This document shows, piece after piece, positions 1 through 47,451 of a stretch of 47,451 nt of DNA. The position numbers and the translations under genes were made by a program. The stretch is taken from NCBI GenBank assembly GCA_030066775.1, contig JASJAY010000067.1, positions 1 to 47,451 of the forward strand, read 5' to 3'. The stretch is from Planctomycetota bacterium (GTDB lineage Bacteria > Planctomycetota > PLA2 > JAEUHO01). Under the pieces are notes generated by a model. The model was not told the origin of the DNA, searched no databases, and saw only the letters and a list, made by a program, of their open reading frames with translations. How positions within the stretch are numbered: the first letter of the stretch is position 1; each line of letters begins with the position of its first letter.

Positions 1-389
1 GAGTAGTTGATCCCGACGCCGTTGGGGCCGACGACGATCTGCACCCAGCCCTCGCCCTCGATCTCGACCTCCTCGCGGGCGACGAGCCGGCCGCCGTCGA
101 TGACGGCCGAGACGAGCCGGTCCCCGGCGCGCACGTAGGCGGTGGGGAGCATGATCGTGGGCACGCCCTGCGGGAAGCGCACCGGGCCCTCCACGACCTT
201 CTCCGCGCCCACGTAGACGAGCGCCTGGAGCGTGCCGCCCTGCTGGGCCAGGCCCGGGGCGGTGATCCAGACGTGCACGGGCGTCTCGCGGTTCTCGACC
301 CCCCAGGTGGTCTGGCAGCCGGGGCCGGCCACGAGGGTGAGGAGCAGCAGGAGGGGGAGGGTGAGTCGGATCACGGGTGCGGTTGTCAT
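1..389 (-). CDS. Secreted lipoprotein of unknown function (C-terminus beyond window)
   Basis: Reading leftward from an ATG whose complement is at 387-389, the frame stays open to the window edge, giving at least 129 residues; the 3' end is missing. The N-terminus has a short Thr/Ala/Arg segment, a run of leucines (residues about 9-20) and then AGPGC with Cys25, which looks like a lipoprotein signal peptide with a slightly atypical lipobox. The mature part begins QTTWGVENRETPVHVW and continues as alternating hydrophobic/polar strands, suggesting a beta-rich periplasmic or surface domain. I do not recognise a family. It is divergent from pyrB, with 96 bases between the two starts, so the two genes may share a promoter region. 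Confidence 0.6.
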   Translation of the reverse strand, partial: MTTAPVIRLTLPLLLLLTLVAGPGCQTTWGVENRETPVHVWITAPGLAQQGGTLQALVYVGAEKVVEGPVRFPQGVPTIMLPTAYVRAGDRLVSAVIDGGRLVAREEVEIEGEGWVQIVVGPNGVGINY

Positions 390-453
390 ACCACTACGCT
401 TCGGGGCGGGCTTGGGTTGGTCCAAGGGGTACGGCAAGCGTAGACTCCGCTTC

Positions 454-474
454 CGACCCGGTCAGGCCGGGTCG
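454..474 (+). promoter_or_regulatory. Leader hairpin abutting the pyrB ribosome binding site
   Basis: CGACCCGG (454-461) and CCGGGTCG (467-474) form a perfect 8-bp stem around a 5-nt loop, ending two bases before the Shine-Dalgarno GGGAGG (477-482) of pyrB. A hairpin this close to the ribosome binding site could modulate translation. No U-tract follows, so it is not an obvious intrinsic terminator. Confidence 0.35.
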
Positions 475-485
475 GCGGGAGGCCC

Positions 486-1451
486 ATGCAGGACGAGGCC
501 CTGAGCGAAGCGGCACGCGCATTTCGCGGTCGCAGCGTTGTTTCGGCGAACGACTTCACGCGGGCCGACATTCTTGCCGTGCTCGAGGCCGCCGGCGCCT
601 TCGAGGGGCGCGCGGGCGGCCCCGGCTCGACCCCGCAGGAGCCGCGCCTCCCCGGGCGTGTCCTGGGGCTGCTCTTCTTCGAGCCTTCCACGCGCACGCG
701 GCTCTCCTTCGAGAGCGCCATGCTGCGGCTCGGCGGCTCGGTGCTCGGCTTCGCCGATGCCCGCGTCAGCTCGTTCAGCAAGGGCGAGACGCTCAACGAC
801 ACGATCCGCGTGGTGGCGGGCTACTGCGACGCGATCGTCCTGCGCCACCCCAACGAGGGCTCCGCCCGCCTGGCCGCCGAGGTCTCGACCATCCCCGTGA
901 TCAACGGCGGCGACGGCAGCAACCAGCACCCGACCCAGACCCTGCTCGACCTCTACACGATCAAGAAGGCGATGGGCCGGCTCGACGACCTGCGCGTCGG
1001 CTTCATGGGGGACCTGCGCTACGGGCGCACGGTGCACAGCCTCGCCGCGGCGCTCCTGCACTTCGACGTGAAGCTCAGCTTCATCGGACCGCCGAGCCTC
1101 AAGCTCCCGCCGGATCTCCGGCTCGAGATCGAGGAGGCCGGCCGCCTGGGCATCGAGGTGGAGAGCCTGGACGAGGTCGAGGACCTCGACGTGCTCTACA
1201 TCACCCGCATCCAGAAGGAGCGCTTCCCCGATCCGGTCGAGTACGAGCGGGTGCGCGCGTCCTACCGCGTCGACCGCGAGGCGCTGCTGCCCCTCGGGCC
1301 GGAGCTCAAGATCATGCATCCCCTGCCGCGCGTGAACGAGGTCGCGCCCGATGTCGACACGCTGCCGGGGGCGATCTACTTCCAGCAGACGCGCAACGGC
1401 GTCACGGTGCGCATGGCCCTGCTGGATCTGATCCTGGGAGGCGGGGCATGA
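486..1451 (+). CDS. pyrB: Aspartate carbamoyltransferase catalytic subunit
   Basis: This 321-residue protein catalyses carbamoyl phosphate + L-aspartate to N-carbamoyl-aspartate, the first committed step of pyrimidine synthesis, in the cytoplasm. The carbamoyl-phosphate loop is intact (FFEPSTRTRLSFE, STRTR at about 68-72), as are the SKGET loop, the aspartate-side motif GDGSNQHPTQTLLD and the C-terminal HPLPRVNEV near residue 278. Length matches the 300-320 residue family norm. The ATG at 486 has GGGAGG three bases upstream. The stop overlaps the pyrI start (ATGA at 1448-1451), so the two chains are translationally coupled, as expected for the c6r6 holoenzyme. Confidence 0.97.
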   Translation: MQDEALSEAARAFRGRSVVSANDFTRADILAVLEAAGAFEGRAGGPGSTPQEPRLPGRVLGLLFFEPSTRTRLSFESAMLRLGGSVLGFADARVSSFSKGETLNDTIRVVAGYCDAIVLRHPNEGSARLAAEVSTIPVINGGDGSNQHPTQTLLDLYTIKKAMGRLDDLRVGFMGDLRYGRTVHSLAAALLHFDVKLSFIGPPSLKLPPDLRLEIEEAGRLGIEVESLDEVEDLDVLYITRIQKERFPDPVEYERVRASYRVDREALLPLGPELKIMHPLPRVNEVAPDVDTLPGAIYFQQTRNGVTVRMALLDLILGGGA

Positions 1452-1876
1452 CCATCCCGCGCGACTTCCGCTTGGTGGACGGCACGGTGATCGACCACCT
1501 GCCCGTGGGGACCGCGGCGCGTGCGCTGGAGCTCCTCCGCCTGCCGCGCGAGGGGCCGGTCACGATCGGCATGAACGTGCCGAGCAGCCGCCACGACAAG
1601 AAGGACATCATCCGGGTCGAGGGCATGGTGCTCGAGAAGCGCGAGCTCGATCGGCTCGCCCTGCTCGGCGAGCACGTCACCGTGAGCATCGTCCAAGCCG
1701 GCAAGGTGGTGGACAAGATCCGGCTGGAGGTGCCCAAGCGCCTGCGCGGGATCCTGACCTGCACGAACCCGACTTGCGTGACCAACAACGAGCCGGTCCA
1801 GACCGTGTTCGAGCGCCTCGGACGCTACCCGTTCCGCTTTCGCTGCACGTACTGCGAGCGCGTGCTCACGCTCTAA
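1448..1876 (+). CDS. pyrI: Aspartate carbamoyltransferase regulatory subunit
   Basis: This 142-residue protein is the allosteric (nucleotide-binding) chain that joins catalytic trimers. The N-terminal GTVIDHLP element and the KVVDKIRLEVP strand correspond to the nucleotide-binding domain. The C-terminal zinc domain has four cysteines at 105, 110, 133 and 136 (CTNPTC and CTYC), the spacing needed to bridge to PyrB. The start overlaps the pyrB stop by four bases. The stop codon overlaps that of the convergent hydrolase (CTAA at 1873-1876). Together with pyrB this predicts an E. coli-like feedback-regulated enzyme rather than the PyrB-only or PyrB-PyrC types. Confidence 0.96.
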   Translation: MTIPRDFRLVDGTVIDHLPVGTAARALELLRLPREGPVTIGMNVPSSRHDKKDIIRVEGMVLEKRELDRLALLGEHVTVSIVQAGKVVDKIRLEVPKRLRGILTCTNPTCVTNNEPVQTVFERLGRYPFRFRCTYCERVLTL

Positions 1877-2601
1877 CCCGCGGCGTCGAGCAGGTCGGCG
1901 ATCGCCTGGTCCAGGGCCGGATCCAGCTGGCCGTGGTCCACGGGGCCGGCGCCGGGCCGGCGCGAGAAGAAGTGGCCGAGCCCCTCGAGCACGATCAGCT
2001 CGCCGTCGGCCGCGAGGTGGCGGCGCAGCTCGTCGTGCGGCGCGACCACGTCGCCGGAGCCCACGATGACGCGCGTGGGCACGGGCACCGCGCGCAGGTT
2101 GTCCAGCGCCTCGGCGTCGAGCGTGGCCTCGTTCAGCGGCCGCCCGAGGAGCAGGTTGCCGAAGTCGCGCTTGCTCCGCGGCACGCGCGTGGCCGGGGCG
2201 ATCAGCAGCGCGCCGCGGACGTCCAGCTTCCGCAGACGGTCGGGCCGAAGCAGCGCGGCCAGAGACCGCGCGCCGTAGCTGAACCCGGCTCCGAGGAGCG
2301 GCCCCTCGGGCACGTGGGCGCGGAGGGTCGCCACGGCAGCGCGCCAGTCGTCGAGGTGGCCCAGGAAGTCGCTGGTCGAGCCCTCGCTCGCGCGCACGCC
2401 GCGGAAGTCGAAGCGCAGGGCGGTGAGCCCGAGACGCGCCGCGCGCTCGCAGGCGGCCACGACCACGGGGTGGTCCATGTTGCCGCCGTGCAGCGGATGC
2501 GGGTGGGCCACGACGATCCCTCCGCGCGCGGTGCCCTCGGCCGCGTGCAGGCGTGCGTCGATCGCATGGATCCCGGACTCGAACCCGGTGGTGGCGGCCA
2601 C
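1873..2601 (-). CDS. Alpha/beta hydrolase of the HPHPLHGG (COG2945-like) type
   Basis: A 242-residue single-domain alpha/beta hydrolase. The strand-loop HPHPLHGGNMDHPVV (33-47) is the oxyanion-side signature of the COG2945/KANL3-Tex30-like group. The nucleophile elbow is GFSYG with Ser108, followed by an acid in VIVGSGDVVAP and a histidine in LEGLGHFF. The substrate cannot be told from sequence. I place the start at a GTG (2601) because AGGAGG lies six bases upstream (2608-2613 on the + strand) and the homologous region begins there, although the frame is open further upstream. It converges on pyrI with overlapping stops and diverges from the parA-like gene. Confidence 0.85.
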   Translation of the reverse strand: MAATTGFESGIHAIDARLHAAEGTARGGIVVAHPHPLHGGNMDHPVVVAACERAARLGLTALRFDFRGVRASEGSTSDFLGHLDDWRAAVATLRAHVPEGPLLGAGFSYGARSLAALLRPDRLRKLDVRGALLIAPATRVPRSKRDFGNLLLGRPLNEATLDAEALDNLRAVPVPTRVIVGSGDVVAPHDELRRHLAADGELIVLEGLGHFFSRRPGAGPVDHGQLDPALDQAIADLLDAAG

Positions 2602-2664
2602 GGACGTCCTCCTCGTGGGGGAGGATGATCCGGCGCCGTCTGCGCCCGGGGGTACCTTTTCTTC

Positions 2665-3843
2665 ATGCGGATCGTCGCCGTCCTGAACCAGAAGGGCGGG
2701 GTGGGGAAGACCACCACCGCCGTGAATCTCGGAGCCGCCCTCGCGCTGCGCGGGCGGCGCGTGCTGCTCATCGACGCCGATCCGCAGGGCAACCTGACGG
2801 ACCACCTGGGCCTCGAGCCCGGCGGCACCGAGGCCTCGCTCTACGACGTGCTCCTCGAGGACGCGTCGATCGAGGCGGCCACCGTCGCGACCGAGACCGA
2901 GCGGCTCTTCGTGGTGCCCTCGGAGCCCGACCTGGCCGCCGCCGAGTCGGAGCTTGCGAACGAGCTGGGCCGCGAGGGACGGCTCTCGCGTGCGCTAGGA
3001 CACCTGGACGCCGAGTCCTACGACTGGATCCTGATCGACTGCCCGCCGAGCCTCGGCCTGCTCTCGATCAACGCCATGGCCGCAGCCTCGGAGCTGCTCA
3101 TCACGCTCCAGAGCGAGTACTTCGCGCTGAAGGGCCTCGCGGCGCTCGACGACGTGATCGCCATGGTGCAGAAGCACCTGAACCCGGAGCTGCGCCTGCT
3201 CGGCATCCTGCCCACGCTGGTCAACCCCGTGACGATCCTCTCGAAGGAGGTCATCGAGGAGGTCAAGAACCACTACGGCGAGGTGGTGTTCGGCACGCGC
3301 ATCCGCCAGAACGTGAGCCTCGCCGAGGCGCCGAGTCGCGGTACGCACATCTTCGCGTACAAGCCCGGCTCGCCCGGCGCCTCCGACTACCTGCGCTTGG
3401 CCGACGAGATCGAGGGGCGTCGCGATACGCGCAATCGGTCGCACGCCACGCGCGTCGCCGTCGCGGAGCGCACGGTGCCGCGCGCCGAGACGCCCGAGAC
3501 CCCGGCCCCCGCCGCCACGACGACGCCGCCGGCGAGCGAGCCGCCCATGCCGCCGCCCGAGACGGGCCGCACGCCCGCGCTCGAGCCCGAGACGCCGCCG
3601 TCCCCCGAACCGGAGCCGACGCCGACGGCCGCCGAGCCTCCGGTGGATCGGATCGTCGAAGCCCAACTCGAGCCGGTGAACGAGCCCGTCGACGAACCGG
3701 AGCTCCCTGAAGCGAGCGCGACGCCGGACGCCGCGCCGGCCGTCGAAGAGCCGGCGCCCCTCGAGCGCCCGGATGTCGTCGAGCTCGACGTCGACGAAGC
3801 CCGCGCCTGGTTCCGCGACGCCATGGCCCGCCGCGGCAACTAG
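2665..3843 (+). CDS. ParA/Soj-family ATPase with a long acidic proline-rich tail
   Basis: This 392-residue protein has an N-terminal ParA/MinD-type P-loop ATPase: deviant Walker A KGGVGKTT with the signature lysine at 10 and P-loop lysine at 15, Walker A' LLIDADPQGNLT, and Walker B ILIDCPPSLG. Such proteins position chromosomes, plasmids or protein cargoes by ATP-dependent binding to nucleoid DNA. The ATPase domain ends near residue 255. The remaining ~135 residues are Pro/Glu/Ala-rich and low in complexity, then end in a short helix-like segment (DEARAWFRDAM). No parB lies next to it, so it may be an orphan that positions another cargo rather than the chromosomal segregation ParA. Confidence 0.9.
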   Translation: MRIVAVLNQKGGVGKTTTAVNLGAALALRGRRVLLIDADPQGNLTDHLGLEPGGTEASLYDVLLEDASIEAATVATETERLFVVPSEPDLAAAESELANELGREGRLSRALGHLDAESYDWILIDCPPSLGLLSINAMAAASELLITLQSEYFALKGLAALDDVIAMVQKHLNPELRLLGILPTLVNPVTILSKEVIEEVKNHYGEVVFGTRIRQNVSLAEAPSRGTHIFAYKPGSPGASDYLRLADEIEGRRDTRNRSHATRVAVAERTVPRAETPETPAPAATTTPPASEPPMPPPETGRTPALEPETPPSPEPEPTPTAAEPPVDRIVEAQLEPVNEPVDEPELPEASATPDAAPAVEEPAPLERPDVVELDVDEARAWFRDAMARRGN

Positions 3844-3850
3844 ACGTCGA

Positions 3851-3956
3851 CGACAATTCGGTGTCAGGACACTTTTCGCGCACCTAGGTCGCAGGTGCTC
3901 CGGCTCGGGATGCCGCTGGCTAGATGAGCGAAAAGTGTCCTGACACCGAGTTGTCG
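3851..3956. repeat. REPIN/MITE-like inverted repeat between parA-like gene and truD
   Basis: Two 29-base arms (3851-3879 and 3928-3956) are inverted copies with one mismatch, around a 48-base centre that holds its own smaller hairpin (GCACCT 3880-3885 with AGGTGC 3893-3898). The core GTGTCAGGACACTTTT resembles short palindromes mobilised by REP-associated tyrosine (RAYT/IS200-like) transposases; this attribution is from memory. The right arm ends one base before the truD stop codon (3958-3960). It sits between convergent genes and could also act as a two-way transcription terminator. Confidence 0.75.
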
Positions 3957-3957
3957 C

Positions 3958-5187
3958 CTAGGCGCCGTGCATGAGGTGCTCGAGGGCGACGGTGGCGAAG
4001 GCGCCGGGGGGCAGGACGAAGCGCACGCGGACGGTCGTGTCGCTCTCCTGCGCGATCGAGGCTTCGTACAGGGGCACGCGCAGAGGGCGGCGGCCGCCCC
4101 GTGCGCGGCAGTGCATCTGGCGGAACTCCTCGGCGTCTGCGCCTTCCTCGTCCGCGATGCCGCGCTCGATCGTCTCGCCCGGACCGTCGGGCCAGCGCAT
4201 GTCGTAGCCCAGGAGCGGGCCCGTGCCCGATGCGCGTAGGGACGCGGCCAGGGCCCGGTCCTGCTCACTGTCGGCGCTGGTGAAGAAGGCGCCGCTCTTG
4301 TGCAGCCAGGCGAGGTCCCCGTCGAGCAGCTTGTCGTAGGTGTCCTCGCGTACGCGGCGATCGAGCACGCGGTTGAAGAGGTAGGACTGCCACGCCGAGA
4401 CCCAGATCTTGCGCTGGGCGGGCGTGATCGCTTCGAAGGCGCCCTGGGGCGTGCCGCCGCGGATCAGCACGCCGAGCGCCTTCTTCTCCGCGCGGTGCCG
4501 GCGCGGGAAGAGGCGGCCCGCCTCCTTCAGGTCGCCCTTGTCGTAGGCCTTGCGTGCCTCGATCACGAGCGGGTTGCCCTCGACGGGCGCCGGGCGCCCG
4601 AGCAACTGGTCAATGAACGTCTGCCAGTCCTCGCGCACGATGGCGCGTCCCAGCACGTGGCCGTCCTGGCGCGTACCGAAGCGCTGCTGCCCGTAGGCGT
4701 TCGGCATGCCGCGCGCGACGAGCCGCTCCAGCACCTCCTGCGCCCGTCCGAGCTTCGAGACGTCGGCGTCCCGGATGCGGATCGTGAAGCGGTTCCCCCG
4801 CAGATGGCCGATCTTGACCGCGGTGTCGGTGCGGTGCACCGAGGCCACGCGGAACTTGCGGTTCTGCACGCCCACGAGCCGCTCGCTCGGGATCTTCGGC
4901 AGCGTGAGGTACTGGCGCGCAACCGCGCGCGAGTCCTTGAGCCCCGCGTAGCCGATCTTGCGCTCGCTGACCTTCGCCTGCTTGCTCAGGAAGAGCAGTA
5001 CGTCGAGCGTCGGCGCGCCGCGCTTGACGATCTCGATCCAGGCGTGATCGCCCCGACCGCTCGGTCGTCGCAGGGGGATCTCCTCGACGACGAAGTCCTC
5101 GGCGCGTTCGCGATAGCGGCCGCCGAGACCGGCGCCCAGGTTTTCGACGTGCGCAACGGCGGCGGGGTGTTCGAGGTCGACGGGCAT
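3958..5187 (-). CDS. truD: tRNA pseudouridine(13) synthase TruD
   Basis: This 409-residue enzyme converts U13 of certain tRNAs to pseudouridine. The N-terminal VVEEIPLRRPSG segment, the catalytic motif GYAGLKDSRAVARQYLT with Asp85 (equivalent to E. coli Asp80), and GMPNAYGQQRFGTRQDG are all characteristic. The C-terminal half contains the TRUD-specific insertion. It is about 60 residues longer than the E. coli protein. The start lies 17 bases from the end of the upstream secreted-protein gene, so truD is probably the last gene of a three-gene - strand transcription unit. Its TAG stop sits one base beyond the REPIN-like repeat. Confidence 0.95.
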   Translation of the reverse strand: MPVDLEHPAAVAHVENLGAGLGGRYRERAEDFVVEEIPLRRPSGRGDHAWIEIVKRGAPTLDVLLFLSKQAKVSERKIGYAGLKDSRAVARQYLTLPKIPSERLVGVQNRKFRVASVHRTDTAVKIGHLRGNRFTIRIRDADVSKLGRAQEVLERLVARGMPNAYGQQRFGTRQDGHVLGRAIVREDWQTFIDQLLGRPAPVEGNPLVIEARKAYDKGDLKEAGRLFPRRHRAEKKALGVLIRGGTPQGAFEAITPAQRKIWVSAWQSYLFNRVLDRRVREDTYDKLLDGDLAWLHKSGAFFTSADSEQDRALAASLRASGTGPLLGYDMRWPDGPGETIERGIADEEGADAEEFRQMHCRARGGRRPLRVPLYEASIAQESDTTVRVRFVLPPGAFATVALEHLMHGA

Positions 5188-5203
5188 CAGGTCGTCTGGA
5201 CGA

Positions 5204-6538
5204 CTAGTCCTTGTAGTGGTGCATCGACTCGAGCGTCGAGCGGATGGCCTCGCCCCACTTCTTGTAGGCGTCGCCGCCGACCGTGACGATCAGGCGGAAG
5301 GAGAAGAACGCGGTGCGCCAGGCGAAGCGCAGCACCGTCTCCTTGCCCGCGCGCGGCCGGTTGCCCTGCAGGACCCCGCGGTACGGCTCGGAGACCTTGT
5401 ACTTCTTGCCGATCGTGTTGCGCTTCACCTTCTCCACGATCTTCATCTTCTTGATGAGATCGCTCGCCTTGGGATCGATCGGGCGCTTGCCCTTCTTGGA
5501 GGCGACCTTGCGCTCGTCGTCCGAGAGATCCGGGAGCGTGATGAAGGTGGGGGCCTTGACCTTCTTGGGCCAGCGGAAGGTGAAGAGCTCGCCGTCCGGG
5601 TGGTTGGCGCTGAAGTTCTTCCACCACGTCTTCGTCATCCACTTCTTGATGTCTTCGTTGGGCGCCTGCTGGCCGTTGATGATGCGCCCATTCTTGGTGG
5701 CGTAGAGGATGATCTGGTACCAGCCGCCGCGATCGACGTCCTCGAAGAAGAGGATCATCGTGTCGTCGGTGACCTCCTTGCGGTTCAGCTTGGCGTGCTT
5801 GGTGAGGCGCAGCGTGTGTTCGCGGAGCTGGATCTCCTCCTCGACCTGCTCGTCTTCACCGGGGCCGTCGCCCTCGCCGCCGTCCGGGTTGTCCTTCGGG
5901 CGCTCGGGCTTCTTGTCGTCGTCCTTGGTCTTCTTGACCATGAACTCGCCCTCGATGTAGTCGAGGTCGACCTTCAGGCCCTCGTCGTCGTACTCCGTGT
6001 GCCAGACGTACATGCGCAGGAGGAGGATCTTGCCGCGGGCGATCGTGATCAGCATGCGCCCGTGGGCCGGGCTCGGCTCGCCGAGCTTGTTGCGCGCCTT
6101 GCCGTCGACGAGCAGGATCTTCGCCGGCAGGTCGTCGTTGAGCGTCGTGTCCATGACCTCGACCTCGGGCGACTCGACGAAGCGTCCCAGGAGGCGGTCG
6201 CGGATGTCCTTGCTGCCGCAGACGTCGGCGAGGGTCTTGTCCTCGGGGGCGTCCAGCTCGAACAGGTGCAGCAGGCCGCCGTGGTAGGTCGTGGCCTCAC
6301 CGGTCTTGAGCTTGTCGAGGTAGCGGCTGGCGCCCTTGATGATCCCCTGCTTGCCCCAGCTGTTGGTCGGCTTCAGCCAGATCCAGGGGCCCGGCTCGTC
6401 CGGGATCACCAGCAGCACGTTGTGCTGGTCGCTGTCCCACTCGCGCGCCTCGCTGTCGCCCGACGGGATCGTCAGCACGAGCCCGAGGGCGAGCAGGGCG
6501 GGAACCAGAAGCCAAGGCGTCCTGTGCATCCAGCGCAT
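5204..6538 (-). CDS. Secreted protein of unknown function, two-part architecture
   Basis: A 444-residue protein with an N-terminal signal peptide (MRWMHRTPW, then LLVPALLALGLVLTIP). Two globular parts are joined by an acidic, Lys/Asp/Gly-rich linker (about residues 208-240). The first contains GPWIWLKPTNSWG. The second starts near TMILFFEDVDRGGWYQ and ends with FSFRLIVTVGGDAYKKWG and ESMHHYKD. The ending, a strand followed by a helix describing a size-limited residual, recalls PsbP/DcrB-like or DUF1795-like folds, but this is only an impression. I prefer the ATG at 6538, with AGGAG six bases upstream, over the ATG at 6544. It lies between the related 584-residue protein gene and truD with 16-22 base gaps, implying co-transcription. 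Confidence 0.7.
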   Translation of the reverse strand: MRWMHRTPWLLVPALLALGLVLTIPSGDSEAREWDSDQHNVLLVIPDEPGPWIWLKPTNSWGKQGIIKGASRYLDKLKTGEATTYHGGLLHLFELDAPEDKTLADVCGSKDIRDRLLGRFVESPEVEVMDTTLNDDLPAKILLVDGKARNKLGEPSPAHGRMLITIARGKILLLRMYVWHTEYDDEGLKVDLDYIEGEFMVKKTKDDDKKPERPKDNPDGGEGDGPGEDEQVEEEIQLREHTLRLTKHAKLNRKEVTDDTMILFFEDVDRGGWYQIILYATKNGRIINGQQAPNEDIKKWMTKTWWKNFSANHPDGELFTFRWPKKVKAPTFITLPDLSDDERKVASKKGKRPIDPKASDLIKKMKIVEKVKRNTIGKKYKVSEPYRGVLQGNRPRAGKETVLRFAWRTAFFSFRLIVTVGGDAYKKWGEAIRSTLESMHHYKD

Positions 6539-6560
6539 CGTCATCTCCTGAGGCGTGTGC

Positions 6561-8315
6561 CTACTTCTTGGCCCAGGTCCAGCCCTTCTGCAGGGCCTTC
6601 AGGGTCTTCTTGAACTTCTTCTCTGCGTCCTCGCCGCCGTACTGCTCCTTGATGAAGTACGTACGCTGCTTGTGACGCACCAGGTAGCCGTTCTCGACGA
6701 ACGGCCGGTCGAAGAACTGGGCCTCGAACCGGTAGCCGACGCCCTTGGCCTTGCCCCACTTGGCCTTGAAGTGCTTCGGCCCCTTGGTCTTGCGGCCCTT
6801 GCGCAGCTTCACGCCCCCGGAGGCCTGCTCCTCCCAAGCGAGGGCCCGGTCGTCGATGAAGTCCTCGGGCTTCTGGCTGTTCTGGGCCAGTGCGGCCGTC
6901 TCGAAGCTCATGACGTCCACGTACATGTAGGCCGAGCCGTCTTCCGTGCGCGCTTCGAGCACGAAGAGCACGTTCGGGTTCGAGGGGGCCTGCATCTTGG
7001 CGAAGATCTCGGGCTTCTTCAGCTTGATGCCCTGCGCCTTGAGCTCGTACTCCTTGCCCTGGTACGAGCCGCGCGGCATCACGTGGAACGGGATCGAGGC
7101 CGCCAGCGGGCCCGCAACGGGCTCGGTGGCGTCGGTGAACTCAATGCCGCCCATGAGCGCCTTGATGGGGGCCGCGTAGTCGGTGTGCGTGTCGCGCGTG
7201 CCGGTCGTGATCGCGCGGAAGCGGTAGATCTCACCGCGCAGCGCGACCCAGTAGTCCGTGACGCCGACGTAGCCGCCTTCCTCCGTCTTGCCGCGCAGGC
7301 CGAACGAGGAGCCGTACACGCCGCCGACCTCGATGTCCTCCTCGAGCGTCACGCCGCCCGGTAGGCGCTCATGGAACGACTTGGCCACCGCGTTCTGGTA
7401 GTCCATGTTGTTGACTTGGAGCGTCGTCAGGTAGCCCGGCTGGCGCTCGAGCGCGGCCACGCTCACCACGGCCTCGGGGGCGTTCTCTTCCTCGCCCGCC
7501 GTCGCGCGCAGGATCACGAGCGGCGCGCCGTGCGCCTTCTCGTTGTCGATCACGCCCGTGACCTTGAAGGGCGTGCCCTCGGGCAGCTTCCAGCGCAGGT
7601 TGTGGCTGGGGAAGACGATCGTGCCCTCTTCCCACTTGGGGCCGTTCTCGGGCCACTCGGCCGGATCGAGCTCGTCCTCGCCGTCCATGCCGGTGCCGCC
7701 GCCGATCTCGTCGCCGCTCTCGCCGCCGTCGGCATCGGGCAGGGGGCCGGTCGCGGGCGTCTCCGCGGGGCCGCCGCCCTGGAGCATGCGGACGCCGCGA
7801 CGTGCCGCGTCGACGGCCTTCCAGTGCTTCTTGTGTGCGCCGTGGAACGACTGCACGAAGAGCAGGTACAGGTTGCCCCCGTGGTCGAGGACGAACATGC
7901 TGGCGTGCTGCTCGACGCCACCCTCCGCCTCCCCGTGCACGAACGCGCAGGTGGCCGGCTTCCCGGCGAACTTGCCATTGAACGACTTGGCGGCCTTGAC
8001 CTTCTTGAGCTGCTGGCGCGCGAAGCCGATGACCTCCTCGATGAACGCCTGCGGGGCGAGGCCCTCGGACGGGCGCCGCATGAGGCTCATCTGCGTGCCG
8101 ACCTCGTTGCTGACGATGCGCGCGACGTACCCCTGCTGCTTCTCCGTGTCGGGGACGTCAAGGAACCGCCAGCCGTCGCTGTCCGGCAGGGTCCACTCGA
8201 GGTTCTTGTCCGCGAAGGTCTTCTTCTCGCCCGCGACCGCGTCCGGGCCGGCGAGCAGAGAGAGCGAGGCGAAGAGCGTCAGGAGCGTCACGAGACGGAC
8301 GCGGCGGTCGAGCAT
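6561..8315 (-). CDS. Secreted protein with three PsbP/DcrB-like segments
   Basis: This 584-residue protein has a signal peptide (LVTLLTLFASLSLLAGPDAVAG) and what looks like three successive domains of about 150 residues. The first opens with NLEWTLPDSDGWRFLD and the second with HNLRWKLPEGTPFKV; the third, from about residue 400, ends in GYRFEAQFFDRPFVENGYLV. The first two openings have the same beta pattern and each domain ends with a helix. A Gly/Asp/Glu-rich linker separates domains one and two. Repeated openings of the form N-L-x-W-x-L-P suggest internal duplication. The fold guess (PsbP/Mog1/DcrB-like) is mine; the function is unknown. It is the first gene of the unit that continues into the 444-residue protein and truD. 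Confidence 0.7.
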   Translation of the reverse strand: MLDRRVRLVTLLTLFASLSLLAGPDAVAGEKKTFADKNLEWTLPDSDGWRFLDVPDTEKQQGYVARIVSNEVGTQMSLMRRPSEGLAPQAFIEEVIGFARQQLKKVKAAKSFNGKFAGKPATCAFVHGEAEGGVEQHASMFVLDHGGNLYLLFVQSFHGAHKKHWKAVDAARRGVRMLQGGGPAETPATGPLPDADGGESGDEIGGGTGMDGEDELDPAEWPENGPKWEEGTIVFPSHNLRWKLPEGTPFKVTGVIDNEKAHGAPLVILRATAGEEENAPEAVVSVAALERQPGYLTTLQVNNMDYQNAVAKSFHERLPGGVTLEEDIEVGGVYGSSFGLRGKTEEGGYVGVTDYWVALRGEIYRFRAITTGTRDTHTDYAAPIKALMGGIEFTDATEPVAGPLAASIPFHVMPRGSYQGKEYELKAQGIKLKKPEIFAKMQAPSNPNVLFVLEARTEDGSAYMYVDVMSFETAALAQNSQKPEDFIDDRALAWEEQASGGVKLRKGRKTKGPKHFKAKWGKAKGVGYRFEAQFFDRPFVENGYLVRHKQRTYFIKEQYGGEDAEKKFKKTLKALQKGWTWAKK

Positions 8316-8331
8316 GGCACGGTCCCCGGGC

Positions 8332-8354
8332 AGAATTTGCGACAGCGCAATTCT
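8332..8354. promoter_or_regulatory. Imperfect palindrome upstream of the 584-residue secreted protein
   Basis: AGAATTTGCG-ACAG-CGCAATTCT lies 17 bases before the ATG of the downstream - strand gene. The arms match apart from one extra base. A near copy, GAATGTGCGACAGCAATTC, lies at 39872-39890 in another divergent intergenic region. An operator or a start-site-associated element are both possible. Confidence 0.4.
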
Positions 8355-8445
8355 ACCGCGTCCGCGTGCGTCCTGGCGAGCCCCCTCGGGGCGAACGTCG
8401 CACCTGCCGGTGTCCCCATGCCGGATCGTTACCGGCGGGGAACGG

Positions 8446-10959
8446 TTACGCGTCGTCGGCGGGTTCGTCGGCAGGCTTGTCTGCGATCTCGTCGCCCGGC
8501 TCCTCGCCGTTGCCGTCGTCCTCGGGCCGCACCCAGGCCATGCTCACGAGCCGGTCGCCCGCGGGCACGCTGATCGCGCGCACGCCGGCAGTGCTGCGTC
8601 CCATGAGGCGGAACTGACCGTCGGTGACCGACATCCGGATCGTCTGACCGCCTTCCGTGATCAGGATCACCTCGTCGCCGGTCAGCACGGTGCGGGCGTC
8701 GACGACGCGTCCGTTCCGCTGCAGCCCCTGCGGCGAGATGTTGCGGAGGCCGAGGCCGCCGCGGCTCTGGGCGCGGTACTCGGCGAACGCGGTGCGCTTG
8801 GCGTAGCCGCGCTCGCAGACCGTGAGGAGCGCCGCCTCGTCCTCGACGAGCGCCATCGCGACGACCTCGTCGTCACCGCGGAGGTTGATCCCGCGCACGC
8901 CGGTCGCCGTGCGGCCCATGGCCCGCACGTCGGTCACCGGGAAGCGGATCGCCATGCCCTCCGCCGTGACCAGCAGGACGTGGTCGGAGTCGTCGACCAG
9001 GCGCGTGCCGATCAGCGAGTCGCCTTCCTTCAGCTGGAGGGCGATGATGCCGCCGCGGTGGATGTTCTTGAAGTCGGCCAGGCGCGTGCGCTTGACCGTG
9101 CCGCCGCGGGTGGCGAACACGATCGATGCGTTCTCGTCGGCCTCGCGGATGGGCAGGATCGAGTGCAGACGCTCGTCGCCCTGCAGCTCGAGGAAGTTGA
9201 CGACCGCGCGGCCCTTGGCGTAGCGCCCGAGGTCGGGCAGCTGGTACACGCCCTTCTTGAAGACGCGACCGCGGTCCGTGAAGCAGAAGAGCTCGTCGTG
9301 GGTGTTGGCCACGAGCAGCTGCTCGACGAAGTCGCCTTCCTTCGACTGGTTGCCGATGATGCCCTTGCCGCCACGGCGCTGCATGCGGTAGGCGCCGAGC
9401 TCGGTGCGCTTGATGTAGCCCTCGTGGGAGAGCGTCACGACCACGTTCTCGGGTGCGACGAAGTCGAGCGAGGTGAGCTCTTCCTTGGACTCCTCGATCG
9501 CCGTGCGGCGCTCGTGCGGGAAGCGCGCCTTCAGCTCGTCCATGTCCTCGCGGACGATCTGCAGGATGTTCTGCTCGTCGCCGAGGATGCGCTGGTACTC
9601 GGCGATCTCCGCTTGGAGCTTCTCGTGCTCGGCCTCGAGCTCCTGGCGCTGCAGGCCGGTAAGGCGCTGCAGGCGCATCTGCAGGATGGCGTCCGCCTGC
9701 ACGGGCGTGAACTCGAAGCGCTCGATGAGGCCGGCCTTGGCTTCCTTCGGGTCCTTGCTGGCGCGGATGAGCGCGACGATCTCGTCGATCAGGTCCAGCG
9801 CCTTGAGCAGGCCGACGACGATGTGGTCACGGTCCTCGGCCTTGCGCAGGAGGTACTGGGTCCGACGGCGGATGACCACCTGGCGGTGGCGCACGTACTC
9901 GGCGATCAGCCGCTTGAGGCTGCACGTGACCGGCCGTCCGTCGACCAGGGCGATCATGATCACGCTGAGCGAGTCGCGCAGCTGGGAGTAGCGGTGGAGG
10001 TTGTTGAGGACGATCTCCGGGTCCTCGCCGCGCTTCACCTTGATGACGATGCGCACGTCCTCGGCGGACTCGTCGCGCACGTCGGTGATGCCGGTGACGC
10101 GGTCCGTCTTGACAAGGTCGGCGATCTTCTTCAGCAGGTTCGACTTGTTGACCTGGTACGGGATCTCGGTGATGACGATCCGGGAGGCGCCCTTCGCTGC
10201 CTCCTCGATCGTGTGCTTGGCGCGCATCTCGAGCACGCCGCGGCCCGTGGCGTACGCCTGCGCGATCGCGCCCTTGCCGCAGATGCGGGCGCCCGTCGGG
10301 AGGTCCGGCCCGGGGACGATCTCGAGCAGCTCATCGAGCGTGATCTCGGGGTTGTCGAGGTACGCGATGATGGCGTTCGCGATCTCGGTCGGGTTGTGCG
10401 GCGGGATCGACGAGGCCATCGCGACGGCGATGCCCGAGCCGCCGTTGATCAGCAGGTTCGGGAAGCGCGCCGGCAGCACCGTCGGCTCGAGGCGCGACTC
10501 GTCGTACGTCGGCTGGTAGTCGACCGTGTCCTTGTCGAGGTCGGCGAGCAGGTCCATCGCCGCGCCGGTCATGCGGCACTCGGTGTAGCGCTGCGCCGCC
10601 GGCGGGTCGCCGTCGACGTTGCCGAAGTTGCCCTGCCCCTGGATGAGGGTGACGCCCATGTTGAAGGGCTGGGCCATGCGCACGAGCGTCGGGTAGATCG
10701 CCTGGTCGCCGTGCGGGTGGTAGTTGCCCATCGTCTCGCCGACGACCTTGGCGCACTTCAGCGTCTTGCGGCTCGGCGAGAGGCCGAGGTCGTTCATGGC
10801 GACGAGGATGCGCCGCTGGCTGGGCTTCAGGCCGTCGCGCACGTCGGGCAGTGCGCGGTCGACGATGACGCTCATCGCGTACCGCAGGTACGACTGCTTG
10901 AGCTCTGTGGCGATGTCGAGGTCCTGGATGCGCTTGCCCAGGTCGGAGGGTGATGCCAT
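8446..10959 (-). CDS. gyrA: DNA gyrase subunit A
   Basis: This 837-residue protein is the DNA breakage-reunion subunit of gyrase, which introduces negative supercoils with GyrB. The catalytic tyrosine is Tyr125 in AAQRYTE (E. coli Tyr122). The GyrA box QRRGGKG is present in the C-terminal beta-pinwheel domain, which makes this GyrA and not ParC. Six pinwheel-type repeats follow. The C-terminus is acidic. I chose the ATG at 10959 because homology starts immediately (LGKRIQDLDIATELKQSY), though the frame is open upstream to 11151. The quinolone-determining region reads HPHGDQAIYPTLVRMAQ, with Gln86 and Pro90 where E. coli has Ser83 and Asp87. gyrB is not in the window. Confidence 0.97.
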   Translation of the reverse strand: MASPSDLGKRIQDLDIATELKQSYLRYAMSVIVDRALPDVRDGLKPSQRRILVAMNDLGLSPSRKTLKCAKVVGETMGNYHPHGDQAIYPTLVRMAQPFNMGVTLIQGQGNFGNVDGDPPAAQRYTECRMTGAAMDLLADLDKDTVDYQPTYDESRLEPTVLPARFPNLLINGGSGIAVAMASSIPPHNPTEIANAIIAYLDNPEITLDELLEIVPGPDLPTGARICGKGAIAQAYATGRGVLEMRAKHTIEEAAKGASRIVITEIPYQVNKSNLLKKIADLVKTDRVTGITDVRDESAEDVRIVIKVKRGEDPEIVLNNLHRYSQLRDSLSVIMIALVDGRPVTCSLKRLIAEYVRHRQVVIRRRTQYLLRKAEDRDHIVVGLLKALDLIDEIVALIRASKDPKEAKAGLIERFEFTPVQADAILQMRLQRLTGLQRQELEAEHEKLQAEIAEYQRILGDEQNILQIVREDMDELKARFPHERRTAIEESKEELTSLDFVAPENVVVTLSHEGYIKRTELGAYRMQRRGGKGIIGNQSKEGDFVEQLLVANTHDELFCFTDRGRVFKKGVYQLPDLGRYAKGRAVVNFLELQGDERLHSILPIREADENASIVFATRGGTVKRTRLADFKNIHRGGIIALQLKEGDSLIGTRLVDDSDHVLLVTAEGMAIRFPVTDVRAMGRTATGVRGINLRGDDEVVAMALVEDEAALLTVCERGYAKRTAFAEYRAQSRGGLGLRNISPQGLQRNGRVVDARTVLTGDEVILITEGGQTIRMSVTDGQFRLMGRSTAGVRAISVPAGDRLVSMAWVRPEDDGNGEEPGDEIADKPADEPADDA

Positions 10960-11267
10960 GAGGCCGAATCCCGCGTCGCCCGTGCGAACGCGCCGGGGTC
11001 CTGCACGGGTTTCGCGCGTCGCCCGACGAGCCCCTCCGGGCGCCGTGTGCTCGTTGTCGGGATCTGCCGTAACGTGCTGAAAACGCTGTGGGTTACGGAT
11101 CCACTCCCGAAGGGCGTATGGTACCCGGCAGGTCCCCCGGCAGACCCGCATTTCAGGGGTGCGGCGACGCCGTTTCGCGGCTTTTCAGAGGCCCCCTCTA
11201 CCGTGTGCGGAGTGGGGTCTTGGGCGGCGTCCAAGGGGCTCTCACTCCTCCCCCGGAGAGGCGCGAC
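10960..11267. promoter_or_regulatory. Divergent intergenic region between gyrA and the lipoprotein gene
   Basis: About 308 bases without a convincing gene. It must hold the gyrA promoter and that of the + strand gene. The only clear structure is an inverted repeat CCGTAAC (11067-11073) and GTTACGG (11092-11098), separated by 18 bases. The frame of the downstream gene is open through part of the region, but the translated sequence is not protein-like. Confidence 0.35.
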
Positions 11268-12482
11268 ATGGGCGTTGTCCGAACTCCAGTTCCCACGGTC
11301 TCTTGGGTCCGTCGACCCTCGGCTTCGGGTCTGCTGCGGCTCGCTCTCCTCGTCGGGATGGCCCTCGGCGGCGGCTGCGGCGAGCCCGTGGTGGGGGGCA
11401 GCGGTCGCCTCGTGCCCGGCGCGAACGGCGCGCCCGATCTGCTCATCTTGAAGGGCTCGCCCTACGAGATGGGCTGGTGGCATGGGCGCATCCTGAAGGA
11501 CAAGATCGAGCGCCTCGCGAAGCGCTGGCAGCGCGTGGGCATCGCCGGCGAGGTCGGCAGTGCCGGCGACACGACGACCGGCAAGGCGGGCGACGTGCGC
11601 GGGTCGATCGACCTCTACACCGACATCGCGCTCGAGCGCCTGCCGGAGACGGCACGCCAGGAGCTCGACGGGCTGAGCGACGCCACGGGCATCGAGCCCG
11701 CCGCGCTGCTCTTCACCGAGGTGATGCGCGACGGCCTGCGCGTCTACCTCGACACGATCGATCCGCGTCTGCCCGGCGGCCTCGCCGCCTTCGAGGCCGG
11801 ACCGGAAGCGCAGGCGTGGTGGGGCGGGGCGGATGCACGTGTGTTCGCGGAGAACGCGCTCGTCATCGAGCGCAACCCCGACGAGGGCGCGGCGTCCGTG
11901 GCGCTCAGCTGGCCCGGTGGTCTGGGCGGCGTCGCCGGCGTGAGCGCCAAGCGCGTTGCGTACCTGCACGTCGAGGCGAGCGTCGACGACGAGATGCGCG
12001 GGTTCGGCAAGGGCGTACCGTTCACGATCGCGACGCGCGTCGCCATCGAGAGCGGCAAGAACGCCGATTGGATGCGCGCGAACATGGGCGGGACCGCGGG
12101 CCACGCCGTGCTCGTGATGAGCGACCCGGATCCCGACGACGACGAAAGCCGTGCGGTCGTCGGATCGGTCGAGGTGTACCGCGGCATTCAACCCGAGATC
12201 GCCGTGGGGGAGCTGGGCTACATCGTGCTCGGTCCCGACCAGGACGTGCGTGCGGGTCTCGCGAAGGCGGGGCTCTCCGAGCGTCCCGAGAACGCGGACG
12301 GTCTCGATGGGCGCGTGCGCGCCGCCGCCAAGCGCTTCGCTACGGGCGACGGCAACGAGGCGCCGCCGACGGCGCGCATCCACTGGCAGCCCGACGGCAC
12401 GATCGTCTTCGAGGCGCGCGCCGCCGACGGCCGCGCCGTGCGCCGCCGGGTCCTCAAGACCGACGGCACGTTCGGCGAGTAA
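11268..12482 (+). CDS. Lipoprotein resembling the C45/acyltransferase (AAT-like) family, nucleophile absent
   Basis: This 404-residue protein has an N-terminal hydrophobic segment ending in ALGGGC, a probable lipidation site. The mature domain opens with LKGSPYEMGWWHGRILKDKI, which matches the G-x-PYE-x-G-x-x-HG signature of peptidase C45/6-aminopenicillanate-acyltransferase-like and phospholipase-B-like proteins. Members of that Ntn-hydrolase group use an N-terminal Cys after self-cleavage. Here the lipobox Cys is the only cysteine, so the usual nucleophile is missing and the protein may be inactive or use another residue. The start is ATG 11268, with GGAGAG upstream. A small membrane protein gene follows after five bases. 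Confidence 0.6.
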   Translation: MGVVRTPVPTVSWVRRPSASGLLRLALLVGMALGGGCGEPVVGGSGRLVPGANGAPDLLILKGSPYEMGWWHGRILKDKIERLAKRWQRVGIAGEVGSAGDTTTGKAGDVRGSIDLYTDIALERLPETARQELDGLSDATGIEPAALLFTEVMRDGLRVYLDTIDPRLPGGLAAFEAGPEAQAWWGGADARVFAENALVIERNPDEGAASVALSWPGGLGGVAGVSAKRVAYLHVEASVDDEMRGFGKGVPFTIATRVAIESGKNADWMRANMGGTAGHAVLVMSDPDPDDDESRAVVGSVEVYRGIQPEIAVGELGYIVLGPDQDVRAGLAKAGLSERPENADGLDGRVRAAAKRFATGDGNEAPPTARIHWQPDGTIVFEARAADGRAVRRRVLKTDGTFGE

Positions 12483-12487
12483 GCCGC

Positions 12488-12952
12488 ATGTCGAACGGCG
12501 AGCGCAAGCGGCCGCGTCTGGCACCGCCGGCCCGGCTGCCCTACGCGCTCTTCCTGATGTCGATCTGGTTCGGCCGACCGCTCATGGACTGGTTGGGCGC
12601 GGAGCGCCTGCCCGGGTTCCTCCTGTCGCTCCTGGCAAGCCTGGCGCCCATGATCGTGTGCGCGGTCCTCACGTTCTGGCTCCACCGCCGCTGGCTGGTC
12701 GAGAACGGCTACACCGACCCGTCTGTCAGGCGCGGCCTTCCGCCGGAGATCTGGATCGGACTCGGCGTGTTCGTCGTCGGCATGAGCGCACCGGTGGTCC
12801 TCGGCCTGGGGCGCAAGGAAGGAGCGGTGGTGGGCGCAGTCACGATCATGGCCGTGACGGCACTGGTCGTCCTGGCGGCGATGAAGGACCCCGACCGCAA
12901 GGCCGAAGACGAACGCCGCCACCGCGAGGGCTGGTCCGACCCGTTCGGCTAG
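12488..12952 (+). CDS. Small integral membrane protein
   Basis: A 154-residue protein starting five bases after the preceding lipoprotein gene, so the two are probably co-transcribed. It has a basic N-terminus (SNGERKRPRL) and four hydrophobic stretches, approximately YALFLMSIWFG, FLLSLLASLAPMIVCAVLTF, IWIGLGVFVVGMSAPVVLGL and VVGAVTIMAVTALVVLAAM. The C-terminus is charged (DPDRKAEDERRHREGW). No family is recognised. Its end is four bases from the convergent M48 protease gene. Confidence 0.75.
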   Translation: MSNGERKRPRLAPPARLPYALFLMSIWFGRPLMDWLGAERLPGFLLSLLASLAPMIVCAVLTFWLHRRWLVENGYTDPSVRRGLPPEIWIGLGVFVVGMSAPVVLGLGRKEGAVVGAVTIMAVTALVVLAAMKDPDRKAEDERRHREGWSDPFG

Positions 12953-12956
12953 CGCG

Positions 12957-15032
12957 CTACTCGTCCTTCGCGGGCTCCGCCGGCTTCGTGGGCTTGGGAA
13001 GCAGCTCGTCGATGCGCTCGAGCTCGATCGTCGCGTCGTCGCGCAGCTCGTCCCACTCCACGCCCTTGCGAGAGCTGCCGGTGAGGTTCTTGAGGCGCGG
13101 CCGGGCCGTCTTCATGCCCGGCTCGCCGCCGAGGCGGGCGTCGATCGTGAACTCGAGGAGGCGCACGCGGTCGCGACGGTAGTCGCGCTCGGCCTGCTCC
13201 TCGGCGGAGAGGTCGTCGCGCGGCCGCTTGAGGAGCGGGTCCGCGGACGCGGCGCGAAGGTGGTTCTCGGCCTCGGCGCGATCGCCGCCCATCCAGGCCA
13301 CGATGCGGCCGAGCTCGATGTGCGCCTTGAAGGCGAAGCTCCGGGCCGATCCGCCCAGGCCACGCCCTTCCTTCGCTGCCTTGAGGACGTCCTCGAAGTA
13401 CGGCTTGGCGCGCTCCGCGTCGTGCAGGCCATGGAGCGCCGTGTCGCCCGCGTTCCAGCGCGACAGGATCCAGATCTGCCGCGCGCGGGGATCGTTCGAG
13501 TCCTCGACGTATGCCGCGGTACTCACGAAGTCGTCGAAGGCGGACTCCCACACGGGCTTGGCGGCCGCGCGCGACTCCTCCTTCGTCAGGGTGAGGGCCT
13601 TGTCGTACGCCTTGGCGCCCTCCTCGAGGCGCAGGCTGGCGCGCGCCACGGCGACTTCGTTCGGGTACTGCGTGATCGTGAACGCCAGCCCGACGACGAA
13701 CAGCGCCGCGATGCCCAGGAGCAGGTTGCGGCGGTTGCGGTGCCACGCCTCGCGCACGGACGGGTTCGTCGCGTGGGCCGCGATGTACGCCATGCGCTCA
13801 TCGATCGTGCCGTGGCGGTGGCTCGCGCCCTTGCCCGATACCTGCCGCACGCGCTCGAGCGCGCGGATCATCAGCGCCGCGCCGCGCGGGATGGGGCGGT
13901 CGAGGCCCGGCAGGTCGACGGCCGGCGCCTCGGGCGTCAGGATGCTGGCGTGCTCGGCACCGTAGAGGTCCGCCTCGCGCTCGAAGCGGCGTGAGACGAA
14001 GCCGAGGACGCCGAACCACACGACGGCGATGTGCAGCAGGAAGAGGATCATCGGCGGGATGCCGATGGACATCAGCGGCACCTCGAAGGCCTGGAACACG
14101 AGGCCCACCGAGAAGAAGAGCAGCAGCAACAGCGGCAGGTGCCAGCGCTTGGCGTGGCCGGCCTCGTGGAAGAAGACGGCCATGATCTCGTCTTCGCTCA
14201 GGGCGTTGATCAGGCCGTCCGTGAGGAAGATGCGTCGCGTCCCCGGCGTGAAGCCCACGACCATGGCGTTGACGATGTTGTTGTTCGTGCGCCAGAGGAC
14301 GATGTCGTTGTACTTGAGGCGGATGCGCTCGGCGCCGCGCTCGAGCACGCGCCGCAAGCGGCCCTCCGGGAACGACTGACCGCCCAGGACGCGGTTGATG
14401 ATCCAGGGGATGAACGGCAGCGCGAGCAGCAGGATGCCGAACACCATGGCGAAGCTCAGCAGCGGCATCACCTCGAACCACTGCGCTGCGACGCGCAGGG
14501 GCTCGACGCCGAGCGCGCCGGCGACCCAGATCGCCTCGATCACGCCGTAGATGATGAGGATCGGCAGCAGCGCGATCCCGTTGCGCCGGACGCCCGCGCG
14601 CACGGGGTGCTTCGAGGCGATGGGCAGGGGCTTGCCGGCGTGCTCGAAGGCCGCGCGCTCGACACGCCCGCGCTCGCCCCAGGCCACGAGGAAGAGCACC
14701 GCCGCGGGCAGGAAGAGCACGAGGAAGGGCAGCATCCAGAGCTCGCGCGGCACGACCGCGGCCACGAATCCGCCCCACTGGAAGAAGTAGAGCGCGCTCA
14801 GCCAGCCCACGAGCGCCCACGTGCTGGTCCAGCGGCGGCCGGCCTCGGCCAGCGCCGTCTCGCCCGCTTGGGCCGCCTGCGCCGCGCGCTTGCCGGCGCT
14901 CTTGATCAACCAGACCGTCGTCGCGATGGAGAGCAGGGTGCCGATGGCCGCCTGCCCCGGCTCTGCGGCGGGCGCAGCGAGGGCGCCGAGGCCGAAGAGG
15001 AGCGCAATGAAGACGGTCAGGTCCGGAAGCAT
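12957..15032 (-). CDS. M48-family membrane metalloprotease with C-terminal helical/TPR-like region
   Basis: This 691-residue protein has several N-terminal membrane segments, then the M48 zinc site HEAGH at 289-293 within FFHEAGHAKRW, a further pair of membrane segments, and the third zinc ligand Glu353 in FEREADLYGAEHA. This order is that of the HtpX/Ste24-like peptidases, which degrade or process membrane proteins, with the active site at the membrane face. The catalytic domain ends near residue 430. After another membrane helix (LLLGIAALFVVGLAFTIT), about 250 residues of helical, TPR-like sequence follow; this is unusual for HtpX and may bind partners. It is divergent from the gene at 15191. 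Confidence 0.9.
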   Translation of the reverse strand: MLPDLTVFIALLFGLGALAAPAAEPGQAAIGTLLSIATTVWLIKSAGKRAAQAAQAGETALAEAGRRWTSTWALVGWLSALYFFQWGGFVAAVVPRELWMLPFLVLFLPAAVLFLVAWGERGRVERAAFEHAGKPLPIASKHPVRAGVRRNGIALLPILIIYGVIEAIWVAGALGVEPLRVAAQWFEVMPLLSFAMVFGILLLALPFIPWIINRVLGGQSFPEGRLRRVLERGAERIRLKYNDIVLWRTNNNIVNAMVVGFTPGTRRIFLTDGLINALSEDEIMAVFFHEAGHAKRWHLPLLLLLFFSVGLVFQAFEVPLMSIGIPPMILFLLHIAVVWFGVLGFVSRRFEREADLYGAEHASILTPEAPAVDLPGLDRPIPRGAALMIRALERVRQVSGKGASHRHGTIDERMAYIAAHATNPSVREAWHRNRRNLLLGIAALFVVGLAFTITQYPNEVAVARASLRLEEGAKAYDKALTLTKEESRAAAKPVWESAFDDFVSTAAYVEDSNDPRARQIWILSRWNAGDTALHGLHDAERAKPYFEDVLKAAKEGRGLGGSARSFAFKAHIELGRIVAWMGGDRAEAENHLRAASADPLLKRPRDDLSAEEQAERDYRRDRVRLLEFTIDARLGGEPGMKTARPRLKNLTGSSRKGVEWDELRDDATIELERIDELLPKPTKPAEPAKDE

Positions 15033-15080
15033 CGTCCTTACGGTACGGGGCCCCGAGCGACGGGGCGCTCTTCTACGACG

Positions 15081-15114
15081 CCCGGGCTGGAAGCGGGGTT
15101 TCCACCCCGCGGGC
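15081..15114. repeat. REP-like hairpin in divergent intergenic region
   Basis: GCGGGG (15093-15098) and CCCCGC (15105-15110) form a stem around TTTCCA, flanked by GCCC and GGGC that could extend it across an internal loop. It lies between the M48 gene and the gene at 15191. It resembles scattered intergenic REP palindromes, but only one copy is visible here. Confidence 0.3.
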
Positions 15115-15190
15115 AGGACGTAGCGCCGCGCGCGTCCGGGGTACGCTCTGCGGGTGCTAGACCCGCGTGAGCGGGTGGAGGTTCGAATCG

Positions 15191-16267
15191 ATGGCCGATC
15201 GCCGAACGTCGTGGGTCCAGGTCGCGTTCCTGCTCCTGGCCGGATCGATGCTGCTTCTGGGTGTGCCGTACGCGGCCGCCGAGCCCGAGGACGGCAAGCC
15301 TCCGGAGAAGCCCAAGGGGCCCGCCTACAAGAACGCCGAGGTGGGGCTGACGGCGAACGGGCCGTCCGGTTGGAAGATGGCCAAGGACAAGCCGAAGTCC
15401 GTCGAGTGGACGCGGCTCGTGACCTGGTACGACCCGAAGACCAACAGCGACGCCGTGCTCAGCCGGCGCCCGCGCACCTCGCGCAGCGTGAACGCGATGC
15501 TCGGTCGCGTGCAGAAGGAGTGGCGCCAGACGCCGGAGCTGACGGTCACTAGCATGCGCGCCATCGAGCGCAACGCGATGAACCCGATCCCGACCGTGAT
15601 CGTGGACGCGACGACGGTCGTGAAGCGCAAGGCCAAGCGCCCGGAGGACCCGCCGCCGCCGCCGCTCACCTACCGCATCAGCGCGACCTACTACCTCGCG
15701 CCGAAGGCCGAGCTCTTGCTCTACGTGAAGGCCCAGGCGACGCACTGGTCGCGCGTGCGCGGCGCCGTGCGTGACATGCGCAACTCCATCAAGTTCGAGG
15801 GTTCGACCGCGGAGAAGGGGCCGCAGGGCGAGGGCGCGTACCGCAACGACCGCCTCGGCTTCGCGTGCCAGTACCCGCCGGGGTACGCGGTCGTCACGCC
15901 GGCGCGCTCCGCGCACGTCGTCCAGTTCGAGGGCATCGCCGTCGAGCAGCCCGTGATCGGCGTGTACCGCATCCAGTGGGATGCCGGCGTCGCGAAGGAC
16001 GTCGAGCGGATGGTCGCGTACTACAAGGACGAGCTGGCCGGCGAAGCCGAGACGCGCTCGATCCAGGTCGGCTCGCGCTCGGGCACCATGATCACGGCGC
16101 GCGCGAACGTGGGTGGCCGGGACCAGACCTTCTACGTGGTCTTCCTCAAGCGCGGTGGCGAGATCTGGCGGCTCAAGGCGTCCATGCCCCAGGCCCAGGA
16201 GGGGCCCGGCATGTCCGTCTTCAAGGCCTTCCTCGGCTCGTTCCGGCTGGGGGCCGCGCCCCGCTAG
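15191..16267 (+). CDS. Secreted protein with two PsbP/DcrB-like segments
   Basis: This 358-residue protein starts at ATG 15191, ten bases after GGAGG; a GTG at 15167 is possible but lacks a good ribosome binding site. A signal peptide (VQVAFLLLAGSMLLLGVP, then AAAEPEDG) precedes two similar halves. The first has VGLTANGPSGWKMAKDKP and the second has LGFACQYPPGYAVVTPA. Each continues with strands and ends in a helix, the second in KAFLGSFRLG. The architecture resembles the secreted proteins at 5204-6538 and 6561-8315, so the three may be distant paralogues. The function is unknown. Confidence 0.7.
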   Translation: MADRRTSWVQVAFLLLAGSMLLLGVPYAAAEPEDGKPPEKPKGPAYKNAEVGLTANGPSGWKMAKDKPKSVEWTRLVTWYDPKTNSDAVLSRRPRTSRSVNAMLGRVQKEWRQTPELTVTSMRAIERNAMNPIPTVIVDATTVVKRKAKRPEDPPPPPLTYRISATYYLAPKAELLLYVKAQATHWSRVRGAVRDMRNSIKFEGSTAEKGPQGEGAYRNDRLGFACQYPPGYAVVTPARSAHVVQFEGIAVEQPVIGVYRIQWDAGVAKDVERMVAYYKDELAGEAETRSIQVGSRSGTMITARANVGGRDQTFYVVFLKRGGEIWRLKASMPQAQEGPGMSVFKAFLGSFRLGAAPR

Positions 16268-16276
16268 CGGGGCGCG
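16255..16276. terminator. 22-base perfect palindrome spanning a stop codon
   Basis: CGCGCCCCGCT and AGCGGGGCGCG meet with no loop, centred on the TAG stop (16265-16267) of the secreted-protein gene. It lies 10 bases before the end of the convergent HMA-lipoprotein gene. It is likely a GC-only bidirectional terminator; no U-tract follows on either side. Confidence 0.45.
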
Positions 16277-16285
16277 CGGAGGCCG

Positions 16286-16732
16286 CTACTCCTTCGCGCG
16301 TACGATCTCGAACTTGCGCCCGCTCTCGGGCGTCTCGAGCACCTTCGTGATCTGCGCGATCACGGCGTCCCGCTTCTTGGCGTCGTCGAGCTTCACGCGC
16401 ACCTCGGTGCTCGCCATGTCCGCCTCGACCTCCGCGACGCCGTCGATCTCGTTGATGCGCTTCTTGATGGTCGACTCGCACCCGCTGCAGCCCATCTTCC
16501 ACGCGTTGAACTCGAGGGCTTCGCCCTCGCCGCGCCAGGTCGCGGTCACGGTGGGCGGGGTCTTCGGCGGCCTGGGCCGCGCCGGCTTCTTCGCCTTCGT
16601 CTGCGTCGACGCGTCGTCCGCCGGCTTGGCGTTGGCCTCCCCCGTCGTGTCGGGTGTGGTCGGCGTGTCGGCGGCATCACCGCCGCAGGCGGCCAGGGTG
16701 AGCAACGCGAGCGAGAGCAGGATGTGGCGCAT
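16286..16732 (-). CDS. Lipoprotein with a heavy-metal-associated (HMA) domain
   Basis: This 148-residue protein has a lipoprotein signal peptide (LALLTLAAC, Cys16), a Thr/Pro/Lys-rich spacer to about residue 60, and a C-terminal ferredoxin-like HMA domain with the metal motif MGCSGC (Cys82 and Cys85). The domain continues IKKRINEIDGVAEVEADM, a typical HMA helix-strand. It probably binds Cu(I) or another soft metal on the periplasmic side. Most HMA domains are cytoplasmic chaperones or P-type ATPase extensions, so a lipid-anchored exported version is less usual. It is divergent from the TetR gene, whose operator-like palindrome could also affect it. Confidence 0.85.
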   Translation of the reverse strand: MRHILLSLALLTLAACGGDAADTPTTPDTTGEANAKPADDASTQTKAKKPARPRPPKTPPTVTATWRGEGEALEFNAWKMGCSGCESTIKKRINEIDGVAEVEADMASTEVRVKLDDAKKRDAVIAQITKVLETPESGRKFEIVRAKE

Positions 16733-16791
16733 GACGGGCTCCGGGGATGGGCGCCGCCATTCTCCTGTCCAGCGGACGGCCTGTCTCTGAT

Positions 16792-16807
16792 TTGAACAAC
16801 CGTTCAA
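16792..16807. promoter_or_regulatory. Probable TetR operator
   Basis: TTGAAC-AACC-GTTCAA is a perfect 6-bp inverted repeat 21 bases upstream of the TetR-family GTG start, in an unusually A+T-rich patch between two divergent genes. TetR-family repressors typically bind such palindromes in their own promoters. It probably controls the regulator and, through translational coupling, the three hydroxylase genes. Confidence 0.6.
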
Positions 16808-16828
16808 TAGAGATAGGATGCGGCCGTC

Positions 16829-17461
16829 GTGTCCCAGCCCGAACCCGCCCCCTCGAAGGACGCCCCGGACCGGCGGATGGAGATCCTCCGCCAGGCGGCG
16901 CAGGTCTTTCGCCAGAAGGGATACCACGGCGCGGGCATGCGCGAGATCGCGGCCGGCATCGGCGTCGCCCCGGGCGCGCTCTACTACTACTTCAAGAGCA
17001 AGGATGACCTGCTCTACGCGTGTCAGGACCTCTCGCTCAGTCGCCTGATCGAGGTGGGCGAACAGCTCCTCGCCGGGACCGGCCCCGCCGACGAGCGGCT
17101 GCGCGTGCTCATGCGCGCCCACCTCGACCTGACCCTCGACGAGCTGGGCGGCAGCGCCGCGCACGTCGAGTTCCACGCCCTGCCCGAAGACCGGCTGCGC
17201 GAGGTCGTGAAGAAGCGCGACCGGTACGAGGGCCTCATCCGCGGCCTGATCCAGGCGGGCATCGACAGCGGCCGCTTTCGGCCGGTCGACGCGAAGCTCG
17301 CGGCGCTCGCGCTGCTCGGCGCGCTCAACTGGACCGTCGTGTGGTGGCGGCCGGACGGGCCGTGGAGCGCGCACGACGTCGTCGACGGCTTTGCAGATCT
17401 CTATCTCCTCGGCTTGCGGAACGGCCGCATCGAGGCGACCCCCGAAGGGAGAACCCCATGA
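16829..17461 (+). CDS. TetR/AcrR-family transcriptional regulator
   Basis: This 210-residue protein has an N-terminal helix-turn-helix typical of TetR: ILRQAAQVFRQKGYHGAGMR, then EIAAGIGVAPGALYYYFKSK (about residues 19-58). The C-terminal ligand-binding/dimerisation region resembles the group with a WxxxGLxxP-like tail (LNWTVVWWRPDGPW). The start is a GTG at 16829. Its stop overlaps the start of the [2Fe-2S] subunit gene (ATGA, 17458-17461), so regulator and enzyme are co-translated. That arrangement implies the ligand is the enzyme's substrate or a related acyl-CoA or aromatic compound. Confidence 0.93.
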   Translation: MSQPEPAPSKDAPDRRMEILRQAAQVFRQKGYHGAGMREIAAGIGVAPGALYYYFKSKDDLLYACQDLSLSRLIEVGEQLLAGTGPADERLRVLMRAHLDLTLDELGGSAAHVEFHALPEDRLREVVKKRDRYEGLIRGLIQAGIDSGRFRPVDAKLAALALLGALNWTVVWWRPDGPWSAHDVVDGFADLYLLGLRNGRIEATPEGRTP

Positions 17462-17976
17462 CCCAGGGAAGCGCGCCGGCCGCGGCGGAGACGCGCCGCA
17501 AGGTGCACATGCAGCTCTTGGTGAACGGCGAAGCGCAGGAGGTGGCCTTCCTCCCGCACAAGACGCTGCTCGAGGTGCTGCGCGAGGACATGCAGCTGAC
17601 CGGCACGAAGCACGGCTGCGAGCTCGGCGAATGCGGCACGTGCACCGTGCTGATGGACGGCGAGCCGATGCTCTCGTGCCTCGTGCTCGGCATCGAGTGT
17701 GACGGTGTCGAGATCGAGACCGTCGAGGGCATGGCGACCGGCGCCGGCCCGCATCCGCTGCAGACCTGGTTCGCCGACCTCGGCGCGGCGCAGTGCGGCT
17801 ACTGCACGCCCGGGTTCCTCATGACGGCCAAGTCGATCCTCGAGCGCGACCCCAACCCGTCGCGCGAGGACCTGGTCGAGGAGCTCTCCGGCAACCTCTG
17901 CCGGTGCACGGGCTACCTGAAGATCTACGAGGCCATCGAGGCGGCCGCGAAGGACATGCGGGAGGGAAGCCAGTGA
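17458..17976 (+). CDS. Molybdenum hydroxylase [2Fe-2S] subunit, HBCR gamma-like
   Basis: This 172-residue protein carries both iron-sulfur clusters of the small subunit in the xanthine dehydrogenase family. The plant-ferredoxin-type cluster is CELGECGTC followed by Cys74 (Cys54, 59, 62, 74). The second, on a four-helix bundle, has CGYCTPG and LCRCTGY. It passes electrons between the FAD/[4Fe-4S] subunit and the molybdenum site. The N-terminus is about 15 residues longer than typical. Gene order small-large-medium with four-base overlaps (ATGA, GTGA, ATGA) indicates one complex. In 4-hydroxybenzoyl-CoA reductase this is HcrC/HbaB. Confidence 0.9.
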   Translation: MTQGSAPAAAETRRKVHMQLLVNGEAQEVAFLPHKTLLEVLREDMQLTGTKHGCELGECGTCTVLMDGEPMLSCLVLGIECDGVEIETVEGMATGAGPHPLQTWFADLGAAQCGYCTPGFLMTAKSILERDPNPSREDLVEELSGNLCRCTGYLKIYEAIEAAAKDMREGSQ

Positions 17977-20468
17977 CCGCGCCCAAGGACGAGTCGAACG
18001 GCGCCCCGACGCCGGAGCGCGAGGGCCTCGAGCAGCAGCTCCAGGAAGGCCTGCGGCTGATCGGCAAGAGCCCGCGCAAGGTCGACGGCATGGCGAAGTG
18101 CACCGGCGAGACGATGTTCGCCGACGACCTCAGCCTGCCGCGCATGCTGATCTGCAAGATCCACCGCAGCCACGTGGCCCACGCCCGGATCAAGTCGATC
18201 GACACCAGTGCCGCCGAGGCCATGCCCGGCGTCGTGGCCGTGCTGACCGGCGAGAGCATGCCGAACTCGTTCGGCATCCTGCCCGTCTCGCAGGACGAGC
18301 ACGCGCTCTGCATCGACAAGGTGCGCTTCGTGGGCGATCCCGTCGCCGCGGTGGCGGCCGTGGACGAGGACGTCGCCTTCGAGGCGATGAACGCGATCCG
18401 GGTCGAGTACGAGCCCCTGGATCCGGTCTTCAGCCCGGCCAAGGCGATCGACAACGACGTCGAGCCCATCCACGACTACGGCGACGACGGCAACGTGCAC
18501 AAGCGCGTCTCGATGCAGTTCGGGGACGTCGACCAGGCCCTCGCGGACGCCGACGAGGTGGCCGAGGACGTCTTCTACTACGAGGGCAACACGCACCTGC
18601 CGATGGAGCAGCACGCCACCTTGGCCGTGCGCGAGGCGGACGGGCGCCTGACCGTGTGGTCGTCGACCCAGACGCCGCACTACCTGCACCGTGCGATGAG
18701 CAAGGTGCTCGAGATGCCCCCCTCGCGCGTGCGCATCGTCGCCTGCCCGAACGGCGGCGGGTTCGGCGGCAAGAGCGATCCGTTCAACCACGAGATCGTC
18801 GTCGCCAAGCTCGCGATGCTCACGGGCCGGCCCGTGAAGGTGACGCTCACGCGCGAAGAGGTCTTCTACTGCCACCGCGGCCGCCACGCCGTGCTCATGC
18901 GCGCGCGCACCGGCTTCAAGAAGGACGGCTCGATCACGGGCATGCACTTCGAGAGCCTCTTGGACGGCGGCGCGTACGGCTCCTACGGCGTCGCGAGCAC
19001 GTACTACACGGGTGCGCTGCAGACGGTCACGTACCAGGTGCCCACCTACCGCTTCGACGGCGTGCGCAGCTTCACGAACAAGCCGCCCGGTGGTCCCAAG
19101 CGCGGGCACGGCACGCCCCAGCCCCGCTTCGCGGTCGAGGTGCAGCTCGACAAGATGGCGGAGCGGCTCGGGCTCGATCCCGCCGAGATGCGCTTGAAGA
19201 CGCTCCAGCCGCCCTACAGCAACACGGCCAACTGGCTGGCCATCGGCTCGATGGGCCTGGGGCCCTGCATCGAGAAGGTGGTCGAGGGCAGCGGCTGGAA
19301 GGACAAGCACCGGAAGCTCCCGCGCGGCAAGGGCATCGGGATCGCCTGCTCCTCGTACATCTGCGGCGCGGGCCTGCCCATCTACTGGAACGCGATGCCG
19401 CACTCCGGCGTCACGGTGCAGCTGGACCGCGGCGGCGGCGTGGCGGCCTTCTGCGGCGCCACGGACATAGGCCAGGGCAGCGACACCGTGCTCGCGACCT
19501 GCGTCGCGGAGATCCTCGGCGTCGACCTCGAGGACGTGCGCATCGTGGTCGCGGACACGGCGATCACGCCGGTGGACCTCGGCTCGTACTCGAGCCGCGT
19601 GACGCTGATGATGGGCAACGCCGCGATCCAGGCGGCCGAGCGCGCGCGCGAGGTGGTGGCCAAGGCCGTCTCGAAGCACATGGGCATCCCCGCGGTGCGC
19701 CTGCGCTTCGCCGACAACCGGATCTTCGACGTGCAGGATCCCGAGCAGGGCATCACGTTCGCCGAAGGTGTTGCGTTGGGCGAGGCGCGCTTCGGCACGA
19801 TCGCCGCGGCCGGCTCCTACAGCCCGCCGCGCACGCCCGGCAAGTACCGCGGCGCCGGCGTCGGGCCGTCCCCCGCCTACTCGTACTCGGCCGCCGTGGT
19901 CGAGGTCGACGTCGACGAGGAGACCGGCGAGATCGAGGTCGAGAAGATCTGGATCGGCCACGACATCGGCCAGTCGATCAACGAGATGCTCGTCATCGGC
20001 CAGGTCGAGGGCGGCGTCTACATGGGCCTCGGCGAGGCGTTGATGGAAGAGATGGCGTACCGGCCCAACCGGTTCGGCGTCCACAAGATCCCGTCGATGC
20101 TCGAGTACAAGAGCCCCACGACGAAGGAGATGCCGCCGGTCGTCACCTACCTGGTCGAGGACCCGGATCCGAACGGGCCCTTCGGCGCCAAGGAGGTCGG
20201 GCAGGGCCCGCTCCTGCCGGTCATGCCGGCCATCGCCAATGCCGTCTACGACGCCGTCGGCGTGCGCGTCGACGAGGTGCCGCTCAGCCCCGAGAAGGTG
20301 CTGAAGGCCATCGAGTCGAAGGACAAGCGCTACGGCCCGAAGCGGTTCCCCGACCTGCGCATCACCGAGACGATGCGCGTCAAGACCGAGGCCGAGGGCG
20401 GCGATGGCACCGCCCCGCGGCCGCCCAGGAAGCCCAAGTCCGAAAAGAAGGAGGTGGCGTCCTCATGA
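17973..20468 (+). CDS. Molybdopterin-binding subunit, HBCR alpha-like, with Gln at the expected active-site Glu
   Basis: This 831-residue protein is the large subunit of a xanthine-dehydrogenase-family enzyme, binding the molybdenum-pterin-cytosine-type cofactor and substrate. The start is GTG 17973, overlapping the upstream stop, with GGGAGG ahead of it. Recognisable elements are GKSPRKVDGMAKCTGE at the N-terminus, GGGFGGKSD (family glycine loop), GATDIGQGSDTV and GPFGAKEVGQGPLLP near 735-748. In relatives the last motif normally ends G-x-x-x-x-G-E, with the Glu acting at the Mo site; here residue 744 is Gln. The C-terminus is Lys/Pro-rich. The partner FAD subunit argues for a 4-hydroxybenzoyl-CoA reductase-type enzyme, but the substrate is not proven. 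Confidence 0.88.
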   Translation: MTAPKDESNGAPTPEREGLEQQLQEGLRLIGKSPRKVDGMAKCTGETMFADDLSLPRMLICKIHRSHVAHARIKSIDTSAAEAMPGVVAVLTGESMPNSFGILPVSQDEHALCIDKVRFVGDPVAAVAAVDEDVAFEAMNAIRVEYEPLDPVFSPAKAIDNDVEPIHDYGDDGNVHKRVSMQFGDVDQALADADEVAEDVFYYEGNTHLPMEQHATLAVREADGRLTVWSSTQTPHYLHRAMSKVLEMPPSRVRIVACPNGGGFGGKSDPFNHEIVVAKLAMLTGRPVKVTLTREEVFYCHRGRHAVLMRARTGFKKDGSITGMHFESLLDGGAYGSYGVASTYYTGALQTVTYQVPTYRFDGVRSFTNKPPGGPKRGHGTPQPRFAVEVQLDKMAERLGLDPAEMRLKTLQPPYSNTANWLAIGSMGLGPCIEKVVEGSGWKDKHRKLPRGKGIGIACSSYICGAGLPIYWNAMPHSGVTVQLDRGGGVAAFCGATDIGQGSDTVLATCVAEILGVDLEDVRIVVADTAITPVDLGSYSSRVTLMMGNAAIQAAERAREVVAKAVSKHMGIPAVRLRFADNRIFDVQDPEQGITFAEGVALGEARFGTIAAAGSYSPPRTPGKYRGAGVGPSPAYSYSAAVVEVDVDEETGEIEVEKIWIGHDIGQSINEMLVIGQVEGGVYMGLGEALMEEMAYRPNRFGVHKIPSMLEYKSPTTKEMPPVVTYLVEDPDPNGPFGAKEVGQGPLLPVMPAIANAVYDAVGVRVDEVPLSPEKVLKAIESKDKRYGPKRFPDLRITETMRVKTEAEGGDGTAPRPPRKPKSEKKEVASS

Positions 20469-21451
20469 TGCGCCTGCCGCCGTTCCGGTACCACGCGCCC
20501 GACACCGCGGGCGAGGTCGCCCACGTCCTCGCGAACGAGGGCCCCGAGGCGATGATCGTGGCCGGGGGTACGGACCTGTACCCGAACATGAAGCGCCGGC
20601 ACCAGATGCCGTCGACGCTCGTCTCGCTCCGCCGGGTTACCGACCTCGCGGGCATCGAGTGGGGCTCCGACGGCGGCGTCCGCATCGGCGCCGGCCAGAC
20701 CCTGCGCGCGCTCGAGCGCGATCCCGGCGTGGAGGGCGCGCTGCCCGCGCTGTGGACCGCCGTGCACCAGATCAGCACGCCCGTGCTGCGCAACATGGGC
20801 ACGATCGGCGGCAACATCTGCCTCGACACGCGCTGCAACTACTACAACCAGAACTACGAGTGGCGCCGCGCCATCAACTTCTGCATGAAGTGCGAGGGCG
20901 ACGTGTGCTGGGTCGCGCCCTCCAGCCCGCGCTGCTGGGCGGTCAACTCGTCGGACACGGTCCCGGTGCTGATCGCGCTCGGCGCTCGCGTGACGCTCGT
21001 GAGCGACCGCGGCGTGCGCGAGCTGCCCATCGCCGAGCTCTTCGTCGACGACGGCATCGAGTACCTGGCGAAGCAGAAGGACGAGGTCCTGACCTCCATC
21101 GAGATCCCCGCCCAGGGCGAGGCTCGCTCCGTCTACCGCAAGGTGCGCCGGCGCGGCGCCTTCGACTTCCCCGTCGCGGCCGTGGCCGTGCGGCTCGCCT
21201 TCGACGGCGACCGGGTCGAGAGCGCGGACATCGTGCTCAACGCCGTGGGCTCGACCCCGGTGGTCTGCACGGATGCCGCGGAACGCCTGGTGGGGGAGGT
21301 CGTGACCGAGGACCTGGCCGCCGAGGTGGCCCAGGTCGCCTGGAAGCCGGCCAAGCCGCTCGACAACACGGACCTGACCCACATGTGGCGCAAGAAGATG
21401 GTGCGCGTGAACGTGAAGCGCGCGCTGCTGGAGTTGGCTCCCGGCACGTAG
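20465..21451 (+). CDS. FAD/[4Fe-4S] subunit, 4-hydroxybenzoyl-CoA reductase beta-like
   Basis: This 328-residue FAD-binding subunit has VAGGTDLYPNMK and NMGTIGGNICLDTRC, the flavin motifs of the family. After the second comes a ~40-residue insertion with cysteines at 124, 140, 148 and 157 (DTRC, NFCMK, DVCW, PRCW). From memory, the Thauera aromatica HcrB cluster ligands are Cys122, 138, 146 and 155, so the spacing is identical. Ordinary CO, xanthine or aldehyde dehydrogenases lack this insertion. In HBCR the extra [4Fe-4S] cluster feeds low-potential electrons toward the Mo site for reductive dehydroxylation. The start ATG overlaps the large-subunit stop (ATGA). Confidence 0.88.
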   Translation: MMRLPPFRYHAPDTAGEVAHVLANEGPEAMIVAGGTDLYPNMKRRHQMPSTLVSLRRVTDLAGIEWGSDGGVRIGAGQTLRALERDPGVEGALPALWTAVHQISTPVLRNMGTIGGNICLDTRCNYYNQNYEWRRAINFCMKCEGDVCWVAPSSPRCWAVNSSDTVPVLIALGARVTLVSDRGVRELPIAELFVDDGIEYLAKQKDEVLTSIEIPAQGEARSVYRKVRRRGAFDFPVAAVAVRLAFDGDRVESADIVLNAVGSTPVVCTDAAERLVGEVVTEDLAAEVAQVAWKPAKPLDNTDLTHMWRKKMVRVNVKRALLELAPGT

Positions 21452-21889
21452 GTGCCGAGAGCCAACCCTGAGCCTGTCGAAGGGTTGGCCCCGAGCAGCT
21501 GCCCCCCTGACCCCGTCGGTGGGGGGCACCTGAGCCCGTCGGCGGGGCGGCACCCTGAGCCCGTGGAATGGGCCCCTCAGGGGTCGATGTCCAAATTCCA
21601 CAACACGACGCGAACAAGGTGGACGAGCCGATACGGGCGATTGCGAACGCGCCTCCCGAGCCGCCTGTGGAGAAGCGTCCGAATCGTCGGCGAGCGCGAT
21701 CGTCCAAATCGTTTGTCTGCAGGGGTTTATGAGATCGCCCTGCGCGGGCGTCGCGACCGTGCACAATACGACATCGAGCCTAACCAATAATTCCACCCGT
21801 TCGAGTGGCCGCATCTAAAGGGTTCGCTAATCTCCCCTTGACTTGGTGTGAACGGATGAAGGTGGTGCCCCCTTTGGGAGGGGACACCC
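21452..21889. repeat. 438-base intergenic region with CCTGAGCC-type repeats
   Basis: Four degenerate direct copies of a CCTGAGCCCGTCGGNGG-like unit lie at about 21466-21484, 21505-21524, 21527-21547 and 21551-21573. The first is a hairpin, with GCCAACCCT (21461-21469) pairing perfectly with AGGGTTGGC (21481-21489). CCCTGAGCCTGTCGAAGG is a repeat seen in many bacterial genomes (from memory). CCCCTCAGGGG at 21572-21582 is a further small palindrome. The rest, to 21889, is less G+C-rich and probably carries the pilin promoter; I see no gene in it. Confidence 0.6.
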
Positions 21890-21892
21890 GTG
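21861..21892 (+). promoter_or_regulatory. Ribosome binding site in a possible hairpin before pilin gene 1
   Basis: GGTGGTGC, then CCCC (21869-21872) that can pair with GGGG (21880-21883) inside the Shine-Dalgarno GGGAGGGG, then CCCGTG with the GTG start. The same arrangement (GGTGGTGC, hairpin over the ribosome binding site, CCCGTG) precedes the second paralogue at 24161-24191. It could be common ancestry or shared translational control. Confidence 0.35.
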
Positions 21893-23782
21893 ACTCGCAT
21901 GACTCCCCGAGGCGCGCGCCGCGCCAGCAGCGAATCCGGCGTCATCCTGATCTGGGCCACGCTCACCATGATGATGGTGGCCGGCGTGATCCTCGCCGCG
22001 ACGGACGACCTCAAGGCCGTCGACCAGGTCACCAAGGGTGAATTCACCGCGCGCGGTCAGTCGCAGCAGGTCGCCATGGCCGGCCTCGTCGACGCGTATG
22101 CCTGGTTCCGCCGCCAGCCCACGCAGCCCGTCGAGGGCTTCTGGCCCGAGCTCGATCTCGACAGCGAGCCGGTCGTCAACGAGACCGAGAACCCGAACCT
22201 CGGCCTGGTGCGGACCTTCGAGATCAGCCCGAGCATCTGGGCGCGCTACGAGGTGCGCCGCGGCACCGACGCCGAGTCGTACACCGACAGCAACCAGAAC
22301 GGCATCTATGACGCCGGCGAGAGCTTCACGGACACGAGCGGCGACGGCAAGTGGTCGCCGGGTCTCGGGACCCGCGATGTGTCGGCCGAGCGCGGCCAGC
22401 CGGACGGCACGGTCTGGGAGGTCGTCTCGGTGGCCACGGTCTTCCGCCGCAGCCGCGCCGACATGCCGCTCGGGATGGGCCCCAACCGCCGCCTGGCGCG
22501 AGGCGCCATGTCGGCCGAGATCCGTCGTCTGGCCGTGAACCCCCCGGCCGCCGCCGCGATCTGCTGCAAGAACGGCGGGGACGTCTCGCTCGGCAACCGG
22601 GCCCGCGTCCGCGCCGGCTCGACCGCCATCGCCTACTCCGAGAGCAGCGGCTCCCCGTCCACCTCCGGTGCCGAGGTGATGGCCGCCCGCACCTCCGTGC
22701 CGAACTACAACGGCGCGCTCGACGCAGTGTTCGGCGTCAACTGGACCGAGCTGAAGTCGATGGCGGACCTCAGCACCGCCGATGGCGCGACCGGCATGCC
22801 GAAGCGCGTTCCCAACTACAGCCTGATCGTGGTCGGCGACAGCGTGACCTTCGACTCGACGAAGCCGCTCGCCGGCATGGGCATCCTCGTGATCGAGGGC
22901 GACTGCACGATCGAGGCCGGCTCGAACAGCTTCTTCAGCGGCATGCTCTACGTGAAGGGCAACCTGACCGTGCGTGCGCCCGCCTTCATCCGCGGCACCG
23001 TCATCTGCGAGGGTGACGTGGACATGCGCGGTACGGGCGGCGACTACGTCGAGATCGAGCACGACGACGGCATCCTCGACGCCCTGCTCGCCAAGATGGG
23101 GCAGTACCGCTGGTCGAAGGCGCCCTTCAAGCCGCGGCCGCGCCTGACCGACGGCCGGCCGTCGGAGCTCTCCGAGAGCCGTCGTCGCCTGGGCGGCGCC
23201 GACTACGCCGGCGGCCTGGGCGTCACGGACATCACCTCGGACAAGGGCACGCTCGATCCGAACGCCGGCGACGACAAGTACGGCGGCGAGATCCCCAAGG
23301 GCTTCGTGCCGGGGCCGCTGATCGACACGATCGACGGCCTCCTCACGGACAACGCCGACACGCTGACCAAGCAGCAGAAGGAAGACCTGCACGACGCCAT
23401 CGACAAGCTGAAGCTCGCCGAGAGCTACATGGCGCGTGACCCGCGCTTCGAGCGCCCGGCCATCCGCCAGGTGAAGAAGGCGGTGAAGCTGATCCGCGAC
23501 GTTGTCGAGGACACGGGCGTCTCGGGCGAGCAGTTCATCAACACGCTCGACAACGGCCCGAGCACGCTCTATCCGCAGATGGTGGGCATGGTGCAGCAGC
23601 TGATCGACAACTCGCAAGCCGATAGCGACAAGATCGACAATGCGAACACGGAGCTGACCAACGCGCAGACCAAGATGCAGCTCGGCCGCGATCGCCACGC
23701 CGCGGGCAATGACGTGGGCAGCCTGGATGCCTACGACCAGGCGGCCGGCAAGCTGCTCAACGCGCTCAACGCGCTGAAGTAA
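21890..23782 (+). CDS. PilX-like minor pilin 1 with calcium loops and helical C-terminal domain
   Basis: This 630-residue protein opens with 16 basic/polar residues, then one hydrophobic helix (GVILIWATLTMMMVAGVILA) and RGQSQQVAMAGLVDAYAWF, the PilX-N layout of minor pilins. Residues 130-154 hold two DxNxNG-type loops (YTDSNQNGIYDAGE and FTDTSGDGKW). Residues about 305-385 form short repeated strands (GMGILVIEGDCTIEAGSNSF, GNLTVRAPAFIRGTVICEG) resembling a right-handed beta-helix or bactofilin-like stack. A conserved EIEHDDGILDALLAKMGQYR follows. The last ~190 residues are helical. The start is GTG 21890, seven bases after GGAGGG. It is the first of three paralogues. Confidence 0.8.
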   Translation: MTRMTPRGARRASSESGVILIWATLTMMMVAGVILAATDDLKAVDQVTKGEFTARGQSQQVAMAGLVDAYAWFRRQPTQPVEGFWPELDLDSEPVVNETENPNLGLVRTFEISPSIWARYEVRRGTDAESYTDSNQNGIYDAGESFTDTSGDGKWSPGLGTRDVSAERGQPDGTVWEVVSVATVFRRSRADMPLGMGPNRRLARGAMSAEIRRLAVNPPAAAAICCKNGGDVSLGNRARVRAGSTAIAYSESSGSPSTSGAEVMAARTSVPNYNGALDAVFGVNWTELKSMADLSTADGATGMPKRVPNYSLIVVGDSVTFDSTKPLAGMGILVIEGDCTIEAGSNSFFSGMLYVKGNLTVRAPAFIRGTVICEGDVDMRGTGGDYVEIEHDDGILDALLAKMGQYRWSKAPFKPRPRLTDGRPSELSESRRRLGGADYAGGLGVTDITSDKGTLDPNAGDDKYGGEIPKGFVPGPLIDTIDGLLTDNADTLTKQQKEDLHDAIDKLKLAESYMARDPRFERPAIRQVKKAVKLIRDVVEDTGVSGEQFINTLDNGPSTLYPQMVGMVQQLIDNSQADSDKIDNANTELTNAQTKMQLGRDRHAAGNDVGSLDAYDQAAGKLLNALNALK

Positions 23783-24188
23783 CCAACCTGCGGGCGCGTG
23801 CCTGTCCGGGGCTCCAGCGAGCCGCGGGCACAGGGGGGCGCGCGCTCCGCTTTTTCTCCTCCCTCCCTCCCGCCCAAGCCGGGGCCCGCAAGGGCCCCGG
23901 CACCCTCAATTGGCCCCCAACGTCGAGATCCGGTTCACCTCCCGGACGCTTCGGGCGAGTCCACGGGGTGTCGATCGCGGAAGGCCGCAGGCCTCCGTGG
24001 CTGCCCGAAATCGGCAGAATCCGGCGTATCGCGACCCAGCGCGTGAGGGCCCCGCGCCGTTCCGGCTGCGTACAAATGCGCTACAGCGCCTCGAAGCGCT
24101 TCAGGTTCGTGGGCGGTTTGGTCCGATAGGAGCCGCGCAGAGCGACGTGTGGGACGCCGTGGTGGTGCAAGACCCAGGGGGGTCGCCC
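23783..24188. terminator. Intergenic region with strong GCAA-loop hairpin and polypyrimidine tract
   Basis: 406 bases between two paralogues. GCCGGGGCCC (23878-23887) and GGGCCCCGGC (23892-23901) form a perfect 10-bp stem capped by GCAA, a GNRA tetraloop. It is preceded by a pyrimidine-only run at about 23850-23875 and lacks a U-tract, so it is a likely 3'-end or processing structure. The frame of the next gene is open through 23910-24188, but the translation is not protein-like. Confidence 0.5.
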
Positions 24189-26162
24189 GTGTTCCGACAC
24201 TCTTCCAGCCGACGCGCGAGGCGCGTACGGGGTGGGCATCGTCCCGCCCGCGAGGCCGGCGTGGTCCTGCTCTGGGCCTCGCTCACGATCATGTTCATCG
24301 CCGGTGTCATCATGGCCGGCACCGACGACCTGAAGGCCGTCGACGACATGACCCGCGCGGAGTTCTCCGCCCAGGGCCAGGCGACCGAGGTCGCCCAGGC
24401 CGGGCTCGTGGACGCCTTCGCGTGGATGCGCCGCCAGACCGAGCAGCCGGTCGAGGTCTTCGCCCCGCGGCTCGACCTGCAGGCGGCGACGACGATCAAC
24501 GAGACCGACGATCCCGATAAGGGGCTCGTGCGTACCTTCGAGATCTCACCCGGTCTCTGGGGTCGCTACGAGGTCCTCAAGGGCATCCCGGCCGAGCCGT
24601 ATGTCGACAGCAACGGCAACGGCTACTTCGATGCCGGTGATGGCTTCACCGACGCGAATGGCGATGGCCGTTGGACGCCTGGCCGGCACACGCGCGACGT
24701 CACGACCGAGCGCGGTCTGCCTGGAGGCGGTGCCGTGTGGCTGCTCGAGAGCAAGGCCACGATCTTCAAGCGTCCGCGCGGCGACCTGCCGCTCGGCAGC
24801 GGTCCGAACGTGCGCGTCGCGACCGCTACGATGGCTACCGAGGTCCGCCGCCTGACGATCAAGCCGCCCGCCGAGGCGGCGATCTGCGCAGCCCAGGCAA
24901 GCCGCGTCGACATCGGCACGCGCGCGCGCATCCGCGCGCCGGCGACCGCCGTGGCGTGGGGCAGTGGCACGGGTTCCGCCCAGCTGGGCGGCGCCGAGAT
25001 CCTGGCCGGCACCACGTCGGTGCCGGACTACGACAGCAGCGTGGACCAGATCTTCGGTGTCAGCTGGACCGAGCTGAAGTCGATGGCCGACATCAGCACG
25101 AGCGACCCCGTCGTCGGCGTGCCGAGCAAGATCGCCGACTACTCGCTCGTCGTGGTCACGGGTGACGTGGTGTTCAACAGCCAGCGCCCGCTCAAGGGCC
25201 TGGGCGTCGTCGTGGTCGAGGGCAACTGCACCATCGAGCCCGGCTCCAACTCCTTCTTCAATGGTCTGCTCTACGTCTCTGGCGACCTCAACGCCCGCGC
25301 GCCCGCATACATCCGCGGCACGATCATCGTGGGCGGCGATGTCGACATCACCGGCACCGGTGGTGACTACTGCGAGGTCGAGCACGACGACGGCATGGTC
25401 AGCGACCTGCTGACCCAGATGGGCCAGTACCGCTACAGCAAGGCGCCCTACGTGCCCGCACCGCGCCTCTCCGACGGCCGGCCGACCGAGCTGCACCTCT
25501 CCAAGCGTCGTCTCGGTAGCGGCTACGCCGCGGCGATGAGCGCCGGCACCGGCGGTGGCGGCGGCGAAACCGGCGGTGGCGGCGAGACTGGCGGCGGCGG
25601 TGAGACCGGCGGCGGTGGCGAGACCGGCGGCGGCGGCGAGACCGGTGGCGGCACCGAGCCCGATCCCGAGCCGACCCCGACCGGCTTCGACCCCCAAGGG
25701 CTCATCGATGCGCTCGAGGACTTCCTCAACAACAACCCGAACGCGGACGCGTCCGGACTGACCCTCGAGGCGCTCGACAAGCTCGAGCTGGCCAAGGTCC
25801 GCATGGCGCAGGATCCGCCGAACGCGTTGGGTGCCGTCGGCGCCGTCAAGCAGGCGATCGTCAAGCTCACGGACGCGATCGAGAACGGCCTCGACCCGGC
25901 TGCGTTCTCCAACGAGCTGCACAACGGGGATGACACCCTGTTCCCGCAGATCCGCGACATGGTCAACACCATGATCGAGGACTCGACGGCTCCCTCCGAG
26001 GACCTCGCGATCGCCACGGACCGCTACAACACGGCCGTGTCCAAGATGGACCGCGCCCGCGACCGGATGGACGGCGGGAACGTCACCGGTGCCATGTCCG
26101 ACTACAAGGGCTCGGCCAACAAGTTCCGCCAGGCCATCGACGCCATCGACGCCTATCAGTAG
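24189..26162 (+). CDS. PilX-like minor pilin 2 with Gly-Glu-Thr linker repeats
   Basis: This 657-residue protein is a clear paralogue of the preceding gene, with the same order: basic N-terminus, hydrophobic helix (GVVLLWASLTIMFIAGVIMAG), AGLVDAFAWMRRQTEQPVE, calcium-type loops (YVDSNGNGYFDAGD and FTDANGDGRW), the strand-repeat region (GLGVVVVEGNCTIEPGSNSF), and EVEHDDGMVSDLLTQMGQYR. Then come about five GGGGET repeats and an acidic Pro linker, and a helical C-terminal domain (about 520-657) matching that of paralogue 1. I chose GTG 24189, which has AGGGGGG six bases upstream and gives an N-terminus like the paralogues. Protein of an extended pilus or pseudopilus tip is my inference. Confidence 0.8.
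   Translation: MFRHSSSRRARRVRGGHRPAREAGVVLLWASLTIMFIAGVIMAGTDDLKAVDDMTRAEFSAQGQATEVAQAGLVDAFAWMRRQTEQPVEVFAPRLDLQAATTINETDDPDKGLVRTFEISPGLWGRYEVLKGIPAEPYVDSNGNGYFDAGDGFTDANGDGRWTPGRHTRDVTTERGLPGGGAVWLLESKATIFKRPRGDLPLGSGPNVRVATATMATEVRRLTIKPPAEAAICAAQASRVDIGTRARIRAPATAVAWGSGTGSAQLGGAEILAGTTSVPDYDSSVDQIFGVSWTELKSMADISTSDPVVGVPSKIADYSLVVVTGDVVFNSQRPLKGLGVVVVEGNCTIEPGSNSFFNGLLYVSGDLNARAPAYIRGTIIVGGDVDITGTGGDYCEVEHDDGMVSDLLTQMGQYRYSKAPYVPAPRLSDGRPTELHLSKRRLGSGYAAAMSAGTGGGGGETGGGGETGGGGETGGGGETGGGGETGGGTEPDPEPTPTGFDPQGLIDALEDFLNNNPNADASGLTLEALDKLELAKVRMAQDPPNALGAVGAVKQAIVKLTDAIENGLDPAAFSNELHNGDDTLFPQIRDMVNTMIEDSTAPSEDLAIATDRYNTAVSKMDRARDRMDGGNVTGAMSDYKGSANKFRQAIDAIDAYQ
25551..25656 (+). repeat. 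In-frame 18-base tandem repeat encoding GGGGET
   Basis: About five copies of an 18-base unit with consensus GGCGGCGGTGGCGAGACC encode Gly-Gly-Gly-Gly-Glu-Thr. It forms a flexible linker between the pilin core and the helical domain of paralogue 2. It is absent from paralogues 1 and 3. Third-position variation between copies suggests that the repeat is not brand new. Confidence 0.85.
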
Positions 26163-26180
26163 GCCAACATCCAGGCCGAG

Positions 26181-26205
26181 CTCCCGCCCCTGCAATGGGC
26201 GGGGG
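26181..26205 (+). terminator. Hairpin after pilin gene 2
   Basis: CTCCCGCCC (26181-26189) pairs with GGGCGGGGG (26197-26205), one G-U pair included, around CTGCAAT, 19 bases after the stop. No clear U-tract follows. Downstream, GTCTCG (26319-26324) and CGAGAC (26350-26355), and GTGCGT-GG-ACGCAC (26364-26377), add further structure to the leader of the third pilin gene. Confidence 0.45.
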
Positions 26206-26390
26206 CATTCGGCAACGCGGGATGTCGCGGGAACCCGACATGTGCTCGCCCGGATCGCCCGGGGCGACGTAGGGAACCGTTCATACCCGCCCCGCGATCC
26301 GGCCGATAGCGGTTCGGAGTCTCGCCTGTCGACGGATAGGCGGGGCATTCGAGACCACGGGGTGTGCGTGGACGCACGCGGGACCCCTCC

Positions 26391-27701
26391 ATGCAGCGAA
26401 CCGAGACACACGTCAGCACCCGAGACCCCGCCGTGCCTGTGAGGCACCGGCCAGTGGTCTCCCCGCAGGCCGAGCGCGGCGTGCTGATGGTCTGGGCTGC
26501 ATTCGTGATGCTCCTCGTCGCCGGCCTCATCGTGGCCGGGACGCAGCGGCAGCAGGCGCTCAACCGCATGACGCGTGTCGAGCACTCGGTCGCCGGCCAG
26601 GCGCGTGCCGTTGCGGTCGCGGGCGTCGTCGATGCCTTCGCCTGGTTCCGTCGGCAGACGGTCCAGCCGGTCACTGCCTTCACGCCGGCCCTGGACCTGG
26701 CGGCTACCCCGCCGGTCAACGAGACCGATGATCCGGCGATCGGCCTCGTGCGCGAGTACGAGATCTCGCCGAGCCTGTGGGGCCGGTACGAGGTGCGTCT
26801 CACCAAGGTCGCCGAGCCGTATACCGACGCCAACGGCAACGGGTACTACGACGAGGGCGAGGCCTTCACCGACCAGGACGGCAACGGCCAGTGGGACGGG
26901 ATGCGCGAGACGCGCGACGTCTCACTCGAGCGCGGTCTGGCGGGCAGCGGCGGCGTCTGGCTGATCGAGAGCCACGGCTTCCTCTACCGGCGTCAGGACC
27001 TCGCGACGCCGCTGGGCGTCTCGCCCAATGACCGCCTCGCGACGTTCCGCGTGGCCAGCGAGATCCGCCGGCTCACGCTGACGCCGCCGGCGGCCGCTGC
27101 GCTCTGCGCCGACCAGGGCTCGAGCGTGACGATCGGCAACCGCTCGCGCATCACCGGCGGCACGGGCTCGGGTGTGGCCTTCGCGAGCGCCAGCGGCTCG
27201 CCCTCGATGGCGTCCGGGAGCGAGGTCACGGGTTCGCCCGCGACGACGGCGCAGCCGAGCTACGACACGTCGTTGGAAGCCGTGTTCGGCGTCTCCCTCA
27301 CCGAGCTCCGCTCGATGGCCGACGTCTCGACGACGAGTGTGGAGGCGATCGGGTCGCCGATCGGCGACATGACGCTGAACGTCATCGACGGCAACGCGAC
27401 GTTCGATGCGAGCAACCCGCTGCGCGGCACGGGCATCGTGGTCGTGCTCGGCAACTGCACGATCGAGAGCGGCTCGAACTCCTTCTTCGGCGGACTTCTC
27501 TGGGTGGGCGGCAACCTCACGGTCCGCGCCCCTTCCTACCTGCGCGGCGTCGTCGTCGCCCAGGGCACTGTCGACGTGCGCGGCGTCGGCGGCGACTACG
27601 CGGAAATGAACTATGACGACGGCATCATCGGCGAGCTGCTGTTCCTGATGGGCCAATACCGACACACCAAGGCCGTCTACGTCCCGGATAGCGAGTCGTA
27701 G
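26391..27701 (+). CDS. PilX-like minor pilin 3, lacking the helical C-terminal domain
   Basis: This 436-residue protein is the third paralogue: hydrophobic helix GVLMVWAAFVMLLVAGLIVAG, AVAVAGVVDAFAWFRRQTVQPV, calcium loops (YTDANGNGYYDEGE and FTDQDGNGQWDG), and the strand repeats (GTGIVVVLGNCTIESGSNSF, GNLTVRAPSYLRGVVV). It ends right after MGQYRHTKAVYVPDSES, where the other two continue into about 190-240 more residues. The start is uncertain: ATG 26391 has no good ribosome binding site, and GTG 26433 or GTG 26364 are alternatives. Only 23 bases separate it from the giant prepilin gene, so the two are likely co-transcribed. Confidence 0.78.
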   Translation: MQRTETHVSTRDPAVPVRHRPVVSPQAERGVLMVWAAFVMLLVAGLIVAGTQRQQALNRMTRVEHSVAGQARAVAVAGVVDAFAWFRRQTVQPVTAFTPALDLAATPPVNETDDPAIGLVREYEISPSLWGRYEVRLTKVAEPYTDANGNGYYDEGEAFTDQDGNGQWDGMRETRDVSLERGLAGSGGVWLIESHGFLYRRQDLATPLGVSPNDRLATFRVASEIRRLTLTPPAAAALCADQGSSVTIGNRSRITGGTGSGVAFASASGSPSMASGSEVTGSPATTAQPSYDTSLEAVFGVSLTELRSMADVSTTSVEAIGSPIGDMTLNVIDGNATFDASNPLRGTGIVVVLGNCTIESGSNSFFGGLLWVGGNLTVRAPSYLRGVVVAQGTVDVRGVGGDYAEMNYDDGIIGELLFLMGQYRHTKAVYVPDSES

Positions 27702-27724
27702 ACGGACACAGGAGGTTGAGACGC

Positions 27725-30700
27725 ATGCGATCTCAGCGCGGTTTCTCTCTGGTCGAGATCCTCATCTCGGGCGCCCTCGTAGCGCTTGCGGCGATGGCCG
27801 GCGTGGCCTACGTCACCCGCGGCACGCAGCACGCGAGCTGGGCGAAGGACAAGGTCTACGCACGCCAGAAGGCGCTCTCGGTGCTCGCCGAGCTGCGCGC
27901 CTACGTCGAAGGCGGTGAGGGTGAGGTTGCGGCCGACCTCGACGGCTTCGACGACGGTCTCGGCGTGAACGCGTCGCTGACGATCCAGCCCGATCCCAGC
28001 GACCCCGGTGCCTACCTGCCGCCGGAACACCCCGTGTCCTCCAACATCCAGGACGGGTCGGAGTGGCGATGGCTCAGGCGCATCACCGTGCGTCGCTTCC
28101 CGGGCGTGGACACGCGCGATCTGCGCATCTGTACGGTGCGCATGTTCCGCATGCGGGAAGGAGACGTCTACCCGGGTGAGCAGATGGCGGAGGTCTCGTC
28201 GGTCATTCGGACCATCGGTGACGCCTTCCCCACGACCCAGGTCTACGACATCTACCTGCTGGCCCTCGAGAACGTGCCGGGCTGGTGGGTCTACATGGAC
28301 GCGATCCAGCCGTTCATCGAGGCCACGCTCACCGACCTCGAGTCTCGCAACCCGGGTCTGAAGTTCCGCACGCACTGGATCTCGAAGTCCGGCTACGGCC
28401 GCGACGAGGAGTACGCGCCCTACACGAACGAGACGCGCGACAGCCGCGCGAACCTGCCCTGGGCCTACTTCTACCCGGGCCGCATGCCCAGCGGGCAGGC
28501 GGCGCAGCGCTACTACGTGGCGGAGCGCATGCAGGGCCGCGTCAACCTCGACGGTGAGATGACGCCGCAGTTCAACAACGACCTGCTTGCCACGGAGCCG
28601 TACACGGACAGCAACAGCAACGGCGAGCGCGACCCGGGCGAGCCGTACATCGACGTGAACGGCAACAACATCTGGGACATCAACAACCCGGTCCCGTACG
28701 CCATCGCCGACATGCACAACCACTGCATGCGCTATCCGGACGCCGAGGCGCGTTTCCAGGCCCGCATCGCGGCCAATCTCGAGACGGACGACACCCCGAC
28801 GTGGCGTCTCCTGCTCGACCGCATGGTCGCGGACCCGGATCGCTACCACAACGCGATCCTGATCAACCTCCACGGTGAGCTCCTGCCGATGCCCGCCGTG
28901 CGCAACTACAGCGATGCGGCCAAGAGCCCGATCGCACACCCGGGCTGGCGCGTCGTCGCGCACCCCGAGCATCTGCGCCCCGCGCGCGTGGCCGGCAATG
29001 ATGCGTCGAGCGTCGCGCCGCGCTTCCGCGTGTACGGCTACAAGACCGAGTTCCCGACCGGCCACGTGCCGCTGATGACGCAGCGCGAGCCCTACACGGA
29101 TCTCAACCGCAACGGCGTGCGGGACGGCGCCGAGCCCTACGTCGACTGGAACAACAACGGGTCGTACGACGATCGCAGCATTCCGATCAGCATGGTGATC
29201 CCGGGCGGCGACTTCAGCCAGGCGCCCAACGCGGCCGCCGGCCCGTCGATCATCATCCAGCGCCTGCCCGGCGGCATCGACGCCGACGGCGACAGCAACC
29301 CGGACGGCTATTCGCCCTTCGCGAACGCGCGCTCGTACCCGGAGGCGTTCAACGACCTGAACACCGACGGCATCCGCCAGATCGCGGAGAGCTACTTCGA
29401 CAAGAACGGCAACGGCACGCGTGATGCCGGCGAGCCGCACGCCGAGCGCGACGGCGACGGCAGCTTCAGCGCCGTGACCGAGGTGCTCACCGAGAGCAAG
29501 ATCAACAGCATCTGGGACCTGGACGCCCCCGAGGAGCCCTACACGGACACCGACGGCGACAACCAGTGGGATGCCGGCGAGCCGTACTACGACGCCAACA
29601 ACAACGGCGTGCGCGACGGTCCGCTGATCCCCGTCTCGCCTTGGCGCGCCTGGGACCCGGCGACGGACAACATCGGCCCCGTGGCCGAGGCGGCCTACAT
29701 CGCCTCCTACGGCGAGCCGTTCCTCGACCTCGACGGCGATCAGGCCTGGGACGGCCCCGAGCCGTTCACGGACTACAACCAGAACGGCGTGCGCAACGGC
29801 GGCTGGGAGCGCGGCGAGATGCACTACAAGGTCGCCTACGACGCGACCGGCGATCGCACCATCGTGCGCCTGTTCGGCACCCCGCTCGAGACGCCCTACG
29901 TGTCGAACCGCGGCGTGAACAGCACCTGGCGCCTGTACGACCTCGAGTATGTGCCCTGCCCGACGCCCAGCTCCTCGGGTGCCGCCGACCGCTTCGGCCG
30001 CAACCTGAACAGCAGCGGCAACTACCCGAAGAACACGGCGCGCTGGACGGTCGAGCTGCCGCTCGCGGCGGTGCGTACGGCCTTCGAGAGTGCGGGCGGA
30101 CTCGGTGACGGCGACGCGGCGGACCGGATCATCCAGGTCGAGACGCGCATCGACGACGACCTGACGACCGGCACGATGTGGCCCACGCGCAACCTGCCGC
30201 CGAACCTGTCGCGCACGTACGCGTACTTCTACAACGACGCGAACGATGTCCCGTTCAGCGAGCGCTACCAGTTCATCGGCGACCCGCGCCACAGTCCGTA
30301 CGCGGACACGGACCGCAACGGGTCCTCGCACGCGCACGGCTACAACTGGTACTTCGACAACTTCAACACCAACGGTGACCAGCGCAGCCAGTGGATGGCA
30401 TTCGACACCGGTCGACTGCGTGCCTGCTGGCGCGGCGCCCGCGGCGGTGGCCATGACGTGCCGCGCATCCTCTCCTGGCTGCGTACGGCGGTGGCCCGCA
30501 TGGAAGCGGTCTACACCACGCTGACCGGCTTCTCGTACTACTACCTGTCGATCGGTGGCGACATCGGCTACGACTCCGCCAACGGGTTCCCGACCTCGAT
30601 TCCCGTGGACGGCAAGCCCTTCGGCCTGTCCGGGGACGTGTACGAGAACTCGATCACGAGCTCGATCGGTACCTCGTCGATCCGCGGCAGCCTCAAGTAC

Positions 30701-31840
30701 GTCCGCAGCAACAACGGCTCGGGCAGCGGCATCCGCGCCGGCGGCTACTGGTGGTCCAAGCCCTGGATCGGCGAGCTGTGGCAGGACGGCGCCTACGCCG
30801 GCCAGTGGAGCCAGTGGGGCAACCTGCGGGCCAACACGGGCAGCTCGGCGCTCGAGTACCACCAGTTCCGTCGTGGGGACGTGACCTCGAACCAGCAGCC
30901 GGCCGGCACGCGGCTGCGCAACGCCTACTGCCGCCTGGCGGCGGAGGGCTGTACCTCGGTCTTCAACATCGGAAGCTCGAGCAGCACCTTCCACCACCAG
31001 TTCCAGAGCGGTCAGACGGGCTCGCTCACCGAGGACGGTCCGCAGCTGGCGGCGAACTACAACTTCCCGCTGCCGACCACGACCGACATCAGCCGTCCGT
31101 TCGGCCTCGCGACGAGCGGGAGCGGCGGCGTCGGTGACGAGTTCGGCTACACGAGCGAGTACCCGCGCTTCCAGGCGCAGATGGTCCGGCGCTACTACAA
31201 CCACAACAACGGTCAGACCGGTAGCGGTCTGGTGCGACTGCAGGAGCCCGGCGCCAACCCGCGCGGCGGCTTCATCGTGGTCAACGGCATCGACCGCACG
31301 ACGGAGAGCGGCTCGGCGTTCATTGCGCGCTACAGCATGCTCTCGCTGATCCACAGCTTCTTCGCAGCCGGCGTGCCCGGCGGCGACAACCGCATCGTGC
31401 AGCTGCCGCGACTGCAGATCCAGAGCCCCACGCTCATCACCGAGCTGGAGGATCCGGTCTCGATCGTCGTGCGCTGGAGCACGGAGTGGAAGCGCTGGGA
31501 CGGCCTGAACTACACGGAGTCGTTCGCCGACACCTTCGCCGAGGACGAGACGAACCTCACCTACGTGCTCATGTACAGCACGGACGGCGGCAAGAGCTGG
31601 CGGCACATGACCGACAACACCGAGGCGACGCCCGGTGAGATGCCGTGGATCGAAGGCACGGGTCCGGATCCCGCGAAGACCGTGGCCGACGGTAACAACG
31701 GCGGCGACGAGTCGTGGATCTGGAGCACGCCGGCGGCGGGCTTCCCCGAAGGCTCCTACCTGATCCGGATCGAGGGCTACCGGAACACCGAGTCGTTGCA
31801 CTACGTGCAGCACATGGAGAAGATCTATGTCAACCGCTAA
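27725..31840 (+). CDS. Giant prepilin-like protein with about ten calcium-type loops
   Basis: This 1371-residue protein has a type IV prepilin leader (MRSQRG, then FSLVEILIS with Glu at +5) for cleavage and methylation by a PilD-like peptidase. Typical pilins have 150-200 residues. Paired DxNxNG loops recur at about residues 291-320, 455-480, 540-580, 604-632 and 662-693, for example YTDSNSNGERDPGE, FDKNGNGTRDAGE and YDANNNGVRDG. Between them is LINLHGELLPMPAVRNYSD. Near residue 1285, MYSTDGGKSWRHM suggests an Ig/fibronectin-like fold at the C-terminus. ATG 27725 lies nine bases after AGGAGG. The stop overlaps the next gene by 14 bases. An exposed, calcium-stabilised pilus-tip protein or adhesin is inferred. 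Confidence 0.82.
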   Translation: MRSQRGFSLVEILISGALVALAAMAGVAYVTRGTQHASWAKDKVYARQKALSVLAELRAYVEGGEGEVAADLDGFDDGLGVNASLTIQPDPSDPGAYLPPEHPVSSNIQDGSEWRWLRRITVRRFPGVDTRDLRICTVRMFRMREGDVYPGEQMAEVSSVIRTIGDAFPTTQVYDIYLLALENVPGWWVYMDAIQPFIEATLTDLESRNPGLKFRTHWISKSGYGRDEEYAPYTNETRDSRANLPWAYFYPGRMPSGQAAQRYYVAERMQGRVNLDGEMTPQFNNDLLATEPYTDSNSNGERDPGEPYIDVNGNNIWDINNPVPYAIADMHNHCMRYPDAEARFQARIAANLETDDTPTWRLLLDRMVADPDRYHNAILINLHGELLPMPAVRNYSDAAKSPIAHPGWRVVAHPEHLRPARVAGNDASSVAPRFRVYGYKTEFPTGHVPLMTQREPYTDLNRNGVRDGAEPYVDWNNNGSYDDRSIPISMVIPGGDFSQAPNAAAGPSIIIQRLPGGIDADGDSNPDGYSPFANARSYPEAFNDLNTDGIRQIAESYFDKNGNGTRDAGEPHAERDGDGSFSAVTEVLTESKINSIWDLDAPEEPYTDTDGDNQWDAGEPYYDANNNGVRDGPLIPVSPWRAWDPATDNIGPVAEAAYIASYGEPFLDLDGDQAWDGPEPFTDYNQNGVRNGGWERGEMHYKVAYDATGDRTIVRLFGTPLETPYVSNRGVNSTWRLYDLEYVPCPTPSSSGAADRFGRNLNSSGNYPKNTARWTVELPLAAVRTAFESAGGLGDGDAADRIIQVETRIDDDLTTGTMWPTRNLPPNLSRTYAYFYNDANDVPFSERYQFIGDPRHSPYADTDRNGSSHAHGYNWYFDNFNTNGDQRSQWMAFDTGRLRACWRGARGGGHDVPRILSWLRTAVARMEAVYTTLTGFSYYYLSIGGDIGYDSANGFPTSIPVDGKPFGLSGDVYENSITSSIGTSSIRGSLKYVRSNNGSGSGIRAGGYWWSKPWIGELWQDGAYAGQWSQWGNLRANTGSSALEYHQFRRGDVTSNQQPAGTRLRNAYCRLAAEGCTSVFNIGSSSSTFHHQFQSGQTGSLTEDGPQLAANYNFPLPTTTDISRPFGLATSGSGGVGDEFGYTSEYPRFQAQMVRRYYNHNNGQTGSGLVRLQEPGANPRGGFIVVNGIDRTTESGSAFIARYSMLSLIHSFFAAGVPGGDNRIVQLPRLQIQSPTLITELEDPVSIVVRWSTEWKRWDGLNYTESFADTFAEDETNLTYVLMYSTDGGKSWRHMTDNTEATPGEMPWIEGTGPDPAKTVADGNNGGDESWIWSTPAAGFPEGSYLIRIEGYRNTESLHYVQHMEKIYVNR

Positions 31841-32825
31841 AGCGGCGAAGGCGCGTGCGAGGGAGCGCGGCTTCACGTTCGTCGAGATCGCGATCTCGCT
31901 GGTGATCGTCTCGCTGATGGCGCTCGTGGTGGAGCGCACGTTGGCGAGCACGCGAGAGGCCGAGCAGATGCTCGACGCCGTCCGCCGATCCACCGAGCGC
32001 GGCCAGAACCTGGCCTACGAGATCCGCGAGGCGGTGAGCGCATCGCGCAAGCTCTTCGGCAACGACGTCAACGGCAACGCGTATCTCGATGCGCTGGACC
32101 TCACGCGGGATCCGCTCGATCCGAACGCCCGGCTGCCCACCTTCGACGAGGTCAACGGGCTGGGACCGGATCTCTCGATGGATCCGCGGACCGGCAACAT
32201 GCTCCTCTTCGTGCGCGAAGCGGATGCGGCACCCGCCGTCGCAGACCCCGCCACGGGCAAGATCCGGCACATCGACACCTACCGGTTCATCTGCATCTAC
32301 CCGCGCGTGACCTCGCGCTTCGTCGTGCAGGTCGAGCCGCGTGAGGTGGCCAAGGACCTCGTGGTGTGGCGCAGCGTGGCGTATCCCAGCCAGAGCCAGA
32401 TCCTCGCGGTCTCCAACGCGACGGAGCGCGCCAACGTGGTCAAGGACCTCTACGACCGCTTTGGCTACGACATGGCCTGGGACCCCAACGGGGCCGTGGC
32501 CGATGCGTTCTACGCCATGGACACGCTCGGCAACATCGCCGCCACGCCGGTCGCCGATCCGACGATCGACGAGGACCAGAACCTCTCGGATCGCGGCCGT
32601 CTTGTGTACGCCAACGTGCAGCTCGGCCCGACCGACGGCGGCGTCTACCACAAGCGCAAGATCTTCACGGTCGACGCGTGGGACCCGGACGGCTTCGAGG
32701 TGAAGATCGTCGGCGCGTCCGGCTCGCGGAAGGTGTGGATGCACCTCGTCGTCGAGGTCCAGGCTTCCGCCGGCCGCGTCACCCAACACACCTCCACGGT
32801 CATCGCCAGCACCAAGGACCTCTGA
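31827..32825 (+). CDS. PilW-like prepilin (type IV pilus/T2SS minor pilin)
   Basis: This 332-residue protein has a class III prepilin leader: basic residues, ERG (Gly15), then FTFVEIAISLVIVSLMALVV with Glu at +5. The rest shows the helix-then-strand pattern of PilW/GspJ-like minor pilins (RSTERGQNLAYEIREAVSAS), a VNGNAYLDALD calcium-like loop, and strand-rich sequence to the C-terminus. The start overlaps the giant-prepilin stop by 14 bases, so the two are translationally linked and probably assemble together. It ends 26 bases before the convergent kinase gene. Confidence 0.85.
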   Translation: MSTAKAAKARARERGFTFVEIAISLVIVSLMALVVERTLASTREAEQMLDAVRRSTERGQNLAYEIREAVSASRKLFGNDVNGNAYLDALDLTRDPLDPNARLPTFDEVNGLGPDLSMDPRTGNMLLFVREADAAPAVADPATGKIRHIDTYRFICIYPRVTSRFVVQVEPREVAKDLVVWRSVAYPSQSQILAVSNATERANVVKDLYDRFGYDMAWDPNGAVADAFYAMDTLGNIAATPVADPTIDEDQNLSDRGRLVYANVQLGPTDGGVYHKRKIFTVDAWDPDGFEVKIVGASGSRKVWMHLVVEVQASAGRVTQHTSTVIASTKDL

Positions 32826-32846
32826 CCGCGCCCGGTACCAGCGCGG
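32826..32846. terminator. Hairpin between convergent genes
   Basis: CCGCGC (32826-32831) and GCGCGG (32841-32846) form a stem with a 9-base loop, between the PilW-like stop and the end of the kinase gene. It is a probable bidirectional transcription terminator. Confidence 0.5.
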
Positions 32847-32851
32847 CACGT

Positions 32852-33838
32852 TTAGAGGGTGTGTGAGAGGGCGCGGAGGCCGCGCAGGTTGAGGTCGGCG
32901 GCGTCGGTGTACCAGACGGGCACGGACGCGAGATAGGCCTCGTGCGCGGCGCCGCGGCGGAACGCTTCGCGGAAGGGACGCTCCATGTACGTCCACGCCG
33001 CGGTCAGGTAGTTGCCCCCGACGAACACGGCGTCCGGCAGGACGGTGAGGGCGACGGTCTGGGCCGCGCGCGCAAGCAGGCGCGCTTGGACGCGCAGCGC
33101 GCGCCCGACGCCCGCGTAGGGGGGCGCGGACTCGAGCAGGAGGTACGGGCGTCGATGGAGCGGCGCCTCCGCGACGGCCGCGAGAAACGCCTCGGCCTCG
33201 CTCGAGGCCGGGTCCGCGAGGGCCCCGGCGATCGTCTCGAGCGCGCCGGCGCGGGTCAGATCCTCGTAGCTCAAGGGGGCTTCCGTCGCGCGCAGCGCGA
33301 ACGCGGCCGCGACCTCGTCGTCGTCCTTGAAGTCGATGGCCGCGAGGGCGTTGCCCGCCTCGGAGGCGGCGTCGCGTAGGCGCGCCCCGCCGAGACCCAC
33401 CCCGAGGCCCGTGCCCGGCATCAAGAGCGCGAATGCGTCGAGCCCAGCGGGGTCGATCGTGCGCGGTCCCTGAACGAGGCGCAGCGCGTCGGCCGCGAGC
33501 GTCTCGATTCCCCGGACGCCTGCCGCCAGGTCGTTCACGACGTGCACGCCGCCGGGCGCGTCGCCGAGCACCTCGCGGAAGTCGATCTCGCCCGCCTCGC
33601 CGAGGTAGGTCAGCTGGGCGACGCCCCCAGGGTCGATCACGCGCCCGGGCACGCCGAGCACCGAGACGGCCGGGGTGAGCTCGTTCTCCAGCAGCAGCCC
33701 GCGGAGGTGGTCCAGGATCTCGGCCACACCGCCGCTGCGCATGCGTTCCGAGACGATCACGGTCCCGGCGTCGTCGATCAGCTCGGCCCGCAGCCACGTT
33801 GCGCCGAGATCCACCAGCAGCCGGACGCGTCGAGCCAT
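32852..33838 (-). CDS. Glucokinase-like sugar kinase
   Basis: This 328-residue protein has the ASKHA kinase layout of the bacterial glucokinase (Glk) family. The phosphate-1 loop is LLVDLGATWLRAEL. The catalytic-base region is VVNDLAAGVRGIETL, with Asp in the position of the E. coli ND motif. The adenosine/phosphate-2 loop is GTGLGVGLGG, followed by SEAGNALAAID in place of GEGGH. Length matches Glk (about 320). It likely phosphorylates glucose or a related hexose with ATP, but the sugar-binding residues differ enough that specificity is open. It is divergent from the deoxyhypusine-synthase-like gene, 78 bases apart. Confidence 0.8.
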   Translation of the reverse strand: MARRVRLLVDLGATWLRAELIDDAGTVIVSERMRSGGVAEILDHLRGLLLENELTPAVSVLGVPGRVIDPGGVAQLTYLGEAGEIDFREVLGDAPGGVHVVNDLAAGVRGIETLAADALRLVQGPRTIDPAGLDAFALLMPGTGLGVGLGGARLRDAASEAGNALAAIDFKDDDEVAAAFALRATEAPLSYEDLTRAGALETIAGALADPASSEAEAFLAAVAEAPLHRRPYLLLESAPPYAGVGRALRVQARLLARAAQTVALTVLPDAVFVGGNYLTAAWTYMERPFREAFRRGAAHEAYLASVPVWYTDAADLNLRGLRALSHTL

Positions 33839-33916
33839 GCTGCACGTCTACAGCGATCCGACCCGAAGTGATAGAACCGGGTCGGGAACCGTTAACCGAT
33901 CCAGGAGCGAGCTGGC

Positions 33917-34990
33917 ATGGCGGACTGCGAAGGGCGTGCGAACCCCGAGGGACCGATCGAGGAGATCCGCGAGCTGCGCGACGGTGTCTCGGACGGGCTC
34001 GAGCCGCTCGCGCCCCTCGATCTCGCGCAGGTGGGCTCGGCCGACGACCTCGTGCGCGGCATGGCGCAGACGGCCTTCGCGGGGCGTCAGCTCGGCGAGG
34101 CGGCGGACATCCTCGAGGCGATGGTCAAGGATCCCGACTGCACCGTCGTGATGACGCTCTCGGGTGCGATGACGATCGCGAAGCTCGGTCTCGTCGTGTG
34201 CGACATGATCGACGCCGGCTGGGTCCAGTCGATCGTCTCCACCGGCGCGCTCATGGCGCACGGCTTCGTCGAGGCGACCGGGCGCACGCACTTCAAGTAC
34301 GACCCGTCGATGGATGACAAGGAGCTCTACGACAAGGGCTACGACCGGGTCTACGACACGCTCGAGCTGGAGCAGTCCCTCGACGACGTGGAGCACGTCG
34401 TGCACGAGGTCATGGACGCCATGCAGCCGGGGCAGCAGTACTCGAGCGCCGATCTGCACCGGGACCTCGGCAAGTGGCTGCAGCAGAACACCGAGGGGCG
34501 CGGCATCCTCCGCTCCGCCTACGAGCAGGACGTGCCGGTCTACGTGCCGGCGTTCACCGACTCCGAGCTCGGGCTCGACGTGCACATCCACACCCTGCGC
34601 TGCCGCGACGCCGGCACCCTGCCGCCCGTCTACGACGGCTTCAAGGACCTCGAGCAGTACACCGACCAGATCCTCGCCTCGAAGACGCTCGGGATCTTCA
34701 CGGTGGGGGGCGGGGTGCCGCGCAACTGGGCCCAGCAGGCGCCGCCGTACCTCGAGATCGTGCGCGTGCGCCTCCAGAAGCCCTACCCGATCCGCCGCTT
34801 CCAGTACGGCGTGCGGCTCTGCCCCGAGCCCGTCCACTGGGGCGGTCTGTCGGGCTGCACCTACTCCGAGGGCGTCTCGTGGGGCAAGTTCGTCCACCCG
34901 ACCGAGGGCGGGCGCTACGCCGAGGTCCTGGCCGACGCCACCGTCACCTGGCCGCTGATCGTCAAGGCGGTCCAGGAGCGCCTCGCCTAG
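33917..34990 (+). CDS. Deoxyhypusine-synthase-family protein
   Basis: A 357-residue member of the deoxyhypusine synthase family. The C-terminal motif EGVSWGKF supplies Lys324, equivalent to human Lys329, which forms the imine intermediate with the butylamine from spermidine. Earlier motifs include TLSGAMTIAKLGLVV and STGALMAHGFVEA, part of the NAD-binding fold. Bacteria lack eIF5A, so the acceptor is not a hypusine lysine. Bacterial relatives have been connected with polyamine metabolism, for example homospermidine- or spermidine-related steps. The ATG at 33917 has AGGAG nine bases upstream. It is the only gene in its immediate + strand unit. Confidence 0.85.
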   Translation: MADCEGRANPEGPIEEIRELRDGVSDGLEPLAPLDLAQVGSADDLVRGMAQTAFAGRQLGEAADILEAMVKDPDCTVVMTLSGAMTIAKLGLVVCDMIDAGWVQSIVSTGALMAHGFVEATGRTHFKYDPSMDDKELYDKGYDRVYDTLELEQSLDDVEHVVHEVMDAMQPGQQYSSADLHRDLGKWLQQNTEGRGILRSAYEQDVPVYVPAFTDSELGLDVHIHTLRCRDAGTLPPVYDGFKDLEQYTDQILASKTLGIFTVGGGVPRNWAQQAPPYLEIVRVRLQKPYPIRRFQYGVRLCPEPVHWGGLSGCTYSEGVSWGKFVHPTEGGRYAEVLADATVTWPLIVKAVQERLA

Positions 34991-35269
34991 CGGGGCGCCC
35001 CAGGGGCCCGAAACCTCACCAATCGGTTACGAAGCCCCGGTCCGGGGCAATGTTTGCGGAAGTCTTACATGGGACTTAACTCGTTTATATGAAACGAGTT
35101 GAGTGGCATTCCGAGACGTCGGCATGCCACCTTGTCAGGGTCACGGCCAACTTCCCGTGGATCGAAGCCAACCCTGCAACGTCTGAACACGTAGAGACCG
35201 TTGAGCCCGGACGACCCGGACCCGGCCGACCGTCCACATGCCCGACGCCCCCAGATAGGACGCCGCTTC
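34991..35269. promoter_or_regulatory. Intergenic region with palindrome in A+T-richer DNA
   Basis: 279 bases without a convincing gene. AACTCGTTT (35078-35086) and AAACGAGTT (35092-35100) are a perfect 9-bp inverted repeat around ATATG, in DNA clearly less G+C-rich than its surroundings. It could be a regulator site for the gene at 35270 or part of the 3' end of the preceding transcript. Confidence 0.4.
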
Positions 35270-36097
35270 ATGATTCGCCCGCTTCGCGGTTCCGAGCTCT
35301 CCCGAGTGCTGCGCCGCTACGACAACCGTGCGCGCCCCTTCCCGATCCTGGATCGCGCCTTCGACGCCGTCGAGCGCGCCCTCGCCCAGCTCGGCATCGA
35401 GGCCCCCGACACGCTGCGCTCGCCGCGCCCCGTCGAGGACGCCCTCAGCCCCACGGCCCTCCCCGAGGGCACCCTCCTGGTCCTCGATCCGCGTGAGATC
35501 CGCGCGGCGGAGATCGATGTCGAGGAGACCGTCAAGGACGAGCGCCAGGGCGGCTCGATCTTCCTCACCCTCCCCAATCCCGAAGACCTGCCCGGTCGTG
35601 CGCGCGGCCTGCGCGAGCTGGCCACCGCCGCCCAGACCTTCGGCTTCCATGGGGGCACGCGTCCGCGCATCCCCTCCCGTCTCGGCAAGACCACCCTCCT
35701 GCCCCTTCCCACCGAGCTCGACGGCTACCGCTTCCTCCTGGCCGACACCCCGGGCTTCCGCGTCTGCGTCGTACAGCGCGCCCTGCCCGGCGGCGGCTGG
35801 ATCGCCCTGTGGAGCGGCAACGACCTCGTCCTCGACGAGCTGCGCACGGTGCTGGCCCTCGAAGCCGCGGCGGCCGGCCACAACGTGCCCCTCCCGTCGC
35901 CCGAGGTCCCGAGCCTCGACGGCATCGAGTCCGAGAACGACGTCTGGGCCCAGGCGCGGGACCTGCGTGACTACCGCGTCGTCCGCCAGGCCGAGCTCCG
36001 CGAGATCGCACGCCAGGCCGCCTTGCGCGGCGTCGCGCTCCGACGCGAGCGCGAGGCGAAGCGCCAAGCGGAGGCACAGCGCGCCACCGGCAGCTGA
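35270..36097 (+). CDS. Conserved-looking protein of unknown function, 275 residues
   Basis: I do not recognise this protein. It starts at ATG 35270 with MIRPLRGSELSRVL after a TAGGA-type site. It is soluble, with no signal peptide or membrane segment. The N-terminal part has RYDNRARPFPILDRAFDAVE, followed by a mixed alpha/beta middle (GTLLVLDPREIRAAEID, SIFLTLPNPEDLPGRARG). The C-terminal 50 residues are a charged helix rich in Arg, Ala and Gln (REIARQAALRGVALRRERE), possibly a coiled coil. Codon use looks like its neighbours. The terminator-like hairpin at 36171-36193 follows. Confidence 0.6.
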   Translation: MIRPLRGSELSRVLRRYDNRARPFPILDRAFDAVERALAQLGIEAPDTLRSPRPVEDALSPTALPEGTLLVLDPREIRAAEIDVEETVKDERQGGSIFLTLPNPEDLPGRARGLRELATAAQTFGFHGGTRPRIPSRLGKTTLLPLPTELDGYRFLLADTPGFRVCVVQRALPGGGWIALWSGNDLVLDELRTVLALEAAAAGHNVPLPSPEVPSLDGIESENDVWAQARDLRDYRVVRQAELREIARQAALRGVALRREREAKRQAEAQRATGS

Positions 36098-36170
36098 TCC
36101 CACCACCAACAGTTTCATCTGGCTCACCTCCCTCCCTCCCTACCCACCTGCATCGAGCCAGACCCTCCCG

Positions 36171-36204
36171 CCCGCGCCGGTCTCCGGCGCGGGCATTCTT
36201 CTTT
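36171..36204 (+). terminator. Probable intrinsic terminator
   Basis: CCCGCGCCGG (36171-36180) and CCGGCGCGGG (36184-36193) are a perfect 10-bp stem with a TCT loop, followed by CATTCTTCTTT. It lies between the unknown 275-residue gene and rsmG and is the clearest rho-independent terminator in the window. Confidence 0.8.
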
Positions 36205-36258
36205 CCAGGGGGTCCCGCGCGAGCGGACCTCGGTGCGTCCCGGATAGCATCGCGCGCC

Positions 36259-36930
36259 ATGGCGCCCGACCCCGGTCCCCCGAACACGACGCCCGTCAGC
36301 GATGACGTTCGCGCCCGGCTCGACGCGTACCTGTGTGCCGTGCTCGACGCGAGCCGGCGCGTGAACCTGACCGGGATCCGCGCGGACGACGTCGAGACCG
36401 CACGTCGCGCGCTCGTGACGCCCTCGTATGCGCTGCTCGGGGGATGGGAGCGGAGCACGCCGCCCGCGACCGTGCTCGACATCGGCAGCGGCAACGGCTT
36501 CCCGGGCGTGGTCGCGGCCGTGGCCTGGCCCGATGCCCGCGTGCTGCTCGTCGAGCGGCGGAAGAAGAAGGCTGCGGCGATCGAGCGCTGCCTCGCGTCC
36601 GTCGGGATCGGGAACGCCGAGGTCTTTGCTGAGGACGTGCGCGAGACGGCCGCCCACCGGCCGGCGCTGCGCGAGCGCGTCGACCTCATCACGGCGCGCG
36701 GCGTGGGCTCGCTCGCCGACGTCAACCGCCTGGCCGCGCCGCTGCTCGCACCGGGTGGGCGGGTACTCCACTGGAAGGCGACGAACACGCCGGCAGCCGA
36801 GCTCACCGAAGGCGACGCCGTGGCGCAGGGCCTGGGCTGGTCCGCGCGCCGCGAGTGGCGGTTCGAGCCCGTGCCGCCGGGGCCCAGCCGGCTCGTCGGC
36901 TATGAGCGGCCGGCGGAGCCGTCGGCATGA
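36259..36930 (+). CDS. rsmG: 16S rRNA (guanine-N7)-methyltransferase RsmG-like
   Basis: This 223-residue SAM-dependent methyltransferase modifies G527 of 16S rRNA in relatives. The SAM motif VLDIGSGNGFPGVV is followed by LLVERRKKKAAAIERC and FAEDVRET, and ITARGVGSLADVNRL is the RsmG-typical fourth motif, with Arg in TARG. It is of standard length. The start is ATG 36259. Its stop overlaps the start of the glycosyltransferase-deacetylase gene (ATGA). In many bacteria rsmG is next to mnmG or parA; here it is not, and instead lies beside glycolipid and NTP-hydrolase genes. Confidence 0.9.
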   Translation: MAPDPGPPNTTPVSDDVRARLDAYLCAVLDASRRVNLTGIRADDVETARRALVTPSYALLGGWERSTPPATVLDIGSGNGFPGVVAAVAWPDARVLLVERRKKKAAAIERCLASVGIGNAEVFAEDVRETAAHRPALRERVDLITARGVGSLADVNRLAAPLLAPGGRVLHWKATNTPAAELTEGDAVAQGLGWSARREWRFEPVPPGPSRLVGYERPAEPSA

Positions 36931-38501
36931 GCGCCGCGGCGCCGGCGGCGCCCGAGCTGAGCGTCGTCGTGCCGGCCTTCGACGAGGCCGACCACATCGC
37001 GGCGAACCTCGAGCGCCTGCTCGCCTGCCTCGAGGCGTCCCCGCGGACCTTCGAGGTCATCGTGGTCGACGACGGCAGCCGCGACGGCACCGCCGCGGCG
37101 GCGGAGGCGATCCACCACGCGGCGCTGCGCGTGATCCGCCGCGAGAAGAACCGCGGCAAGGGCCGGGCGCTGGAGCACGGCGTCCTGGCGGCCCGCGGCG
37201 CTTTCATCGTGCTGCTCGATGCGGACCTCGAGATCCCGCCTGAGGAGATCGATCCGCTGCTGACGCGGCTCGAAGCCGACGACGTCGACCTGGCCCTCGG
37301 CACCAAGTACGGCGCGGCACAGGACGACGCGTGGCCGCTCTACCGCCGCGTGCTCTCCCGGCTCTACCAGGGCGTCACGGCGCTGCTCTTCCGTCTGCCC
37401 TTGCGCGACACACAGACGGGGCTCAAGGCGATCCGCGCGCCAGTCGCACGGCGGCTCGTGCCGCATCTCCGCTGCCGCCGCTTCGCCTGGGATCTCGAGT
37501 TCGTGCTGCTCGCCCTCGAGACCGGCCACGGCTTCGTCAGCGTGCCCGTGCGCCTCGAGCCCGCGGCGCGCGCGTCGCGCGTCGGGTGGCGCGGCGCGTT
37601 GCTCGCCGCCGTCGACACCGTGCGCATCTTCGTGCGCCATCGCTGGCTCGGACACTACGCGCGGGCGCACACGCCGCGCGACACGCGACGGACGCGGCGG
37701 ACCCAGCTGCTGGTGAGCGGCGACGACCTGGGCCTGAGCGAGGACGTGAACGACGGGCTTGTCGCGGGCCTGGAAGCGGGGGGGCTCTGCTCCGTCTCGG
37801 TGCTTGCCTGCGGGGACGCCGCGCGCGCCGGCCTCGACGCGCTGACGTCCCGCGCGCCCGGCGCCGACGTCGGCCTGCACCTCGATCTCTTGCGCGGTCG
37901 CTCGCTGCTGCGATATGCCGCGCTCTCCGTGCTCGGCCGCGCGACGCAGCCCGGGGTCGAGCTCACGCGGCAGCTCGACGCGCTCGGCGCGCATCGCACA
38001 CGGCTCACGCACGTGGACGCGCATCGCCACGCCTGGTGCTTGCCGTGGACCCGTCGCCGTGCGCTCGCGGCGGTGCGCGCCGCGCGCATCCCGGCGGTGC
38101 GTTCGCTTTCCCCGTGCGGGCCGGTCTTCGACCGCGGCCTCGTGGAAGGGGCCAAGCGCTTGGTGCTGCGCGGGCTCGCCACCTTCTCCGCCGGCCAGGA
38201 GCGTCTCCACGGCCTGGCCGCACCCGACGGGTACGTGGACGTCGCCGAGGCGCGCCGCTGGGTGCGCGCCGGCCGTCTGCCCGCCTGGGTCCGCGGCCGC
38301 ACCTTGGAGGTGATCGCCCATCCTGCCCTCGGCGCTGGGGCGGTCCCCGCCGGCGAGAGCGGCACGCTCGACCGGGCGTCGGACGCGCAGGCGATCCTCG
38401 ATCCCCCCCTGGCCGAGGCGCTCGCCCAGCTGGGCGCCGACGTGCTTTCCTTCGACGCCCTCCGAGCGCCTCGACCGAACCCCGAACGGAGCCCCACGTG
38501 A
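36927..38501 (+). CDS. Fused family-2 glycosyltransferase and YdjC/ChbG-type deacetylase
   Basis: This 524-residue protein combines two enzymes. Residues 1-240 are a soluble polyprenyl-phosphate-type GT2 domain: VVPAFDEADHIAANL, VVDDGSRDG, metal motif LLDADLE and RDTQTGLKAIR. Residues about 260-510 are a YdjC-like metal-dependent deacetylase: SGDDLGLSEDVN, GLHLDLL and HVDAHRHAW carry the expected metal and catalytic Asp/His residues. Known separate pairs with this logic are FlmF2/NaxD (undecaprenyl-phosphate HexNAc made then deacetylated) and HpnI/HpnK (glucosaminyl hopanoid). I infer sequential HexNAc transfer to a lipid and N-deacetylation by one chain. It overlaps rsmG and the mazG-like gene by four bases each. 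Confidence 0.85.
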   Translation: MSAAAPAAPELSVVVPAFDEADHIAANLERLLACLEASPRTFEVIVVDDGSRDGTAAAAEAIHHAALRVIRREKNRGKGRALEHGVLAARGAFIVLLDADLEIPPEEIDPLLTRLEADDVDLALGTKYGAAQDDAWPLYRRVLSRLYQGVTALLFRLPLRDTQTGLKAIRAPVARRLVPHLRCRRFAWDLEFVLLALETGHGFVSVPVRLEPAARASRVGWRGALLAAVDTVRIFVRHRWLGHYARAHTPRDTRRTRRTQLLVSGDDLGLSEDVNDGLVAGLEAGGLCSVSVLACGDAARAGLDALTSRAPGADVGLHLDLLRGRSLLRYAALSVLGRATQPGVELTRQLDALGAHRTRLTHVDAHRHAWCLPWTRRRALAAVRAARIPAVRSLSPCGPVFDRGLVEGAKRLVLRGLATFSAGQERLHGLAAPDGYVDVAEARRWVRAGRLPAWVRGRTLEVIAHPALGAGAVPAGESGTLDRASDAQAILDPPLAEALAQLGADVLSFDALRAPRPNPERSPT

Positions 38502-38842
38502 CCCTCGACGAGCTGCAGGCCGAGATCCGGCGACTGACCACGGGCATCGAGCATCCGCGGGTGGGGGCGGCCCTGGCGCTCGCCGAGGAGTGCGGCGAGG
38601 TCATGCGCTGCATCCTGGACCGCGAGTACTACGGCAAGCACGACGACGCCGCGCTCCAGGACGAGATCGGCGACGTGCTGGTCGCGCTGGCCGAGGTCTG
38701 CGATCGCTTCGGGATCTCGCTCGCGGCGAGCGCCGAGGGCGCCGTCGCCAAGCTCGAGCGCAAGGCGCCGAAGTGGAAGGAAGAGCTCGGCGAGCGCTTG
38801 GTCGAGCTACGGCGGCGCATGGACGGCCCTGACGCGCCGTGA
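38498..38842 (+). CDS. MazG-like nucleotide pyrophosphohydrolase
   Basis: This 114-residue all-alpha NTP pyrophosphohydrolase has the MazG signature EECGEVMRC and then DEIGDVLVALAEVCD, giving the E-x-x-E ... E-x-x-D magnesium site. It probably hydrolyses (d)NTPs to monophosphates as a house-cleaning enzyme. The start is a GTG at 38498 that overlaps the preceding stop by four bases (GTGA) with GGAG upstream, so it is the last gene of a three-gene translationally coupled run. Its end is 9 bases from the convergent EamA gene, with a 12-base palindrome GCTCAGCTGAGC between them. Confidence 0.85.
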   Translation: MTLDELQAEIRRLTTGIEHPRVGAALALAEECGEVMRCILDREYYGKHDDAALQDEIGDVLVALAEVCDRFGISLAASAEGAVAKLERKAPKWKEELGERLVELRRRMDGPDAP

Positions 38843-38851
38843 CGCGCACGC

Positions 38852-39787
38852 TCAGCTGAGCAGCGTCATCACGACGACGCCCGCGATCGTCACCATCGTC
38901 GCCGTCAGTCCGCGGCGGGTGATGCGTGCGCCGAGGAAGAGCGCCGAGAGCGGAATCAGGTAGACGGGCATCAGCGAGTTCAGCACCGTGGCGACGCCCG
39001 TGTGCTCGGCCCACTTGAGTCCGAGCTGGTTCAGCCAGATGCCGAGGAACGTGCCGAAGAAGGCGGCGCCCGCCACCCGGAAGCCGACGTGGCGCTGGAT
39101 CACCTCCTTGCTCCACGTGACGACGCGCATGGCCGGCAACCCGATCACGACGAGCCCGAGCGTGCCCGCGATCATGCGCACCGCGGCGCCCTCCTCACCG
39201 GGGATGTCCGCCAGGTTCAGTCCGTGACGCGCCGTGAGGATCGCGGCCGCCTGGCAGAGCGCCGCGATCACGGCGTCGCGCACGCCGCGGGCGTAGTGCG
39301 TCCGGTGGCGCGCGTCCTTCGGCTCCTCGAGCACGGCCAGCACGATCCCGCCGAGGCAGAGCCCCATGCCGGCCCAGGCGAACGTGCCCGGATGCTCGCG
39401 GAAGGGCGGCAGGATCGCGCCGATGGCCACGATGACGGGGTACATCGTGAAGATCAGGCTCATGCGCTGCGGCCCGATGGCCAGCAGGCTGCGCATCAGG
39501 AACGTGTCGCAGATCGCGAGGCCGAGCACGCCCGACGCGATGAACCACAGGAGCGGCTCGCGCGGCAGGCCGACCGGCAACGGCGCGCCCGTCAGGATCC
39601 AGACGAGCAGCACGAAGCACACGCAGGACGTGACGTTCTTGCCGAGGTTGATGGCGAACGCCGACACGGGCGGATGGATGCGCGCGAAGACCACGCCCGA
39701 GGACGCCCACAAGAGCGCGGACAGCGCCGCGGCAACTTCCCCCGCGTAGGGGAACGGCGCGACGGCGAGGACGGGCGCGATGGCCAT
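38852..39787 (-). CDS. EamA/DMT-family membrane transporter
   Basis: This 311-residue integral membrane protein has about ten hydrophobic helices in two similar halves of five. The first begins GEVAAALSALLWASSGVVFARI and the second DAVIAALCQAAAILTARHGL. This is the EamA duplication of drug/metabolite transporters, which move small metabolites; the substrate is unknown. Conserved features include ICDTFLMRSLLAIGPQRMSL at the first-half end, with a matching LGARITRRGLTATMVTIAGV in the second half. I used ATG 39787, where homology starts, although the frame extends further upstream. Confidence 0.88.
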   Translation of the reverse strand: MAIAPVLAVAPFPYAGEVAAALSALLWASSGVVFARIHPPVSAFAINLGKNVTSCVCFVLLVWILTGAPLPVGLPREPLLWFIASGVLGLAICDTFLMRSLLAIGPQRMSLIFTMYPVIVAIGAILPPFREHPGTFAWAGMGLCLGGIVLAVLEEPKDARHRTHYARGVRDAVIAALCQAAAILTARHGLNLADIPGEEGAAVRMIAGTLGLVVIGLPAMRVVTWSKEVIQRHVGFRVAGAAFFGTFLGIWLNQLGLKWAEHTGVATVLNSLMPVYLIPLSALFLGARITRRGLTATMVTIAGVVVMTLLS

Positions 39788-39871
39788 GGCGCGGCAGCGT
39801 ACGGGATGGCGCGGGGAAACCGCCTTTTCCCCCCGTTCCGCCCGGATCTTCGAATCGCTGAACGACTGCCC

Positions 39872-39890
39872 GAATGTGCGACAGCAATTC
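39872..39890. promoter_or_regulatory. Second copy of a GAAT-TGCGACAGC-AATTC motif
   Basis: GAATGTGCGACAGCAATTC lies in the 153-base divergent gap between the EamA and HEAT-repeat genes. It matches 8333-8353 (GAATTTGCGACAGCGCAATTC) except for one substitution and a two-base gap. Both sit upstream of genes, which suggests a shared regulatory or start-associated sequence. Confidence 0.35.
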
Positions 39891-39940
39891 GACGCCGTAG
39901 CCGATGGAGGAGTACGAACCACATCACAGGGGATGATCCG

Positions 39941-40273
39941 ATGACCACCGTCCCGCCGCATGACGCGGTGCTGCTCTCACTTCTTTGGAGCACGGAAGGA
40001 GGTCTCGGCGCCGCGCAGCCACCCGAGGGCCACGAGGTATTCATCCTGTTGGAGCGGATGGGGACGCGCGCCATCCCGCTGCTCGGCGACACGCTCGAGA
40101 CGTCCAGCCACGGCCCCACGATGCGCATGGCCGCGGCGTGGCTCCTGGGCCGCATCGGCGGCGACCGGGCCGCCCAGGTGTTGCGCGGGGCGCTCGGCTC
40201 ACGCGACCGGAACGTCGCCGGCGCTGCGCGCTCGGCGCTCGAGCGGATCGATCGCCGGCGCTTCGCCGCGTAG
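39941..40273 (+). CDS. Small HEAT-repeat-like protein
   Basis: A 110-residue cytoplasmic protein with no signal peptide. From about residue 28 it consists of two or three helical hairpins of HEAT/PBS-lyase type, for example LLERMGTRAIPLLGDTLE, MAAAWLLGRIGGDRAAQVLR and LGSRDRNVAGAARSALERI. Such repeats usually mediate protein-protein contacts. The ATG at 39941 follows AGGGGATG. The reading frame extends upstream, but that sequence is not protein-like. Its end is nine bases from the convergent gene. No partner is obvious. Confidence 0.6.
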   Translation: MTTVPPHDAVLLSLLWSTEGGLGAAQPPEGHEVFILLERMGTRAIPLLGDTLETSSHGPTMRMAAAWLLGRIGGDRAAQVLRGALGSRDRNVAGAARSALERIDRRRFAA

Positions 40274-40282
40274 GCGTCGGCC

Positions 40283-40705
40283 TCAGCGCTGCACCCCGAT
40301 CTCGAACAGCCGGCCGCGCTCGAGCCGGCGGGTCTTGCTGGCCACCGCGCGGCGCTCGGCCTCGTTGAGGCGGTAGATGATCAGCGTGACTTCCTTGGCC
40401 GCGGGGGCGTCGTAGAACAGCCACACGTCGGCCTCGCGCCCCTCCGTGCCCGCTTCCCCGCGTAGCTCGCCCTGCGCGTCCTCCCACGTCGCCTCGATCT
40501 CGAACGAGACGTCGGGCCACTTGCGCAGCTCGTCGATCACGCCGTGCACACGGACGAACGCCGGCGTGGGCGGGCGCTGCTCGAGCCAGAAGAGGCCGGA
40601 GAGCCCGAGGAGCAGGGTCGCCAGACCGACGAGCGTGGCCACGCGCATGTACGCGGGCGGCGCAAGCGGGGCGGACCCGCTGGGTGTCGTGTCGCTCTCG
40701 GCCAT
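40283..40705 (-). CDS. Small membrane-anchored protein of unknown function
   Basis: A 140-residue protein with one N-terminal transmembrane helix (VATLVGLATLLLGLSGLFWL) preceded by a short acidic/Pro region, and a mostly beta periplasmic or exoplasmic remainder (VHGVIDELRKWPDVSFEIEA, DVWLFYDAPAAKEVTLIIYR). No family is recognised. I place the start at ATG 40705, whose complement is at 40703-40705. It is divergent from the esterase gene, 99 bases away. Confidence 0.6.
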   Translation of the reverse strand: MAESDTTPSGSAPLAPPAYMRVATLVGLATLLLGLSGLFWLEQRPPTPAFVRVHGVIDELRKWPDVSFEIEATWEDAQGELRGEAGTEGREADVWLFYDAPAAKEVTLIIYRLNEAERRAVASKTRRLERGRLFEIGVQR

Positions 40706-40804
40706 GGCTCCGGAGGCACCTCTCGTTCCACCCGTCCGACGCCCAGCATAGGCGCCGTCACGGGATCCGCGAGATCGCACCGCGCCCCCCTCTACACTTG
40801 CGCC

Positions 40805-42886
40805 ATGCGCCGCCCCGGCTCCCGCCCCGCTCCGGTCACCGCCGCCTGGTTCACCGGGCTCGCGATGCTCCTCGCGCTCGCCTCGGGCGCTGCGGATGCC
40901 GACATCGTCGTCCCCAAGAAGGGCAAGAAGCTCGAGGGCGCGATCGTCTCCCGCCCAGGCGGCGGCGTCGTCTTCAACATCTACTTCTCGCGCAATCCGG
41001 GCGTCACCAACACGGAGCACGTCTTCCGCTTTGGGCCGGACGAGGTCAAGCGCGTCGAGGAGCGGCCGCGCCCCGAGGTCGAGATCTGGCGCAAGATCGC
41101 CGCGGCGAAGCAGGACCCTGACGCCCTTGCCGCCGCCGGCGCCTACGCCAAGGAGCACAAGCTCAAGAAGGAGGCCGCCGTCGCCTACGCCCTCGCGCTC
41201 GCCGCGGACGAGACGCACGCGGACGCGCTCAAAGGCATCGGCGGCAAGCCCAAGTGGGCCAAGGTCAAGCGCGGTAACCCTGCCCTCGACCCGGCGGTTC
41301 GCGAGAAGCTCGAGGCCTACGTGGCAGAGGCCGACGCGGAGGCACGCGGTGCGCTCGCGGCCGAGCTCAAGGCCCTTGGCTTCCCCGCCAAGCCGCACGA
41401 GCTCGAGCGCCATCGGCGCAGTGCGCTCCAGCCCACGGGCTACCACGAGCACGTGCCCATCAGCTGGCGCTCGGACCAGCAGCCGGGCGGCTCGTATGCG
41501 CTCTACGTCCCGCGCGGCTACACGCCTGCGCGCACCTGGCCGCTGATCATCGGTCTGCACGGCGGCGGCCCCGACGGGAAGCTCTCGGACGAGGTCGTCG
41601 GCAGCGGTCCCTCGGCGATGAACTTCTACCGCGAGCTCGCGGCGCGCCGCGGCTACATCGTCGCCTGCCCCAACGCGCTCATGGCCGGGTGGGGCAACAA
41701 GAAGAACGAGCAGCTCGTGCGCGACCTGATCACCGAGCTGCTGCTGCTCTACAACGTCGACATCGATCGCGTGTACCTGACGGGGCACTCGATGGGCGGC
41801 TTCGGGGCGTGGGCGCTGGGACCGCGCCTGGCCCCGGACCTGGCCGCGGTCTCGCCGATGGCCGGCGGCGGCGGCACCGTGCAGCCGCTGATCGATACGA
41901 AGACGCCCGTCTTCATCTTCCACGGCGCCGACGATGGCGTCGTCGGGCCGTCCTCGGACCGCGCGAAGGCCAAGCAGCTGCTCGGCACGGGCCACGACTT
42001 CATCTACACGGAGCTGCCGAACTCGGGCCACGGCTTCCCCGCCTCGGTGCGCAAGGAGCTCTTCGACTTCTTCGATCCCCGCCGGCGCTACGACAAGAAG
42101 CGCAAGACGGCGTGGCCGCGCTCGTCGTTCCTCGGCAAGGTCTCGAAGCTCGAGAAGACGTATCTCGGCGATCCGATGGCCGCGCTCGACGGCGAGCCGC
42201 CGGCGCTGGACGACTGGCTGGACGACCTGCGCCTCGGTGGGGGCAAGGCGCTGCGCGCCGTGACGGCCATCGCCGAAGCGCGCCCCGAGGGCGCAACGGC
42301 CGGCGTGGCGAAGGTGCTCGCCAACAAGAAGCTGGCCTTCGACGCCCACGCCTACGCTGCGCGTGCGCTCGGCCTGCTCGGCGACGCCGAGGGCGCGCCT
42401 GCGCTGCGCAAGGCCGTTGCCCGCCCCGCGAGCAAGGCCCAGTCGATGGTCGCCGTCGAAGCGGCCAAGGCGCTCGTGGCGGTCAAGGACGCGGAGGCGT
42501 TGAAGGCGCTGGCGAAGGGCGCCAAGGCCTGGGGCGACTACTTCACGTCGAAGCTCAGCGGCCAGCGCATGCACTTCAGCGACTGGCGTCGCGCGCTGAC
42601 GACCCTCTCGGCCCTCGTGGATGCCTGGGCGGAGCTGGCGACCGCCGAGGCGGAACCCAATGCGCTCTCCGGCGTGTGCGTGCGCACGGTCTTCGGCCAG
42701 GCGATCGAGGTCCGCACCTCGGAGCGCGTGCCCCAGGATCCGAGCCAGATGCGCGTCGCGCTTGCGAAGGCGCTCGGCCGGGCCCACCAAGCCGCCGCAG
42801 CGGACGCCAAGGCCTGGGACGCCTTGCTCGAGGCGATGGAGGCCTGGCCCAAGTCGCGCCGGGCAGCCGAGGCCAGCCGGAAGTAG
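40805..42886 (+). CDS. Secreted esterase (PHB-depolymerase/LpqC-like alpha/beta hydrolase)
   Basis: This 693-residue protein has a signal peptide (WFTGLAMLLALASGAADA). An N-terminal region of about 190 residues contains a KKGKKLEGAIVSR beta segment and Lys/Ala-rich helices. The hydrolase domain (about 210-410) has SYALYVPRGYTPARTWPLII, oxyanion LHGGGPDG, nucleophile elbow GHSMGG with Ser329, an acid in FHGADDGVV and a histidine in NSGHGFP. This is the feruloyl esterase/polyhydroxybutyrate-depolymerase-like fold. The last ~280 residues are Ala-rich helical repeats, HEAT-like (VLANKKLAFDAHAYAARALG). The substrate is unknown, though an extracellular polyester or carbohydrate ester is plausible. 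Confidence 0.82.
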   Translation: MRRPGSRPAPVTAAWFTGLAMLLALASGAADADIVVPKKGKKLEGAIVSRPGGGVVFNIYFSRNPGVTNTEHVFRFGPDEVKRVEERPRPEVEIWRKIAAAKQDPDALAAAGAYAKEHKLKKEAAVAYALALAADETHADALKGIGGKPKWAKVKRGNPALDPAVREKLEAYVAEADAEARGALAAELKALGFPAKPHELERHRRSALQPTGYHEHVPISWRSDQQPGGSYALYVPRGYTPARTWPLIIGLHGGGPDGKLSDEVVGSGPSAMNFYRELAARRGYIVACPNALMAGWGNKKNEQLVRDLITELLLLYNVDIDRVYLTGHSMGGFGAWALGPRLAPDLAAVSPMAGGGGTVQPLIDTKTPVFIFHGADDGVVGPSSDRAKAKQLLGTGHDFIYTELPNSGHGFPASVRKELFDFFDPRRRYDKKRKTAWPRSSFLGKVSKLEKTYLGDPMAALDGEPPALDDWLDDLRLGGGKALRAVTAIAEARPEGATAGVAKVLANKKLAFDAHAYAARALGLLGDAEGAPALRKAVARPASKAQSMVAVEAAKALVAVKDAEALKALAKGAKAWGDYFTSKLSGQRMHFSDWRRALTTLSALVDAWAELATAEAEPNALSGVCVRTVFGQAIEVRTSERVPQDPSQMRVALAKALGRAHQAAAADAKAWDALLEAMEAWPKSRRAAEASRK

Positions 42887-42982
42887 CCCCTGCTTCGGCG
42901 GTGTTAGGCGCGCGGCGGCGCCCGAAGGCCGAATCCGCGCGTGCTGGTGGCGGTGCGCCCCTTCCGGCTACCATCCGCCGCC

Positions 42983-44881
42983 ATGGGCCGACAGGACATC
43001 GATCTCACGTGGAGCGCCGAAGAACTCGCCGCCTTCGAAGAGCGCTTGGTCAAGGACGCGGATGCGCTCGAGACGATGCTCAAGGAGGACCTCTTCGAGA
43101 CGGACATCCGTCGCATCGGGATGGAGCAGGAGTTCTTCCTGATCGACGAGCACGGCCGGCCGGCGCCCCGGGCCATGGAGGTGCTCGAGGCCCTGGGCGG
43201 GCCGGGCAGCGTCTACCAGACGGAGCTCGCGCTCTACAACGTCGAGGTCGCGCTCAAGCCGCGTGAGTTCAAGGGCGACTGCTTCGGCCTGATCGAGAGC
43301 GACCTGCGCCGCCACCTCGCGGAGATCCGGCGGGCGGCCCAGCGCAGCGGCGTGAACGTCGTCGCGATCGGCATCCTGCCGACGCTCGGCTGGGAGCACC
43401 TCGGGCTCGACTACATGACGCCCATGCCGCGCTACGCGGCCCTGAACCGCTCCGTGGTCGCGATGCGCGGCGGCGACTTCCGCTTCCAGATCCGCGGCAC
43501 GGACTCGCTCCAGGCGACGCACGACAACGTGCTCATGGAGGCGTTCAACACCTCGTTCCAGCTGCACCTGCAGGTCGCGCCGAACGAGTTCGCGCGCATG
43601 TACAACGCGATGCAGCTCGCCTCGGCGCCCGTGCTCGCGGCGGCCGGCAACTCGCCGCTGCTGCTGGGCGCACGCCTCTGGGAGGAGACGCGCATCGCGC
43701 TCTTCCGCCAGAGCGTCGACACCCGCACGGACCACCACGCTTCGCGCGGCAGCCGCCCGCGCGTGTTCTTCGGCGACAAGTGGCTCACCACGGGCGTGCT
43801 CGACGTCTTCCGCGAGGACATCGCGCGCTACCGCGTCGTGCTGCCGATGCCCGACGACGCAGACACGCCGCAGGCGATGCTCGCGCGGGGCGAGATCCCC
43901 AAGCTCTCCGCTCTGGCGCTGCACAACGGCACGATCTACCGCTGGAACCGGCCCTGCTACGGCGTCGCCGACGGCAAGCCGCACCTGCGCATCGAGAACC
44001 GTCCGCTGCCCGCCGGGCCGACGGCCGTCGACGGCATCGCCAACTCGGCCTACCTCTTCGGGCTCACGCTCGGCATCGCCGAGCAGTACGGCGATCCCGC
44101 CGGGCGCATGCCCTTCCACGACGTCCAGGCCAACTTCTACAACGCGGCCTCCAACGGCCTGCGCGCGTCGCTCCACTGGGTCGACGGACGCTCACGGCCG
44201 GCGGACGAGCTGGTTCTGCTCACGCTTCCGCTGGCGGCCGAAGGCCTGCGCAGCCAGGGCGTGAAGGAAAGCGAGATCAACCGCCTGCTGGACCTCGTCA
44301 GCGAGCGCGTGACGTCGGGACAGACGGGCTCGCGCTGGATGCTCACGAGCTTCAACAAGCTGCGCCACGTCATGCCGAAGGACGAGGCGCTGCAGAGCGT
44401 CGTGCTCGACTACCTCGCGCGCCAGCGAACGGGCTTGCCCGTGCACGAGTGGGGCCCCGCCGAGATGCCCGACCGCGAGCGGCGTCGCGCGGCCTACCAG
44501 AAGGTCGGGCAGATCATGACGACCGACCTCGTCACGGTGCAGGCGCACGACACGGTCAGCCTGGCCGAGGCCATGATGCGCTGGGAGAAGATCCGCCACG
44601 TGCCGGTCGAGGACGAGAACGGCGACCTCGTCGGCATCTTCTCGATGAAGGATCTCGTGCGCGCCATGCGCGAGTCGGTCGAGCGCTCCGGCACGGTCAC
44701 CATCGGCGAGATCATGCAGAGCGACGTCGTGACGGTCTCGCCCGACACGTCGACCCTCGACGCGATCAAGATCATGCAGGAGCACGGCTTCAGCGCGTTG
44801 CCCGTCGTGCGCGAGGGCAAGCTGATGGGCATCGTCACCGAGGCCGACTTCCTCGTCGTGACGCAGCGCCTGCTCGAGTAG
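42983..44881 (+). CDS. Glutamate-cysteine-ligase-like (GCS2) enzyme fused to two CBS domains
   Basis: This 632-residue protein begins with a carboxylate-amine ligase domain of the GCS2 type: GMEQEFFLID at 46-55, YQTELALYNVEVALKPREF, and RFQIRGTDSLQATHDNV, the ATP/metal and substrate regions. About residues 506-560 and 572-630 are two CBS modules (VGQIMTTDLVTVQAHDTVSL, IRHVPVEDENGDLVGIFSMK; IGEIMQSDVVTVSPDTSTLD, SALPVVREGKLMGIVTEADF). CBS pairs bind adenine nucleotides, so the ligase is probably energy-sensing. Whether it makes gamma-glutamylcysteine or another amide is not clear. ATG 42983 is chosen from homology; the next element is a MITE. Confidence 0.85.
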   Translation: MGRQDIDLTWSAEELAAFEERLVKDADALETMLKEDLFETDIRRIGMEQEFFLIDEHGRPAPRAMEVLEALGGPGSVYQTELALYNVEVALKPREFKGDCFGLIESDLRRHLAEIRRAAQRSGVNVVAIGILPTLGWEHLGLDYMTPMPRYAALNRSVVAMRGGDFRFQIRGTDSLQATHDNVLMEAFNTSFQLHLQVAPNEFARMYNAMQLASAPVLAAAGNSPLLLGARLWEETRIALFRQSVDTRTDHHASRGSRPRVFFGDKWLTTGVLDVFREDIARYRVVLPMPDDADTPQAMLARGEIPKLSALALHNGTIYRWNRPCYGVADGKPHLRIENRPLPAGPTAVDGIANSAYLFGLTLGIAEQYGDPAGRMPFHDVQANFYNAASNGLRASLHWVDGRSRPADELVLLTLPLAAEGLRSQGVKESEINRLLDLVSERVTSGQTGSRWMLTSFNKLRHVMPKDEALQSVVLDYLARQRTGLPVHEWGPAEMPDRERRRAAYQKVGQIMTTDLVTVQAHDTVSLAEAMMRWEKIRHVPVEDENGDLVGIFSMKDLVRAMRESVERSGTVTIGEIMQSDVVTVSPDTSTLDAIKIMQEHGFSALPVVREGKLMGIVTEADFLVVTQRLLE

Positions 44882-44897
44882 GGGAGCGGCGCGCCCT

Positions 44898-45061
44898 TAG
44901 GCTCTGTCTCGAAACCCTGCCTGGCTTCGGCCGGCTGCGGGGCCCCCTCGCCGCGCCCTGCTGCATCGACGATGCGTTCCTATATCGCCTGCTTCGCGCG
45001 CCTTGCGAGGCGGCCCCTCGCTCGGCCTCGGGCCAACGCCAGGGTTTCGAAACAGAACCTA
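44898..45061. mobile_element. MITE-like element with 22-base terminal inverted repeats
   Basis: TAGGCTCTGTCTCGAAACCCTG (44898-44919, quoted in parts by position only) and its inverted partner (45040-45061) agree at 20 of 22 bases. The 164-base interior has no gene and can fold further: GGCTTCGGCCGGCTGCGGGG has partial complementarity to CCCCTCGCTCGGCCTCGGGCC-like sequence near the right end. It is non-autonomous and probably mobilised in trans. The last three bases (45059-45061) are the stop codon of the adjacent - strand gene. Confidence 0.7.
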
Positions 45062-45316
45062 GGCCGTGACGCCGAACGCGAGCATCGCGCCGATGAGCGC
45101 CAGCGCCAGCACGCCCAGCACGGGAAACGTCCAGGATGCGCGCGCCAGCGCGTGCTGCCAGCGCGGGGCCGCCGGCGGCTCCTCGTCCGGCCCGCGCAGC
45201 GCGAGGCGCTCACGCAACAGCTTCACCTTCATGTAGACCCAGAACACGACCAGCAGCACGACGATCAGCACGAAGCCGTGGTCGGAGAGCTGGGGGAGGT
45301 CCTCGAAGGCGAGCAT
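45059..45316 (-). CDS. Small two-helix membrane protein
   Basis: An 85-residue protein with two predicted transmembrane helices, HGFVLIVVLLVVFWVYMKV and FPVLGVLALALIGAMLAF, joined by a charged loop (RERLALRGPDEEPPAAPRW). The TAG stop lies inside the terminal repeat of the adjacent MITE-like element, so the natural C-terminus may have been altered by its insertion. Its start (ATG, complement at 45314-45316) is 45 bases downstream of the spermidine-synthase-like gene's end, in the same orientation. The function is unknown. Confidence 0.65.
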   Translation of the reverse strand: MLAFEDLPQLSDHGFVLIVVLLVVFWVYMKVKLLRERLALRGPDEEPPAAPRWQHALARASWTFPVLGVLALALIGAMLAFGVTA

Positions 45317-45360
45317 GCGCGCATTTTGGGGGCGTGTGCGCCCGGGTGCGCGCTCTGCGC

Positions 45361-47451
45361 TCAGCGTTCGTCGCTCATGCGCCGCTTCTCGATCACGGGC
45401 GCGAGCAGGGCCTCCACGGGCGCGTGGTCGTCCGTCAGGACCGGCACACCCGCGCGCTTCCGCAACAGCGCGAGGTCCTCGGGCCCGTAGTGAACGTCGG
45501 CGAGCGGAGCGCCGGTGTCGTCGGTGAGCCCGTCGAGCGCCAGCGGCAGGTCCGAAGCAGCCAGGATGAATGTCTGGCGCTCGTGGTCCTTCCGCTCGCC
45601 CATCGAGAGCACCACCACATGCTCGAACTCCGCCTCCAGCGTGCGCAGGAAGGCGCCCAGGAATCGGCCCGACGCGAAGATGTCCACGATGTTGACGAGG
45701 TAGACGCCGGTCCCCTTGCGGAGCCGTGAGCGTACGAGTGCCGTGCACTCACGTGTGGTCAGGTGCCAGGGCACGCCGACGTCATGGAACGCGTCGCCGA
45801 ACACGAAGTCGAAGCGATTCGCGAGCTCGTCGCGCGCCAGCTCCGTTCGCGCGTCCGCGTGCACGATCCGGTGTCGCGGATCGATCTGGAGGCCCAGCGC
45901 ATTGCGCGCCGCCTCCGTGACCGCGGGGTCGATCTCGATCGTGTGCAGCGCGAGCGACGCCGGATGCTGGGCCAGGAGCCGGCGCTGGTACGTGTACGTC
46001 CCGCCGCCGATGAAGCAGCAGGCGATCGGCCGGTCCGCGTCGCTCGGCCAGAGGCGCTCCACGATCGCGGCGTACAGGCGCTCGTACTCGTACTCGAGCC
46101 ACAGCGGATCCGCGAGATCGACGAAGCCGTGCACGAGGCGGTCCAGCGCCATGTAGCGCATGGCGCCGCCCTCGTCCGAGCCGGCGCGGGCGGGCGCGTC
46201 CGCCGGGCGCTCGTACGGCGCGACGACGATGTGGAAGTAGCGGCTGTCGTCCACGTAGATGCCGGGCACGTCCTCCCGCAGACCGAGGCGGTTGCCTGTC
46301 GTCCGCAATGCGTCGATCGGCAAGCGCACGAGCAATGCGAGCAAGACGAGCGTCACCAGCCACGGCAGCTCGAGCGCCCCGCGCAGCGGGATCGCCGCAA
46401 CGGCAAGCCCGAACGCGATCGCGATCACGAGCACGGGCAGCGAGAACCAGGGAATCAGCACGTACGGCGCGAGCAGGGCGCCGGCCACCGCGCCGAGCGT
46501 GCCCCACGCGTAGATGCGCCCGACCACGCGACCGTCGGTCTTCGGGTCCTCGAGCGCGCCGCGCACGATCACGGGCGAGAGCGTGCCGATCGCCAGGGAG
46601 GGGAGCAGGAAGCCGACGGCCACCGCCGCCGCCACGCGCAGCGTCCAGGCCCCGCCGCCGTCTGCGACGCGGCCCATCAGGTTGGGCGTCCACAGCGCCG
46701 TCGCCGTCGTCGCCGACGCGATCAGGAAGAGCGTGCCGAGCAACGGCCGTACGGGATAGCGATCCGCCAGGCGTCCGCCGACCACGTTGCCGACGGAGAG
46801 CCCGATCAGCACGACACCGATCACGGCCGTCCACGTGTAGACGGACGTACCGAGATGGATCGCAGCGACGCGCCCGGCAGCGATCTCGAGCGCCAGCAGC
46901 GCGAAGCCCGCCGCCGCGGCGAGCACGGGCCAGCGTCTCGCGAGCGCGGTCTGGTCGCCCTCCGCCGCGTTCCCGTCCGTGCGCGTGTGGATCGCCAGCG
47001 CACGCGCGGCGAGACCGGCCGCCGCGAGGATGCCCGCGAGCACGAGCAAGAGCGTGCGCGTGCCGAAGGACGGGATCAGCGCGAAGCCGGTGAGGAACGT
47101 GCCGGCGACGCTCCCGAGTGCGCCCGCTGCGGCGACCTCGCCAAGCGCGCGCCCCGCGGGTCGCCCGGTACCCAGTACGGCCTTGCCGTAGAAGGGCGCC
47201 GGCAGGCCCATCGCGAATGCGGCCGGCAGGAACACCAGCAGCACGGTGACGGGCACACGCAGCCCGTGGCCGAGACCGCCGAGGAGCGAGCGCGCCAGCC
47301 CATCCAGCCAAGGCGAGACCGCGACGCACGCGGCCGCGGCGAAGAGCACGATCGGCAGCGTCCACGCCGTCGCGCGGTCGGCGCGGCGGCCGCCCCATGC
47401 GTTGCCGAGCGCGATGCCGCCGAGGAAGGTCGCCAGCACGGACGACCACGT
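45361..47451 (-). CDS. Membrane-fused spermidine-synthase-like protein (start beyond window)
   Basis: The frame is open to the right edge (residues T-W-S-S before the first in-window start, GTG at 47437-47439), so the N-terminus is missing; 692 or more residues are visible. About twelve hydrophobic helices of MFS type come first. The C-terminal methyltransferase-fold domain, about residues 380-690, resembles spermidine synthase: DSRYFHIVV, CFIGGGTYTYQRR, EIDPAVTEAARNALG, HADARTEL and FDFVFGDAFHDVGVPWHLTTRE. Proteins with this fusion are common in bacteria and their polyamine role is often unproven, because the catalytic Asp pair is only partly kept. It converges on nothing; a small membrane gene follows it. 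Confidence 0.85.
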   Translation of the reverse strand, partial: TWSSVLATFLGGIALGNAWGGRRADRATAWTLPIVLFAAAACVAVSPWLDGLARSLLGGLGHGLRVPVTVLLVFLPAAFAMGLPAPFYGKAVLGTGRPAGRALGEVAAAGALGSVAGTFLTGFALIPSFGTRTLLLVLAGILAAAGLAARALAIHTRTDGNAAEGDQTALARRWPVLAAAAGFALLALEIAAGRVAAIHLGTSVYTWTAVIGVVLIGLSVGNVVGGRLADRYPVRPLLGTLFLIASATTATALWTPNLMGRVADGGGAWTLRVAAAVAVGFLLPSLAIGTLSPVIVRGALEDPKTDGRVVGRIYAWGTLGAVAGALLAPYVLIPWFSLPVLVIAIAFGLAVAAIPLRGALELPWLVTLVLLALLVRLPIDALRTTGNRLGLREDVPGIYVDDSRYFHIVVAPYERPADAPARAGSDEGGAMRYMALDRLVHGFVDLADPLWLEYEYERLYAAIVERLWPSDADRPIACCFIGGGTYTYQRRLLAQHPASLALHTIEIDPAVTEAARNALGLQIDPRHRIVHADARTELARDELANRFDFVFGDAFHDVGVPWHLTTRECTALVRSRLRKGTGVYLVNIVDIFASGRFLGAFLRTLEAEFEHVVVLSMGERKDHERQTFILAASDLPLALDGLTDDTGAPLADVHYGPEDLALLRKRAGVPVLTDDHAPVEALLAPVIEKRRMSDER

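Follow-up and report, generated by a model that had tools for sequence, protein, structure and literature searches.

Described systems pair a family 2 glycosyltransferase (GT2) with a deacetylase of the YdjC family. In Francisella, FlmF2, a GT2 that uses polyprenyl phosphate and an N-acetylated hexosamine (HexNAc), is followed by the YdjC-family deacetylase NaxD on the route to lipid A galactosamine, a pathway reportedly described by Llewellyn and colleagues in 2012, in a paper that PMC8149597 cites. HpnI and HpnK, which act in glucosaminyl hopanoid synthesis, likewise comprise a GT2 followed by a YdjC deacetylase. A related logic is found in mycobacteria, where PpgS (Rv3631), with the help of a small membrane protein (Rv3632), makes polyprenyl-P-GalNAc for the galactosamine of arabinogalactan, and factors not yet identified flip and deacetylate the sugar (PMC9671496).

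A planctomycete locus joins these functional partners in a single protein. The window (the whole 47,451-nucleotide stretch of DNA that was analyzed) belongs to a 4.84-Mb draft genome and contains a gene at 36927..38501 which, like every feature given below unless marked otherwise, lies on the + strand. The gene is one open frame of 524 amino acids with an ATG start, and its product matches two Pfam domains: Glycos_transf_2 (PF00535) at residues 12-170 (7.8e-31, 107.7 bits against a cut-off of 23.3) and YdjC (PF04794) at residues 261-501 (3.3e-25, 89.9 bits against a cut-off of 29.7). An AlphaFold2 model of the full-length protein, built from 28 sequences (mean pLDDT 88, pTM 0.82), contains two well-folded domains. 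Together with Pfam, Foldseek and an alignment of six fusions, it delimits a GT2 domain (residues 10-248, 36954..37670), a linker (about residues 249-258, 37671..37700, of low confidence at 251-255) and a YdjC domain (residues 259-512, 37701..38462). Alignments that combined stand-alone YdjC sequences were misaligned near the junction and were left out of the folding input. A search for transmembrane helices found none in the fused protein, the highest 19-residue Kyte-Doolittle mean (1.66) falling within the YdjC fold.

Based on its sequence and predicted structure, the fusion is probably a bifunctional peripheral membrane enzyme of the cytoplasmic face, a polyprenyl-phosphate-HexNAc synthase/deacetylase. 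The GT2 domain would move HexNAc (GlcNAc or GalNAc) from a UDP-sugar onto polyprenyl phosphate, and the YdjC domain would then strip the acetyl group, yielding polyprenyl-phosphate-HexN. This free-amine sugar donor would be flipped and then used by a membrane transferase. We favor polyprenyl phosphate as acceptor because the nearest GT2 structures use it, and an N-acetylated sugar because the YdjC domain is present. Deacetylation would occur on the cytoplasmic side, before flipping, since the GT2 needs a cytoplasmic nucleotide sugar and the protein has no helix that could carry the YdjC domain across the membrane. Such an enzyme would share with FlmF2 and NaxD the pairing of a polyprenyl-phosphate HexNAc GT2 with a YdjC-family deacetylase, but the Francisella system consists of two proteins with an ArnC-type GT2, whereas the fusion is one protein whose GT2 lacks membrane helices. 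Similarly, PpgS is a small GT2 whose family model matches the GT2 of the fusion over nearly its full length and whose product is later deacetylated, but by a separate factor, with or after flipping, whereas the fusion has a deacetylase built in and is proposed to act before flipping.

A search of 99 genomes, in which the relatives are Planctomycetota metagenome-assembled genomes, identified the fusion in six genomes, all from a single Planctomycetota family (G000, G001, G003, G007, G010 and G011). The five orthologues span nearly the whole fused query without an internal stop at 46-61% identity in that search, with 43-60% identity given for the fusion across the six genomes. In their alignment, all six fusions retain the start, the position of the linker and the two active sites. 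In all six carriers the fusion follows rsmG. In the window, rsmG (36259..36930; Pfam GidB) overlaps the start of the fusion by 4 nt (ATGA), and the stop of the fusion is overlapped by a gene for a MazG-domain protein (38495..38842; Pfam MazG; start codon uncertain); both are conserved neighbors. The wider gene order is deoxyhypusine synthase, hypothetical protein, rsmG, fusion, mazG, EamA, hydrolase and GCS2/CBS protein. This wider order is conserved whole in the two relatives whose flanks are long enough to show it, and partially in the others.

In four members of the family that lack the fusion (G004, G005, G006 and G008), rsmG and mazG are directly adjacent, separated by 11-34 bp. This clean empty slot indicates that the fused gene was gained or lost as a single unit. 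PF04794 has no match anywhere in G002, G004, G006, G008 or G009, and G005 has one match elsewhere in its genome. Conservation of the fused frame in six independent assemblies, together with the clean empty slot, rules out an assembly or frame artefact. A plasmid or phage origin was also considered, and no record of either kind reaches 80% coverage of the fused query.

The genes adjoining the fusion are housekeeping or unrelated genes and do not indicate a pathway. An EamA-family transporter gene (38852-39961, - strand) adjoins mazG. EamA transporters and the ArnE/ArnF flippases fall within one broad family, but this gene is also present in relatives without the fusion, which argues against a dedicated role. 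The deoxyhypusine synthase-family protein (33917-34990) is a bacterial member that is conserved in the neighborhood, matches Pfam DS at 2.9e-79 and falls under every NCBIfam equivalog cut-off. The contig that carries the G003 fusion also encodes a second, unfused YdjC protein (L254:1796-3883, on G003:C109).

The GT2 half retains the motifs expected of an active transferase. Both aspartates of D48-D49 in the nucleotide-binding motif VVDDGS (37068..37073) are invariant in the six fusions, as is the DxD-type metal/donor motif D98-A-D100 (37218..37226). In a 28-row alignment, widened by 21 unfused GT2s of other phyla and by one GT2 from a planctomycete, D49 and D98 are invariant and D100 is conserved in at least 90% of rows. 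When the whole model was compared with the PDB by Foldseek, the first 22 matches were all DPMS, ArnC or GtrB, to which the GT2 half aligns with E values of 9.5e-14 to 1e-10, and ChbG (7vi8) followed at rank 23. On the strength of these matches of predicted models, the first half is predicted to adopt a polyprenyl/dolichyl-phosphate glycosyltransferase fold and the second a YdjC fold. DPMS, ArnC and GtrB share the catalytic fold and motifs of the fusion's GT2; they have membrane helices, whereas the fusion lacks them and continues into a YdjC domain. By sequence, too, DPMS is the best match in the PDB.

Comparison with curated families places the GT2 outside those named. The PpgS model (NF058614) aligns over positions 4-194 of 226 and scores 72.5 bits against a curated cut-off of 370, and EpsD scores about equally over a shorter stretch. 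HpnI was not among the 22 NCBIfam families found at E values up to 0.001. The fused protein passes no NCBIfam equivalog, and its substrates therefore cannot be transferred from any named family.

The YdjC half also keeps its active-site residues. The DD motif (D266-D267, metal/catalytic; 37722..37727), H318 of the GLH motif (metal-ligand position; 37878..37880), R392, and E461 and H465 of the C-terminal active-site motif E461-V-I-A-H465 (38307..38321) show no variation among the six fusions or across 23 YdjC rows. In the second histidine cluster, H362-V-D-A-H366 (38010..38024), H362, D364 and H366 are invariant in the fusions, and H362 and D364 are conserved in at least 90% of the 23 YdjC rows. 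Going by known YdjC structures, we take D267, H318, H366, E461 and H465 to be the ligand or catalytic positions. The alignment also shows that some 20 residues, found after the GLH motif in most stand-alone relatives, are missing from the fused YdjC. These results bear out the original prediction on three counts: the GT2 and YdjC domains do share one polypeptide, a 524-residue frame with two Pfam domains kept in six genomes; the DxD and the metal-site Asp/His residues of both active sites are intact on alignment; and the GT2 lacks the C-terminal membrane helices of the ArnC/GtrB type.

The YdjC domain modeled alone (pLDDT 91.3) matched ChbG 7vi8 best by Foldseek, followed by EF3048, CmCBDA and TTHB029, after which scores dropped sharply. 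All of the solved YdjC structures matched are soluble-sugar or uncharacterized enzymes, and they could be taken to mean that this half is a soluble chitobiose/cellobiose-type deacetylase unlinked to the GT2 product. ChbG and CmCBDA do share the fold and metal-site residues of the fused domain, but they are stand-alone enzymes, and the fused YdjC contains an extra, helix-bearing segment (residues 405-427, LVEGAKRLVLRGLATFSAGQERL, 38139..38207) that is missing from ChbG and from EF3048 (2i5i). At this position the profile has about 26-30 residues, against only a few in 2i5i and 7vi8, the closest solved structures by sequence. No chitin-use gene was found among the neighbors scanned, and we regard this soluble-enzyme explanation as very improbable.

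The extra segment is shared with the true HpnK proteins of the phylum (L112 and L113, which score above the HpnK cut-off as L239 and L238) and, in the AlphaFold2 model, forms a moderately amphipathic helix at residues 405-420. It is possibly a lipid-contact element. This resemblance, the precedent of HpnI and HpnK as a known transferase-deacetylase pair (PMC12583986) and the presence of a squalene-hopene cyclase in one carrier are what would be expected if the fusion were instead a direct glycolipid maker, placing HexNAc on a hopanoid or other membrane lipid and deacetylating it there, with the free-amine glycolipid as end product. The fused protein, however, scores only 44.5 and 34.6 bits against the HpnK model (TIGR03473; curated cut-off 232.6), HpnI is missing from its GT2 matches, and the structures closest to its GT2 are of enzymes that act on polyprenyl phosphate. 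Furthermore, a full cyclase match (455 bits) is confined to carrier G001, and in the other five the matches are weak and partial, at most 41.8 bits. Hopanoids are hence improbable as a common acceptor, and direct glycolipid synthesis more generally is quite unlikely. The cyclase of G001 (G001:C110:15892-16845) is the only convincing one among the 12 family genomes.

The original prediction had likened the fusion to both FlmF2/NaxD and HpnI/HpnK and had proposed a search for hopanoid and lipid A genes. The first analogy is supported by the structure search, the NCBIfam scores and the gene neighborhoods described below; the second is disfavored by the failed Hpn models and the lack of a convincing cyclase in five of the six carriers. 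On the lipid A side, lpxC is present in the genome of the window and in 11 of the 12 family genomes, both with and without the fusion. As relatives without the fusion have it too, lpxC is uninformative about a lipid A acceptor, and a role for the fusion in lipid A modification is possible.

The arrangement of GT2 and YdjC genes across the phylum also bears on the proposed synthesis and deacetylation of a polyprenyl-phosphate-linked HexNAc. YdjC is encoded in 123 of 392 planctomycete genomes. Sixty YdjC loci were read with 1.5-kb flanks and, after removal of six repeats, gave 54 distinct places, six of them the fusions. A GT2 lies within 1.5 kb in 12 of the 48 distinct unfused places. For comparison, a rough and informal estimate, which takes tens of GT2 genes in a 5-Mb genome and counts related genomes separately, gives an expectation of about 2%. 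In one case (L187) a GT2 free of membrane helices lies upstream of YdjC in the same orientation, at a distance of 15 nt, and in three others (L194, L195 and L198) such GT2s are divergent from YdjC. Elsewhere (L197, L199, L163, L140, L169 and others) YdjC is accompanied by full-length ArnC/PgfS-type GT2s with two C-terminal membrane helices. Since the linked GT2s belong to different subfamilies, GT2-YdjC linkage seems to have more than one origin, and its recurrence is the strongest support for the two domains catalyzing consecutive steps.

Relatives of the fused GT2 outside the family have a different context. One genome per species, across about 85,000 species, was scanned with a pair of GT2 motifs, and of the 154 relatives detected the 80 best were retained. 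They comprise five fusions, all from the same family, and 75 GT2-only proteins from Omnitrophota, Myxococcota, Vulcanimicrobiota, Chloroflexota and other phyla. No YdjC was found in the flanking sequence examined for these 75. Genes that recur near them encode other GT2s, a B12-binding-like protein, epimerases, an aminotransferase and a Wzx-like flippase that falls just under the Pfam cut-off, surroundings that by gene content resemble surface-glycan clusters. Because unfused relatives sit in glycan clusters without YdjC, deacetylation cannot be deduced from the GT2 class by itself. The original prediction had held that many unfused homologues with unrelated functions would count against it, and these GT2-only relatives partly bear out that concern.

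Such relatives are also compatible with a GT2 that makes polyprenyl-P-glucose or -mannose in the manner of ALG5 or DPMS, with the YdjC domain acting later or on a different N-acetylated glycan and the fusion serving co-localization only. The best PDB sequence match of the fused protein is the mannose-specific DPMS (profile 5.2e-35), and a Deinococcus relative is annotated as a dolichyl-phosphate beta-glucosyltransferase. Domain fusions, however, most often join consecutive steps, and within the phylum YdjC repeatedly lies beside GT2s of the polyprenyl-phosphate type. We therefore consider a glucose or mannose product unlikely.

In a tree, the six fused GT2s form one group beside a wide unfused clade from other phyla. 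Descent of the fusion from the phylum's own GT2-YdjC neighbor pairs is unsupported, as the fused GT2 groups away from the GT2s of neighboring genes in a tree in which the L187 and L201 branches are very long. No further GT2-YdjC fusion was found among the planctomycete YdjC frames checked. Unrelated fusions may exist outside the phylum, the scan having covered two GT2 motifs and the best 80 of 154 loci. A literature search combining YdjC, glycosyltransferase and fusion returned a review of antimicrobial-peptide resistance and no report of a GT2-YdjC fusion protein, though the architecture may already be in domain-architecture databases. What seems new is that known functional partners occur as one polypeptide, an arrangement confined, within the searches made, to some genomes of one family.

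The fusion has consequences for how YdjC proteins are interpreted. As a natural GT2-YdjC fusion, it predicts that stand-alone YdjC proteins encoded next to ArnC-, GtrB- or PpgS-like GT2s act on lipid-linked HexNAc. It also offers a single-protein model, free of membrane helices, for a deacetylation step whose enzyme and membrane side are unsettled in both mycobacteria and corynebacteria (PMC9671496). Planctomycetota may, by the same token, carry surface sugars with free amines. We see an even chance for the fuller scenario, in which the fusion passes its product between the two active sites in the cytoplasm, deacetylates it before flipping and feeds a free-amine surface modification in this uncultured planctomycete family.

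Candidates for a transferase that would use polyprenyl-phosphate-linked sugars, such as a dedicated ArnT-like enzyme acting on lipid A, are widespread in the family. PMT_2 GT-C proteins are encoded in all 12 family genomes, including those without the fusion, and none of the PMT_2/GT-C orthologue groups among the 30 loci compared strictly tracks the fusion. In several family genomes, a stand-alone GT2 of a similar type is encoded no more than about 2 kb from a PMT_2 GT-C protein (L201:4624-5685 on G009:C28, and sites on G001:C29, G003:C117, G007:C264, G010:C35 and G011:C60). These GT2 and PMT_2 pairs resemble a polyprenyl-phosphate sugar synthase with its transferase.
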